Source: Chrysophaeum taylorii
Lineage: Eukaryota > Sar > Pelagophyceae > Pelagomonadales > Pelagomonadaceae
Assembly: GCA_029834535.1 (NCBI GenBank)
Contig: JAQMWT010000574.1
Location: 62,001-126,000 of the forward strand
Length of the DNA stretch: 64,000 nucleotides
Reading direction: 5' to 3'
The position numbers were made by a program, and so were the translations under genes. Every line of letters starts with the position of its first letter. Within the stretch, counting starts at the first letter, position 1. Positions 1 through 64,000 of this stretch are shown piece after piece. The notes under the pieces were generated by a model that saw only the letters and a program-made list of their open reading frames with translations, was not told where the DNA came from and made no database searches.

Positions 1-3000
1 CAGTCCAATCGGGTTCGTCCCAGGTGCCGCGGGCGGTGAGATTGTTGAGCCAAAAATAGTAGGTCGCGTTGGGCTTGCTTGGATTTGTGTGGAGCATGCG
101 CGCGTACTCGCCCCACTCCGGTTTCTCCTCGGCAAGTCTGGAGTTTCGGAGTACCGCGCCCGAAGGGTTGGGCGAAGTATAGAGACCACCCGGCAATCTC
201 TCGCGCTCAAAAGTCTCAAAGTTCTCGACGCAGTTTCGTCGGGCCTTGTCGCCGGGCTTGAGCGCGCCGATCGCGCGATGGTAGAAGCGCTCGGCGCGGT
301 CGAAGTCCCGCGCGACCGTTTGGAGCACGAGCGCGTAATCGAGGAGGGCGAGGGGGTGGTCGCGCTGGGAGATAACCGCCCAGTGGAACATGGTCTCCTC
401 GGCGAGCTTGAAGCGAACGCGGCCGGGGTCTCGAAGCTCGGCGTTTTTGAACATGTCGCGCGTCTTCTGGAAGATTACCTGGCGAGGGGCCTCGAGCGTG
501 AGGAGCATGAAGATGGCGTAGGCCCTCAGGAGCACAGGATTTTCGGGGGAGACTCGCATGGCATCTTTGTAGAGTTTGCGCGCGTTGTGCGTATCGAAGC
601 GCTGCGTGTGCAAGAGTAACGCGTAGTTGACCATCGACGAGAGGCGTTCGGGCGTCGACGCGTACTTGTCCTCGACTTCGCGCTGCATGCGGAGCGCGCG
701 GACGAGGTCCTCGAACCGCGGCTGCCCGAAGTCAGCGGCCTGCTTTTTGCGGTACACGCGCTGCATGGTGCGCGCCGCCTCGTCCACCGAGAGCCAGCTC
801 GATTGGCCCGTCGCCGGGTTGAAGTAGTAAACGTTGCCGTTCTCGTCGTCGACTTTCTGGCGCCATTCGTCGGGAGCGAGCTGCAAATCTTCCGACCCGA
901 GCAGCGCGGGCTTGTTCCAGAACATCTCTTCGGTTCGGAGGTCGACGTAGTAGTATTGGCCCGAGCCAACGTCGTACCGCTTCTCCCAGTTGGCACGGAT
1001 CATACGCCGCAGCCGCGCGAGCGATCGCCGTATCTTCCACATGCCCTGTATCGCCAGCGCCGCGCGTTCCTGCTTGACTTCGTCCATCTCGTACTCGAGC
1101 ACGAGACGCCGCCGCCTCTGCGCGCGAATCCCCAGCCGCTGGTACCAGATCACGCGCAGCCGCGCCATGAGCCACTTCAGGAGCTCCGGGAGGTGCTCGG
1201 CGGCGAGCATACTCAGCGGCCCCTCGCGTTGCTTTTTTCCATCATTAATGATGATGATTTTGGTCGGACCTTGTTCCCCATCATCATCGGGCGTCGCCGC
1301 GTCCTCGTCGTCGTCGTCGTCGTCGTCCGCGGACACTTGCGGAGGAGAGTCGTCCGCCGAGGAAGACCCACGAGCTTGCTGTTGGCTTGCGCGATCGGTC
1401 TTCTGCGCCTCGGCGGTAGTAGTTTCTTCTCCTTCTATGAACTTCTTCGCGGCGTCGAGCTCGGCGGGGGCGACGCTTACGCCGCTCTCCGCGAGCCTCA
1501 CGAGCTTGCGCGCATCGGCAACCCGGCGGCGACGCTCAACAGCCGCCGCCTCCTCTTGCGCCGCCGCGTCGGCCATGATCCATTCCTCGAGGTATTTTGT
1601 GGTGACCGAAGTGCGGAGCGTCTCGCACGTCTTGCCGCTGTAAGCGTGGAAGACGACCTCGTCCTCCGAGTGGAAGACGGTAATTACAAAGGCCTCGCCC
1701 GAGACGACGAGGCCACGCCGAAGCACCTGCGTGCCGCGCTCGCTGTGGCCGCGGCGCGTGAAGATGACGATTGGTCTCTTGCTGATGACGCGGACGAGAA
1801 GGCGGTCGGCGATGCGCGCGAGCGCGCCGGGCTCGAGGATCTCGCTGCCCGAGAGGCCGTCGAGGCCGAGAACGAGTTCGAGCGACGCTCTTACTTCCTC
1901 GTCCGTCATCTTGAACGTAAAAGTTTCTTGGGTCTGCGGCACGTACACCTCGAGCTTGAGTCCAAAGTTGGTCGTGGCCGCGGCTCGGCTCGTCTCGAGC
2001 CGCCGAATACACATCTTGACGAGCCACCCGCTGACGCGCTTGACGCGGCGGAAGACGACGCTGTCGCGGACTGCCGTCGCGCGCTCGTGTTGGACGGCGC
2101 GGCGCTCGGCCAGTCTCGCTCCGTACTCCTCGCGGGCGATGCGCGCGCGCTCGCGGTAGTCGCGGCCGACGGTGTAGTTCCTCCACATGGCCTGGACCCG
2201 ATAGGCTGCGCCGCAGCGTCGACGAAACACGAATCCCGCGCGCATGGCCGCGCGCTGGAGGCGATAGTGCTTGCGGCTAAGGAAGGCCCGCGCGAACGTC
2301 TCGATCGCCGTCGCGGCCCGGAGAATGCCGCGAAACGCAGCGTGTTGCCAGCGCCCGCGATGCGACGCTTGCACCCTGGTCGCCGCCGACTGGCGCCTGC
2401 CCTCGGCCAGCATCGCCAACACCTTGGCCTCGCGCCACGCGCGCCGACTGATTTCCGGGATCATCACGACGCGGTCCAACAACAGCCGCTGTAGGCTCTC
2501 GTGCCTCTCTTCCTCGTTTACGTCTTCCTCGAGGACGCCCTCGAGGTCCATCGCAACATGGCGTTTTTGCTTGTTGCGGGGACTTCCCGCCCTCCTCCTA
2601 TGATGATGATGATGATGATTGGCGCGGGGCGGTCGCGGGTACTTGACGAAGGCGAGCTCGATGAGCGCCTCCTTCAATCTCGGGCGGTTGAGCCGACCGC
2701 CCTTGGCCGGTTTGCCGTCGGCTTCGGTGGCGAGCTGGCGCTTGAAGGCGATGTCGACTTGTGCGGCGCGGACGGGGTTTGAGACGTCGGGCACGAGGTC
2801 GTTGTCGCGCGCGAACTTGGCCCACTTGGCACCGTCGACCTCCTCGCTCTGCGGGTACCACGAACAAAGGAGCCTGAAGATCTCGTCGATGAGGCGGTCC
2901 ACCGAAACAGCTTCAAAGAAGTGGACGCGCTGCATGTGCGTCTGCTGCGCGGCGAGGCTCCCCGCGTCTCGCGCCAAACGTTCGAGCGTCGCGTAGCGCA

Positions 3001-3322
3001 GCGGCACGCGGAAGTTGACTGCGGACTCGCGCGACTCGGCAAAATCGCCCGGGTGGTACTCGACGCCGCCGTTGTCGAACTCCACGCGCCAGCCCGGCCG
3101 CATGTCGAGTGCCTTTGGGACGAGCTTGTAGACAGTGAGCTCAGCGAACCGTGCGCCGAGCGGGATGTCGACGGCAGCGGGTTTCTGAATCTCGCGCTCT
3201 GCGGCGCCGGGGTCTTGGGGGTCTGCGAGGATGAGCGTATCAGGGTCGAAGTCTGGCGTTTTTTTTTTATGCTGAGTCTGGCTTCGCGGGAGATCGGGGG
3301 GGAAGACGTCGGTGCACTTGTG

Positions 3323-3354
<32 letters not shown>

Positions 3355-6300
3355 ACTCGTGGTCGTACGCGGTCGTCAACGCGACAGTCTTCCCTTGCGC
3401 GCACGAAACGTCCGCGAGACTCCAGTCCGCGCCCAGTCGATTCCCGATTCGCAGCACGTCCGAGTCGAATACGCCGAGCTGACCGACGTCGTCATCGAAC
3501 TCCACCACGTTGCTCCCCTGGACAACTTTGGCCGTCGTGCCGAGAGGCACTGCCACCGTTTGGAGCGTCGACGGAGTCTCCGGGTCAACCAGCTGGGGAA
3601 GACTTCGCGGGGGCGCCGCTTCGTCGGACCCCAGTGGTCCCGTCGGCAGGACGCGCGTCGACGTTCGGACAAACGCGTCCCGAATCTTTGAGAAGAGACG
3701 CCGTCGTCGGAAAGTCGGGCGCTCGCTCCTCCTCTTCGCTTTCGTTGGCTCGACGACGTTCTTCTTCTTCTTCTTCTTCTTCTTCCTCTTTAGCTTTTCG
3801 TCCTCCTCTCGGCCCTCGTCACCACCTGGTTGCTGTTGCTGCGGCTGCTCGTCCCCGGACCACGCGGCGGTGGCGTGCATCGCCGGGTGCTTACGCGTCA
3901 ACAGCACGACCACGGGCCGGCAGTTGATCGCGAGGCGATACGGCTCTTGGCGGCGAGCGCAAGGAGCACGCTGGTATAAGAAGCGGTAGTGACTCGGGAC
4001 ATCCTCGTCGTCGAGCTCGAGCGCGATTAGACGCCGGAGCTGCTCGAGCGTCGTCCCGTCGTCGATAGTCAAGGAGCCGATGAGCGCGCGGCGACCGGAT
4101 CCGTCCACGCCGATCGAGACGAGGTGGCTCTCGCGTACGAGGGTCGTCTCGAGAAGATATCTCGGCTGCGGCACCGACGACGACCCTGGCTGATCGCTCG
4201 TCTTCGCCCGCAGTTCGACTAGTTTGAGTTTCGCGGCGAGGTACCGCGCGAGCTCGTGCCGATTTCGCGCCCAGAGTAGGAGTGGTTTGTGCTCGGGATG
4301 CTCCGACGCGACGAGCAAGCGCGCGTCAGCTTCGGTCACGACCTTGGTCAGGTCGAAATTCAGAGAAGAGTCGGTCGCCACAGAGCACGACGACGACGAC
4401 AAAGGCAAAAATCTTTGGACGAACAAGGGCCGCTGCGGCGCGGTGTTCGAGGGGGCTTCGTCGCCATCGTTGCGACACGACGGCGGCGGAGCCACGAGAA
4501 CAGCGCGAAACACGAGGTCCTTGCCCACCGCCAACGCCTGAACCGTGGCGCTCTTGCCCGATATCCGTCGCACCTCCTGGTACACGACGCGGTCGATGTG
4601 GAGTCGAGCCCGCTGGTCTTCAATGTCGACGGTCACGCGCTCGCGCAGCAGGGCGAGCGCGCTGCCGGTCGGCTGGTCGTCGAGCCCGTCGTCCCGGCGG
4701 CAGCACAACGCGCGGATCTCGTCGACGCCGAGCACCAGCGACGCGATGCGGGCGCCATCGGTGGCCGGCGACGTCGGGTCAGAGTTCACCAGTCGAAGCT
4801 CTACGCCGCCTAGGTCAGGGCTTAGCTCGAGTTCGAGCGTGGCAGTCACGGGGGTGACGACGCGCGCCAGAGATGGCGTCAGCGGAATAGTCCCGTCGAC
4901 GTCGAGTCGTTCGTGGAGAGCAACGTCGCGAGTAGTCACCACTCTCGACTGCCGAGTTCGCGGGCGGCGGCTTTCGAAAGTGAGTCGCGACACGATCCAG
5001 TCAGCGACCGTTCGCAGGGCTTTCCACCGTAAATGCGCGCGCTCGTAGAGGCCGGCCTGGTGCAAGAGGAGGAGCTCGATCGCGTCGGCTCGGAGGTCGA
5101 GACTCAGAACGTCGCTCGGGTCGAGTTCGGTCACAGCGGGAGAAACTCTGACGTGCATTCGAAGCTCATCATCGAGGCGGTGGTAGCTGTCGGCCGCCAC
5201 GCTGACGTCTTGCTCGATCTCGTCCTTGTCGTCGCCACCCAGAGGTAGGCGTACCGAGACGTCGAGGCAGACGCCGTTGACGACTCGCTGCGAGAAGTGG
5301 AGACTGCGGCGCTCGCGATTCGCGAGTACCACGAGCTTCTGCTGCATCGAGGAGGAGTCCGCCGCAAGGCTATTGAAGATTGGCTTGAGCGCCAAGGCGC
5401 GATCAGCCGTGTTCGTCATGCTAGCGAGGTCGGACGGCAAGTATCCGGTGAGGCGGTCGACCTCCGCGCCGGGGAGAGCCCGCGGTTGCCAGGCGGCCTC
5501 GGCGGTCGAGGCCGACAGGAGAAGGTACTCGGCCATGATCGAAGCCGGGCGCTTAAGGGGCCCGTTGCAGCACGACATCGTCGTCTCTCGTTCGGTGACG
5601 ACAGCGTAGGCAGAAAACCGGAGGGGTGTCGCGGTCCCGGGCAGCTCGTACGCGACGTCGTGATACAACAACACTCTACGGTTGTGATCAACATCTCGGT
5701 GGTGGGTCTCCGACGAATTCACCTCGGTTTTCGGGGAAACCGAGCGCTGGTGGAGGGCCAGCACTTCCGACTTGAGCGAGGCGAGGTCGTTGCAGAGACC
5801 CTCGAGCTTACTGCGGGCTTCGTCGTCGCGCGCTCCGACCAAACTTCTCTTTACGCTACCTCCGCTCGCAGCATTTTTATCGTCCTCGTCGTCGCGGTCT
5901 TCGTCATCCTCGGCGGCAAAGGCAAAGGCGGTGCCGTCCATGGTGCACATGGTGTGCATCGCCTCGGCAACGCGATTTCGGTGGTGTCCGCCGTAAATCT
6001 CGACAACCCTCGGATCGACGCCGGGGAACGAAGCGTCCGTCCGCTGGCGCTTGGGCGTCGGCGAGGCGACGTCTTCCATCGTGCGAGGAGCCTTGGTCGA
6101 GTGGAGTACGACGAGCGCTTGCATCCACTCGTGCAAGCGCGCCACAGTCGTCGAGCACGCGCGAACCTCGTCTATCGTGAATTTCTCGGCCGTGAGAACG
6201 GGCCACACGAGGTGAAGGACGTCGCGGGGGACGGGCACGGCGGGATCAAACGCCGCGAGCTGCGCGGCGATGCGGCGCGGACCTTTGAGCAACGTGTGTC

Positions 6301-7546
6301 TAAGCGGTCGCGCGAGGAGCTTGTCCATGGGCGGAAGGCCTCGGCCGGGCGTCCGGGCGAGCTTTTGATGGAGTAGGAGATGGAGACAAGCGAGCGTCGC
6401 GACTACCGGGAGCCGAGGTCGGGCCTGGATCGCGAGCATATCGAGGTCGCGCGCGTCGACGTCGGGAGGCCGCGCGCGCATGGCCTCGCTCTCCGTCAAT
6501 GCAAGTCGACCCGTGAGCTCCGCGCGAAGGCCGTCCGCCCTCACCGCGCGCTCCTCGGCCACTATCGCCCTCGCGACCCGTCGATGTCTCACGCGGTCGA
6601 GCTGGTCCGTAGTCGAGCCCGAAAATGAGATCTCGTTGGTCGGCGACGCGGCCTCGAGAGCGTCGAGGTCCGCGTCCAAGAGGAGCGGATTCCGGGCGCG
6701 AGGCGGCTCGGAAGAGCCACCAAACTCGCCTTTGATGGCGGCGACGAGGGCCGCCGAAGCGCCCATGAGTTGTTCGGTGTCGTCGCCCGCGGCCAAACGC
6801 AGCAGGTAATTTTGCCCTTCCCACATGAACGCCGGGAGGAGCTTGGCCTCCGGGGATGTCCGGTCGGCGTTGACGAGACTGCGTCGCCAGTCCAGGATGG
6901 CCTCGACCGCCAAAACGGTGCGCTCGCGGATATCGCGCGCGGCCGCGGTCGCGTCGACGGTTCCGGATACCGAATCGTCGACGACCTTCTCCAGGTACGC
7001 CTCGCGCGCGACGACTGCGGCGGCCGCGGCCTTGTAGAGTTCCTCAACGGCCGCATGCTGCGACCGCGTGGTTGCGTGCTGCGGAAGGAGAGCGAGCTTG
7101 CTGAGGCCTCGTCGGTAAGGCGACTCGCGACCGTCGCGAACGTTTCTATCGCGGTGCCTCCTCGGGGACGACGTATAATACTTGGAGGAGGCGTCGACAC
7201 AGCGACTCTCGAGACGACGTTCAAGCCTGTGCTGCTGCTGCTGCTTATGCGCATCGCTGTCGAGGAGACCCGAGGCGGCGACGACGACCTCAAACCTCGC
7301 CGACTGCCGCAAACAGCTCAAGCTTCTTTGGTGGTTTTGCCGCGGTCGTCGTTCTTCTTGGGTCGTCGCGCTCGAGGGGCGCGACGCGTTTTCTTTCCGC
7401 GTCGCCGGCGGCCGGCGGCCGTGCGCCGAGGAGGGGGAGGCGGAAGAAACCCTCGGCGGTGGCGGCGTCGAGAGATTCCGCAGCATTGGGACGCATTCAG
7501 GAGTATCTCTGACGCTTCGGGACATATCCTGCCCATACAGATACAT
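1..7546 (-). CDS. Giant IQ-motif / WW-domain / TPR-type repeat protein (C-terminus off left edge)
   Basis: I read the minus frame base by base from 7546 to 1 and found no stop, so this is a single open frame of about 2,500 codons that continues past the left edge. The nearest upstream stop is at 7571-7573. In-frame ATGs lie at 7546, 7525 and 7486; I prefer 7486 because the upstream ones overlap a TATA-like element. The N-terminal half is poorly conserved and has Lys-, Asp- and Thr-rich tracts. Around 2400-2110 there are IQ-like calmodulin-binding motifs (for example AATRVQASHRGRW and AAYRVQAMWRNY), and another near 1050 (ALAIQGMWKIRRSL). Two WW domains follow near 960-800 (GQYYYVDLRTEEMFW, GNVYYFNPATGQSSW) and a third sits at the edge (YYFWLNNLTARGTW). 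HAT/TPR-like helices lie between (DRAERFYHRAIGALKPGD). The architecture suggests a calmodulin-regulated scaffold, possibly ciliary; that role is inference. Confidence 0.85.
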
Positions 7547-7553
7547 ATATAAA
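7547..7553 (+). promoter_or_regulatory. TATA-like element of the bZIP-PAS gene
   Basis: The sequence TATATAAAAC lies about 145 nt upstream of the bZIP-PAS start codon, inside the roughly 200-bp space shared with the divergent giant gene. Its orientation suits the plus-strand gene. No transcript start is visible, so the assignment is tentative. Confidence 0.4.
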
Positions 7554-7697
7554 ACCGTCCATTTAAAAGCTTACCCCCCGACATTGGAACTTCAACTACA
7601 AATAAGACCTGAATCTGGGATTCAAGGCTAGAGTTTCTACATCTAGGCGAGCGTATAGAGCGTTTTTACGGCGACAGCAGGCGCCTCAATCTGCAGG

Positions 7698-10600
7698 ATG
7701 GCTGATGATGATGATAACAGCGTGATAGATGGTTCGGGTCCACCTCGTGTGGGCCCCCCCTTCCTTCCGGCGAGCCCGGAGGATTTGACGGACACACGGG
7801 CGACGGTGGCGCCCGATACGGCGGCGCTGTCGGATGACGGTTTCGTGAAGCAAAGTACGCTGCAACCGCGTCCGCTGGCGTCAACCAATGACACCAACGA
7901 ACATGTCATGTCGAAATCCCTAGGTATGATGGACGGGAACGACCCGCCCCCACCCCCGCCGCTCCTCGGGGGCGAAGCGCGGTCGTCAAGCACCACGTTG
8001 TTGATGGATTGGATGTCGAGCGACGCGGGCTTCGGGGCTATGTTTCCTCGGGACGGCGATCTCCTGGTAAGTCATCGAGGGACAACACCGTGGGCTTGGG
8101 GGCTCGGGGAGACCTGCGAGGGGGCACGCGTACCTACCACTTTCGCCTGTTCTGTGAGCATGCCCTCGCCGCAGGATGGCGAATCCGGCTTGGGGTTCCT
8201 CGAGTCGGCTGGCGCGGGAGGCTCGCCTTCCGACGACGGTCTCGGCGGCCTCGCGCCGCCCGGAGGAAGCGTCGAGTTTCTGCCCGAGCCCGAGGACTTG
8301 CCACTGCCGCAACTTGGTACGAAATATATATGCCATTGGGTCTCTTTCTTTCTATCCTAGACCGTCGCAGGTGGTGGTCTGATGCCGACGGGCTGGCAGC
8401 CGCCGATGGCAGACGTCGCGAGGCAGACGTCGCAGCGACGTCGATACGACGCGATATCGCAGACGTGGAACCAGAGCCCGGCGTCGTCCGAGCACGCGTC
8501 GACGGGGGACGAGCGACACGTCGACACCAAGCCTCGTCTGGCGAGCGGCTCGAGCAGCGACGACGGCCGCGCGCGCGGGCGGCGACGGTACGAGGGCGAC
8601 TCGTCGTCCGACGAGCTGAGCGAGTCGCCGACGGGGGAGCGGCGAACCTCGTCCTCGGGGGGCGCGGAGAGCGCACAGGCACTCGAAGGCAGACCAGTCG
8701 TGCGCGAAAATTCGCCGCTCTCCGACGCCCTCAAGTTTCTCTACACGGCCGCGCCCAAGTCGATCAACAGCGGCCGGTCGGACGTTTCGGGCAGCTCCGG
8801 GTCCGACAACTCGCTGCGTGGCGGCTATCCCAAGGGTGCCCCTGACGAGGAGCGCCACTCCAAGACGCGACGGCATCATGCGCGACGCCCCATCATGTCG
8901 GACTCGCGCATCCTCGCCCAACTCGAGCCGTCGGCGCGACCCCCGCATCATCGCCGCGGACACCACCATCACCGATCCCAGGCGCGACACCCGGAGCCGG
9001 TGCCGCAGCAACGGCGCCACCAGGCCCCGTCGCGCGGGCGGCCGTTGTACCGCCGGAGGGTCGAGGACATGACAGAGGTCGAATGCTACTCGGACGTGGA
9101 GATGTCGGCGTCGTCTCGCGACTCGAGGCGGTCGGGCCGATCGCCGCTCGTGGATGATTCTCGCAACGCCCCCGATCCCGAGTGGCTCGCGGACGCGAAA
9201 GATCCTCGATGCGGGGGGTCCGAGCTCAAGTGGAGCGAAGAGGCCAAGGAGATCGCAGACAACCTTATGATGGAGGCCAAGCACGAGGCGAAGCTCGAGG
9301 CCAAGCAAGAGGCGCCCGAGTGTGTACACTATTTCTCTGCCATATCGTACGACGACGACGAGAAGAATCTCGCCGCGGCGCTCGCGGGCTCGCTGCCCGT
9401 GTCCTCGCAGGTCTCGACGACGGGCGAGTCTGTGACCGAGTTTGTGCCAGACATGGACACGAGCTTCTTCGCGCCGTTTGTCGTGACGTACCGCTCGTTC
9501 GAGCCCCCGCGGTCGATCGACGCGGCGTGCGCCGCGCCCGTGAGAAGCATCGTCCGGTACGGCGCGAGCTTCTCGCTCGAGGAAGAACCGCGAAGGTCGC
9601 CACCACCGCACTCGCGCTCGCTCTATTACGCGCAGCAGCAACAACCGAACGATCTGGTCGCGATGGTCGTCTCGGGGGACGCGACGGACGACGGAGCTCT
9701 GTCGTCGCAACTCCCCCCCGCGACGACGCTCGGCGGCGCGCGGAGTCGCGTCGTCGAGAGATTTCAGCGGCAGGCTCCACGCGGGACCGTGGTGCTGGGT
9801 GGACACGCCACCTCGCGCGCTGTCATTTCTCAGACCCAAGCTGCCGAGCTCCTGTCGGCGTACGACGTGCACGAGGATTCGTCGGACGGGGAGCCGGCCA
9901 AGGACGAGCTCGAGGAACTCCTCGCCCAGAAGGCCGCGCGCAAGCCGCCGCGGCGCTCGGCACGTCCCCTCGCGCCGGCGGGCGTGAAGCTCACCCCAGA
10001 AGAGCGCGTCGCGCTCGAGCGCGAGCGGAACCGCGAGCACGCGCGCAACACGCGGCTGCGCAAGAAGGCGGCGCTCGCAAACCTCAAGGAGACGGTTGAG
10101 AAGCTGTCGGTGAGGTGCGAGAAGAACGACAGGGGCGAAATGGAGAAGCGGGCGCGGGCCGCCGTCAAGCGGGCCTGCATCGAAACCTTCTTCCGCTACC
10201 GCGCGCGGTCGGAGACCTCGGCAGAAAAGTGGGCGCAGGTCGTGACCGAGGACGTCGAGCTCTGGCAACCGGTAACGCCGCACCGGAGTTTCCGACCCGA
10301 CGAGGTCGTCGACACGCGGCGGCGGTCGAGTGGCGTCCGCGGCCTCGCCGAGGACGCGGCAAGCCTCGGCGTTCTGTTTCGGTCTATTGGCCGCCGCGCG
10401 CCGAACGCCAAGATGATCGATCGCCCGCCGCGATTCGTGTTCGAGGCGACGATCGCGTCGCGCGACCAAAGCGAAGACTCGATCCAGGAGGCGTTCGCGT
10501 CATCCGACGTGGTTGGGATGCACTGGTCGATGCGCACGCTCGACGCGACCGAGTTCGGTCTGGACCGCGAAGTATCGATGAACGGCATGCTCGTCGCTAA

Positions 10601-11354
10601 GTTTGACGCTGTGACCTGCGCCGTCAAGCACGTCGAGTTCGTATACGACGTCAAGGCATTCGCCGACCAAATCCAGCGCGCCCTTAAGCTTCGGGTGCCC
10701 GAGGTCATCCCCAACATGGACAACGTCGAAGACTTCATGGCGACCTACGCCGAGCCCTGCGTCCTCACCACGGCGACGCGGCCCCACGTTATCGCCGACG
10801 TCAACAAGCCGTGGCTCGAAATGTTGAGAGTCGAAGACAAGAGCGAGTGCGTTGGCCGCACCCTCAAGCTCATCCAGGGCGAACACACCGACGCGGACCG
10901 CGTCGACGAAATCCTCGACCACGTCGTCAACGCGCGAGCGGCTGACGCGGTCCTCGTCAACTACAGACTCACTGGCGAGCCCTTTCTGAACTACCTTCGC
11001 GTCTTCCCGCTCTACGACAACGACAGAGCGTGTGCCGAAAAACCCAGTCATTACCTCGGCGTCCTCAAGGACGTCATCTACAGCGACACGCCACCAGCCA
11101 AGTTCGAGCTCCCGCCGCCCCTCCCGGCAGAGCCCCCCGGAGGTCGGGGAACGCGTACTTCGCGCGGGGCCGGGCTCGCTTTGAGCGACGACTGCGGCGG
11201 TCCGCAACCCATGGACGTCGCTCTCAGCCCGCAACCAATGGACGCCGCAGCAGCGTCGACCCGGCAGCTTCTGGCAAGAGCGCAACAACACAATCAAGAT
11301 CGGCTAGAGCAACCACCTCAGCCGGCGACCGTCGCTAGGATGGTCGAAAGGTGA
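7698..11354 (+). CDS. bZIP-PAS transcription factor (aureochrome-like order, PAS without photoactive Cys)
   Basis: Three exons fit: 7698-8066, 8175-8316 and 8371-11354, giving about 1,164 aa. Intron 1 (GTAAGT...GCAG) and intron 2 (54 nt) both keep frame, so retention of intron 1 would not stop translation. The N-terminal two thirds are acidic, Ser/Pro-rich and low complexity. The basic region at about residues 715-735 carries the classic spacing in NREHARNTRLRKK, followed by a short leucine zipper. A PAS/LOV-like fold follows at about 955-1080. At the position where LOV domains have GRNCRFLQ, this protein reads GRTLKLIQG, so the flavin-adduct cysteine is absent. Stramenopile bZIP-PAS proteins with this order are known; true aureochromes keep the cysteine. 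It is therefore probably a nuclear regulator that senses something other than blue light, or only dimerises through PAS. Confidence 0.85.
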
Positions 11355-12350
11355 TCAAAACGCGAGAACGGGAGCGACGCGCGCCGTGCCAGTGTGTCCT
11401 GTCGCATTTGTCTCGCTACCCATATCACCACCAAGTCGAGTTCATAAGAGAACTGTGTGGCTCCCTCGGCGACCTCGTCCCCTTGACTTTCCTCTCTGAA
11501 TGCATGCCTGCTCATTCTTTTCCTGTTTCTGAGCACACCACCTGCCGAGGGGGATGCCTCTTTTGTGATCTCGCGGGGGGGGAACATCTTTTTTCTTCGC
11601 GCGATCCCCGAACAATCAATCGCCACCGTCGTCGCCCTCGTCGATCGATCCGTGTGGTTGTTTTTCGGCGGTTCATTCTGTCGGTCGCTCTTTACTCGGA
11701 TAGGAAAATACGCCAACTTGGTTTTATCTTCAGCATCATCTTCTTCAGTATTTTGGCCGTCAGCATCGTCGTGGACCTGTCCTTGCGTTTTTGGTTTCAA
11801 GTCCATGGTAGCTGCCCACACACTCCACCTCCCTCCGTCGCCCTTAGGGCGGGTGACCTACTGACGTGCCGTGACCCGTACCTCCGCATGGCCGTCCGTG
11901 CTCGTCCCCTGCGCGCTTCCCCCCCGCAGCGTGCCTGCTGCAGCCTGTTAAACTTCTAACACCGCCACGATTTCTCTCTCCCCCCCCCCCGCCGCCGCGG
12001 CGTGCAGCTTGGGCGTGGTGGAAGTAACCATGGTGCGTGATGTCAGCGATGATATAGTTGACTCCGTCCGCGGTGCCAATGAGCTTTTGTTTATTCCCTT
12101 AGAACGAGACGCAAACAAGATCCTCCTCATCGTCATTCACAATCCCTTTGACAAACTGCGTCTCCTACAGTGATTTTAGATCCCGAAAGGAGCGGAACGA
12201 GGCCTCATGCGCAAGATGTCCCCCCGATGCGCCGAAATTTGGACAAATTCTGGGCAGCCCTCTTGTCGATGGCGCCCTAGAGAGAGAGGGAGGGAGGGGG
12301 GAGTTCACAAAGGCGCGAGAGAGTCGGTCGGTGGGGCAGGGGGTGCTTCA
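11355..12350. other. Intergenic region / 3' flank
   Basis: About 1 kb between the bZIP-PAS stop and the convergent small gene. It has pyrimidine-rich tracts and homopolymer runs of C and G near 11574-11583 and 11983-11991. No frame here resembles a conserved protein and I see no RNA gene. Confidence 0.5.
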
Positions 12351-12744
12351 CTACTTTCTGCCGGTGGCTGAGCTCTTCCGATTGTTGCATGGCCATCGAT
12401 AGGCGGCCTTGACTTCAGACGGTGCGAGGTCGACCCATCCTTCGTTGATGAGTTGCTGCGAGGAGCCGTCGTCGCCGTCGCCGTCGTACGTCCGTTCGAT
12501 CGACATTTGTGCCTGGGAACAAGTGTCTGCCAAACGGAGATGAGGCGCTCACCGGCGACTGCCAGCTGAGCGTCATCAAGGACTGGAAGCAGTCCCCGAC
12601 CTGTTCCTTGAGGACGTCGATGGTGTCGAGGAGGTCCGCGTCGGCAACCGACTGAATGACGTAAGAGAGCTGGACACAGTTGTTCTGATCGCAGTCGGCG
12701 TCGAAAACGCGGCGCAGCGTCCCGGTCACGCACGACGTGTCCAT
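12351..12744 (-). CDS. Small two-exon protein of unknown function
   Basis: Reading the minus strand from ATG at 12744, exon 1 (12744-12553) encodes 64 residues starting MDTSCVTGTLRRVFDADCDQ. A 40-nt intron (12552-12513, GTGAGC...CCCAG) joins it in phase 0 to exon 2 (12512-12351), which reads AQMSIERTYDGDGDDGSS and ends at a TAG. The product would be about 117 aa. I do not recognise the family. The first exon looks like a folded alpha-rich domain with ordered spacing of hydrophobic residues (VLKEQVGDCFQSLMTLSW). The intron length matches the 35-45-nt introns in neighbouring well-supported genes, which favours this as a real gene. An upstream in-frame ATG at 12813 would add a short extension. 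Confidence 0.45.
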
Positions 12745-13534
12745 CTTGGTGCGCGCGTTCCTCAGGAGGATTATTCTCAGGGTAAAGGGAAGAGCGGGCG
12801 GGGGGCAGATCATCAGAGCGGCCTATCTATCGTGTAACAACGGAGGTGAGAGAGGACGCGATAAGAAGACGGGGACGCTGGCCGTTTTTCAGGGGACTGC
12901 AGACCGCGAGCCTAACCGTCCGGGAGCCTGCAGAGCTCGAGCCTAACCGTCCGGGAGCCGCCAGGGACCCGGCGGCCGGGAGACGTTGGGACCGTTGGTG
13001 TTTCTGTAAGCGTCTGGCGCTCCCTGAAATGCGCCTGCGCGTGATACCGTTGCTGGTGGTGGGCGGTGGCTGCGCCGCCCTTGATATACTGCAGGCCTGC
13101 GGGGAGGAGACCGGGCACACTCGCGGTGCGCCGGAATGGAGAGACGGCGGTAGAGAGGCGTTCGGGAGTAAGCTCACAGGGGAGGTCGGGCGCGGAAGGG
13201 GGCAGATCAGAGTACCACAGTACAGAGCGTCGAGGATTCGGGTTTTAAACTCAAAAAAGGCTAATAGTAATAAGGCAGAGCGGAGCACATCAGAGTGGCA
13301 GGTCAGAGCGTAGAGCGTCTCGGGGTTAAGGAGGAGGAGGAGGAAACTCAAAGGTTAAAAAGAGGCGGAGCGTGTACGCAGAATAAAGCAGCTCGGAGTG
13401 GGGGTCAGAACGTCGAGCGGAAACGAGGGGGGGAAGGAGGCCGACGGGGTTTAGCATTGTCGTTAGTTCCAGAAAGTGTACAAATGGCGCGGCGGTGGTA
13501 ATAAATAACTCCAAAGAGTCGCCGTGGCGCCGCC
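12745..13534. other. Purine-rich intergenic region with a short direct repeat
   Basis: Upstream region of the MRH-GH47 gene. A 22-bp direct repeat (CGAGCCTAACCGTCCGGGAG and two more bases) occurs at 12907-12928 and 12938-12959. From about 13130 to 13460 the plus strand is strongly purine-rich with recurring CAGAGCG-like words. Open frames here have biased composition and no recognisable domain. Confidence 0.5.
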
Positions 13535-16500
13535 ATGCGGAGTATCTTGCGTACTCTCGCTGGCATGGCGGTTGTCGTCGAGGCGTGAGTTCGTGTCCGA
13601 TCCCCCGAGACGCTCGAGCACGCAGGCGTCGGGTCGTCGGGCTAGGGTCGCTCGAGGAGCGGCTGCGGTTGCTTGAGGACTCGTGCTACAGCTACCACCC
13701 CAGGCCGGGCGAGTGGTGGGGGTACACGTGGTGCCACCGCCGCGACGTCAAGCAATTTCATGAGTCGGAAGACGACGAGACGCGCGTCGAGTGCGTGTGT
13801 TGCGGCGATGGCGCGAGGTATTGGCAGCAGGTACTCGCTGGGCGCGTTCTCGGCGAGCAAGACTTCGGCCGAAAAGGCCAAGCGCGGCGTCGCGTCTACG
13901 CACGTCTTTGTCGACGGCGATGTCTGCGTGTGCGTGTTGTGTCCTCCTCCTCCTCCTCCTCCTCAGAGTCTCCTCGCAGGCGGCCGCGCGCGGAGGACGA
14001 CGACGAGTTTCGAAGAAAAGGCAGAAACGCCGACGCGAGTAAAATCGTATTATTTCGTCGTCCTCGAAATCTCGAGCGCAGGGCGCGGCGTTATTGCAGC
14101 AGCAGCAAAAGACGAGACGACAGGCGACGGTGACGTTTGCGTGCTGTCGCAACGCGTCGAGTCGGCCGGGCGACGGCGCGGGCTACGAGGCAAAGAACGA
14201 GCGACGGTACGTCGCGGTATGGGTCGCGTCCGTCCGCGAGTCGAGGCCGTGCGAGTACGATATCACCGTCTGCACGCGGGCCCTCGCCTGTGCATTCGAC
14301 GAGGAAATCGACTTTCCCTCGGCGGCGGCGGCGGCGCGCGTCGAAAAAAAATCGCGACGAGGAACCGACGACGACGACGACGACCTGAGGCGCATGTCGG
14401 CGGGCGCGCGGCGCGCCTACCGGGACGCGGCGAAGCGAATGTTCGTGGAGGCATACGACGCGTACATGAGGTACGCCTTTCCCGCGGGCGAGCTGCGGCC
14501 CGTGACGTGCCAAGGCGGCGACCTCGACCTCGTCAAGGTTCCGGCGGTGACTCTGATCGACGCGCTGGATACGCTCGCTGTGATGGGCAACGCGACCGAG
14601 TTCCGGCGAGCCGTCTCGCTGGTGACGGCCGTCTACGCGGAGGGGTTCGACATCGACGCCAACGTGTCGGTGTTCGAAACAAACATCCGCGTCTTGGGCG
14701 GGCTCCTGTCGGCGCACGCGCTCGCGGCCGACGAGGACGCGGGTTTGGCGGAGGACTACGACGGCGGGCTGTTGAAGCTCGCGGTCGACTTGGGGTGGCG
14801 GCTGATGCCCGCGTTCGAGACGACGACGGGCATTCCCTACGGCACCGTCAACCTGCGGTACGGCGTGCCGCGCGGCGAGACGACGGTCGCGTCGCTCGCG
14901 GGCGGCGGCTCGCTCTCGCTCGAGCTCTCGGTCCTCTCGGCGCTCTCGGGCGAGCCCGCGTTCGGGATCAAGGGCCGCGGCGCCGCGCGCGCCCTCTACG
15001 AACGGCGGTCGGCTTCCCTCGGCTTGCTCGGCAAGCACATAAACGTCCAGTCGGGCAAGTGGGTCGAGGCCCTCTCGGGCATCGGATCGAACTCGGATTC
15101 GTTCTACGAATATCTGGTCAAGAGTTACGCTCTCTTCGGCGACGACGAGTCGTGGGCCATGTTTTCCGACGCCTACGAGGCCGTCGTCAACGTCGCGCGC
15201 CGGGGAGACTGGTACTCGGACGTCGACATGTTCACCGGCAAGCCGCGACGACACCACTTCGAAAATCTCCAGGCCTTCTGGCCGGGCGTGGAGGTGTTTT
15301 CCGGCGACGTTGCTTCGGCCGCGCGATCGCTCAACGCGTTCTACCTCGTCTTCGCCGACTGGGTCGGCCTGCCCGAGGACTTTGACTTCGGCTCGATGCA
15401 GCTCTTCGCGTCCTCGAAATCATCCCACCGGTCCCCGCTTCGACCGGAGCTCCTCGAGTCCACCTACATCCTGCACCGCGCGACGAGCGACCCCTCGTGG
15501 CTCTGGGCGGCCGCGCGAGCTCTCGAGGCGCTCGAGGCGGTCAACCGCGCCCCGTGCGGCTTCGCCGCCCTCGAGAACGCGGCCCTCCAGACCCTCGACG
15601 ACGAGATGCCCTCCTTCTTTCTCGCCGAAACCGCCAAGTACCTCTATCTCATCTTCGAGCCGGACAACCTCGTCGATCGCGGCGACTACGTCTTCTCGAC
15701 CGAGGCCCACCTCTTCAGCTCGCGCGCCGTGCGCGCCGCGCTCGCCGAGCCCCCCGCCGCCGACCAGGAGGAGGAGGACGAGGAGGCGCGCCCGCCGAGT
15801 CCGACTCGTCTTCAACAAAGCGACCAACAACAACAACAACAACAACAGCAAGGCCTCGTGCGGCGCGGGCTCGAGCTCTGGCGTCGGATTTCGCCCTTCC
15901 CTCGGCTCCCCGACGACGACGTCGCGGGGCCGCTGCCGCGCCGTAGCGGCTCGAACGACGGACGAGGGGTCAAAAACGTCAACGCGTACTCGGCGGCGAG
16001 CGCTGCCAAACGGTGCGCGCGGCTCGAGTGGTGGGAATCGGCCGCCTACGATCCCGACTTTGACGACGTTCTCGAATCGAGGCCGACGCGCCGCCGACGC
16101 GACCAAAGAGTCTTCTTTTCGCCATCCGTCGAGCGCCACCATTGTCTCGCGTCCGACGACGACGACGACGACGAGGAGTCTTCTATCTCGATCAAGACTC
16201 CCCTCGCCGGGAGCTCAAAGCTCTGGGAACAAGTCGGCCGCGCCCAAGTCGTGACCGCCGCCGCCCGAGAAGAAAAAAAAGAAGAAGATGAAGACCTCGG
16301 GCCCTTTCGCTTCGAGATCTTCGCCGACGGCTTTCACGTCCGCAACGAGGGCGACGGCGAGGTCCTCGAAATATCCAGCGTCGGTCCTTCGCTCGCGCAA
16401 GCCTCCTCGACGATCGACGACGATGCCGTCGTCGTGACCGTCGACTCGGACGGCCTCGAGATCGCGTGCGCGCTCGAGATAAGCCGGGGGCTCGACCGCG

Positions 16501-17318
16501 TCGCCGTCATCCCGTGTACCGTCGCCGCGTTCGGGGCTACGGCCGCCGTCGCGACATCGGCGGACGTCGAGGACCAAAGCGCGGAACTCATCGTCGCCGA
16601 CGCGCGCCTCGTCTTCCCCGGGGTCCCCGACAACCGCGGCTGTGCGTACGACCGAGTCCTCTATCCGCCCGACGACAAAGCCCCGCCGGCGCTCTTCGTC
16701 GTTCGCCGCGGGACCTGCCTCTTCGAGGACAAGGCCAGACTCGCGGAGCGAGCGGGCGCCGCGGGCCTCGTCGTTATCAACTCCGTGCCCGGCCTGCATC
16801 GTTTCGTCATGGCCAGCAACACGGAAGACGATAACGAGGACGACTCGCGAGTCGTCGACGTCGCAGCCGTCATGATCTCTCGCGACGACGGCGCGTTCGT
16901 CGAGTCCATAACATCCGAAGACGACCTCGACGAACTACGGGCCACACTCCGCGTCCTTAAGCGCCCGCTCTCCTCCGACTCGGTGCTCGAGGTGCGCGCG
17001 GCCAAGAACGGACTTCACGTCTGGGGTCGCGGCGACTGGGGCGTCTTTGTCGAATCGCGGTCGATCGACGCCCCCGACGCGCCCGCCGAATGGCAGCTCT
17101 TCATCACGCGCAGACCTCCCTGCGACCTACCCTCCGTCGCGTCCGATTTCGCCTTTCTTGACACGGGGGCCTACTCGGCGCCTCTGCGCGACAGCGAAAA
17201 CCACTTCGCTTTGGCGAGCGAGGTCAGACGCTGCAAGTGCGTCGTCGAGAACAACAACCTCTCGTCGCCCGATATAAACCGAGGCCACCGCTATGCCGAT
17301 CACTCCCACAGACGATAG
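13535..17318 (+). CDS. MRH lectin - GH47 (EDEM-type) alpha-mannosidase - PA domain fusion
   Basis: Exons 13535-13584, 13626-13790, 13831-13927 and 14100-17318 give 1,176 aa. The introns are 41, 40 and 172 nt, and 14081 is an alternative last acceptor. A short hydrophobic N-terminus (ILRTLAGMAVVVEA) fits a signal peptide. Residues about 37-170 form an OS-9-type MRH domain. It has the double-Trp motif (GEWWGYTWC), a Gln in VKQFH, an Arg in TRRQATVTF, and Glu and Tyr in VRESRPCEY, matching the mannose-binding residues of OS-9. GH47 follows at about 195-645. Its catalytic acids are present: FETNIR, GSNSDSFYEY, RPELLEST, and the late STEAH motif. A PA domain (VRRGTCLFEDKARLAERAG) lies near 930-1040, as in EDEM3. 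MRH and the start of GH47 share one exon and a roughly 25-residue linker with no second signal peptide. Expected in the ER lumen in ER-associated degradation; no KDEL-like end. Confidence 0.88.
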
Positions 17319-17844
17319 CCGTCCTCTTTCTCGCTCGTTACGCTAGGGATCTTAATTAAGAGATTTATTTATCTATCTTCTTCTTTCTGTCTCTGTTTTT
17401 TTTAGGTTCCTTCCTTCGCGCACCGCAATTCTTTTTGGGTCTTGTTTCCTCTCACTTCCACCTCTTGTCGCGGGCTGCTCTTGTCCTTGTCCTGCTAGAC
17501 CCTCTGAATCTTTGGCTTGGCTTGGCTTGGTGGCGGCGTTTAAATTCACGGCGTCGTTTTTTGCATTTTTAGTAGTAGTAGGCTGTTTTTCGACGTAATC
17601 GCTAAAAAATGCCTCTAATTATATTTATTTATTTATTTATTTATTTATTTTGGGTGGGAGGTTTTTTTTTACCTTTTTTTTGCTTTACTTCTTGACCTTG
17701 TTTTGAACTAATAATAACAACTTCTTTTGTACCACACATTTCATCGCAAAACAAACCGCACTAAGGGTAAGTAAGGACCCTCCCTCCCTCCCGGACGTTG
17801 GGCCAAGGACCTCAGCAGGATTTGGCAACACAACCAACAAGACG
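17319..17844. other. Intergenic region, AT-rich
   Basis: A 3' flank with T-rich tracts and an (ATTT)n microsatellite, between two plus-strand genes. It is noticeably lower in GC than the coding sequence. No coding frame or RNA gene is seen. Confidence 0.6.
17623..17650. repeat. (ATTT)n microsatellite
   Basis: About seven ATTT units, directly readable, in the 3' flank of the MRH-GH47 gene. Confidence 0.9.
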
Positions 17845-20379
17845 ATGCTTCCTTCCGACGTCCGCGATGTGCTGCGCGAACAAAGCGGTTCGCTCGAACG
17901 GTTGTTCGCCCAGTATTGCGAGGGTCCGCCGTCGCGACCGGTGCTTCAGCGGCACATCAGCCAAGACCAGTTCCTCAAGTTTGCGCGCGACTACAAGATG
18001 TGTCCTGGCCTGATGGCGCGTGTCGAGATCCTCCAGCTTTTCCGGGCAATGAAGTCTGGGGAAACCAAGCAGTTGTGGAACCGATCTTCGACCGAGACGT
18101 GGCTGCGGTACACGGACTTCGCGTCGTGTCTCGCTGCGTGCGCGGCCGTCGTCTTCTCGGGCGACGACTGGGATGCAAAATACGAGACGCTCGCCCAGAA
18201 GCTCCAGCTTCTGCTGTTTTGGCTCGACCAGAGAACCACCCCGCGCAAAACGCCGCTCCTCGCGTCGCGGAGTGACAAGAGGCCGCGAGCGTTGATGCTC
18301 CAAACCGCGGCGCGCCGGGGCGTCGTCGCGGCCGCCGAGCGGAACGGCGTCGTCGTCGAGAAAGCGCTGCCCCCCGAAGTCACCGCTCCCTCGGGTCACC
18401 CGGACGTCCAGCGAAAGCTGCAGCAACTCTTCTCGTACTACTGTACTTACGGCGAGCGGCTTAACGTCGGGCCCGACGCCGCGCTCAATCGCACGCAGGT
18501 CATGCGCTTGCTCGCCGACGGGGGCTGCCTCGACTCCCCGCGGAGTCGCCAAAGGGTCGACGTCGCGCTCGCGGCCTTCGGGGTCAAGCGCCGCCGCCTC
18601 GACCTTGAAGACCTGGTTAAGCTCCTCGTTGCTCTTGACGACGGCGCCCGATCTCCGGGCGAGGCGCTTGTCGCGCTCCTTGCCCGCCACGCGTTCTTCG
18701 CCGAGCAGCCGCCGCCCTCCGGGGAAGAGGCCCGCCCGAACACTACCCAGGCGCCGTCTCCTCCGTTGGTCGACGACCTCGGACTGAGTGCTGACGCCGC
18801 CGCCGTCAACCCCCCCCAAGATTTGCGCCATCTCGGTCAACTCGAGCCGCGAGATGACGACGACGACGACGACGAGCTCGCGACCACGGCTCCCGTATCT
18901 TGCGAAACCGAGCGTTTAGTCACCGCGCTCTCGGAGGCCATGACGGCCGTGACCGAGCGCCAGGCGGCTCTGTCTCACGCAGTCGACGGCGGCGGCGTGA
19001 CCGCTTCGCTCGAGGAGCTCCTGACTCCGGCCGAGAAGGAGGAGGAGGAGGACGCGGAGTTGCTGCTCGACGCGCCTCCTCGTATCGCGAGTTCGGCCCG
19101 AACCAGCCTCGCGGGCATCAAGGCCAAGCAGCAGAGTGCGCGCGAGGAGTGCCGCGACGCCGCGACGACGACCGAGCGCGAGGAGTCGGCCGCCGCGCCG
19201 GGAGTCTCAACCTTGGTCGACACCATCTCGCGTACCCTCGGCTCGATGTGCGTCGCCGGGGTGGCGCTCGCGCAGGAGCAACCGCAACAAAAGGCCTCCG
19301 AGGACGGTAACAAGGCACGTCTCTGCGACCTTCGACATCGGCTCCAGAATCGCGGCGAGGACGAGCACTATTCGCGCATGGCGGCAGCGGCGGCACAGCG
19401 CGCGTCTCCCGCGAACGCCGTAGGCTCCCGAGAGCTGCACCAGTTTTCCGCGAGGGTGAACGACGACCTTACTCCAACGAATGCTGGGAAATTTTCTACG
19501 CCACCACCGCCGCTGCCGTCGTGGGAAGAACGACCGTACTCATCGAGGACTTCGCTGCAGACGGTCCGCGCCAAGCTGCGCGAATCTGTCGCGGGCCAGT
19601 TGACGCGACTTCAACGGCTTCACGAGACGCGCGAGCGAGCGATGGTAGACCGGCTTGCGATTGCCGACCGTTTTGGGGAGGCGGACCGCCTCGGGATGGC
19701 CGGCGACCTATGCGACGCGATGGAAACGCCCGTGCGGTTGACCGGAGGAGGATGTCTTCAGGAGGGGGGTGACCAGCAGGCGTGGCACCGATTCGAAGAG
19801 GCTGACGACGACCTCCCCGGTGACGAGTTGGACCTCGCTCAGCGGCGTCAACAGTTGTGCATGCTCGAAGCAGCGCTCGTCGACCAATCGCGACGGCTTG
19901 CCACGCTGCAAGATCGGCTTTTTAAGCGACAGTGTGGCGGTGCGACTCCAACGCTACGTCGAGAAGAGGCGAGGGCGAGCGCGATGGCGAGGGTCGCGGC
20001 GACGGAGACGGAGGCTCCGCGCGCAGCTTCAGGACACCATCGATCATCGGAACGGCGGCAGGAGACGCAGCACCAGGAGACGCGGCAGCGCGAAACTTAT
20101 CAGCACCAAGCAAAGAGCAAGGAGGAGGCGCGCGTCGTTTCTTGCCCGGCACCCGAAGACATCTTGGACCTCCAACCCGTGGAGAAGCCGGTCGACCGGT
20201 CTACCTGGAGGAACGTTGCGGCCTCTCGACCGACGTCTGCGCGGCGCGGCTGGGTCATAGCCGATCCTCGAAAATCCAGCGCCCGGGCACGTGATCGCTC
20301 CGCGGAGTTCTGGGGCGCGCAGTATCTCGAAAACCAACGGGCTCTTGGTGAGCGCGGGCGCCACACTTCTGGAAGCTGA
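17845..20379 (+). CDS. Protein with two EF-hand/TPPP-like helical modules and a coiled coil
   Basis: A single exon starts at ATG 17845 and encodes 844 aa. Two N-terminal segments share one layout: SLERLFAQYCEG...SQDQFLKFARDYK (about residues 15-110) and LQQLFSYYCTYG...NRTQVMRLLADGG (about 190-275). Both resemble the degenerate EF-hand-like fold of p25-alpha/TPPP and related ciliary proteins, but canonical calcium-loop acidic residues are not evident. The middle is acidic and low complexity. A predicted coiled coil lies near residues 660-700 (QRRQQLCMLEAALVDQSRR). The last 80 residues contain ILDLQPVEKPVDRSTWRN, which may be a conserved tail. A microtubule or flagellar role is plausible but inferred only from the domain resemblance. 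Confidence 0.7.
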   Translation: MLPSDVRDVLREQSGSLERLFAQYCEGPPSRPVLQRHISQDQFLKFARDYKMCPGLMARVEILQLFRAMKSGETKQLWNRSSTETWLRYTDFASCLAACAAVVFSGDDWDAKYETLAQKLQLLLFWLDQRTTPRKTPLLASRSDKRPRALMLQTAARRGVVAAAERNGVVVEKALPPEVTAPSGHPDVQRKLQQLFSYYCTYGERLNVGPDAALNRTQVMRLLADGGCLDSPRSRQRVDVALAAFGVKRRRLDLEDLVKLLVALDDGARSPGEALVALLARHAFFAEQPPPSGEEARPNTTQAPSPPLVDDLGLSADAAAVNPPQDLRHLGQLEPRDDDDDDDELATTAPVSCETERLVTALSEAMTAVTERQAALSHAVDGGGVTASLEELLTPAEKEEEEDAELLLDAPPRIASSARTSLAGIKAKQQSAREECRDAATTTEREESAAAPGVSTLVDTISRTLGSMCVAGVALAQEQPQQKASEDGNKARLCDLRHRLQNRGEDEHYSRMAAAAAQRASPANAVGSRELHQFSARVNDDLTPTNAGKFSTPPPPLPSWEERPYSSRTSLQTVRAKLRESVAGQLTRLQRLHETRERAMVDRLAIADRFGEADRLGMAGDLCDAMETPVRLTGGGCLQEGGDQQAWHRFEEADDDLPGDELDLAQRRQQLCMLEAALVDQSRRLATLQDRLFKRQCGGATPTLRREEARASAMARVAATETEAPRAASGHHRSSERRQETQHQETRQRETYQHQAKSKEEARVVSCPAPEDILDLQPVEKPVDRSTWRNVAASRPTSARRGWVIADPRKSSARARDRSAEFWGAQYLENQRALGERGRHTSGS

Positions 20380-20667
20380 CGAGATGCAGTACCAGATCTG
20401 TTTTGTTGGCTTATTATTTATTTTTGCGTAGCCCGGGTGCAGAAGGCGAACAAGGTGCTTCGAAATCGAGCGCGCGCGTTGAGTAGTGTTGCGCGCCCGC
20501 TCGTAGAGTTTGGTGTTGCTGAAGACCCCTCGTTTTGCCTCTGCCCACAACGGAAGCGAAAGTCATCGAGAAGCTGGCACTACTGTTTAGGCTCCTCGCA
20601 AGTGCCGTCGTGAGAGGCGACGCGTATGTAGCCGGTCGTGCGTTGTTATCGAAAGTACAGGCTCCCG

Positions 20668-21322
20668 ATGCAGTCGTCGCCCGCGTTTTCACGGAACCGT
20701 GAGCCAATCCTCGGGGCGCTCAAGGAGACGGGAATCTCGAGTTGCAAGCTCGTTCTAGAGCTTGGTTGTGGGCCCGTGCGTCAGGTTGTGGCGAAACTGG
20801 ACCTCCGCGCAGGGCGAGCACGCGCCGTACTTTGTTGTAAAGCTCGGGGACGCGTCGCCGACGTGGCAGCCGACGGACGTCCGGCCCGACGCGTGCTCGA
20901 GCTCTGACGCTCACGCGCGGAGGCTCGGCTGCCTCGGCACCAAAATCCGTGAAGCGAAATTGGTCGACATCGCAGCCGACGAGTGGGCGGTCGATCCTGG
21001 AGCCTTTGACGCGGCTCTTGCCATCAACGTTCTGCATATCGCCCCGCACTCGGCCATTCGCTCGTTTTTCCGCGGCGTTAGCGGCGCTCTCGTGCCCGGC
21101 GGCTTGTGTGGCATCTACGACACCTGGACCTTCGATGGCAAATTCGTCGGCCCCAGTAACTCGAGATTCGACGCGACCTTGCGCGCCCAAGGATATTCCG
21201 GCATCCCTACCATCGAGGAATGCGACAATGCCGCCGGCGAGTGTAACCTCCATCGTCGCGACGTTTTGTACCTGCCGTCGAACAACCAGTTCGTCGTCTA
21301 CGTCAAGGCGTCCGCTGCGTGA
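20668..21322 (+). CDS. DUF938 (UPF0585) SAM-dependent methyltransferase-like protein
   Basis: Exons 20668-20775 and 20813-21322 are separated by a 37-nt intron (GTGCGT...GCGCAG) and encode 205 aa. Splicing gives LELGCGPGEHAPYFVVKLG, which restores motif I of the class I SAM-methyltransferase fold exactly at the junction. Other family marks are SPAFSRNREPIL at the N-terminus, WQPTDVRPDA, INVLHIAPHSA and the C-terminal LPSNNQFVVYVKA. The length matches bacterial and eukaryotic DUF938 proteins (about 200 aa). The natural substrate of this family is not established. It sits 288 nt downstream of the preceding plus-strand gene and is convergent with fibrillarin. Confidence 0.88.
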
Positions 21323-21625
21323 TGTTGCATGCACATCGTTATTTTTTTTTTCTTTGTGCATCCATCAGGGCAGGTGCCGCCAGAAGAGGCAAAAAAAAGT
21401 CAGTGACATCTGCACGGGCGAAAAATTAATAATACGACGACGACACCACCACCACCACCACCACCGGTGCGCGTGTGTGCAATGTTGTTGCCAGCATTGC
21501 ACAGCAGCGCGAGGGCGATCTTGTTGCTGTGCACCTCGTCGAGAAAGAGAAAAGGGAGTCGTCGGTTGGTTGGTCGTTGGGCGCGTACGCGTCAACCCCC
21601 GAGCAGAAAAGGAAGAAGAAGAAGA

Positions 21626-22593
21626 CTAGGAGGAGCCCTTCTTGGGTGCGCGGTAGAGACCGATAACAACGGCGTGATCGCGCTCGTAGGGCTCGAGCGT
21701 GAGCTGCTCCTGCGGCTTGAAATTGTCTTGTTGGAGCTTGGCGACTTCCCTAGCAAACACAGCCTCCGGCGTCGCGGTCGAGTCGATGCAGGATGCCTTG
21801 ATGGAGATGACGAAGCCGCCGCCTGTCTTGAGAAAATAGGATGCGTTGAGCGCAACGATGCGCGCTTGGTCGGGCTGCGCGACGTCGGCAAAAACGCAGT
21901 CGACCATGCCGACGAGCATGCGGTACTTGAGCGGGTGTCGGGCATCCTCGATGATGGGTATGACCTGAAGACTAGTCACGAAGAAGACTGCGAGCTCACG
22001 TTTGTCCGGAACTTGGCCATGTTGATGAGGTCGCGGCCGGGTCGGTGCGAGAACTCGACCGCGTAGACGCAGCCGGAGGGGCCGACGATGTCGGAGACGT
22101 GGGAGACGGTCGTCCCCGCGGCGCCGCCGAGGTAAAGAACTTTGGAACCTGGCGAAATGTATATGTTGTCGACGCCGCCGAGGATCGCGGCGGCGAGCTT
22201 GGATCGGAACGGGTTCCAGACCCGGTACTCGATTTTTGGACCGGGCGTGCCGTCGTCGAGAGCGGGCCCGTCGACGCTGATGCGCTTCTCGCCGTAGACG
22301 TCGCGCCCGGGGGTCGAGTTGAGCGTGACGAGCGCGTCCTCCTTGGCACGCGCGATGAAGACGCCCGTGTGGTGGTGGGGCTCGATGATGACCTTGGCGC
22401 CCCCCTTCATGCCCTTGCCCCGGCCGCCGCCGCCCCCGCCGCGGCCCCCGGATCGGCCGCGTCCGCGCCCATCGCGGCCCCCGCCTCGCCCGCGGCCGCG
22501 GCCCGGGCTCCCGCCGCGCCCCCCGCCGCGACCGCGCGGACTCGCACCACGACCGCGTCCCCGGCCTCCTCCTCCTCCTGGCGAACCCCTCAT
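21626..22593 (-). CDS. FBL: Fibrillarin (box C/D snoRNP 2'-O-methyltransferase)
   Basis: Exon 1 is 22593-22000 and exon 2 is 21964-21626. They are separated by a 35-nt intron (GTGAGC...CTTCAG) and encode 310 aa. The first 65 or so residues are a Gly/Arg-rich GAR domain. The methyltransferase domain follows with [20 protein letters not shown], the SAM-binding [18 protein letters not shown], and [14 protein letters not shown]. The intron splits NMAKFRTN from [19 protein letters not shown], so splicing restores the family consensus. The C-terminus is typical ([20 protein letters not shown]). It methylates pre-rRNA guided by box C/D snoRNAs in the nucleolus. It shares a very short promoter with the divergent INPP4-type gene. 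Confidence 0.96.
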
Positions 22594-22622
22594 CGCCACA
22601 TGGCACGAGCGGCGTACCGGGA

Positions 22623-25600
22623 ATGAATGATGAATTTCCGGAAGGTGATGATGATAAAAAAAGTATAGTGTGCTGCTTGCTAGCTATTAAAACCACAATG
22701 GACGAGGACGACGACCTGCTGGTCGACCTCGGCGATCGGCGGCGGCCGCCGCGGCCCCCGCGACCCCTCCTCTGCGAGGAGAAGTGGGTTGGTTTCGCGA
22801 TCCGCGGGCTCGAGGCCGTGGATTCGAAGAAGCGGAGCGGTTTTTTGGGGATGAAGAAGGACGGGGGGTTCCGCGACGCGGTGCTTCGCATCGAGATATC
22901 CGAGCCGTGTTCGGGGGACGCGGCGCCGCGGATCGACGACCGGCACGAGCTCTCGCGGTGGCGGTCGGAGACGCGGCAGGCGGGCGAGGATTTCGAGTTT
23001 GGCGTTCCGGCGCTCCTCCGGGGTTTTGGGCCCGCCGAGGAGCGCGTCCTCAAGGTCCGGCTCGAGGCCAAGGTCGAGGACGGCGAGGCGGCGCCTTTGG
23101 GGAAGGGCGCGAGTGGTCGCGTCTTGGGCGTCGCGACGTTTCTGCTCTCGGATTTGGTGCGCGAATCCGCAGAGGTGAGCGCGGCGCTCGCGCCGGGGGC
23201 GGGCCGGTGCGTCGCGCGCGCGGCGCCGACGCGCCCGCCGAGGACCGAGGCGATCGCGGCGGGCGTCGGCGACCCCCTCGCGCCGCGCCTCGATGCGGGA
23301 TTCCGCCTCTGGCCCGCGGCGGCGCGCGAGATCGTCGTGGAGCCGCGCGGCACGCACGAGATCGTTCGCGGCTGCGTCCAGCCGGTCGCCGACGCGATGC
23401 TCGAGAGCGCGGCCGCGTGGCTCCGGCGCTCCGAGGCGGCCCGGTACGACGCGGCCCTCTTCGACGACGACGCCGAGGCCGGCCGCCACGGCGCGCGGCG
23501 CGCCCGCCTCGGCATCCTCGGCGCCCGCGGCCTCGCGCGACGCGACAAGGACGACAAAGTCGTTTCGAATAACTCGAGCTCGTCGTCGGCCAAGGGGACG
23601 ATGATCAAGAAGACGCTGAGCGCGGCCGTCGGCCTCGCCAAGCGGCTGCGCGACGGCGAGGCCCCGCGGCTCGGGCTCGACGACGGCGGCGACAGCGCCC
23701 CGCCCTCGTGCTTTGGAGTCGCCGAGCTCCGGTCGACGCGACGACCCTTTCCCGAGGAGATCGGCCGGACCAACACCGAGTACGCGACCGAGTCTCCGGC
23801 CTGGGGCGCCAACGCGCGCGCCGAGTCGAGCTGCCCGCACGCCAAGCCCCAGCTTAATTTTGCTGTGTCGAGCGCCTCCCTCGAGGCCGCCAAGCGACGA
23901 CCCATCGCACGACTCCGCTCCCCCGCCGACTGCGGCGATCCCGCCGGTCTCGCGCCGCTCTTCGAGTTTTACGCTCGACGCGACGAGACCTGCGACGACG
24001 CGGCCGTCGTCGTCGTTAAGGTCTACGACGAGCGCTACTCGGTCACGCGCGGCGTCGAGGCCGTCTACCTGGGCGAGGCACAGGTCCCGCTCCCGGCACC
24101 CGCCGCTTCCGTCTCCCGCTGCTGGGTGCCCCTCGCGCTCGCCGAGAAGAAGACCGAACGCGATCCGGCCGTCCTCGTCTCCCTCGAGGTGACGGCCTTG
24201 GACGCGCTCGACGACCCACCCGGCGCGGCCGATGCGGCCTTTGACCTCGAGGTCAAAAGGCGCGCGGACCGCGCCGTGGAGGACGCCGAGCTCTTGCACT
24301 CGTGGCTCGGCGTCGCCGGCGTCGAGGTCGACGAGGCCGCGGCGCGTCTCGCCTCGGCGAGAGACGACCGCGAACACGCCAGCGTCCTGCTCGCCGGCGA
24401 GTTTGCCGCCGCCACCGTCAATACCGCCACCAATGCGGCGAGGATATCCTCCGAGGGTGAACCGCCGTTAAGGCTCCACGACTGCACCTGGCTCGAGTCT
24501 CACGCGAGAGCGCTCGCGCGCGACGGCGCGCGCCTCGCGCGCTTTGCCTCGGACGCCCGGACGGCGTCCAACGCCAAGAGCTCGGCCTTCAAGTCCTCCC
24601 AGCTCAAGGCCGATCTCGAGGTGGCCGCGACGCCGACTAACCTCCACGCCCACCTCTTCTCGGTGGCTACGGACGGCCGAACCGAACGCGTCTGGACGGC
24701 CGCGACGAGCGGGGCCCCGACGGCCGCCGGGACCCTCGGCGCGCAGCGCGGCGGCCTCCTCCGCCTCGAATCGGAGCTCTTCAACCTCGCCGCATCCATT
24801 AAAAAAAAGCGCGCCGACTTTGCCGCGCTCCCCAACGCCCCCGGCCGCAAGACGGCCGCCGCGAACCTTGGCTCGGCCGCGCGCGCCTGGGAAGCCCGCG
24901 CCGCCGCCTGCGGCGTGCGCAAGGCGCTCGCCCGCGCGCACGCCCTCTCGATCGCCGTCGCTTCCGTCCGTGCCGCGGCCTGCCGCGTGGCGACGACCGC
25001 GGACGCGACGCGCGTCGCCGACCACTGGGAACGCCACGGCATTCTCGTCCTCTTCCAGGCCCTCGTCTCGACGGCCGGCGCCGAGCTCGCGATGCTCGAG
25101 GACGCCAAGGCCGCCGTCGAATCCCTCGCCGCGACCACTATTATCCTCGCACCCCAAGAAGACCCCGACGACCACCACGCCGTCGCCATCTCCTCGCCGT
25201 CCCCCGCGGCCTTCGTCGTCGCCGTCCGCCTCCCGCCCCGCCTTTTCCAGAACCTCGCCGCCGGCGGCGGCGCCAAACCCCGGCGCGAAATTTCCCTCGT
25301 CCCCGTTCTTTTCTCGCAGGGCCTCGACGCCAAGCAGAGCATCGCCAACCGCAGCGCCGCCTTGGCCTCGGCCTTGTCGTCGCAGCGGCAACAACCGGAA
25401 AAGCCCCCGCTCGCGACGACGACGACGCGAGTCCTCGACGACGACGACGCCGTCCTCGGCGACCGCGGCGAAAACGACCAAGACGACGACGACGGTGATT
25501 TCGCCGCTGCCTATTACGACGAACGATCACCTTCCAAGACCGACGACTCGGCGAGCAGCCTCCAGCGCGTCCTCAACGCCCAGGCCTTCGAAACCGTCAC

Positions 25601-26072
25601 GGCCTACGCGCGAGCCCGCGACGCGCCCGACCAACTCCTCGCCGCGCTTCGCGCCGCCGTCGACAAGGAGCGCCTCGCCGTCGCCGAGACTAAATCATTC
25701 GAAAAACACTGGCTCGTTCTGGTCGAGGCCGAGCGCGTCGTCAGAGCCCTCGACGGCGCCCTCTGCGTCTTTTGCAAGTCGGGAAAGGACCGCACCGCCA
25801 TGATCGTCACCCTCGCCACCGCCATGTTCTGCGACGACGACCGCGGGGAGAATGTCCCCGCCGAGGTCGCCGTCAACGACGACCAGGTCCTCCGACGAGC
25901 CAACCTCCTCCGCGAGTTCGGTCTTCGCCTCAAGGTCGCCGAGAAAAACACCGGCCGGAACAAATTTGCCTTTAACGTCATCCAGCGCAAGTTCTTGCCC
26001 CCGCCCCTCCGCCCGCCCGTCGGTGTCATCGAGGATCTCGTCTCCTCGGCGATCAATCGCGATACGAGCTAG
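22623..26072 (+). CDS. INPP4-type phosphoinositide 4-phosphatase
   Basis: A single exon encodes 1,149 aa from ATG 22623, or 1,124 aa from the in-frame ATG at 22698. The latter leaves a more workable 104-bp gap to divergent fibrillarin. A C2-like domain lies near the N-terminus ([20 protein letters not shown]...[10 protein letters not shown]). Near residue 1051 is the active-site P-loop [11 protein letters not shown], the CKSGKDR signature of inositol polyphosphate 4-phosphatases. Downstream, [14 protein letters not shown] matches the conserved motif after the P-loop in INPP4A/B. The length is comparable with animal INPP4 (about 900-1,000 aa), with extra low-complexity linker. It probably removes the 4-phosphate of PtdIns(3,4)P2 on endomembranes. 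Substrate choice is inferred from family. Confidence 0.88.
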
Positions 26073-26946
26073 CTGCGGGCGCACCCGATGACGCCTTCCC
26101 CTTTTGCCATTTCTTCTGCTTATTCTTCTTACATCCAACGAAGACCGTGTTTTTATGGATGGCACTTTGTTTTTCGGGTGTGCTGCAAAAAAAAACAAGA
26201 ACGGCGCTTTTTACTGCAATAATCGATCCGGCCGGCCGGCCGGGAGCCATGTTGCGTAGTAAAAATTTCCACCACCCCAGCGTCAATCGTTCGAGTTTTC
26301 TGGCTTTGGGTGGGTTGAAGAACCGACGCAATCGACTGCCCATTCGAGGATCCCGCGGTGACCGTCTACACACAGAAGCAAGCAAGCCTCTTCGTTCGTT
26401 CGTCCGTCCGCCCGTCCCTCCCACCAGGATGGGGTTGGCGAAATTCGACTGAACCGCGAGCGATACGGTCATCGTCAACTCGCTGGCGTGCGCCCGCTTA
26501 TAATAAAGGAAAGCACGCCGTGCCACTTAATAATAACACAACGCACGAAAGTTGGCTGCTGGCCTCAGCTGCCGTCCACCCCACTTCAGCGGGCAGTTGT
26601 TTGCACGCACCCGCTCGAGGAGGACCGCGAGGTGGAGACGCTTCTTGTTGGCGTAGCAGCACCTCGAATTCACTTCCAGCTCACGACCGAGGTTTGTCGC
26701 TTGAGGAGGAGATCTTTGACGGAGGGCGCCGACCCACTTCTTCTTGAGAAGAATTCTTGAGGAGAAGGCAAGAAGTCCCCATGAGCTAGCGCTAGCGTTC
26801 CAAAAGCCCGAGAGCTCTAATAACGCGGTCGTGATGACATCACTCTGGAGGTTTTCAACCCAAGAGTAGGGAACCGGCGTGATCGTCCGCCGACCGTTTC
26901 ACATTCAGCGTGTCCTTTCGAGGTCCGTTGTCGGAAAAAAAGACGT
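26073..26946. other. Intergenic region
   Basis: About 870 bp between two plus-strand genes. It holds a GGCCGGCCGGCCGGG palindromic run near 26229 and a TTCGTTCG/TCCGTCCG tract near 26393. Short frames have no conserved features. No RNA gene was recognised. Confidence 0.5.
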
Positions 26947-28793
26947 ATGGCACCGTTCTCGGTGGTGGGTCAGCCTCTTGTCCGGGGAATCGCTGGCGTC
27001 AGCGAGATAGTTCATTCGGACGTGCCGCTGTCGTTCTGGGGCGGTGTTGATCCAAAGAGTGGCCGCGTATGCGATGCGCGGCACCCGTTGATGGGGATCT
27101 CCCTCAAGGGAAAGATTGTGGCCTTGCCCGGATCTCGCGGGTCGTGCACCGCGAGCCAAGTGATCCTCGAGCTGCTGATCGGCGACGTCGCGCCGGCGGG
27201 CATCGTGTTGCGGCACCGCGACGAGATTATCAGCCTTGGCGTCATAGTGGCGGAGGAGTTCTTCGACCGGTCTATTCCGGTCGTTCGCGTCGATAACGAC
27301 GACGACTACGCGCGGCTGGCCGAGGCGTCGCGAGCGTCGATATTCGCGAGTGGCCGCATCTCGCTCGACCCGTGCCACGATGTCGAAGAGACGGTCGTCG
27401 AGGCAGCAGCAGCACGGAACGTCGAGCTTTCGAGCGAGGATTTGCTCGTCGAGCGAGAGAAATCGTCGGCTCGCGGGCGTGCGATGCGGATCGTGGCTCG
27501 TGTCGCCGAGATCGTGGGCGCGAAGCGGCTCGTCGACGTGAGCCGCGCGCACATCGACGCCACGACCTACATCGGGCCCGCGAGCTTGCGATTCGCTCGC
27601 GCGCTCGTCGCGGCCGGCGGCCGTTTCAAAGTACCGACCACGACCAACGCCTGCTCTGTCGACCTCGGCCGGTGGCGAGAGATCGGCGTCCCGCCGGACA
27701 TCGGCGAGCCGGCCGAGGCCCTCGCCGACGCATACGTTAAACTCGGCGCCGCGCCGACCTTCACGTGCGCGCCGTACCTCGACGACCCGCCGAGGCCGGG
27801 CGAGGACCTCGGCTGGTCCGAGTCTAACGCTGTGGCATTCGCCAATTCGGTGTGTGGCGCGCGCACGCAGAAGAACGCCGACTTCCTCGACGCGTGCATC
27901 GCGCTCACCGGTCGCGCGCCGCTCGCCGGCGCGCACGTCGTCCGCGATCCCGCTTGCCTCGTCGACTGCCGCGCGCTGCCCGAGGTCGACGCGCGGGATC
28001 GCGACGCTCTCTGGGGGCTCGCCGGCTACGTGCGTGTGTGATTCTTTGCGATTTTTTTTACGCGTTCGCCGCCGCGCAGGTTGTCGGTGCGCTAGCCCCG
28101 CGCGCCGTTCCGCTCGTGACCGGTCTCGCCGACGTGCCCGCCACCGAGGACGACCTCAAGAACTTCTCCGCCGCCTTTGCCACCACCTCTGGTTCGCCGC
28201 TCTTTCACATCCAGGGACACACACCGGAGGCCGCGGCCTTCGACCCGACCGCCCTGCGCGAAACTCAAACGCTCGACGCCTCGGCTCTTCGCGACGCGTG
28301 GCTGTCCCTCGGCGGCTACGACGACGCCGACGTCGACGCTATAGACCTCGTCGCTCTCGGCAGCCCCCACGCCTCCCTCGACGAGCTCTCTCGCCTCGAC
28401 CACCTCGTCCACGGCCGAAAGCCGGACGCTGTCCGCGTCGTCGTCACGCTTGCTCGTCGCACGCTCGAGGCCGCCGATCCGGCCGTCGTCCGTCGTCTCC
28501 TGCACTTCGGCGTCGACTTCATCGTCGACACCTGTTGGTGCATGCTTAACGCGCCAGTTATCCTTCCCAACGATCGCATCGTCACAAATTCTGCAAAATA
28601 CGCACACTATGCCTCGGGTCTCGTTGCCTGCGGCCGCGTCCATTTCGCTGGCCTCGCGGGCTGCGCCGACGCGGCGCTTTCGGGTCGAGCTCCTTCGCGC
28701 CGCCCGCCCTGGCTTCTGAGGCGCGCCACCTTCTCGACGACGATCCCACGATTATTCGTCGCGGCTTGCCGCCGAAGGTTGGTTCTTTTTTGA
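26947..28793 (+). CDS. Aconitase X-type (AcnX) dehydratase, single polypeptide
   Basis: Exons 26947-28029 and 28080-28793 flank a 50-nt intron (GTGCGT...CGCAG). The splice joins LWGLAGY to VVGALAPRAVPLVTG in frame, giving about 598 aa. The first 135 or so residues are the AcnX small/swivel domain (GGVDPKSGRVCDARHPLMG, LPGSRGSCTASQ). The rest is the large DUF521 domain (VDVSRAHIDATTYIGPASL, VPTTTNACSVD, SESNAVAFANSVCGART). The end resembles family C-termini (TNSAKYAHYASGL). The last 30 or so residues after LSGRAP look unlike the family and may be a read-through or missed intron. Bacterial and fungal AcnX enzymes include cis-3-hydroxy-L-proline dehydratases, and archaeal ones mevalonate-5-phosphate dehydratase; the substrate here is unknown. 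Genes of this family are patchy in eukaryotes, so acquisition from bacteria is possible. Confidence 0.88.
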
Positions 28794-29297
28794 CAACCTA
28801 CTACTTTGTGTCGTCGACGACGCGAGGCTCGAAGAGAAAAAGTGTACTAGATCCATCGGCGCGCGGAGCGCCGACCTCTTCTATTTTACGGTCTTTCTTC
28901 CTTTGGGTAGCGTAAAAACCGACGCCGCGCTGTTGTCCTGCTCGCTGACGTCTGGCTAGACCTCTTTATCATCATCGTGGGCTGCTGCTCCTCCGAGAAG
29001 TCGAATTGGCAAATGTAGGAGGTTCGTCAAAAACCCCTAACAACGAACGAACGACCCCTAGCGACGCCTTTTGAACCAAGAAAGAACGCCCAAGAAAGAA
29101 AGAAAGAAAGAAAGAACGCCCGAGAAAGAACGCCCTGCGTGCTCACGTCCGCCTGAGCAGTCGATCTCTATGACCCCTTGGGAGTGAGTTCCTCCAACTG
29201 GTGGACTCTCCCCACCCATTAGGCGTCAACGGACCCAACGACCGAAACCAGCGCTAATAACTTCTTTGTTTGTTTTCTGGGAGGTTTGTGCGAGGGC
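28794..29297. other. Intergenic region with (GAAA)n
   Basis: About 500 bp with AACGAACG tracts and a GAAA microsatellite at 29093-29116. No coding frame or RNA gene is seen. Confidence 0.6.
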
Positions 29298-31677
29298 ATG
29301 CGCCGCTCGCTGCTCTTCGTGCTCGCTTTCGTGCAACTCTGGCAACGACGCCAAGGTGGTCGCTCGTGGTATGCTTTTACGACGCTATTCGCTGTCGGCG
29401 CGGAGCACGTCCACACTCTGACGACTGGCGAAGAACCTGACGTTGTTCTCTCGCTGCCTGTGATTATCGACGACGCCGATGAGCCGGTGACTCTTCACAT
29501 TCGCGAGGGTGACGACTTGAGCCAATCTCTCGACTCTCTCGCCCGAGAACGTGGTCTCACACAGCAGAACGTGGATGTGCTCTTGGAAGCTATCCACAGC
29601 AGGGTAACGCGCGAGATTGTGCTAAATTTTGATGATTCACGTAGGTTGCTCGAAATGCGTCTACTCTGCAGCATCGTTGGTTTGTCATCATTGGATCCGC
29701 GACGGCTGCATTGAGCGCTCGCACCGCGGCGACTGCGTTGTGGCGGACGATTTTGGGCGTCGCGCGGCACTCGTTGCGCGAAAATTTTAACGTACTCTGC
29801 GTGACGGACGGCTTCTCTCTCACAACGACGTCTCGGAACGCCCTCGGAGTCGCGCTTCGGCGCCACGGCGTTGCGCGTACTGTCTTAGTTGAGACCGACG
29901 AGTACGTTACTCTGCGAGCTTCGTGCGATATCACCGCTGCTGCAGGTGGGAAGGCATTTCCTCAACAATTAATCGCGCGTTCGATTTGATTCCACCTAGG
30001 TCGATCGTCGTCATTGTGCCGTGGGCGATGCAATTGCGTTCTGCATCGATTGAGCCTATCGCCGAGCAAGCAGAAGAAGCCGAGCTTGGCGACAACAGCA
30101 TCGTCGAAGACCTATTTATGGCATACGCAAGAGTGTCGAGGGCTTACGGTCGCGAGGGCAACTTTGTTGTGTGCGTGCCACCAAAAGCACCATCTCAGCA
30201 GACGGAAATTCCGCTGTTAGCTCTGGATGACGCGTCAATCAGAGCGCTTGGACGTTTGGACGAAGGGTTCCAGTACGTGGGCGGGATTGCAAGCTGGATC
30301 CGAAATGCTGGGGCGGCAGCACTCCAAGCCCCATACTGGTTCGATCGATATGTTGCGAGCAATGCGTTCTACGAAACAGACGGGACGCAAGATACATCAC
30401 ATTGGATCGCGAGCGCTCCTTCACGAAGCTCGGAGGAGCGGCTTAAACAGCTCGACGCCGACTCATACTACCTCGAAAGGCTGCCTGCGAATGCCCTGGG
30501 GATCGACAAAGCACCCGAGGTCCGCGAAGAGTTTGCGTTCCCATGGATGACTCGTAAGCTCAGTCCTATTTCGGTCCGGCGCAGCGAACAAGACCAGCTT
30601 GGCTATGTCGGCCAAGGCCGTCGTGCAATGAAGGTCGCCGCAATGCTGTGCGTGTATGATGATGTCCGATTTGTTGAATTGCTCTTAGAGGACCTCGTGC
30701 CTCGAATCCACGCTGTTTTGATCTTACACTCGACGCGGCCTTGGTACGGTTCGCCTCGTCCGACGACACACGCGTCATCTGCCGCTCTCCTGGCCAAGCT
30801 CGCCAAGGATCTCAAGGTCAGCATCATTCGTGGCGCGTGGGAAAGCGAAGAAGAACAACGAAATTGCGCGCTTGATATCGCACGCGCTCTCCCCGTTCAA
30901 GTTACTCATGTCCTCCTGGTCGACGGAGACGAGTTTTGGCATCCTGTCGAGTTGGATCGGGCGCTTGCACTTGTCGCCGAACGCGAGGCCGCTGGAGCGC
31001 GCGTTGGGTGGGCTCGTGCTACCATGGCAACGTACTGGAAGTCAGTACGAACTATCGTCTTTCCCCCAGAACCGCTGAGAATACTCTGGCTCGTGTCCGT
31101 CGACTCCCGAAATACGGCTGACACAGCGAGGCGGCTCACCTGCATGTTTTCCGAAGCTCGCAATTGGGCATGCTCTGCCACAGACATGGAGAACGCTCAG
31201 TTATCCGCACGAATGGAGGCTCTCGGCGTTTTTCTTGACAGTTCGACGGCAATCTGTCATCACCTTAGCTACGTGAGAACGACCAGAGAGCTCACCGATA
31301 AGATAAGCTCGTTTGCTCACGCCACAGACGTGCGCGCAGGGTGGATAGACGAAGTTTGGCACCGCTGGGATGTAGACCAGAACATGACAAATCTCCATCC
31401 TACTCACCCGCCGGCGTTCGCGACCACGGTCGACCAGCCTCTGTGGGCTCTTCCGCCCGCGCTCCGCAGACTGCATCTTCGCACGAAAAAGGGTCATGAA
31501 TGCAACGCCACGAATGCAAAAGAAGACTCGATGATCTTGTATTGTCGACTGCTGCAACCGAAAACTTCGCCTCATCTCGAACTCGGCGAAGCACCGGCTG
31601 AATTAATGATGCAATGCCTTGACGACGACGACGACGACGTAAGGTGTGGCGGTACGGCCAATGTTTCCCACTACTAG
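29298..31677 (+). CDS. Secretory-pathway glycosyltransferase-like protein (GT-A type)
   Basis: Exons 29298-29603, 29672-29901 and 30000-31677 (introns 68 and 98 nt) give 737 aa. The N-terminus is a signal peptide or anchor (MRRSLLFVLAFVQLW). The middle part (HRWFVIIGSATAA, SIVVIVPWAMQLR, EGFQYVGGIASWI) is laid out like procollagen-type glycosyltransferase domains. The second half carries KVAAMLCVYDDVRFVELLLED and HVLLVDGDEFWHPVELD, a nucleotide-sugar-binding core with an acidic DGDE motif typical of GT-A enzymes. Two glycosyltransferase-like domains in one chain are therefore possible. The sugar and acceptor cannot be inferred. The next gene on the same strand starts only 40 nt after the stop and is also glycosyltransferase-like. 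Confidence 0.65.
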
Positions 31678-31717
31678 TCGATCCTTTGTCAAATTACGTA
31701 GGTTGAGACGCGTGAAT

Positions 31718-33137
31718 ATGTCGTGGGGGTGTAGCCGGAGAAAACAATCAAGCGAGCTGAATGCGAACGACATCCGTTCGAATACGAGCGCGCAATGGAA
31801 GTTGCTCGCGCACAAACATTTCGTGAACGATGTCCCCATCACCAAGATCGCGAGTTCGCGCTCGCACGTTGTGGACGAAGACGCTCGCCTACCACGCTGC
31901 CTTCCTTCTGGGCCTCGTTTCGTGGTGTTGATTATTGGAGAAGGCGTGTTGGACTCGTCGACATATGGCGTATTTCGAGATGCGGCGCGCGCCGTCTCTG
32001 AGGCATTGCTGCTACTCGGAGCCTCGTCGGCGCCGGTACGATGGTGTCCAGATTTGAGATATTGCTCAATGCAAGGAAGCGCGGTGCTCGTGATTTTTGG
32101 GGTCCATCATCTTACTCGCTACTGGTACAACAATGGAGCTTGGAACGGTGCTGCACGTCGCCCGTTGATCGAGTACACGGGGTGGCCACATCCACAAACT
32201 TCGATTTTGTACAACTTCGAGCAGGTCGGCCGTGCCGAAGACTTGGCTCCACAATCGGAATTGTGGAGAATCTTCCGCAGATGGTCGAGCACTCGGGCTC
32301 TTTGGGATTATTCAGCAAGTAATGCGCTTCGCATGGCCCAACCGCCATATAATCTCGATGCCCGACACGTACCGCTGGGGTACGCGCGTATTCTCGAGAG
32401 AGAGGAAAATGCGGGCTCGATACAGCGCGACATTGATGTGCTCTTCGTTGGTCGCCTCGGTGGTGAGCGCGCGGAGAAGCTGCGCGTGCTGCGCGAAAGC
32501 GGGTTGCGAATTTTTCACGGCAACCGCGATGGCTCTCTCTTCGGCTCCCGGCTGATCGCCTATCTCCAGCGTGCGAAAATAGTTCTCAGCCTTCGCTACT
32601 GGTCGAGCGACGACGAGTGGAAAATGACGCGTTACCTCCCGGTACGACCTTATAAGCTGTCTGTGCTTAACGACACGCACATTGTGCAATGCAACTGTCT
32701 GTCCTCAGGCACTTGCCCACGAAGCACTCGTCGTTGCGGAATCCGGCGGGGCGCCCGAAGAACAGGCAGCGTGGGCGAGTGCGATTGTTTTTGTCGATTC
32801 CGATGCGCAGCTCGTGGAGGCGTGCCATTTCTATCTTCGTAACACAACGGCTCGCACGCAGCAGGCAGCCAAGGGGAAGGCCATCCTTCGTCGACGCCTG
32901 ATGGCCGCGTCGCTGGCGGCGCCCGTATCACGGTTTTTGCATGCCCTGTGTCCAAGTTCGACCATGCCTCTTAGGACCGCGCCTGCCCTGGTAGAAACCT
33001 CTGGAAAGGACTATGATGTGCCATGGCAATGGGACGTGGTGGTCACGCACAGCCACTCCGATGTGGGAGAAGGGGGGGGGGTAACCCCCACAGACGCATT
33101 CTACGGCCTCGAGCCACGACACCACCGCACGATATAA
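31718..33137 (+). CDS. Glycosyltransferase-like protein (GT-B type, tentative)
   Basis: Exons 31718-32641 and 32709-33137 are separated by a 67-nt intron (GTACGA...CCTCAG) and encode about 450 aa. An upstream in-frame ATG at 31661 overlaps the previous gene's stop. The fold-defining parts are FVVLIIGEGVLDSSTYG, DIDVLFVGRLGGERAEKLR, LQRAKIVLSLRYWSSDDE, and across the splice HEALVVAESGGAPEE. This order matches the C-terminal half of GT-B glycosyltransferases that read AKIVLNLHYY and then a conserved Ala-Val-Glu-Ser stretch. No signal peptide is evident from the chosen start. Because the gap to the upstream glycosyltransferase gene is so small, a shared transcript or a longer fused product is possible. 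Confidence 0.6.
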
Positions 33138-33370
33138 TAAGTGAGGTGGAGCTGATCGTAGGAGAGTGTCGACTTGGATGATCACATTTTTAATCATCGC
33201 TTATATAGCCTAATAATAATAGACTAAATAATATTAGTGACGAGCGTGCCTCGTATTCGAAATTTCGAATTATAAAACTTGCGGTCGCGAGGTTTCTTGC
33301 GCGGCTTCTTCTTGAGGGCGGTCCACGCCGAGAAAATACGGCCAGTTAGTCAGTCAAGCTTTGGAGATGA

Positions 33371-34952
33371 CTAGACGCTGCCGGTTGAGGTCGCGAGCTT
33401 CGAGGTCTCGCGCGTATTCGCGATCGCGCCATAGCTCTGGCTGGAGCTCTGGGAAAAGGGCGGCTGTGTGCGGGCGCCCTCGAGTGCCCGAAGCCGGTTG
33501 CGAAGCCACTTGCCGACGGGCACGGAAAACCCGTAGTGTGCAGCCATTGCTACTAGAGTCAGCGCGAGCGGTGGCGCGAACTGCCACGTCAAGTTGTCGT
33601 ACGGCTTGCCTTCCGGTCCGCCCGAGAGCGCCGTGAAGATATCTCCGAGAAACTTGAAAACAAGCTGCGCGAGAGTGGTGTCAGCATAGTAGCATCAAAG
33701 ACACACGGCGCACCGTTTGAAACAAGTATTGCTCGTAGCTGATCGAGCCCCACCAGACGAACGATCGTTTCGAGAAGAGTTGCGCGACGTTCTCCTCCTC
33801 GGTGCACAAGCCCACTATGAGAAGGCCGTGGAGCGGCATGAGTCCGCCGTTGTGGATCGCGGCGAAGAGGCCGCCGATGTCATAGGTGCCGTCCTTCTTG
33901 TGTTGGATGAAGGACGGCGGGACGCGGAAGGCAAACGCGAACACGGCCAAGAACGCGTAGGCGAGGGCGGCTCCTCGAGCGCCGATCTGGCGCCACAATG
34001 CGCGTCGCTCGCCTCGGCTTTCCGACGCCTCCGCCTCGCAGAAAAGTCGAGAGAGAATCATCCCGCCCACGAACGAGTTGATGGAGAAGACGGGGTTGTA
34101 GTGGTAGACGTCTGCGAAGGACTTGGCGTTGCGCGGCCATCGCGGCGGCGCGAGGCCTCGGGCGAGCGGGTGGTCGAAATAAGCGTCGAGCCCTGCGGCG
34201 CCCGAGGCGACCCAGCACAATACGAGCGCCGGCCACAGCAACGGTTTTGGAAGGCGGCGGAGCCCGAAATACAAAGGTTTGAAGAGAACCCAGTACGCGA
34301 GGAGCGCGGACATGAACCACGACGGACCGTTCCAGACGATCGAAAAATTTTCTTGCGGGCCGGGGGAGCGCATCGAGTCGGGCGGCACCCACGCTTGCAC
34401 GAGGGCGACGTGCTGAAAGAAGGACACCCAATCGCCGGACGACAGTTGGTACAATTCGGCGAAGAGCAGTAGCAACAAACCCACCAAAGTCAGCGCGTAC
34501 CTGCGAGAAGAAAAAGTGTGACGCGACATTCGAAACAACGTGTCGTACGCAGGGTAGGTGGTGGTGAGTCGCTCGGCGACGAAAAATGGGATGCTCTTCA
34601 CGTCGTCGGGGTTGTCCGAGGTGAGGCGGGCCATGGCGAGCACGAACCCCGAGAGAATAAAGAAGTACGACGTCCACGTCGAGAACCAGTGCATGATCCC
34701 GTGAGCTCGCCGGTCGTCCATGTTGAACGGCGAGCCCGCACTCACGATCCCCGGCACGTGCGTCGCGGGCACGCGGTCGTACCAGTGATATATCGCAATC
34801 CCGCACGAGGCGACGTACCTAGTTGGCCTTAACAACAACAACAAACAACAACGACACCGCCACAGCACACACCTCGAAAAAACCAGAGCATCGCGGCGCC
34901 GCCTTAGCGGGAGCGCGGCCTTGCGCAGAGGCACGTCCTGCTGCTGCGACAT
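33371..34952 (-). CDS. Acyltransferase-3 family integral membrane protein (OafA/YrhL-like)
   Basis: Exons 34952-34873, 34818-33714 and 33664-33371 (introns 54 and 49 nt) give 492 aa. After the first splice the protein reads FSRYVASCGIAIYHWYDR, the RxxAxxxVxxYHW motif of acyltransferase-3 proteins with the catalytic His. Further marks are SYFFILSGFVLAMARL, NGPSWFMSALLAYW, and about ten hydrophobic helices. The last exon adds a terminal helix (LTWQFAPPLALTLVAMAAHYG) before a hydrophilic tail. These enzymes move acyl groups, often acetyl, onto sugars or other acceptors across a membrane. The gene is divergent from an alpha/beta hydrolase with a secreted-type catalytic domain, which could suggest paired acylation and deacylation, but that link is inference. 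Confidence 0.82.
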
Positions 34953-35084
34953 TTTAATGCGCGAGGACGACCTCAAGCATAATCAAGGGTCACGGGCAAA
35001 CTCTCGCCTCAGAAACAACGCACCACAAACGACCCTTGACGTCAGGTGGCGGAAACTTTGTTCGCAGAGAGAGAGAGGGTCAGT
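34953..35084. promoter_or_regulatory. Short shared promoter, acyltransferase / alpha-beta hydrolase
   Basis: Only 132 bp separate the two divergent start codons, so both promoters must lie here or in the 5' coding ends. An (AG)n run sits at 35066-35078. No TATA box is clear. Confidence 0.4.
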
Positions 35085-36164
35085 ATGCGGCGCTACGACA
35101 CGATTGACCGGATTGACCTTGGTGGGGAGGAAGACAGGGCGACACGCCGTCGCGCTGTCGCGACGACCTTCGTGCTGTCGACCGTCGCGGTGTTCGCGTT
35201 GGGCGCCGTCATCCATTCTCGCGTCGGTTCTGTCACCGAGGCGCCCCTTCTCTTGCCGCAGCAGAAAGGGAAATCCTCCCACGAGCATGGGGAGGTGGCG
35301 TTGTTTCCAAACGGCGCACCCGACAACGGCGACCCGCCGTGCGGGCCCGAAGTCGCAGAGAAGACCCTGGGCCGACGGCCTCTGCTCGTATACAGAGAGG
35401 TCAGCTCTCCGACGTTGAAGCCGTTTCTCGCGCGCGACGCGCCCGAGGACGCGCCAACCGTCGTCGTGTTTCCGGGTGGTGGCTTCAAGCTGCTCGCGAT
35501 CGAGGGTGAGGGATACGATATCGCTCGGCGCCTCAACGCTCGCGGCGTCCACGCGTTCGTGCTCAAGTACAGAGTCCGGAATCCTCTCCTTCGTCCCGAC
35601 GGGCCCCCAAACCTCGACACCCTCCAGGACGCGCAGCGCGCGGTCTCCTTCGTGAGGCACAACGCTCGGACATATGGGATCGACGACGCAAAAATCGGCG
35701 TGTGCGGATTTTCGGCCGGCGGCACCCTCGCCGCGCTCCTCTCTGCCAACGCCAAAACGCGAGCCTACGACGCCTTGGACGACGTTGATGACGCCAGCCC
35801 CCGCCCGGACTTCGCGATCATGGTATACCCTGGCAACTTGGTTGATTTCAAGTTAATGGAACCCTATAGCTATCTCCGTATCAACAACGCCTCGGGGGCC
35901 CCGCCGACGTTCGTCGCGCACGCCGCCGACGACAGAGTCCAGCCCTACTTCCAGTCGGTCATCTACTTCAATCACCTCGTCGCCGTCGGCGCGGGCACCA
36001 AGGCTCAGTTGGTCATCGAAGGCACCGGCAACCACGGCTTCGAGACAAACTCCGTCTGCTCGACGGTGTACCCCGACTCCTCCTACACGACGATCCCTCA
36101 GATCTGCGACTGGATGGACAACGCCATCTCCTGGATGAAATCGACACTTGTGATTATGCATTAA
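35085..36164 (+). CDS. Membrane-anchored alpha/beta hydrolase (acetyl-esterase-like)
   Basis: A single exon starts at ATG 35085 (359 aa). A type II signal anchor lies at about residues 28-45 (TTFVLSTVAVFALGAVI), placing the catalytic domain in the lumen or outside. The fold shows an oxyanion loop (VVVFPGGGFKLLAIEGEG), the nucleophile elbow GVCGFSAGGTLAALL (Ser in GFSAG), the acid in AHAADDRVQPY and the histidine in GTGNHGFE, so the triad is complete. The best match by motif is the BD-FAE/acetyl-xylan-esterase type, which removes acyl groups from carbohydrates. The substrate is not known. It is divergent from the acyltransferase-3 gene. Confidence 0.82.
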   Translation: MRRYDTIDRIDLGGEEDRATRRRAVATTFVLSTVAVFALGAVIHSRVGSVTEAPLLLPQQKGKSSHEHGEVALFPNGAPDNGDPPCGPEVAEKTLGRRPLLVYREVSSPTLKPFLARDAPEDAPTVVVFPGGGFKLLAIEGEGYDIARRLNARGVHAFVLKYRVRNPLLRPDGPPNLDTLQDAQRAVSFVRHNARTYGIDDAKIGVCGFSAGGTLAALLSANAKTRAYDALDDVDDASPRPDFAIMVYPGNLVDFKLMEPYSYLRINNASGAPPTFVAHAADDRVQPYFQSVIYFNHLVAVGAGTKAQLVIEGTGNHGFETNSVCSTVYPDSSYTTIPQICDWMDNAISWMKSTLVIMH

Positions 36165-36566
36165 TTAACGACGTACGCCATGCCATGATGATGTACGCAT
36201 CAAGGCGTGTGCTGCCTTTTCGCGTGTGGAGTGTGCTCCGCAGCGTGGTATTCTTTGTCGTCTTCGCCATCTCGTGGATGGAATCGGCGCTCGTGTATCG
36301 ATGCAGCACGCCACGCGTGCCACTAATAATAACATTCGAAACGAACCCTATATATACGTTGTAATATCGTAATAAAAAACTTGGTTTTTGAGTTTTTGAG
36401 GTTGAGGACCTCAAGCCTTACCTCCTCAACGGTAGGTAAAGACGTAAAAAATAAAACTAAAACAAAAAAGACTAAATCTGCTGCTGTTTTTCTGTTGTAT
36501 TGTATATTTTACTTTTTATTGAAGCGAAGATGAAGCTGCCCTTAGAAGGCTACTTACCAATGACAC
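36165..36566. other. Intergenic region, AT-rich
   Basis: About 400 bp, AT-rich. It includes AAAATAAAACTAAAAC-like runs and a TATTGTATATTTTAC stretch about 60 nt upstream of the next start codon that could serve as a core promoter. Nothing coding is seen. Confidence 0.5.
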
Positions 36567-37737
36567 ATGACCTTGTCGTGTAGACGGTGGGGGTCACCAT
36601 CACCATCACCATCGCCATCACCATCGTCGCGCGAGGGCATGAATATCGACAGTTACAGTTTCTATGATAACTACAGCGGCCATCCCGTCGGCGCTCTCAA
36701 GGCTGTCGTCGATGGGTTGCGACAGAGCAAAGATTCGCTGATATACTTAGTTGGCGACAGTTCGCTCGACAACAAATATTGGTTCGGGTACCAAGAGCGG
36801 GCCGTGAACGGCTACGAGACCCTCCTCCAACCGGCATTCTCGCGCTGTGAGTACTGCGGTGAGGTGCGACGCGAGCTGCGACGCAGGTGACGTGGCGCAC
36901 CACGTGAATCGCGAGCTCGCGACGCGAGACCCGAGTCGCGCGTGCGTCAACGCCGCCGTCGAGGCGTCATCGCTCAACGGGCGATCGATGGGCTTTTTAC
37001 AGGAGCACGATTGCTTAGTTCGGGACACGATTCGACCCGAGGACGTCCTGGTCGTCTCGGTCGGCGGCAACGACGTAAGTCTGGGTATCTTGTCGGCGCG
37101 GACCTCCAATTTCGCGCAGATTGCGCTCACCCCCGTGCTGTGCACGTGCTTCAACGTCGTGCCCTTGCTATGTTTTGGCGCCTGTTGTGGCAGCTTAATC
37201 GATCGGTGCACGTGCGCCTGCCCGCCCGACGTCTACACCCCGCTCTGCGGCTACTCGGACTGCGGGTGCTGCTGCTGCGGACTCCCTGGCTGCCTGGTCG
37301 GCCTCTGCGGGTTTCCACCGGGCCTTGGCTATTTCGTCGATCTCTTTGGCAATCGCGTCCGATCTTACGTCTCGAGAATCGTCGCCAAGACCAAACCAAA
37401 ACTCGTAGTTATCTGCATGATATACTTCCTCGACGTCCACGGGAGGGGCTCGTGGGCGGACGCGACGCTCAGCCTCTTGGGATACAATTGCGCGCCCCAC
37501 TTACTTCAAAAGGCGATCCGCACCGTCTTCGAGTATGGCACCAAGCGCATCTCGATACCTGGCACGAAAGTTCTTCCATTTGCGCTCTATGACGTCATCG
37601 ATGGCACGGACACGAACGACTTCGTCCAGCGAGTCGAGCCCAGCGTGCAAGGGGGCAGTAAGATGGCAGCCGCGCTCGTCGACGCTATCTTGAATGCAGA
37701 AGCGGTGGCGGCCGCCGCTCAGGAGGGAGGCCGCTAG
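36567..37737 (+). CDS. SGNH/GDSL-type hydrolase with Cys-rich insertion
   Basis: Exons 36567-36846 and 36887-37737 (40-nt intron, GTGAGT...GCAG) give 376 aa. The splice joins PAFSRC to DVAHHVNRELATRD. Block I is IYLVGDSSLDNKYWF (nucleophile in GDS) and block III is VLVVSVGGNDVSLG. A separate clue is VNAAVEASSLNGR. A stretch at about residues 190-250 is remarkably Cys-rich (DCGCCCCGLPGC), with two hydrophobic flanks, and could be a disulphide or metal knot or a membrane hairpin. The C-terminal catalytic Asp-His block is not obvious; the end reads VEPSVQGGSKMAAALVD. The N-terminal His-coding (CACCAT)n-like DNA is read as Ser-Pro repeats. Probable esterase or lipase; the substrate is unknown. 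Confidence 0.75.
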
Positions 37738-37968
37738 TCCGGCGTTCGCTCGCGCGGTGATATGGCCAGTTGCTTCAGCGCCTATACTAAATATCGCCGT
37801 CCGTTGAGTGGTGACCCGTGTGCCCAGCGCCCGAGAAGAACAAGAAGAAAAAAAGACGGGTGCGGGTCGTCGCCGGCAGGCCGGCCTGAAAAAGAATGTA
37901 CACGTGTGGTGTAGAAAGAGGATCATCGAGCGTGCGAGCTCGTGCGGCGGTCTCCGCGGACAGTATTT

Positions 37969-39183
37969 TTAGTTTTTGAGGGGTCTTACAAGTCGAGAAC
38001 ATCCTGAGTTTGATGGGGCTTTGGGGAGCATGTATAGAGGCGGGGTCCGCGCACAGCCGTCCGTCGTTGCGCGCGCGGGAGTGTCGTCGAGGGAACAAAG
38101 ACCATGTTCCAAAGAGAGTATTAGGCCGGTTACGTCGCTGGTAGTACCTGGGATGTCGCTGGTAGTACTTGGGATGTCGTTGGTAATACCTGGGCGGGCC
38201 GAAATCGATAAAACGCGCGCCGGGGGGTCGGTCTGTCTCACTCTTTCGTGAGAAGCTTCGGTAGTAAGCTCGATTTCCCGCTGCTGGAGGATCCAGTCGT
38301 AGGTGCCTGCGACGACGCGAATGATGCTCGGCTCGAACTTTAAAAAGAAGACGAACCGATGCCCCGCCAGGTCAAATAGGTGTGGAACGACAGGAGCGCG
38401 CCGTAAGCAATCCTGCACGCGATCCATTCGTTGACGTCCGTCAAGAAAAATAAGACGCCCGCACAATATCAGTAAGCCGATGAAGCCGCAGATGCTGCAG
38501 AGGATGAGGAAGGCGATGGTCAGGTCTTGTCGGCCGCACGCGAAGAGTACGTAGCCAAGGACGGCGACGTGAAGCGAGTACTGCAACGAGCCAAAGAGGG
38601 CGACGAGGTAAAACCTGCACACAAGAAGCTTCGTCGTCTTAACATCTCAGGGCTCTCACGGGATGTAGTTTGAGCGGCCGATGGAGGTGTTCAGCCAGCT
38701 GCGCGCGGGTCCGTCGTTTCCAACAACAAAAAAAGAAGAAACGAGCGGTGGCATACGTGCAAAAATGATCGAGTCCGGCGACGACATCCTTGTGCTCTCG
38801 GCAATAGCGGACCTTGGTCCAGCGGTCCGAGTCCGGGAGCATGCGGCCGAAGCAAGATTCTACCATGGGGACGTGCGTTTCGAGAAAAATCCAACAGGAG
38901 AAGCCCCCGACGACCTGCGCGCGCACCGTCGGAGAGGCAATGACGCAACGCACCAGCCCCAGGTGCACCAGCACGAGGATCGCGACCTGCGGGACTTCTT
39001 TTTCGAGGCGCGTTTGAGACGAGACCGACGCACGAGCGTCTTTCGGCACCCGGCCGAAGTAACGAGAAGCATCAAGCCGCAGAGCACATAGAAGCCGCCG
39101 GTCGCGAGGGCGTTGCCGACCCACGACACGACCTGGTTCGTCGAGAGCGGAAGGTCGAACCCCCGGAGTCGACCACTGTTCAT
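37969..39183 (-). CDS. Divergent DHHC-type palmitoyltransferase (DHFC)
   Basis: Six exons on the minus strand: 39183-39034, 38986-38757, 38698-38660, 38614-38464, 38411-38357 and 38306-37969, 320 aa, introns 45-58 nt. The junctions rebuild a four-helix DHHC protein. Two helices (GGFYVLCGLMLLVTS, VAILVLVHLGLVRCVIAS) come first. The core motif is next: RYCREHKDVVAGLDHFCTW then LNTSIGRSNYIPFYLV. Two further helices end in AYGALLSFHTYLTWRGIGTY. The catalytic tetrad reads DHFC, with Phe for the second His, and several zinc-ligand Cys/His positions of the Cys-rich domain are absent (TSIG where CVG is usual). Yeast Akr1 with DHYC is active, so activity is not excluded. The C-terminal 80 residues, with a 7-residue repeat, are the least certain part. 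Confidence 0.75.
38134..38196. repeat. Three 21-bp tandem units in the DHHC gene's 3' end
   Basis: Units GTCGCTGGTAGTACCTGGGA (21 bp with the last T) repeat three times with few changes. On the minus strand they encode a 7-residue repeat of IPSTTSD type, if this part is translated. Confidence 0.85.
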
Positions 39184-39269
39184 TATCGACGCGGAGAGTG
39201 GGCCATCGCGCGGACTTGTGTGTGTCTTTCGTGAGGACGTGACGTCACCCTGCTTTTGGCGCATAATAT
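39184..39269. promoter_or_regulatory. 86-bp divergent promoter, DHHC / protease inhibitor
   Basis: The two start codons are 86 bp apart. A CATAATATATGA element lies just upstream of the inhibitor ATG and could act as its TATA region, although it is very close to the start codon. Confidence 0.35.
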
Positions 39270-39737
39270 ATGAACTGGTGTTTGCTCCTGCTGTTTTCGG
39301 CGGCCGCCTTCTCAACGCCCAACATGCCGAACGAACCGGACACGGCGGCCTGGGGGACCTTCGTCGGGAAGAGGGCGACGGAGGTCGTGGAGCAGATCAA
39401 GCGCGAGAACCCCAGCCTCAAGGTGCGCGCGCTTCGATCGATCGATCGATCCTCGGAACAACGCCGTCGCAGGTTGTGCACGCCGCACGATGCGCAGCGT
39501 CCCTCTCTCTGACGACGACGACGACGCGCGAGCAGGTCCCCACTGACGCGATGGTGACGATGGACTTTCGCCTCGACCGTGAGATTCGGCATCTCGCGTT
39601 CTGTCGACTGAGGTCCCCTGCGCAGGCGTTCGCGTCTTTCACGACAAGGACGGCCTCGTTGCCCGAACTCCAAAGGTGGTGCAGCCTTTTTTTTCTTCCG
39701 TCTTTGTGGCGCGCTGACCCTTCTCCAGGTTGGGTAG
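39270..39737 (+). CDS. Potato inhibitor I family (MEROPS I13) serine protease inhibitor, secreted
   Basis: Four exons (39270-39422, 39536-39578, 39626-39675, 39729-39737) encode 84 aa. A signal peptide (MNWCLLLLFSAAAFS) precedes WGTFVGKRATEVVEQIKREN, the family N-terminal helix. The inhibitory loop reads DAMVTMDFRLDRVRVF, which aligns with VTMEYRIDRVRLF of barley CI-2. P1 is therefore Met and P1' Asp, suited to subtilisin- or chymotrypsin-like targets. The chain ends TPKVG, close to the family's usual ending, supplied by a last exon of only nine bases after a 53-nt intron. There are no cysteines in the mature part, as usual for this family. One strand before the loop is two or three residues short, so the first intron (113 nt) may hide a tiny exon. 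Probably defence against microbial or digestive proteases. Confidence 0.82.
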
Positions 39738-39962
39738 GCCACACGGGCTCGTTGATTCCCATTCCACCACCAAGGGAAGGTGGGGATCAGACTACTACGA
39801 TCTTGCTTTCGAAGAAGGCCGTCTCCCCGGATTCCGTTGAGAATAATAATTTGCCGTTGCGAGTGGGGAGAGTATCGCCGAAGGCACCCAAGTTGAATCG
39901 GGGGTACTTGTCACTTCGAACGAGCGAAGAAGAAAAGGGCGATTTGTTTCTTTCAACGTAGG

Positions 39963-42293
39963 ATGCGGGTGATGCGTGTCGCTACGCTTTTCGGTTCTGT
40001 TGCGAGGGCGTACCTCCGACCGTGGTGGACTTGTCGAAGGCCACACGCGTTGTCGAATCCGGTCAGGTCGCTGGTCGACGGACGGAGGGTGGCACTCGGC
40101 GTGCTGAACGATGCGGATCTGGAAGCCGAGTTGGGTGCAAGAGAAGGCTCGAAGCTTCACCCATACCGGCGAGCGCCGGACGACGGGTCGGTCGTGGCCG
40201 ACGAGGAGCGCGTGCACCAGCTCCTCGCCGAGCGGTTCGAGGCCAAGCGTCTGCGCGACTTCGAGCGGGCGGACGCCTTGCAGGACGAACTGTTGCGCGG
40301 TTTTGGCGTTCAGGTTTTAGACAAGCGGCTCCTCTGGGGGACCTTTCCGAAGAAGACGTTTCATCCGTACCGGCGCGGGGATGACGGGGGCGAGGAGCTC
40401 GAGGACGAGGCGCGCATCAACGAACTGCTGTCGGAGCGGTTCGAAGCGAAGAAGCAGCGCGACTTTGAACGCGCCGACGAACTGCAGGAAGTTCTGAGGG
40501 GCATGGGGGTTCGCGTGTACGAGCGCAGCCTCGAGTGGGTGTACGCGCCGAATTCCTCGGAGTCGACGAAGCATCCGTTCCGGCGCGGCGACGACGGCGA
40601 ACCGTTGGCGGAGGATGTCCAGACGCGCGTCGACGAGCTCATCGCCGAGCGGTTTTCCGCCAAGCGAGTGCGCGACTACGACAGGGCCGACGAGCTCCGC
40701 GACATTCTCCGGCGGGACTTCAACATTATAGTCCGCGACCGCGAGCTCGAATGGGTGGTCGCGCGACCGACGCGGCGGTGGGACGACAGCGCCCTGATTG
40801 CACGGATCGAGCAGAAAGGACACCCGTACGTGCGCGGCCGAGAAACGGCCGGCGACGACCTCGACGAGGCCACCCTCGCGCGCATCGAAGAGCTCCTCGC
40901 GGCGCGCTTCGCTGCGAAGCGCGACCGCGACTTCGAGAAGGCCGACGGCTTTCGCGACACGCTTCGAAGCGAGCTTAACGTCATGATCTTCGATCGCGAA
41001 AACGAGTGGTTTTTCGCGAAAGAGCAGCGTCGTCACCCGTTCGTGCGCGGCGAAGACGAGGGCGAGGAAGTCGCGGACATGGAGCGCGTCGAAAAATTGA
41101 TTGCGCTCCGGTTCGAGGCGAAGCTGCGACGCGACTACGACACGGCGGACGCGATCCGCGACGAGCTCTCGAACGATTTCAACATTCAGATCTACGACAA
41201 GCAAAACCAATGGACCGTCGGCCCGCGACGACCGCTGTCTCCCAAGCCCGCGAGCGAGCGGTTCGTCCCCGACGCCCACGACTACAATCGCGAACCCGAC
41301 GACAACAGCGACGTCGACGTTGCCGAGGTCGACCGGCTCTTGTTGGAGCGCCTCCAGGCCAAGTACAGACGCGACTTTGAAACCGCGGACGAGCTCAAGC
41401 TCGAACTCCGCTCTCGCCACGGCGTTCACGTCCACGACCCCACCCGAACGTGGTGCGGCGGCCTTACCGTCTCTTCTTCGTCGGATGAGTCTAGTGATGA
41501 CACCCTGCCCATCGTCTACCGCCGGCTCCCGAGCAAACAGGAGAAGAGCAACGGCGAACAGATCAACGTCGATGAGGACAAAGTCAAGCAGCTGATTGCC
41601 AACCGCTACGAGGCGCGATCACAGAAGGCGTGGGACCGCGCCGACGAGTGTTTGGACGAGCTCATATATATGGGCGTCATCGTCAACGATGACACTGAGA
41701 CCTGGCGCGTCCTCCCTCAGCCCTACAAGCTCGTTGGCGAGCTCGACGACGGTATCAACGGGACGCTTATCGAGAGAATGCTCAACAAGCGCCGGGTCTG
41801 CAAAATACGCAAGCAGTACCCCGAAGCTGACGCCATCCGCAACGTGCTCCACTTTGAGTACGGCATATACGTCGACGACAAGTCTCGAACCTACTCGATG
41901 AACGCCAGAAAGAAGTCACCACCATCTTCCGACGAGAAGACTGCGGAGGCCGATGTCGCCGCCGAGCTTTCTGGAGGGACTCCCCCCGGAGATGTGGAAG
42001 GCGCGCCCGAAAAGACGACTCCGGAACAGGAAACTGTTGAGTTCACGACTGGAAAAGAGGCAACGAGCGTCGTCCCCACTGATGATGATGATGATGTTGT
42101 GTCCAAAAAAGAGGCGACGAACGCCGTCCCCGCTGATGATGAGCCCGTCGGCGGCGCACCGAGCGACGTCGCTTCCATTCCCAAGCCTGCCGCAGTGAGT
42201 CCCCCCACCGACGAGAAAGTCGACGAAGCACCGAGCGACACGGCTTCCATTCCCAAATCTGTTACTCCGGACCCGGCTGGGACGCCTGCGTAA
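39963..42293 (+). CDS. Repeat protein with eight CysRS/UVR-like helical-hairpin units
   Basis: A single exon starts at ATG 39963 (776 aa). Eight consecutive units of about 60-70 residues each contain the pattern ERFEAKRxRDFERADELRD, then a short hydrophobic strand and an aromatic end such as DRELEW or DKQNQW. Most units open with HP[YF]xR. The core resembles the helical hairpin near the end of bacterial cysteinyl-tRNA synthetases and UVR-type motifs, where it contacts nucleic acid or protein. The N-terminus (MRVMRVATLFGSVARAYLR) is basic and hydrophobic and could target an organelle. The last 100 residues are acidic, Pro/Ser-rich and internally repeated (PVGGAPSDVASIPK). Function is unknown; a multivalent RNA- or protein-binding scaffold is a guess. 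Confidence 0.8.
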   Translation: MRVMRVATLFGSVARAYLRPWWTCRRPHALSNPVRSLVDGRRVALGVLNDADLEAELGAREGSKLHPYRRAPDDGSVVADEERVHQLLAERFEAKRLRDFERADALQDELLRGFGVQVLDKRLLWGTFPKKTFHPYRRGDDGGEELEDEARINELLSERFEAKKQRDFERADELQEVLRGMGVRVYERSLEWVYAPNSSESTKHPFRRGDDGEPLAEDVQTRVDELIAERFSAKRVRDYDRADELRDILRRDFNIIVRDRELEWVVARPTRRWDDSALIARIEQKGHPYVRGRETAGDDLDEATLARIEELLAARFAAKRDRDFEKADGFRDTLRSELNVMIFDRENEWFFAKEQRRHPFVRGEDEGEEVADMERVEKLIALRFEAKLRRDYDTADAIRDELSNDFNIQIYDKQNQWTVGPRRPLSPKPASERFVPDAHDYNREPDDNSDVDVAEVDRLLLERLQAKYRRDFETADELKLELRSRHGVHVHDPTRTWCGGLTVSSSSDESSDDTLPIVYRRLPSKQEKSNGEQINVDEDKVKQLIANRYEARSQKAWDRADECLDELIYMGVIVNDDTETWRVLPQPYKLVGELDDGINGTLIERMLNKRRVCKIRKQYPEADAIRNVLHFEYGIYVDDKSRTYSMNARKKSPPSSDEKTAEADVAAELSGGTPPGDVEGAPEKTTPEQETVEFTTGKEATSVVPTDDDDDVVSKKEATNAVPADDEPVGGAPSDVASIPKPAAVSPPTDEKVDEAPSDTASIPKSVTPDPAGTPA

Positions 42294-42669
42294 GCGCTTT
42301 TGCCATCTTCTTCACCGGAGGAGAAAGTTAACGGCGCCCCTCGTTCTTACTTAAATCGCCTACAACAACAGGCCATCACAATGTCGAGAGGCAGTGGGGG
42401 TGTGGCGGTTGATAATAACGCGCGCGTGGCTTTTTATGCTCCGAGCAGGTCGACTATCCGAGCAAGGTCGACTATCCGAGATGTGTGACCTCGACGGAAT
42501 AATAAACTAGCCATCTAACTCGAGGCGAGCCCAACGCACGGGGCGTAGGCTCATCCCAGCGCCGCCCTTTAATAACCTTCGAGTTTACTCCTGAATCCCA
42601 GCGCCATGGCGCGTGGGATGAGGGTCACTGGGCGATGAGACGGAGGGGGTAGATAGGGTGATAGAGAAG
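42294..42669. other. Intergenic region with a hairpin
   Basis: CTCATCCCAGCGCC at 42549 and its near complement GGCGCGTGGGATGAG at 42609 could form a stem with a roughly 45-nt loop. Otherwise nothing is recognised. It abuts the LINE remnant. Confidence 0.4.
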
Positions 42670-44112
42670 GATTTAATTTGTTGTCGCCAGTTGCCACGGA
42701 TTTAACCGAGGGAGTACCAGGTCGTTGTCAGAATCTCGAATTTGGGGAGTGCCTTGTTAAGACCACGCCCGTGCCTGAACTGTGGGGACCCGCGGGGACG
42801 TTTGGAGGCGCACCAGGAGGTGAGCATTTTCCGAGGGAGGCGATGCCAGGGCATGCGGGCAACGCGGCCTGCCCAGCGAGGTTGTCGGCGCGAGATGTAG
42901 ATGTCGATTGTCTTAAGGCCGAGGCGCTGGAGGAGGGTTGAAGTTTTTGTTGTTGCCAGGTCTGGCGACGTGTAACGCGGCACATCGCCCGTGCGCCCTG
43001 TGAGTGAAAGCATCGTAGACGATCGTAGACAACCTCGGTTAGGCACCATGATTCCGCACCGTGAAAGATGATGGCGAGGATAAGACCGACGTAGATAGTT
43101 TATTTGGACGGGCAGAGACGTATCTCGAGGCAAAAACGTAGTGACGGAGCGCGCCGAAAGCCGCTGCCGCCTTCTTTAGACGAGAGTCAACGTCCTCAGC
43201 GTCACTGCCGTTGGGAGAGAGTACAGAGCCCAGGTATTTGGACATCGCCACCACGCGGATATGACGCCGTCACCTACGTCTAAGTTGGAGAGGTCGGCAC
43301 CATAAAATGTTGTCGGGTCATTGTAGAAAATGCATGGCTTGGCGACAAAACGCATCTCGGATTTCGACTCTTTCCCTGCTTGGCGGTCACCCATGTGGAC
43401 TTCCATACCCCATGCGGCATAATGCCGAATGAGACTCTCCTCATTCAGAGCACGACGATCGGGAAACGGGAACGCCACATCATCTTCGTACACTGACTCT
43501 ACGAGTGCGACTTCCTAAGTGCCGCGTTTGGCGTTGTAGCGACGTCCAGTGAGAACATCATCGTGCGTCGTCTTGAAAACGCATGCTGGCTCCCGACCTT
43601 CGCGCGACGTCGCCATGAAATTGTCAAGGCCGCTATGTATAGAACGAAAAGAACCGGACCTAGGGCATCACCCTGCTTAACGCCGATGATGAGGCGGTAG
43701 CTCCGGGGACGGAGAACCGCACTCGTACGCGGCGGAGAGCTATAACGAGTACGAGTTTCGCTGGAACGCCGAATTTCGATAGCACTCGCCAGAGTGGGTC
43801 CCGCGGGACCCTGTCGAAAGCGTTGACGAAATCAACGAATAGTACCCATGTTTGCATGCCGTGCTCAACACGCTTCTTCCATGCCATGGCTGAAGTTTGC
43901 GTCGGGTCGTTCCGGCCGAAAGCCGTAGCGATTCGTGTTCGAGCTCAGCTGAAATAACACCGAGACGCGCGCGTATGATGATGGAGACAGTCTATTGCGC
44001 AACCTCGAGCATCATCACTCCGCGATAGGAACCAGGGAGCGAAAGGTCACCTTTCTTTGGCAAAATACCAACAAGGCCGATAATATATATCCCAGGCCTC
44101 CTCCAGTTGTAC
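42670..44112 (-). mobile_element. Decayed LINE (non-LTR retrotransposon), reverse transcriptase remnant
   Basis: On the minus strand several frames together show RT landmarks in the right order. These are ILPKKGDLSLPGSYRGVMML near 44060-43990, WVLFVDFVNAFDRVPRDPLW near 43840-43790, YEDDVAFPFPDRRAL near 43490, and SKYLGSVLSPNGSD near 43240. The typical RT-proximal end RRQPRWAGRVARMPWHRLP lies near 42890-42840. The frame changes several times and there are stops between blocks, so it is inactive. No endonuclease domain is seen, which suggests 5' truncation, the usual result of LINE insertion. The catalytic FADD-type motif reads YEDD. The exact 3' end and any target-site duplication could not be defined. 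Confidence 0.75.
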
Positions 44113-44712
44113 ATATATGAACCTGTGAGCGAAAGGCACGGGGACGGGGTATGGCCGGGGGGCGCAGACGGAAGGTTATCGACGAGTTGGTTGTCAGTCA
44201 CATCGCGGTCTCCTCGTCGCATGGCGACAAGCTTGATGGTCACTCTCCGCCGACCGACCTTTCGGCGCTCCTCGTCTACAGGCCCGTGATTCCGGACTGG
44301 CTCCTGTCGGTCCGGCCTGGCTCCCATGCTCGGGAGAGGTCTGAAGTTAGTTTAGTTAGTTAGTTAGTGAGCGAAAGGCCACGTTTCTGCGGCAAAATAA
44401 ATACCAAGAAGCCCAGGCCCCCGGTTGTTTCTCGGACGACCAGAAATAAATCGTGCACTACTATTATTCCGAGGATCCTAAACGTGCTCTGACGACCAGC
44501 GAGCGTCCGCCATTTCTCCGCACGAACGCCCGATGCTCCAGCAGCTGAAAGATTGAGCTGCCGCACAGCATGAAGAATCTCGTTCTCTGTTCCGGAACAG
44601 CTCCTATTTCATCACGGTTTACCTCCCGGTGATCTATATATTCATTTGACTTCGGTGTCAACACGAGGCCGGACGTGATAAATATAAAGCTTTGAAAAAG
44701 TGAACGGAGCAC
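44113..44712 (-). mobile_element. Second LINE-derived fragment with repeated RT-start segment
   Basis: The stretch at 44368-44425 (GAGCGAAAGGCCACGTTTCT and onward) is an imperfect direct repeat of 44037-44105. On the minus strand it encodes FLVFILPQKRGLSL, matching the ILPKKGDLSL block of the neighbouring LINE. A third short copy of GTGAGCGAAAGGCAC sits at 44127. The region between and up to 44712 has no intact frame. It looks like a second, rearranged piece of the same LINE family or a tandem duplication. Confidence 0.5.
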
Positions 44713-44922
44713 TTCAGCATTTTCCTGAGGGTGGGATAACTCAGGTCTATAATCTCATTCTTCTTCTTATGTATTAGGAGTCTTCTTAACTGAAGGCGGA
44801 GCGGCACGCCTATCGTACGTCGCCAGATAGCCAGATAACGACAGTGCCCGCGACTCTTCTTGCTCGCGCCGGCCGAGAGGGTGGTCCGTGCCGGCTGGAG
44901 CGAGGTCGCCCGTCCTTCCGCT

Positions 44923-45252
44923 TTAAAGGACGCCGAGATCGAGCTTGGTTTTGTCGGGTCCGTCGGTTACCTGGAAGAGGCGCGACATGAAAATGGCCTC
45001 GCGCTCCTTTTCTTTGGCCGCTTGCGCCTTGAGCGTCTGTTTCTTGCGGGAGAGGGCCTTCTTCTTGCCTCTGCCGAAGGGGGGGCCGTTGGGCCTTTGC
45101 TTGAACTTGCGCATGTTCTCTAAGTTTCGTTGCCGTTTTTCCTTCTTGGTGTTGCGCCGGCACGCCTCGAGAGCGGTGCTGCGGTCGGTCGACGGCGGCG
45201 GCACGAAGGCCGAGGCGAGGCCGACGAGCAAAAGAGCCACAGCTGGGCGCAT
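44923..45252 (-). CDS. Small basic plastid-targeted protein
   Basis: ATG at 45252, 109 aa, one exon. The N-terminus MRPAVALLLVGLASAFVPPP is a signal peptide ending in the ASA-Phe motif that directs proteins into complex plastids of heterokonts and relatives. The remaining 90 residues are very basic (KKEKRQRNLENMRKFKQR, GRGKKKALSRKKQTLKAQ) and end LFQVTDGPDKTKLDLGVL. Composition suggests RNA or ribosome binding in the plastid stroma, but I do not recognise the family. It is divergent from the PWWP gene, with 160 bp between start codons. Confidence 0.7.
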   Translation of the reverse strand: MRPAVALLLVGLASAFVPPPSTDRSTALEACRRNTKKEKRQRNLENMRKFKQRPNGPPFGRGKKKALSRKKQTLKAQAAKEKEREAIFMSRLFQVTDGPDKTKLDLGVL

Positions 45253-45412
45253 AATCAATCGCTTAAGATGTTGTTGACCTCAAGCAGGAAGGAAGACACA
45301 CGGCAATCGTGCGTCAGATAAGTCCGTTTGTTCAACGGGCCTCTATCAGTCAGTCAGTCAGTCACAACTCGGCGCGCTTGATCGGCATATTTTATGCGCT
45401 TTGCACCATAAT

Positions 45413-48400
45413 ATGGTGGAAAGGGGTCGGGGCTACGTCTCTGGGGACGTCGCCTGGGCGAAGCTCCAGGGGCTGCCGTGGTGGCCGTGCGTGGTTTTCG
45501 AGACGTGGGACGAGCTGATAAAGTGGGATCTGCCGCACAAGGTCGAAGACAAGCCCCTCGTTGAGGCACACCAAGTGGTGTGCTGCTTTCTCCACACCTA
45601 CAACCTCCAGGTCTTTGAGAAAGGGACCGCGGCGATCCGGGGGTGGGAGGATTCGGAATTTAAGGAGGCGATTAACTGCGTGAGGCGGGCTTCGCCGGGA
45701 TGTCGGACGAGTGACCACGATTCGCGCGCGCCGGCGTCTCGATTTGCGTCTCGACGTCTTGACGGTCGTCGCAGGAAGCGGCGGCGGCAGGCGATTCGGG
45801 ATGCGATGGAGCTCGTCATGTTGGCACGGGGCGAGATCGACGACGTGCACCAGGACGAGGAGGCGAAGAAGCGGCAGATGCCGTCCGAGTCGAGCCAAGA
45901 ACCTCCCGCCAAGCGCGCGAGAACGCGATCCTCGACGGCGGCGGCCGCCGTCGAGGATGCCCTGGCCGCCGCGCCAAAGGACTGGCTCGAGGCGCTGCGT
46001 TTGCTTCGCGGCATGACGGCGGCGAACGGTCGCGAGATCAAGCATGTCGTCGACACCGCCGCCAGGTTGGCGAGGGAGGCCGGCGCGAGCGCCCGAGTGC
46101 TCGGACGCCTCTCGCAGTGCGTCTCGGACCCCCTCTTTCGGACCGAAGACGCGGGCCTCTGCCGCATCATGGGTCTCCGGATCCTCGAAGACTACACGAG
46201 CGCTTCCAGCGCCGAGGACGCTGCGGAGGCGAGCCACGTCTCGGTCGACGAGACGGCGCCGGCGCCGGCGCCGACGCCGGCCCGAGACGAAGAGCAGCCT
46301 CGGTATCCGCAGCGAGACGCGCCCGAACCGCAACTACTGCGGGAGGATCCCCCGCAGCAGCAGCAGCAGGAGGAGGAGGAGGCCGAGGACCCGGCTTCGG
46401 AAGCACCGGCCGCATCGATCGTTTTGCACGAGGAGGAACCGGCGCAATTGCCGTCGTCGCAGCCGCCAAGAGTGATCTCGACGCCCGACGCGCCCGTCGA
46501 GCGGCCGACCCCTTTGGCGCTGGTCGAGCCGCCGCGCCCGCCGCAGCCCACTCAAATGATCGTGACTCGAGACGCGGTGGTCCAGCCGCTACCGGTCGAT
46601 CGGCAGACCCCCGCCGCGCGCGTCCAAGTCCCGAGCCCGCCGCGGCCGACGCGGGTGATCGTGGCGCTAGAGGTGCCGATCGAGCAGCCGAGCCACGACG
46701 TAGGGGTCGTACTACCGAGGCACGACGTGCTGCTCGCGCCGCAGCCCGCACCGGCGATCGTGGGAGAAGATGCGGCGCCACCACCACCGAGCCGCGAAAA
46801 AGGTTTGGTCGCGGCGACGAGCGAATACGACGACGAAAGGACCACCGAAAAACTGTTGTCTTTGGAGCCGTCGCGCCGCGACGGCGACGACGCGCCGGTC
46901 GTCGCCGCGCCCCCCAGTCACGAAGACGTCGCCGAGGCGCCGAGCAGGCCGCAGAGCCCCGTGGCATTTGCCGGGCGGCGACACCCCGACGGTCGGCGTC
47001 TCGCGAGCGGTTCGGACGGCGCGCCGACGACGCTCGCGTGGCTCGTGGCCGACGGCGTCGTGACGCCCGGCGAGCTGCTCCTGGAGCAGCCCGACGGCAC
47101 GATCATCCGCGCTGAGGTTTTGGGCGACGGGAAATTGATGTGGCGCGAGATGGAATTCGCAGACGTCGAACAGTTTGTCGCGGCGGCACGAGAAGCCAAC
47201 GGGCTTCGCGCGCCGCGCGCGACGCAGGCCAGACGCGTCTGGGAGCGCATCAAGCACGTCCCGAGCGGCCGGCCGCTCTCGTCGTTCTTGCCCAAGCCCG
47301 CGGAGGAGAGTCCGACGCAGCAGCAGCAGCAGCATTCGTCGCCGGGGGCGCAATCGTCGTCGGCGACGCATTCGCGAGACGCGCACCATAGAAAGCAAGA
47401 CGCGACGACGACGACGACGACGACGACGAAGCGCGAGCGCGAGCGAAGCAGCCGCAAGCGGAGTCGAAGTAACCGGAAGGACGAGGATTCGAGAAAGCGC
47501 AAGGAGGAGCACGCGCGGCCGCACGTCAAGGCGACCATCTCGGTCTCGAGGCTCGCGTTCTCCGACCCGCCCGCGTTCCTCGCGACGCATCCTCAGGCGA
47601 CCGACGCGGCCTCGGCGGCCGACGCGACGCGCAAGGAGACGCCGCTGAGCGAGTACTGGACGAGCAAGGTCTCGAGCACGGAAAGCGCGGCGAGCGTCTG
47701 GGACGACGGGTACTTCACGGACGACTCCGGGGACGAGGAGGTGAAGACCTCGAACAACGAGACGACGACGCAAGACGACGAGGACGTCGTTCGCGCGCTC
47801 GCCGAAGATCTCGGGCAGCAGCATCAGCAGCAGCAGCAGCGCGCTTCGCGGCGGCCCAAGCGCGGTCGTCGCGACGCGCTCCTGCGCATGCGGGGAATCG
47901 TCGACGGCCTCGCCCAAAATCGGCTCGACCCGCACGCGCTCGTGAGTTGCGAGCCCTACGACGACGCGACGCGATATTCTCCCGCTAACAACGGCGGAGA
48001 GACGACGACGACGACGACGACGACGCGCGCCGGGTCCTCCTCCTCCTCCTCCTCCTCCCAGCAGCCCTTCTCTTTGGTCGTGCACCCCGACGCGGCGTTT
48101 CTGTGCGACCTTCACGCACACCTGGCCGAAGCCGAGATAATCGGACTGCTCGGCGGCCGTTGGGACGCCGCGCGGCGCGCGATGCACGTCCAGGCACCCT
48201 TTCCGTGCCGGGCGACGCCGCGCGACGACGACGGCGCGACCGACGTCGAGATGGACCCGACGTCCGAACTCCAGGTCCGCGAGATAATCCGCAGCCACGG
48301 CATGGAGGTCGTTGGATGGTACCACTCGCACCCGAAGTTTGCCGCCGAGCCGAGCGTCACCGACATCGACAACCAGCGCAGTTACCAAGGTCTCTTTCAC

Positions 48401-49831
48401 GACGATCGGTCGGGCCTCCAGCCTTTTATCGGTCTGATCGTCGGCACCTACGACAGCGCCAGTCCGAGCCCGAGCTCGATATTTCGCTACTTTCACGTCG
48501 CGCCGCCACCCGACGCGTACGCGAAAGAGGGTGCTGCTGCTTCCCAATGGACGACCGCCGAGAGCGACGACAATCACGAGGGTCTTCGCGACACAGGAGG
48601 AGGAGAGCTGCCGGGATTCGACTCTCAGGCGGGACGACCGAGGACGGACTCGGTGGCCACCGACGAGTATCCCGAGGAGAACGACGAAGACCGACGACAA
48701 CAACGCTCCTCGCGGAGCGGTCGCCGGCATAGCCGCCGCGAGGAAGGCGGTGGGGGTTCTACTTCTTCTTCGAACCGACGGCAAGGACCGCCGCCGCCGA
48801 TGATTCCCATGTCGCTTCGCGCCAAGGTCCGCTCGTATCGGCGGCATCTCGACGCCGCCGAGCGCCAGGAGCGGCGACTTAACGGTCCGCCGGAGCCTCC
48901 GGTCCCGAGACAGTCGGAGGCACCGTTCAATTTCGCAAAGCTCTGCGGCTTTGGATGCCTGTGTTGCCCGCCGAACAAAGGTCGCCGGGCCGATCTCGGA
49001 GGAGACCGGGCGGCGGCGGCGGCGGCGAAGCAACCCGTGACCGCGGCGCAAGTGATCTCCGCGGCGAATCTAGCCGCCGCGACGCAGGTTGCGCCGCCCT
49101 GGCAATTGCCCGCGATTATTCCCGACGGAGCGCAACCGGGTGGATACTACGGACCGGGCGGCGGCGGCCTCGCGGCAGAAGCCCTCCCGCCGGTCTTTGT
49201 TGGAGGTGATCCCCGAGTGGTCGCGGCTGCGTTCGCGCATCAAGGAGCCGGCGATTTTCCCCTCAACCCGCAGGGCGGCGATCGTATTTTTTCGGAGCAT
49301 TCCGAGCAATCCGAGCAATCGGGGGGGAAGAGCGACGAGGAGCGACGACGGCGTCAGAGACCGGGCCGGGGCGAAGCCGTGGTGGATTCGAATTCGAATT
49401 CGAATTCGAATTCGAACGACGCGGCGAAGAAAACGCGCGAAGAGGTCATCGATGCCATCTGCGGCGCCGTCAAGGAACGCGTCGACAGAGCCAGGCGACA
49501 GGCGGCCCCGGACGACGCGGGCGCCGCGTGGGCTCGCCTCGAAGAACGCTACGGCCGGTCGAAGCTGAGCTGCGTCGCGCATACCGTGCGTCAACTCGGC
49601 AGGTACTACGGCCGCCACGAACGGCGCGTCGACCTCGCGACCCAATGGCGCAAGGACCTCGCGAAATGGGAAAAACTCCTGCACTCGCTAGCCCCCTGGA
49701 CGCTCAAGATGGCCGTCGAGCCCGACGACAGAATCGATTTCCTTTCCGACGTCTTTGTGTACATGCACGCCTGCTGGCGGACCAAACCAAAACGCAAAAG
49801 ACCGCCGCAGCCGTCTCGTCGTCGCTCCTAG
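45413..49831 (+). CDS. PWWP - RAMA - JAMM/MPN domain protein (MPND/MYSM1-related)
   Basis: One exon from ATG 45413 encodes 1,472 aa. A PWWP domain starts at about residue 10 (SGDVAWAKLQGLPWWPCVVF); such domains bind methylated histone tails and DNA. A helical segment and long Pro/Glu-rich linkers follow. At about 538-600 lies a RAMA-like domain (LVADGVVTPGELLLEQPDG, ADGKLMW-like GDGKLMWREMEF). The MPN core at about 895-1045 has the Glu in EAEIIGLLGG and the metal ligands in GWYHSHPKFAAEPSVTDID (His971, His973, Asp984), so the JAMM motif is complete. Animal MPND has RAMA plus MPN, and MYSM1 deubiquitinates histone H2A; neither has PWWP. A conserved-looking helical domain ends the chain (ATQWRKDLAKWEKLLHSLAP). 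Probably a chromatin deubiquitinase. Confidence 0.85.
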   Translation: MVERGRGYVSGDVAWAKLQGLPWWPCVVFETWDELIKWDLPHKVEDKPLVEAHQVVCCFLHTYNLQVFEKGTAAIRGWEDSEFKEAINCVRRASPGCRTSDHDSRAPASRFASRRLDGRRRKRRRQAIRDAMELVMLARGEIDDVHQDEEAKKRQMPSESSQEPPAKRARTRSSTAAAAVEDALAAAPKDWLEALRLLRGMTAANGREIKHVVDTAARLAREAGASARVLGRLSQCVSDPLFRTEDAGLCRIMGLRILEDYTSASSAEDAAEASHVSVDETAPAPAPTPARDEEQPRYPQRDAPEPQLLREDPPQQQQQEEEEAEDPASEAPAASIVLHEEEPAQLPSSQPPRVISTPDAPVERPTPLALVEPPRPPQPTQMIVTRDAVVQPLPVDRQTPAARVQVPSPPRPTRVIVALEVPIEQPSHDVGVVLPRHDVLLAPQPAPAIVGEDAAPPPPSREKGLVAATSEYDDERTTEKLLSLEPSRRDGDDAPVVAAPPSHEDVAEAPSRPQSPVAFAGRRHPDGRRLASGSDGAPTTLAWLVADGVVTPGELLLEQPDGTIIRAEVLGDGKLMWREMEFADVEQFVAAAREANGLRAPRATQARRVWERIKHVPSGRPLSSFLPKPAEESPTQQQQQHSSPGAQSSSATHSRDAHHRKQDATTTTTTTTKRERERSSRKRSRSNRKDEDSRKRKEEHARPHVKATISVSRLAFSDPPAFLATHPQATDAASAADATRKETPLSEYWTSKVSSTESAASVWDDGYFTDDSGDEEVKTSNNETTTQDDEDVVRALAEDLGQQHQQQQQRASRRPKRGRRDALLRMRGIVDGLAQNRLDPHALVSCEPYDDATRYSPANNGGETTTTTTTTRAGSSSSSSSSQQPFSLVVHPDAAFLCDLHAHLAEAEIIGLLGGRWDAARRAMHVQAPFPCRATPRDDDGATDVEMDPTSELQVREIIRSHGMEVVGWYHSHPKFAAEPSVTDIDNQRSYQGLFHDDRSGLQPFIGLIVGTYDSASPSPSSIFRYFHVAPPPDAYAKEGAAASQWTTAESDDNHEGLRDTGGGELPGFDSQAGRPRTDSVATDEYPEENDEDRRQQRSSRSGRRHSRREEGGGGSTSSSNRRQGPPPPMIPMSLRAKVRSYRRHLDAAERQERRLNGPPEPPVPRQSEAPFNFAKLCGFGCLCCPPNKGRRADLGGDRAAAAAAKQPVTAAQVISAANLAAATQVAPPWQLPAIIPDGAQPGGYYGPGGGGLAAEALPPVFVGGDPRVVAAAFAHQGAGDFPLNPQGGDRIFSEHSEQSEQSGGKSDEERRRRQRPGRGEAVVDSNSNSNSNSNDAAKKTREEVIDAICGAVKERVDRARRQAAPDDAGAAWARLEERYGRSKLSCVAHTVRQLGRYYGRHERRVDLATQWRKDLAKWEKLLHSLAPWTLKMAVEPDDRIDFLSDVFVYMHACWRTKPKRKRPPQPSRRRS

Positions 49832-50360
49832 CGACGACGCTGCTGCTTCTTCTCTCGCGTTTTCTTTTCGCTGCGCGACCTCGGCGCGCGATCACTACCG
49901 CGCTGTTTATCCTGGTGGTGGGATCCTCCTCCGCGATGCGCCGAGTCTCTTGCCGCGCCGTGCTCGACAGATAAAGAAAAACCCTTATCCTCGCCGCATT
50001 TGATGTTTTACGGAGCTCGCTTTTGTTCTTCTTCCTTCCTTCCTTCCTTCCTTCCTTCCTTCCTTTGGTGCTTTTCCTCCGCCGCCGCCGCCGCCGCCCG
50101 GGGCACCTTTCGTCGTCGAGGGCTGGTCAAACAAACTCGAGACCTGGCTAATCTAGTATTCTATATCATACCACGCGAGATGGGGACATTCTTGTTGTGC
50201 ACCGGCCACCACCACCACCACCAAATCAAATCAAATCAAATCACCACCACCAATGGACTTCGGCGACGCGTTCGCGACGGCTTCGGATAATAATATCAAG
50301 GAAAACATATTATTACGACGGTGCGACAGCTCCTGTTGAGCGTGGTAGCCGGTCGTGGTT
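49832..50360. other. Convergent intergenic region with simple repeats
   Basis: Contains a (CTTC/TTCC)n tract at 50031-50064 and four CAAAT units at 50222-50241. It lies between two convergent genes and is probably 3' flank of both. No coding or RNA gene was recognised. Confidence 0.5.
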
Positions 50361-51811
50361 TTAGACGACGAAATCGAGGATCCTCCTGGAAACGAGGCCT
50401 GGTTCGACGAGATCCGAGTCGGGCGGCGCGAGTCTCGCCGACGACGTTGGTGGCGCGCTTCGAGGTCTCGACGCCGAGGGCAGGCGTTTTGCACGGGGGG
50501 ATTTTCGAGATGGTCGATATTCTGGGGGTTCCACCGGGTCGCCGCAGGCGCTCTGTGCACCACTCCGTGCCGTGTCGTCGTCGTCGGCGCGACAAGAGGC
50601 AACGACGGTGCGAGCTCGGACAATGAGTCCGTCGCACGCGGCGAACCCCGCAGCCTCCCATGCGCCGACGAGAGCCCGGAGGCGGTTGACGTCAGAAGCC
50701 CGCGCGCCGAGCGCCGTTCGTAGCTTTGCGCGCAGCGCGGCAAAGGCGACGACGAGGGACTTGGTGGACGGGGAAGCAACAGAGTGGTCGGTCGGGCATT
50801 TATGCGGAGGCGGCGGTGGCGCCTCGGGGACGCAGTCATCATCATCATCAAAGGCGGCATATGCGGGCATCGGGGCTTCGACATCAGTCGATGCTCTAGC
50901 CGACGTTGGCGCGCACGCGGGGGCGGACGTCTGGTTGTTTTTTGACGGCCGATAGCAGCAGCACTGGCCGCGACGGTGCGTGGCCTTGAAGACGTCGGCA
51001 AGCTCACGCGCGAGCTCGGGAGCGATAGGCTCTTGGTCATCAAGGATCTGGTCGGCGTACTTCTCGAGGTCCCCGTCGTTTCCGTCCGCTTCGTCGGCGC
51101 GCTCGGCACGGGCGACCCGGCGTAGGCGCCTGCGGACGACCAAGGGCGTCGGGAGCTTCCCCGCCTCAGCGAATCGCGAGCAGAGCCTGTAGACCACAAC
51201 GGGCCGCGAGTATCCGCCGACGAAGGTCTCGACGCTATACGCGTGGCCGTCGGGCTGCCCGCACGCGAGGCACGGGGGCCAGCAACGCGGACCCGGCCAC
51301 CGCATCGCGTAGACGTCGAACGCGCCGCGCGGAGGGCGGTGGGGTCGGGGCCCGGCGTGCTTGCGGCATCGCCGCGCCCTTCCGGCGTGCACCGCGACGC
51401 AGGTCGCGCACGGCTCGGGCGGCTCGACGTCGACGCGCACCGCGCACCCGGTTCGGGCGAGGACGTCGACGACGCGTTCGCACAGCTCGTCGAGTGCTGC
51501 GATACGGCGGTCGGTCGAGACGAAGACGACCCAGTTTTGCATGCTGCTCGACGAAGAAGAAGAAGAAGAAGAGCATTCGTCGTCCTTGAAGGGCTTGCTG
51601 CGCTTGGCGTCGAGCACGAAGCAGCCGATCCTCGGGTCCCAGACCTCGCCGCCGGCGGGAGGGGCGTCGTCGCTCTTCCGCTGCGCGAGCCGCGCGATCG
51701 AGAGACGCCTGTGCTATGGGGTCGCACGCGACGACAAAGAAGACGCACTGGGCCCGCCGAGCAGCCTTGCGCTTGGCACGCAACGTTCGCTTCGCTTCGC
51801 GCGACCGCGGC

Positions 51812-51845
<34 letters not shown>

Positions 51846-51969
51846 GCTCCTTCGTCGGTGGACTCCTCCTCCTGCTCCGAGAGGGCGACTGCCGCTTGAA
51901 GGACGGGTTGACGCGACTCTCGCGCCGCACGAGAACTGGGCCGCAGCTCGTCCACAACAACGTCGGCAT
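50361..51969 (-). CDS. Unknown protein, Cys-containing central domain
   Basis: Exon 1 is 51969-51749 and exon 2 is 51708-50361, with a 40-nt intron (GTGCGT...CACAG); 522 aa. After splicing, the chain runs from a basic, Ser/Arg-rich N-terminus with an Asp run into a compact domain. That domain reads SDDAPPAGGEVWDPRIGCFV, then NWVVFVSTDRRIAALDELCE, then a set of Cys/His residues (EPCATC, CRKH, CWPPCLACG) that could bind zinc. The second half is low complexity except for a helix near the end (NRLRALVGAWEAAGF). I do not recognise the family. Its start codon is 68 bp from that of the divergent SRPK-like kinase, so the two may be co-regulated. Confidence 0.6.
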
Positions 51970-52037
51970 GACCGCGAAACAAATCTTCTTCAACGGACCG
52001 TGACCGTTTGGTTTTGCTGCGCGATGCGCGCTTGAAG
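51970..52037. promoter_or_regulatory. 68-bp divergent promoter
   Basis: Only 68 bp separate the start codons of the unknown protein and the SRPK-like kinase. There is no room for two conventional promoters, so regulation is likely shared or extends into coding sequence. No clear core element is visible. Confidence 0.4.
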
Positions 52038-53389
52038 ATGCGAACCGCGCTGCGCGCGATCGAAAACGCGGCGACTCCGACGGGTAGCGAACGGCCGAAA
52101 CGCCGGAGCTTGGGCGAGGGGCGACCGAGTCACAAGAAACTCAAGCTCAACAGCGGCGGGAATAATAATAATAAGAAGAAGAAGCGCGTTGAAATCGACT
52201 ACGCGACCTTCATCGAACAGTTGGACGCCGCGACGACGCTGGCGAGCGCTGGAGGATCGTCGTCGTCGGAGGAGGATTCGTACGAGAGGGGCGGGTACCA
52301 TCGCGTCGCCGTGGGCGACGTGTTTAAACGGCGATACCGCGTCGTCTCCAAGCTCGGATGGGGGACGTACTCGACCGTGTGGCGGTGTTGGGACCAAGTC
52401 GCGGACGCCCCCGTGGCGCTCAAAATTCAGCGAGCCGAGTCGAGCTTTGCGGCCGCGGCGATTAACGAAGTGGTCATGCTCGAACGCGTCGCCGAGGCCG
52501 CGCCAAACGCGCCCGTCGTAAAGCTCCTAGATCACTTTTTTTTCGCGGGACCCAACGGCAACCACGTGTGCCTCGTCCTCGAGTGCCTCGACGAGACGCT
52601 TCTCGTTGCCTGCAAGAGACGCAACGGCCTCCCGATTCATCAAGTCAAGGCCATCACGCGCGCCCTCCTCGACGCTCTTCGAATCCTCCACGACGACCTC
52701 GGCGTCGTCCACGGTGATCTCAAACCCGAGAACCTCATGCTCCGCGCCGGTTCTGGACCCGTCGGCGACCGTCTCCGCCTCGTCGACTTTGGACTCGCAT
52801 TCTTCGCCGACAGACAGCGCGGCGTCGATATCCAGACGCGGGAGTATCGATGTCCCGAGGGTCTCCTCGGCATCCACGACTACTCGCCCGCCGCCGACAT
52901 CTGGTCGGTCGGCTGCCTCGTCTTCGAGCTCGTCACGGGCGTCTTCCTATTCTCGGTCCCCTCCCCGTGCGGCCCTGCGCCAGACTGCTGCCTGAGTGAC
53001 TCATACCTACCCCGCAGGAAGAAGTACGACGGCTACGCTAAAGACGAGGCCCACCTCGCTCAAGCCGTGAGAATCGAACATCATGTGGATTGGATTGATT
53101 CATCATGCAGGTCGAACTCCTGGGGCCAATCCCCTTCTCGCTGGCGTCCCGCCGCGGGGCCAAGGCCGCGCGCTGGTTTTCCGCCGGGACCGCGACGCTC
53201 AATAACGTCGCGCCTCGGATCCCTACTCCCGGCGTCGACGCCATGGCCCACGTCCTCGAGGACGAACTTGGCTTCCCCAAGACCGAGGCCCAGGGCATAT
53301 CCACCTTCCTGCGCCCGTTCCTCCAGTTCGAACCAAGCCGCCGCATTACCGCGAGAGACGCGCTCAAATCGGACTGGCTCAAATTATAA
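52038..53389 (+). CDS. SRPK-like protein kinase (CMGC)
   Basis: Exons 52038-52966, 53018-53066 and 53111-53389 (introns 51 and 44 nt) give 418 aa. The glycine loop is VSKLGWGTYSTVWRCWD and the VAIK-type lysine is in VALKIQRAESS. The catalytic loop reads VVHGDLKPENLML, the magnesium loop VDFGLAFF, the activation end TREYRCPEGLLG, and then DIWSVGCLVFELVTG. Splicing restores the SRPK-typical KKYDGYAKDEAHLAQ, then VELLGPIPFSLA. The end RPFLQFEPSRRITARDALKSDWL closes the kinase domain. No long spacer insert interrupts the kinase domain. SRPKs phosphorylate Ser-Arg splicing factors. Position three of the usual HRD is kept but Arg is Gly (HGD), whereas SRPKs usually have HTD. Confidence 0.88.
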
Positions 53390-53753
53390 CCAACCACCCT
53401 ACCGGCTCTTTCGTCCCCCGTAAGAGCGGCGGCGGCGGCGGCGGCGGAATGAACCTTTTTTTCTTTGGAGGGAGGACCCGCAACTAATGCTCATCACCTC
53501 ATCACGCCCCGCCAGGATACCTCAAGCCCAAGACCACGCGCCCCCTTTTCCCATTCTCGCCTTGCAATCACCCGTGCGATGCTCTCGCTCTCAAGGCGGT
53601 CGCTCGATTGATTTTTCACGCACCATCCGATGAATTGACTTGACTTGACTTGACTTGACTTGAATTACCCCGCGTGTTCTCTTCGTCGCCGCGTGTTAGC
53701 CGACAAAGTAGTACGCAACTTCACGGGGTAACAAAATGAAGAGGAGGAGGGGA
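53390..53753. other. Convergent intergenic region
   Basis: About 360 bp between convergent stops, with a (GGC)n run at 53428-53447 and TGACT/TTGACTTGACT pentanucleotide repeats at 53637-53662. Nothing coding is seen. Confidence 0.5.
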
Positions 53754-55059
53754 TTAGGCGCGGCCGGAGGCTTTCTTTTTGTGTGCCTTACTTTGAACGT
53801 GGTTCTCCATTTGCTTCGCCGACTTGAAGGTCTTTTTGCACAATTCGCACGAAAACACGTTGACAATATCGTCGTCGTCGTCGGCATCGTCGCCGAGATC
53901 GTGGCCATTTGAAACAATCGGCGGCTGTTCGCCGCCATTCTTCGGAGAAGGCAGCGCCCCTTCGGCGTCGCCGTTCCGTGAGGTGGTGGTGGGTTCGCCG
54001 ACGTCGGAATGAGGACCACCTTGGTCGCCCGCGTCGTCGGGACCATTGCTCTTTTTCTGGGATTGCCTTCGTCGGCCCTTCTTGCCGCGCTTCGATCCGG
54101 ATCCAAGAACATCGTCGTCGTCGAGGTCGGCGAGAAGGGCCCCTGTGCGGACCTCGTATGCGTCGAAGGCTGAGTCGTCGGCCCGCTCGTTTCTCCATCG
54201 CTGACGCGCCAAAAGGTTCTCCTGTCGCTTGGCGTTCTTGTCGGCGACAGCCTTGGCGGCCTTGTCGGCCTTCTCCTTCTTAACTTGCGCGGCACGTCGC
54301 GCGACGCGGGGATCGCGCTTGCGGCACCACAGCGCGAGCTGCCGTACCATGTCCTGATATTCCTGCTTGGCCAACTTGCGCTCCCGCTTATTGTCCGCGT
54401 CGGCAGCCCTGCGGACTTGCCTCGGCAAGTCGCTCGCGACCTTCCATTTGTCGTAGGCCGCGAAGGTACGCTGCGAGGTGAAATCGACGAACACGTCGTA
54501 AAACTCCTTGACATCGTCCCAGGGTGACTTGGCGTCGCCAAACGGCGTCCGCTCCAAGCTCGGCCCAATCTCGGCCACCTCGGCATCCTCGACCATCGTG
54601 AACGCCTTCGAGTACACCGCCCAGAACGACCGATCCGATGTCCCGAACCCGTCGAAGGCGCTCGCGCTGAAATAAGGCCACAAATTCACCTCGTGCTTCT
54701 TGAGCCTGGGCCCGCGCCGCTCGTCTTCGCTGTCGTCCGTCGAATGCAAGTCGTCCATGCTTTCGCCGCCCCGCAAGATCTCGTCGCGATGCGCGTCATA
54801 CCACGCCTTCTCCCGCGCGTCCGACAAGCACTCGTACGCCCCCTGCAACTCTTTGAATCTTTCGTTCGCCGTCGCCACGTCATCCCCACGTTGCTGTGCC
54901 TTGTCCTGTCCACCGCCTCACGAGACACACATCCACGCCACGCACCGGATGGAGCTGAACCGCGAGCTTCTTATACGCTTTTCGCACATCCTCTTCGCTC
55001 GCGTCTCGACCAAGCCCGAGGACCTCGTAGTAACATTTCTTGGGCGTCGTGCCCACCAT
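53754..55059 (-). CDS. DNAJC21: DNAJC21/Jjj1-type J-domain and C2H2 protein
   Basis: Exon 1 is 55059-54946 and exon 2 is 54905-53754, with a 40-nt intron (GTGCGT...GACAG); 421 aa. The splice rebuilds the J domain: [29 protein letters not shown] joined to DKAQQRGDD, then [16 protein letters not shown], so the HPD triad spans the junction. A central region has [15 protein letters not shown] and the coiled coil [20 protein letters not shown] typical of this family. The C-terminal zinc finger is [20 protein letters not shown] with two His. Jjj1/DNAJC21 stimulates Hsp70 to recycle export factors from cytoplasmic pre-60S ribosomes. Human proteins have a second finger; here one is visible. Confidence 0.92.
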
Positions 55060-55078
55060 GCGAACGCGACAAATTCGA

Positions 55079-55150
55079 GGGTTTTAATGGTAGACTGACT
55101 ACTACGATGGGGGGGGTGCTTGAGGGTTTTTAATGGTCGACTGCTAAGAA
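55079..55150. repeat. Terminal-like mobile-element sequence, two copies
   Basis: GAGGGTTTTAATGGTAGACTG at 55079 recurs as a variant starting near 55123 that contains GTCGACTGCTAAG. The second copy matches the end of the element at 59853-59875 (TTTAAATGTCGACTGCTAAG) at about 20 of 22 bases. A G run lies between, as in the element end. Confidence 0.55.
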
Positions 55151-55154
55151 TCTT

Positions 55155-55631
55155 ACACCGTGCGTTCTTTACGTCGGCTCCGACGTCGTCGTTTACGACG
55201 CGTGCGACTCGGTTGCCGCCGAAGTCATCAACGTCGTGTTGCTCGTGACAATTGCCGACCGCGGGGCGGCCTCCTTGAGCTTCCTCGCTGCAAATGCGCT
55301 CTTTAACGTCTGCGGCTCCTTGACCGCAATCATCGACGTTGCGCTCGAGACGATCTGGCCGGTCGGCCGTCACCGCCTCGAGGACCGCCGCTATGACGCG
55401 TACGTCAAATTGCAACTCCTCACGGCTACCACCCCCCTCGCATCCTGTGCCTTGGTGAACCTCATCCCCAGCTTCAGAGAAGATGCAACAGAAGGAGAAG
55501 AAGAACGACCCCCGGGGAAAACGGAAGAACGGCGAAAAAACGTCAGCGCGCTTATTTTCCTCTCGGGTTTTGCTACCCTCTGGTTCGGCGGCATCGCCGT
55601 TGTGTTGTGGTATTCCGTCGCATCTGCATAG
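55155..55631 (+). pseudogene. 5'-truncated multi-helix membrane protein (transporter-like)
   Basis: From about 55155 the plus frame reads VLYVGSDVVVYDACDSVAAE, then three or four hydrophobic helices (VINVVLLVTIADRG, FNVCGSLTAIIDVALETIW, ALIFLSGFATLWFGGIAVVL) and stops at 55631. It has no suitable ATG near the start and no room upstream, because the divergent DNAJC21 gene and an element-like repeat occupy it. The helices resemble the C-terminal part of an MFS or BT1-type transporter; the family assignment is weak. The coding-like composition is well kept, so truncation may be recent, or an upstream exon was missed. Confidence 0.5.
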
Positions 55632-56855
55632 TACTACGTTGATATGTGCATATATATAGTACACATAAGGTGACGGGAGCACACTGCGTGCCGACACCGC
55701 GCGGCTGCGTCCATAGACTTCTTCGTTCACGCCGTCCTTTCTGGTCCTTTCTTTTTTGGGTAAATGTGATATTCTTCTCTCTCACTTCGCTCAACTTAAG
55801 AACTTGAATTCTCCGCCTTCAAGTTCTGACGCAAAAGGCGGCGTTCAAGTTGTGACACAAAATTTTGGGCACTCACTTCCGGTTTCTGACTGATTTTTGA
55901 CACACTTCTTAAAACACATCGTGCGAACCGGCGACCAGGGAATCGTTTGGGCAGATCGGCGGCGTAGGGCGAGGATGGCCTTGGTAGCTGCTCCGTGGGT
56001 GCGGGTGGTGCCGCAGCCCATCGCGCTGGCGCCATGAGGCAGAGTGGCCGAGGCCGTGGGGCAGCGTGAGAAGAGAAGCAGAAGTTTCTGGATAAAGTGG
56101 ACAAGATGCTCCGCAAGCGCAAGGCAGATGACGAGACGGGCGACTCGAAGCACATTCGCCTCTTCAAAAGGCGAATTTGGCAGTGGCGCAGCAGGCTGCG
56201 GAGACTCAGCCAAATTGTTGGAGGCTACCTAGCGGACCGAGAGCAAGCAGAAACGCGCAGACGCCTGCTGCGACGCAGACATCTGCTGAGATGAGAGCGA
56301 CTCCTTCTCGAAGAAGCCCGCATCATCACTCTCCGGAACATCACCTACTTGCGGTGCCCGCCGATGCCTGTGCCCCAACCGCCGAGCACCACCGATCGCT
56401 CCTATAAACAAGACGAAGATACCAAGTGCGTCGACTGGGACGTCGAAATCCCCTATTCCACCCGCGATGGCGCTGGTTTTGTCATCTGCTCCAAAGGCGG
56501 AGCAGCCCGAATAGGGCCCCGCCAGTTTCGGGCACCCGGGTGCGAAGGGACTGCGTTCGGACGACCACTCCCCGCTTCACTCATTCGCCCAGTCGTCGTC
56601 CCGTTACGACGGCCTAAACGAGGAACGCCCCAGGACGTCGCTCTCCGCAGCCGGGACAGAATCCCGCGGGTCGCGGAGCGCCGTTCCAATCGGGGGTTCA
56701 TTTGGTCCCACACCAGCCCAAATTCAACAAAAGCAGCCCGCGTTCAACAACGCCGGCAAAACTAAAACGAAGTTCTTTCTGTGGCTTGAAGTTCGAGCTC
56801 ATCATCCCGAAGAAGCCCGTGAAGTAGTCTAGAGGCGAAGTAACCCGAGGTGGGT
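55632..56855. other. Region with possible decayed coding fragments
   Basis: About 1.2 kb. Pieces look coding but do not form one frame. One reads EEKQKFLDKVDKMLRKRK near 56084-56120. Near 56500-56830 another reads AVPIGGSFGPTPAQIQQKQP and ends FFLWLEVRAHHPEEAREVV at a TAG at 56828-56830. The Phe-Gly, Gln- and Ser-rich mix hints at an FG-nucleoporin-type protein, either with missed introns or decayed. This is too weak to call as a gene. Confidence 0.25.
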
Positions 56856-58931
56856 ATGTCCGGCGCCGAGTTCGCCGTGCCACTGTTGGTGGCGCACAAG
56901 GCATCGTTGTGGGAGAAGCGTGTGGCTATCGGCACTGGTCTCGTCGGCGTGCTGGTGGTCGGCGGAGCCGTAACGTGGGGCCGGCCCGGGCCCGCCAACG
57001 CGAAGGACCACGACCCGTTCCAAGGCACACTGCTGCCATTTGTGCACGTCGATGCGCGATTTGGCTTGGACTCGGATGCGTGCGGCGCGGAGAGGTCGCC
57101 GTGCCAGAGCTTGGGATGGGCGACGACGCGCGGCGTCGCGGTATCGGTCGCGTGCGGTCGCTACGAGCTCGGCGATCCTCTGCGGCTGCGAAGCGGGCAG
57201 CGCCTCGTCGGAGACGCGTCGTGCGAGACGTGCATCTCCGGAGGTATTGAAGTGAGCGGCGCGTGGTCGGACGGCGCGTGGACCGGAACTCTTCCCGACG
57301 GGTCGCGGACGCCGCTGATGGTAACTGCGGACGAGGCTCCGACGCGACGAGCGCGCACGCCCGTTCGCCTGTTTGCTGACTACGACACGGAGGAGGGGTC
57401 TTGGGTCGAGTGGGACGAGATCGACGACGCCGTATTCTCGCCGCTCCGAGTCCGCCCCGGCATGATGTTGTGCGTCTTCGACGAGTGGACGGCCCCGAGA
57501 CTCGGGGTCACGAAGATCGAGAGAGATGAGCGTAAAATTTACGTCGAACCGCGCATCAGGGGCGTCCCGAGGGGCCGGTTTTTCGTCGACGGCGTCGACG
57601 CGACGAGCCCGTCGACGACCGAGGTCGAGACGCCGACGTGGTCCGTCGACGGTTCGTCCCTCGCCATCGTCTCTTCCGAACCGATCGGAGGCCCCGTCAT
57701 CGCGCACCAGCTCGTTGAACTTGTGGTCCTCGAAGATGTCGCCGATGTCGCGATCGAGAACGTTGTGTTCGAGCACGCCGACGTCGACGTCTCGTGCCTC
57801 GACGTCGCGCCGACTTACTGCGACTTCCAAGCCGCGAGCTTTCTGGAGACGGCCGCGTTCCGAATCGAAAACGCGACGCGCGTCTCGCTGACCGACGTGA
57901 CGATCCGCCACGTCGGCGGATACGCGCTGTGGGTCGGCAAGAACGCGAGCGACGTCGAGATCTCGCGCCTCCGCGCGACAGACCTCGGCGCGGGCGCCGT
58001 GCGCGTCGGCGCCCCCAACCACGGCATGGTGAACCACTGGCAAGCAGCCCGGGATGTCGCCGTCCTGTCGTCCGATCTCACAGATGGCGGAACTTGGTGG
58101 ATGGAGGGCGTCGGCGTCCTCGTCCAACAAGCGTCGCGCGTTGCGGTCCTCGACAACCGCGTCGAGCGATTCCGATACACGGGCATCTCTGTCGGCTGGA
58201 CCTGGGATTGGTCGGAGACGCCTCCGGCCTATCACCTGATCGCCAACAACTACGTTTCCGACATTTCGATGAAGACGCTCTCCGACCTCGGGGGGATCTA
58301 CGCGCTCGGAAACCTACGAGGTACCGTTGTCTCGAACAACACCATCAAAAACGTCGACAGCTACGACTACAGTGCCAATCATGGCATCTACTTGGACCAA
58401 GCGACGAGCCACGCCAGGTTCGAATACAACCTGGTCCACCACATTCAGTGCGACGGCATCTTCGTGCACTGGGGGGTCAACAACACGTTGGACAACAACG
58501 TCCTCGCCGACCTCAACCCCCAAAACCAGTCGGATTGCGTTCAATACGGCGCCGTTCGCACATCTCTTGTCTCGGGCGGCTGCGACACTTCCAATGGGGA
58601 CACCCTCTCGTGCGTCGACTTTCGCTTCACGCGCAACATCGTCTACGTCGACTTCGTCAACGATCACCAGCCAACCATCTATGGCCTCACGCCGTACGTC
58701 AACTCGACCTTTGATCACAACGTCTACTTCAATCGCGCCAACCTTTCGTTGCATTTCCCGCCCAACAACGAGCCCTTCGCCGCTTGGCAAACCACCTACT
58801 CCCACGACTTGCATTCCCTCGTCGCGGACCCGCGGTTCGTCGACCCCGCCACCTGCGACTATCGCCTCTCGTCGGACTCGCCCGCGCGCGACCTTGGTAT
58901 CGCCTCGCTCGAGGTTCCCGGCCGATGTTGA
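56856..58931 (+). CDS. Membrane-anchored right-handed parallel beta-helix protein
   Basis: One exon from ATG 56856, 691 aa. A signal anchor at about residues 24-42 (VAIGTGLVGVLVVGGAVTW) places the large C-terminal part outside or in the lumen. It begins with a domain containing CGAERSPCQSLGWATT and LRSGQRLVGDASCETC, then rungs of a beta-helix typical of PF13229 polysaccharide-lyase-like folds (NVVFEHADVDVSCLDVAP, VTIRHVGGYALWVGKN, NRVERFRYTGISVGW, VVSNNTIKNVDSYDYSANHG, FEYNLVHHIQCDGIFVHWG). The order GGIYALGN, GIYLDQAT, GIFVHWG is common in bacterial right-handed beta-helix proteins of uncertain specificity. It ends VADPRFVDPATCDYRLSSDS, also usual in those proteins. A polysaccharide lyase or hydrolase acting on cell-wall sugars is likely but unproven. 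Confidence 0.82.
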   Translation: MSGAEFAVPLLVAHKASLWEKRVAIGTGLVGVLVVGGAVTWGRPGPANAKDHDPFQGTLLPFVHVDARFGLDSDACGAERSPCQSLGWATTRGVAVSVACGRYELGDPLRLRSGQRLVGDASCETCISGGIEVSGAWSDGAWTGTLPDGSRTPLMVTADEAPTRRARTPVRLFADYDTEEGSWVEWDEIDDAVFSPLRVRPGMMLCVFDEWTAPRLGVTKIERDERKIYVEPRIRGVPRGRFFVDGVDATSPSTTEVETPTWSVDGSSLAIVSSEPIGGPVIAHQLVELVVLEDVADVAIENVVFEHADVDVSCLDVAPTYCDFQAASFLETAAFRIENATRVSLTDVTIRHVGGYALWVGKNASDVEISRLRATDLGAGAVRVGAPNHGMVNHWQAARDVAVLSSDLTDGGTWWMEGVGVLVQQASRVAVLDNRVERFRYTGISVGWTWDWSETPPAYHLIANNYVSDISMKTLSDLGGIYALGNLRGTVVSNNTIKNVDSYDYSANHGIYLDQATSHARFEYNLVHHIQCDGIFVHWGVNNTLDNNVLADLNPQNQSDCVQYGAVRTSLVSGGCDTSNGDTLSCVDFRFTRNIVYVDFVNDHQPTIYGLTPYVNSTFDHNVYFNRANLSLHFPPNNEPFAAWQTTYSHDLHSLVADPRFVDPATCDYRLSSDSPARDLGIASLEVPGRC

Positions 58932-59786
58932 TCCTCCGGCTCCTCCTCGTCCTTTCCACCACTCAGCGCCTCCCTACTCGATGATGCACACCATCGCCGC
59001 CGCCGCCGCGTTCCTGACACTAGAGGAGATGCGAGGCGTTCGTCTCCAGTGCTCGAGTTGTCGTCCCACTCCATCCGTTGCATTGGACTCTTCGCCGAAG
59101 TGACTGTGCCCCGCCGTGAGCCACCTGCTAGTTAGTACCCCAGGGTGCGCGGCACGCGGAGACTCGGGAGCCTGTCGGACGGTCAACGAGACGGCATCTT
59201 CCTGAGTGCGGTGGTCTGCCAAACTTTGTGTTTGACGACCTGCCTGGTCTGTCTAGGATGCTGTCGTTTTCTAACGTGTTATTAGCGCGTTGTGCGGGGT
59301 CCAACTCCTGAGCGCCAGCTCCTCTCTTGGCGCTACTAGCGCCCCCTTTTCGGCCCGCCCGCCTTCTAGGGGAAAGATTCTCCAAAAGGTCGCTGAGTGA
59401 TAGTTCTTCTCTTTTCCTCTGCGATCCACCAGAGCCTTGGAGTTGCTTGCTTTATTAGTTCCCGCCCCCACACCACCGTGTCCGAGGACAGTGCCTGGGG
59501 TTGGAATTCCAGTGCCTGTACATATGAACAGCTCAACATATAGTTCATCCGAGCTATAGCTCACTTTGGAGCCCAAGGGACGTGCATCGTTGGTGGTAGC
59601 ACGATACGCTCCTTTTGCTTTCTCCTACATTCCGCACCTCTCTTGCGCCCCCTCCCCAACATGAGGTCTTTTTGCTGTTCTCAACATGCTTCTCTCTGCG
59701 TTTCCGCTTCTCCCTGCCGTCGCCCGTCTGCTTTGCCTTGTTTGCTTTCTGCTTCGCCGTCCTCTGCGGTCGTCTTTAGACTTCTA
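58932..59786. other. Intergenic flank of the mobile element
   Basis: About 855 bp between the beta-helix gene and the element's outer repeat. Lower GC and T/C-rich toward 59780. No conserved frame or RNA gene was recognised. Confidence 0.5.
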
Positions 59787-59903
59787 TCCTAACTACTAAT
59801 CGACAGATGTTTGTCTGTTTGTTTGTTTGTTTGTTTGTTTGTTTGTCTGTCTGTCTTTAAATGTCGACTGCTAAGAGGGGGGGGTGTGTGTGGGGAGCAT
59901 GAA
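59787..59903 (+). repeat. Left outer inverted repeat with (TTTG)n
   Basis: Matches 63527-63611 on the opposite strand, except that the TTTG microsatellite is expanded on the left (59809-59845). Confidence 0.85.
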
Positions 59904-59969
59904 GGTCTGTCCCACGATTTAGGGTAAGGATCAGGTAGGCGCGAGAGTAAGGATCAGGTAGGCGCGAGA

Positions 59970-60540
59970 GCCAGAGAGTGATCCACCAAGCCGTCTACGG
60001 CGACCTCGCAGACTATTTCCACGACCCGCGGCGGCGGCTCTTTCAGCGCGCCATTCTCACGCCCCGTCGAATCGATGTTGTCGATGCTGACAACGCGCGC
60101 ATGACCGCGGCCTTTTTTTCCCGGAGACGAGGCGTCGGAGTTCTTTTCGGCCGACTAGGTTGGGTCGGAAGACGACGCCTCGCTCTTTACAGTCGAGTTT
60201 TCGACTCCCTGACAACCAACGGCATGCTGACTTTGAGCGCGAGCTTAAGGTCTTCGCAACCTCGACCCGTCGCACGGCCACTGCAACGGTACCAGATACA
60301 TGATCGATCGTGTCGTGTCACCGAGGCTCCTCCAACCTGTATCCCTTAAGGCCCGCCGACGCCAAACGATCACCAAGAGCCAGGGCCAGACGCTCCGCGA
60401 GGTCGGCGTCCTCTCGCCCAAGCCCGTCTTCTGTCACGTCCAGCTCTACGTGGCTCTCTGTCGATCGGCAACCCCGGGGATATGCTCTTCTGAGTCGACG
60501 ACTCCACCCTACCCCACACGTGCTACGCAATACCTATAAG
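59970..60540 (+). pseudogene. Helitron-type helicase C-terminal fragment (left arm)
   Basis: Blocks recognisable in order: IHQAVYGDLADYFHD and RAILTPRRIDVVDADN (Pif1-type motifs before the ATPase end), then LDPSHGHCNGTRYMID, ITKSQGQTLREVGVLS and PVFCHVQLYVALCRSATPG (the last two are the conserved helicase C-terminal motifs SQGQT and QLYVALSR). The blocks sit in different frames, so this copy is decayed. The N-terminal helicase and Rep parts are absent. Confidence 0.8.
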
Positions 60541-60564
60541 CCCCCTCCCGGCGTCTACACGCGC

Positions 60565-60826
60565 ACTGTAAGTGAACTTACTGGGACCAGGTGAACTTAC
60601 TGGGGTTTTTAGAGTAAAGGGTTTTTAGAGTAAACTCAAAGGTTGGCGGCGCGTGCGGATCGAAGCAGCTTGGATTGGCGGAGGCGAGAGCGACGAGCTC
60701 AAAGGAGTTGGTGTGAGCTAGGTGAACTTACTGACCAGGTGAACTTATATGAAACTTACTGGGAACAGGTGAAAATGCTGGGGTTAGAGATTGGGACTAG
60801 GTGAACTTACTGGCCTGTACTTGTCC
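60565..60826 (+). repeat. Cluster of GGTGAACTTACTGG motifs (left arm)
   Basis: About seven copies of a GTGAACTTACTGG-type word, several followed by GGTTAGAGATTGGGACTA, with one non-repeated block (AAACTCAAAGGTTGGCGGC and onward) inside. Confidence 0.85.
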
Positions 60827-61857
60827 TTTTTGTTTTTCTGTTCCTTTAGAAAAACATCCATTCTGGATCTTTGATCCTGGGATCGACTGGGAGTTGCTGA
60901 CCATAAAAATAATCATAATCCAGAAAAGGGGGGTACGGCGAAAAAAGTAAATGCATTTTGCACCACGTATTACTTTGATATGATTCATATATCGGCTACG
61001 TGCACGCAACAGAACTTGTCAGAAGGAGGGGGGGAACTCCTAGTGTGTCACAAGAGTCGTGCTCCTTATTGCAGAGAGGTAGTTTACGCAGGTACTTTGC
61101 TGTACTTTGCCCCTGATGCACTTAAAAATCCGTCTAGACTGCTTTTCATCCTTGCCCCTGTTTTCTTTGCTACCTACGAGTCTGTAAACGACTCCCTGCC
61201 AGTATAAAAGCTAGGAGACTAGGAGACGAAAGCTCATCTGTAAGAGCACACCTCCCGCAAGTAGCATGCGATGCGGCGAATTTCTTGTTCGGTCTTAGAC
61301 CGCTCGCTTTCTCTCGACATCCTTCGCACCTGGAACCATGAGAACGTATAAGCGCATGTCCTGATGTTCCTTTTCACCTGGTTCCGGAGCTACAGAATTA
61401 GGGCCGGCGCGGCAGGGCCTTTGGTTGAGAAACTATATAGCATATAGAAACTTTATATCACAGCAGCCACACGCAGCGCAAGTCCACTCCGAATACCTCG
61501 CTCACGCCCGCGGCATCGACGCCATCATCCCCCAGCCGGGTACAGCACCCACACGCACCCCCCCCCTGTTAGCATTCGACCTTTTAAAACAGAGCGTTCA
61601 AGTCAGAAGCGCTTCGAGATGAAGGTTCGCCTGCGCAGGCGATGGCGACGCCTTCGGCGTGGCGGAGCGCAAGCGGGACGGCGAGGCGCGGGTTCGGGTC
61701 GGCGATGGGCGGCGAGTGGTCTCCCGCCTCGCCGACCGCTGGGAATAATTTATTTTTGACTTTATTTTTGATTCTTTCCATCTTTCTCTCCTTATCAAAA
61801 TTTAATACCTCTGTTAATACCTCAAACTAGACAAGGATCAATCGCAGATTAAATAAA
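60827..61857. other. Spacer between palindromic arms
   Basis: About 1 kb with mixed content. There is a TATA-like CCAGTATAAAAGC near 61199 and a 75-bp copy of the sequence at 62981 (61474-61550). After that comes a C run and TTAGCATTCGACCTTTTAAA, a degenerate version of the outer element end. Near 61632-61735 lie inverted GC-rich words (GCCTGCGCAGGC and GCGACGCCTTCGGCGT). No intact gene is seen. Confidence 0.6.
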
Positions 61858-61864
61858 ACAAGTG

Positions 61865-62215
61865 CAGGCCAGTAAGTTCACCTAGTCCCAATCTCTAACC
61901 CCAGTAAGTTCACCTAGTCCCAATCTCTAACCCCAGTAAGTTCACCTGGTCCCAGTAAGTTTCATATAAGTTCACCTGGTCAGTAAGTTCACCTAGCTCC
62001 AACCAACTCCTTTGAGCTCGTCGCTCTCGCCTCCGCCAATCTAAGCTGCTTTGGTCCGCACGCGCCGCCAACCTTTGAGTTTACTCTAAAAACCCTTTAC
62101 TCTGAAAACCCCAGTATGTTCACCTGGTCCCAGTTTCACCTGGTCACTCAGTCCACCTAGTCCCAATCTCAAACCCCAGTAAGTTCACGTGGTCCCAGTA
62201 AGTTCACCTATAGTG
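61865..62215 (-). repeat. Cluster of CCAGTAAGTTCACCT motifs (right arm)
   Basis: At least eight copies of the motif or close variants. Two are in exact 33-bp tandem units that include AGTCCCAATCTCTAACC. Confidence 0.85.
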
Positions 62216-62219
62216 CGCG

Positions 62220-62830
62220 TGTAGACCCGGGAGGGGGCTTATCGGTATTGCGCAGCACGTGTGGGGTAGGGTGGAGTCGTCGACTCAGAAGAGGATATCC
62301 TCGGGGTTGCCGATCGACAGAGAGCCACGTAGAGCTGGACGTGGCAGAAGACGGGCTTCGCCAAGAGGAAGCCGACCTCGCGGGGCGTCTGGCCCTGGCT
62401 CTTGTTGATCGTTTGGCGTAGGCGGGCCTTAAGCGATACAGGTTGGAGGAGCCTCGGTGACAACGACACAATCGATCATGTATCTGGTACCGTTGCAGTG
62501 GCCGTGCGACGGGTCGAGGTTGCGAAGACATTAAGCTCGCGATCAAAGTCATCATGCCGTTGGTTGTCAGGGAGTTGAAAACTCTACTGTAAAGAGCGAG
62601 GCGTCGTCTTCCGACCCAGCCTAGTCAGCCGAAAAGAACTCCGACGCCTCGTCTCCGGGAAAAAACGGCCGCTCTCGTCATGCGCGCGTTGTCAGCATCG
62701 ACAACATCGTTTCGACGGGGCGTGAGAATGGCGCGCTGAAAGAGCCGCCGCGGGTCGTGGAAATAGTCTGCGAGGTCGCCGTAAACGGCTTGGAGGATCA
62801 CTGTCTGGCTCTCGCGCCTACCTGATCCTT
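62220..62830 (-). pseudogene. Helitron-type helicase C-terminal fragment (right arm)
   Basis: Minus-strand counterpart of the left fragment, with INKSQGQTPREVGFLLAKP and PVFCHVQLYVALCRSATP. TINKSQGQT here matches the family better than ITKSQGQT in the left copy. Frame changes remain, so it is also decayed. Confidence 0.8.
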
Positions 62831-62893
62831 ACTGTCGTGCCTACCTGATCCTTACCCTAAATCGAGGGACAAACACACAGACAGACAGACAGA

Positions 62894-63454
62894 CTCTACG
62901 ACATCAAAGCCCTCGCTTGGGGTTCGTTGTACACCGCCCACGCCCTCCATCCCTCCCACCCGTCGCCTGTCGATCGGCGCGCAGCGCAAGTCCACTCCGA
63001 ATACCTCGCTCACGCCCGCGGCATCGACGCCATCATCCCCCAGCCGGGTACAGCACCACCGCCCGGCTTCTTGGGCCCTGTCGAACAGCGGCTACGTAGC
63101 TACGGCACCGTCGCCGGCCTCGTCTTTGGTGCCTTCGGTGAGGCCAGCGCGGCGTGCCACGCTCTCGCCCAAACATGCGCAGAGCGCATCGCTGCGCGAA
63201 CCTGGGTGACAAGCGGCTGCGCCAACTTCACAGAGGCAAAGGCAGCCCAAACTCGCCGCATCTACCGTGAGTGGGGGATCGCCAACGCATTAGGCCGGGC
63301 TCGCTGTGCCCTCACTGCCCTCACCCATGTCGCCGCCGCGGGGAACCCCACAGCAGGACGTCACCCTTCGTCGCACATACGTCCGGCGGCAGCATGCGTA
63401 CGACCTACGGGCGGGGCCCGTCCTCTCTTCGCCTGCCCCACGCCTCGGCGATGA
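62894..63454 (+). pseudogene. Orphan coding fragment of the element, unrecognised domain
   Basis: An open frame without a suitable start ATG: YDIKALAWGSLYTAHALHP, HSEYLAHARGIDAIIPQPG, VEQRLRSYGTVAGLVFGAFG, EASAACHALAQTCAERIAAR, ending at TGA 63454. Composition and ordered hydrophobic spacing look protein-like through about AALTHVAAAG; the tail is less convincing. I do not recognise the domain. Its first part is also present at 61474-61550 in the spacer. Confidence 0.5.
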
Positions 63455-63526
63455 CCCCGACTAGGTCCCGCGTACTTATCTCCGCCCGTCAGGCACATCC
63501 CTCATACCCCACAAACCCACCCACAT

Positions 63527-63611
63527 CCTTCATGCTCCCCACACACACCCCCCTCTTAGCAGTCGACATTTAAAGACAGACACACAAACATCTGTCGATT
63601 AGTAGTTAGGA
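63527..63611 (-). repeat. Right outer inverted repeat
   Basis: Reverse complement of the left outer repeat (59787-59903), with a shorter TGTTTGT tract. Confidence 0.85.
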
Positions 63612-63808
63612 CACAAATCTTGTGTCTTTTTTGGCACAAGTTCGGAGAGACCGATCGTTTTGATTCAACCAAGGTGATATAAATTACTGGGGAAGAAACC
63701 TAAACCTCCTTTGGAAGCAAAACACAAACGTCAGTCATTCTGCGACAACAATTACGAAGGATCGACCTGTGGGTGGAGGCTGCATGGAGCCCTCAGCTTC
63801 ATGGTACT

Positions 63809-64000
63809 AAGTCGCGACCGTGCTGGCGTTGAATGGGGCGTACGTCGCCTCGGCTTTCGTTGCGTGTCGCATCCACTTTGCGCGCCGTCCACGATCGGAT
63901 GAACCAGGGTGCCCGTCGTGGCCGCCGGGCTCCAAGGTGCCATTTGGAGTGTCCGACAAGGCGCTCAACATGGACCACCATTACTTAAGCTTCGCTTCAC
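63809..64000 (+). CDS. Possible exon running off the right edge
   Basis: From 63809 one plus frame is open to the edge and reads VATVLALNGAYVASAFVACR, a likely membrane helix, followed by FGVSDKALNMDHHYLSFAS. It follows an in-frame TAA at 63806-63808 (TGGTACTAAG); an acceptor-like ACTAAG sits at the boundary, so it may be an internal exon. No family was recognised. Confidence 0.3.

Follow-up and report, generated by a model that had tools for sequence, protein, structure and literature searches.

A single gene of the pelagophyte Chrysophaeum taylorii, located on the plus strand at positions 13535-17318 of the window (the whole stretch of 64,000 nucleotides of DNA that was analysed), encodes a protein in which a signal peptide is followed by an OS-9-type MRH lectin, a 39-residue acidic linker, an EDEM-type GH47 mannosidase, a beta domain and a PA domain. 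The fusion of MRH and GH47 is confirmed as real. The textbook view of ERAD, drawn from yeast and animals, is that Htm1/EDEM writes a sugar mark and that a separate protein, Yos9/OS-9, reads it. Here a single protein unites the writer with a domain of the reader type, an arrangement that extends through much of a major eukaryotic group, many water moulds included, and it becomes testable whether the reader acts back on the writer. As the preliminary description had anticipated, no paper describing an MRH-GH47 fusion was found among those listed in searches of open-licence PMC text, although automatic annotation already tags both domains on such proteins.

Gene structure of the fusion

The four-exon model starts with an ATG at 13535, contains three GT..AG introns (13585-13625, 13791-13830 and 13928-14099) and yields an open protein of 1176 amino acids. 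The NCBI protein for the same locus (CTAYLR_006786, here P0001) has 1205 amino acids and an identical N-terminus but splices intron 3 otherwise, and the borders of this intron are therefore not certain. Exon 1 (13535-13584) carries the start codon and the signal peptide MRSILRTLAGMAVVVEA. Exon 2 (13626-13790) encodes the N-terminal half of the MRH with W47-W48 (13714-13719) and Gln60 (13753-13755), as indicated by residue alignment and a sub-threshold PF07915 fragment, and exon 3 (13831-13927) encodes the middle of the domain, with identical residues in P0001. Exon 4 (14100-17318) holds the remainder of the MRH, the linker, GH47, the beta domain, the PA domain and the stop codon; its 5′ border is uncertain, and P0001 has additional residues there that fit an acceptor just before 14082. 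All these features lie on the plus strand, as do the complete MRH (amino acids 34-168; 13675-14291, introns inside) with its Arg111 (14118-14120), Glu151 (14238-14240) and Tyr157 (14256-14258), the linker (14292-14408), GH47 (14409-15716) and the PA domain (16602-16895).

The preliminary description had proposed that MRH, GH47 and PA are encoded by one gene, and this is borne out by the open frame of the four-exon model and by Pfam matches for all three. The C-terminal part of the MRH does share one uninterrupted exon with GH47, given that the reading frame 14043-17318 (1091 codons), which also includes the PA domain, is unbroken, and the acidic linker, which carries DDDDDD, shows no hydrophobic stretch; the preliminary description had likewise noted no second signal peptide. 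A mis-join of two adjacent genes by assembly or gene prediction is exceedingly improbable and was rejected: nothing was found in its favour, and although the first exons have predicted splice sites and the models differ at intron 3, the MRH part and GH47 occupy one unbroken ORF, and the same join recurs in independent genomes and in single transcript ORFs from MMETSP/EukProt (P0012, P0037, P0059 and P0061, for example). A chance arrangement is ruled out because many species share the same domain order.

The lectin and the mannosidase

In P0001 the MRH (PF07915, MRH/PRKCSH) scores 35.9 bits, above the cut-off of 27, whereas the unspliced frame across the MRH exons gives 17.3 bits, under the cut-off. 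A genome-wide PF07915 search, which works exon by exon, did not return the fusion locus, as would be expected when introns split the domain, and other intron-split MRH genes may therefore have been missed as well. Six residues that we take to form the sugar site of MRH domains (W47-W48, Gln60, Arg111, Glu151 and Tyr157) are all present in the window protein, according to alignments with three MRHs from the genome of this alga and to PDB alignments with OS-9 and erlectin. When a profile of fused MRHs was run on the genome, the best MRHs of two separate two-MRH lectins scored 115.2 and 99.7 bits and glucosidase II beta 43.5 bits, which supports a fused MRH closer to the OS-9/XTP3-B type than to the glucosidase II beta type, as earlier proposed; this comparison covers the MRH alone, and the identity claimed would be one of domain type, not of orthology with OS-9/Yos9. 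By residues and profile scores, a glucosidase II beta-type MRH mistaken for an OS-9-type one is less likely. The second MRHs of the two lectins scored 60.4 and 39.6 bits, the latter, from the lectin on contig C78, ranking under glucosidase II beta.

The mannosidase part gives 337 bits for GH47 (cut-off 22.9) and 52 bits for PA (PF02225) in the ORF 14043-17318. E297, D437 and E554, together with Thr638, are present and presumably act as catalytic acids and Ca-site residue, respectively, by analogy with class I mannosidases; C241 and C590 are likewise present and are assumed to be the EDEM cysteine pair. Both sites thus look intact at the level of residues, in agreement with the preliminary description. 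By sequence, the best PDB match of GH47 is yeast Htm1 (8zpw). A predicted structure was available for a relative, P0002, rather than for the window protein, and is not reliable on the mutual orientation of the two sites. In this model the MRH matches OS-9 (3aih and 9og0), a beta domain precedes PA, and the PA part matches the PA domain of VSR1. Foldseek E-values place yeast Htm1 first and C. thermophilum EDEM (8pko) second, but by VIA-align Z, in rows that cover chiefly the GH47 part (161-611), bacterial GH47 enzymes from Caulobacter are level with or above Htm1 (49.2 versus 47.2), and structure alone therefore does not single out EDEM. In a GH47 tree devoid of animal and fungal EDEM, the window protein falls on the EDEM side: 62 rows including plant MNS4 are split with an SH-aLRT of 100 from the C. 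taylorii proteins L001 and L002, which we read as ER/Golgi mannosidase I.

The window protein shares GH47, the full catalytic set and the EDEM cysteine pair with EDEM/Htm1 (Mnl1), but it alone has an MRH, since none appears in the descriptions of Mnl1, EDEM1 and EDEM2 in the available text of PMC12170172. That text presents Mnl1 as a mannosidase domain plus a client-binding C-terminal domain, with Pdi1 as partner, and EDEM1 and EDEM2 as essentially a mannosidase domain alone. EDEM3 has a similar layout, in which GH47 is followed by an intermediate domain and PA, and the beta domain ahead of PA here is a possible counterpart of that intermediate domain; however, the sections available of PMC7926307 present EDEM3 as lacking an MRH and ending in KDEL. 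No KDEL-type retention signal was found at the C-terminus of the window protein (...DHSHRR), which is not classed as EDEM3. With OS-9/Yos9 and XTP3-B (erlectin) the likeness lies in an MRH with double Trp, Gln, Arg, Glu and Tyr. To our knowledge, neither OS-9 nor XTP3-B contains an enzyme domain, whereas the window protein adds GH47 to the lectin, in a genome that keeps separate two-MRH proteins of that sort.

Distribution, conservation and history

The arrangement is not peculiar to this genome: the search that the preliminary description proposed for MRH plus GH47 in single entries of other stramenopiles was positive, and carriers include oomycetes, the labyrinthulid Hondaea, pelagophytes, Tribonema and Diplonema. 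With an iterated MRH profile, seeded with 35 PF07915-flagged proteins, an MRH was detected ahead of GH47 in 111 of 169 collected homologues (P0001 counted), which pool the best 120 of 1759 and the best 120 of 2798 matches. Forty-four of the 169 have fewer than 100 amino acids ahead of GH47 and are poorly judgeable, 8 of them being positive, and 22 negatives have at least 100 amino acids there, among them P0033, with a degenerate MRH by eye. Shuffled N-termini gave no matches (10 shuffles per N-terminus, for the first 120 proteins and in earlier profile rounds), and the C-terminal control gave a sole case, P0073, with an MRH in the part cut to the C-terminal side. Among the collected proteins, Pfam was rerun on P0001, P0061 and P0124; in P0124, from Diplonema papillatum, Pfam alone gives 17 versus 23 bits, under the cut-off. 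No MRH was detected in the oomycete entries from Albugo candida (P0088), Aphanomyces astaci (P0053) and Pythium insidiosum (P0068), with 0-25 amino acids before GH47, which reflects either true loss or short gene models. Among the proteins collected, the closest relatives that bear a name and lack the fusion are plant MNS4 entries, with just 29-41 amino acids ahead of GH47. For Phytophthora parasitica, five GH47 proteins were counted in a study in whose main text, as available, the terms MRH and PRKCSH do not occur (PMC4176579).

Conservation was assessed in 58 aligned fusions, hand-picked from the 111 positives; many entries that are truncated or nearly duplicate were left out, as were P0034 and P0097, both degenerate. 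GH47 retains its E/D/E set in 57 of them and the cysteine pair in all 58, and the six lectin residues are complete in 40. Median identity is 0.53 for GH47, 0.29 for the MRH, 0.14 for the linker and 0.13 for the tail. Among the 48 that are not of diplonemid type (also hand-picked, with the degenerate P0033, P0034 and P0097 left out), W2, Q, R, E and Y are each kept in 47 or 48, and the contrast between the retained lectin residues and a linker and tail that are free to vary suggests that the pocket is under selection. This retention despite the low identity of the MRH goes against the view that the domain serves chiefly folding or solubility and persists through descent, with no need of sugar binding, which we regard as very improbable even though the domain is degenerate or absent in several lineages. 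In particular, all 10 diplonemid-type fusions lack the double Trp, and the MRH is degenerate in two of the three brown algal proteins seen (P0033 and P0034); lectin coupling would thus be dispensable in some lineages, where the Trp pair is missing or the MRH degenerate or absent.

The diplonemid-type proteins also bear on another explanation, in which the MRH would be a docking arm that selects substrates for GH47, as in glucosidase II, with no reading of the product. In that enzyme, a known pairing of a glycosidase with an MRH, the MRH of the beta subunit binds mannose on a not-yet-trimmed arm and speeds catalysis (PMC3386995 and PMC6272264, in the parts available). The missing Trp pair would agree with such a role, as would a precomputed PF13015 (PRKCSH_1) tag on 4 of the 10 (P0059, P0061, P0123 and P0125), confirmed in P0061. 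But PF13015 is not specific, also tagging the oomycete fusion P0036 and two-MRH lectins, the complete OS-9 residues of the window protein and most aligned fusions include the Trp pair, and the fused-MRH profile scores the genome's OS-9/XTP3-B-like proteins above glucosidase II beta; a docking arm thus appears rather unlikely. What glucosidase II shares with the fusion is the pairing of a glycosidase and an MRH module for quality control in the ER; it differs in consisting of two subunits with a GH31 catalyst that trims glucose, and its MRH pocket is shallower than that of OS-9, according to the available text of PMC6272264.

Judging from the sequences, the fusion is an old invention, common to stramenopiles and the distant diplonemids. 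GH47 trees, which include no animal or fungal EDEM and in which most rows labelled stramenopile are metagenome proteins, are compatible with a single origin of the fusion, loss of the MRH in one clade (diatoms, at a guess) and diplonemids nested among stramenopiles; a second tree leaves out P0097, P0156 and L001/L002 as long branches. The term diplonemid-type rests on the named P0124, on tree position and on the prefix Hpha of P0059, which we read as Hemistasia phaeocysticola. Used as the query of a region search, the MRH of P0061 matched P0061 alone, so that the search's reach to further eukaryotes is limited.

Possible roles of the coupled domains

The reading that we prefer, with about an even chance of being right, is that of an ER-lumenal EDEM-type alpha-1,2-mannosidase bearing its own OS-9-type MRH, which would capture clients with exposed alpha-1,6-mannose for trimming. 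The ligands of the MRH would be N-glycans from whose C-branch the terminal alpha-1,2-mannose has been removed, so that the alpha-1,6-mannose shows. In Arabidopsis, such exposure results from joint removal of the C-branch mannose by AtEDEM1 and AtEDEM2/MNS4 (PMC9302962, in the part available). Once bound, a misfolded client with several glycans would stay attached to the enzyme while GH47 trims its other glycans, capture and trimming together making a self-reinforcing commitment step, after which separate two-MRH lectins and an Hrd1-type ligase may take over the client. The coupling of writer and reader, as earlier proposed, is plausible. The lineages with an altered or absent MRH, and the separate EDEM-like and MRH-lectin genes of this genome, count against the preferred reading. 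A fuller version is put forward only tentatively: in a self-reinforcing write-and-read enzyme, the mannosidase would produce the alpha-1,6-mannose degradation mark that its own MRH then binds, so that a single trimmed glycan would suffice to commit the client as a whole. Such an enzyme would have arisen in ancestral stramenopiles and would also occur in diplonemids, perhaps through gene transfer; there the pocket would have been retuned by replacement of the double Trp, and in other lineages it would have decayed or been lost. Proteins with the Trp pair present or replaced, or with the domain decayed or lost, offer natural variants for testing and would, if the write-and-read reading is true, form a series of enzymes in which the reader is naturally switched on or off.

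The remaining genes for glycoprotein ERAD place the fusion beside a conventional set. A separate EDEM-like gene without MRH is found on contig C361, two genes for two-MRH lectins, with a layout like that of XTP3-B, on C495 and C78, and a glucosidase II beta gene is also present. The fusion is an addition to the separate EDEM/lectin pair, not its replacement, and its role as a stand-in for missing genes was rejected for this genome. The preliminary description would have abandoned the fusion if such a pair coexisted with a mis-joined assembly; the pair does exist, but no mis-joining was found. The two-MRH lectins are also the more natural receptors on the ligase side, which makes it unlikely that the fusion itself has this function, with an MRH that, by binding glycans of an Hrd3/SEL1L homologue or of clients, would recruit the mannosidase to the dislocation complex, even though a solved OS9-SEL1L-HRD1 complex exists (9og0) and OS-9 is tied to SEL1L, presumably via glycans, in the available text of PMC6272264. 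With regard to the ligand of our preferred reading, ALG9 and an ALG12-like gene are both present in the genome, the latter assigned by a motif that we take to be typical of ALG12, and the alpha-1,6-mannose arm should therefore exist in this alga.

One reading frame for a lectin and a mannosidase

The gene at 13535-17318 is listed by NCBI as CTAYLR_006786 of the pelagophyte (stramenopile) alga Chrysophaeum taylorii. Our reading-frame and splice model has four exons (13535-13584, 13626-13790, 13831-13927 and 14100-17318), which join into an open reading frame of 1176 aa, whereas the NCBI model (1205 aa) has an identical N-terminus but splices intron 3 otherwise. The encoded protein shows a signal peptide, an MRH domain (aa 34-168), a linker of 39 residues with six consecutive Asp, a GH47 domain (from aa 208), a low-complexity stretch, a beta domain and a PA domain. 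Pfam scores were 337 bits for GH47 and 52 bits for PA, and 35.9 bits for PF07915 on the NCBI protein, where the cut-off is 27. One unbroken ORF (14043-17318) contains the C-terminal part of the MRH, the GH47 and the PA, which bears out the preliminary description of a single gene with these domains, uninterrupted between MRH and GH47 and with a short acidic linker.

The best PDB sequence matches of the MRH were erlectin (E 2.2e-6) and OS-9 (E 1.6e-4). Its double Trp 47-48, Gln60, Arg111, Glu151 and Tyr157 align to invariant residues in three further MRHs of the genome, and the GH47 retains E297, D437, E554, T638 and the cysteines C241/C590; we take the roles of these residues to be those of the OS-9 and class I mannosidase literature. 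By alignment, the OS-9 sugar-binding residues and the three catalytic acids are all present, as initially proposed.

Conservation and history of the fusion

Two protein searches (best 120 of 1759 matches and best 120 of 2798) gave 169 distinct proteins, including that of the window locus. An iterated MRH profile placed an MRH ahead of GH47 in 111 of these 169, and in 103 of the 125 from these best-120 sets whose stretch ahead of GH47 is 100 aa or longer. Shuffled N-termini gave zero matches to earlier rounds of the profile, and the parts from GH47 onwards only one, a wrongly cut protein (P0073). Among the matches listed, both Pfam domains are precomputed in Saprolegnia, Achlya, Thraustotheca, Aphanomyces, many Phytophthora and downy mildews, Pythium, Globisporangium, Lagenidium and Hondaea, to which the profile adds Pelagophyceae sp. 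CCMP2097, Aureococcus, Tribonema minus and Diplonema papillatum. Other stramenopiles (e.g., Phytophthora, Hondaea and Tribonema minus) thus carry both domains in one entry, a check suggested from the outset. Four MMETSP/EukProt transcript ORFs (P0012, P0037, P0059 and P0061) hold both in a single reading frame. No MRH was found in entries of Albugo candida, Aphanomyces astaci and Pythium insidiosum, where only 0-25 aa precede GH47.

Although automatic annotation already marks both domains in dozens of proteins, no description of the fusion was found in open-licence PMC text, in line with the claim of novelty; as far as could be seen, it is an unreported domain architecture of a known kind of enzyme.

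Among 58 aligned fusions, picked by hand from the 111, all six lectin residues occur in 40, and the GH47 acids are complete in 57 (Gly replaces Asp in Tribonema). The 48 hand-picked fusions outside the diplonemid type keep W1 in 40 cases, W2, Q, R and Y in 47 each and E in all 48, with median pairwise identities of 0.29 for MRH, 0.53 for GH47, 0.14 for the linker and 0.13 for the tail. The ten diplonemid-type fusions all miss the Trp pair and keep Q, R and Y in nine each and E in eight. As read from these sequences, the fusion is one protein with both sites present and a conserved arrangement. The brown algal P0033 and P0034 (Ascophyllum) have degenerate MRHs lacking the Trp pair, and P0033 escapes the profile. 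A third brown algal protein, the partial P0151 from Ectocarpus fasciculatus, carries a good MRH and clusters apart from P0034; it could be a paralogue or a contaminant of that assembly.

Both GH47 trees are quick trees. In the 60-row tree, a branch with SH-aLRT 98 separates the fusions and one clade of long GH47 proteins without MRH from plant MNS4-type proteins, EukProt P0096 and the EDEM-like L004 of C. taylorii. The MRH-less clade adjoins the MRH-bearing P0074, which suggests that it dropped its MRH. Diplonemid-type rows group with support 100 among stramenopile rows; a tree constrained to keep stramenopiles in one group is 27.7 log units worse (p-AU 0.056), and gene transfer is therefore suggested, though not settled. 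The earlier 64-row tree, with long rows kept, places plants between the Hondaea group and the remaining fusions (supports 84 and 89), and a single origin therefore hinges on the removal of long branches.

Related genes and possible function

The genome paper gives 71 Mbp in 702 contigs, with genes predicted through RNA-seq and homology (PMC10366177); the assembly searched here has 70,800,356 bases in 697 contigs, including that of the window. It contains four GH47 loci. Two are, in our reading, of the mannosidase I type: one on contig C594 (334-2871 of L001), whose N-terminal part bears a concanavalin-A/laminin-G-like domain (PF13385 at 64.9 bits), and one on C493 (1492-3552 of L002), with PAN matches ahead of the catalytic domain. 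The former is another possible lectin-enzyme pairing. The third, on C361, is EDEM-like and lacks an MRH, and the fourth is the fusion. Two separate two-MRH proteins of XTP3-B-like layout (805-1875 of L007 and 625-1926 of L008) lie on C495 and C78. Separate genes of the EDEM and lectin kinds, as the preliminary description had considered, do therefore exist, and the fusion is not the only locus of either kind. The fusion could itself be a receptor on the ligase side, which we consider improbable. The fused-MRH profile gives 115.2 and 60.4 bits on C495, 39.6 and 99.7 on C78, where the first MRH scores lower, and 43.5 on glucosidase II beta, encoded on C81 and probably also on C9. A docking arm, as in glucosidase II beta, is another role for the fused MRH, albeit an unlikely one.

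The best explanation overall, to which we give about even chances, is client capture by the MRH with trimming by the attached GH47. The MRH would capture clients through glycans with exposed alpha-1,6-mannose, and the GH47 would then trim them further; how the fusion works would be open to experiment. ALG9 was found on C573, and C688 carries a gene that we presume, from a sequence motif, to be ALG12-like, its PDB match bearing only the name Mannosyltransferase. The OS-9 MRH is reported to accept the alpha-1,6 arm and refuse extra alpha-1,2-mannose (PMC6272264), and plant AtEDEM1 and AtEDEM2/MNS4 make this arm redundantly (PMC9302962).

Elsewhere in the window, a large ORF (45278-49828) encodes a JAB/MPN peptidase domain together with a RAMA-like stretch under the Pfam cut-off, 53757-54917 matches a Zuotin-like domain and a C2H2-type zinc finger, and an open frame of 2523 codons on the minus strand (2-7570), which has a WW domain in its later part, runs to the window's edge.
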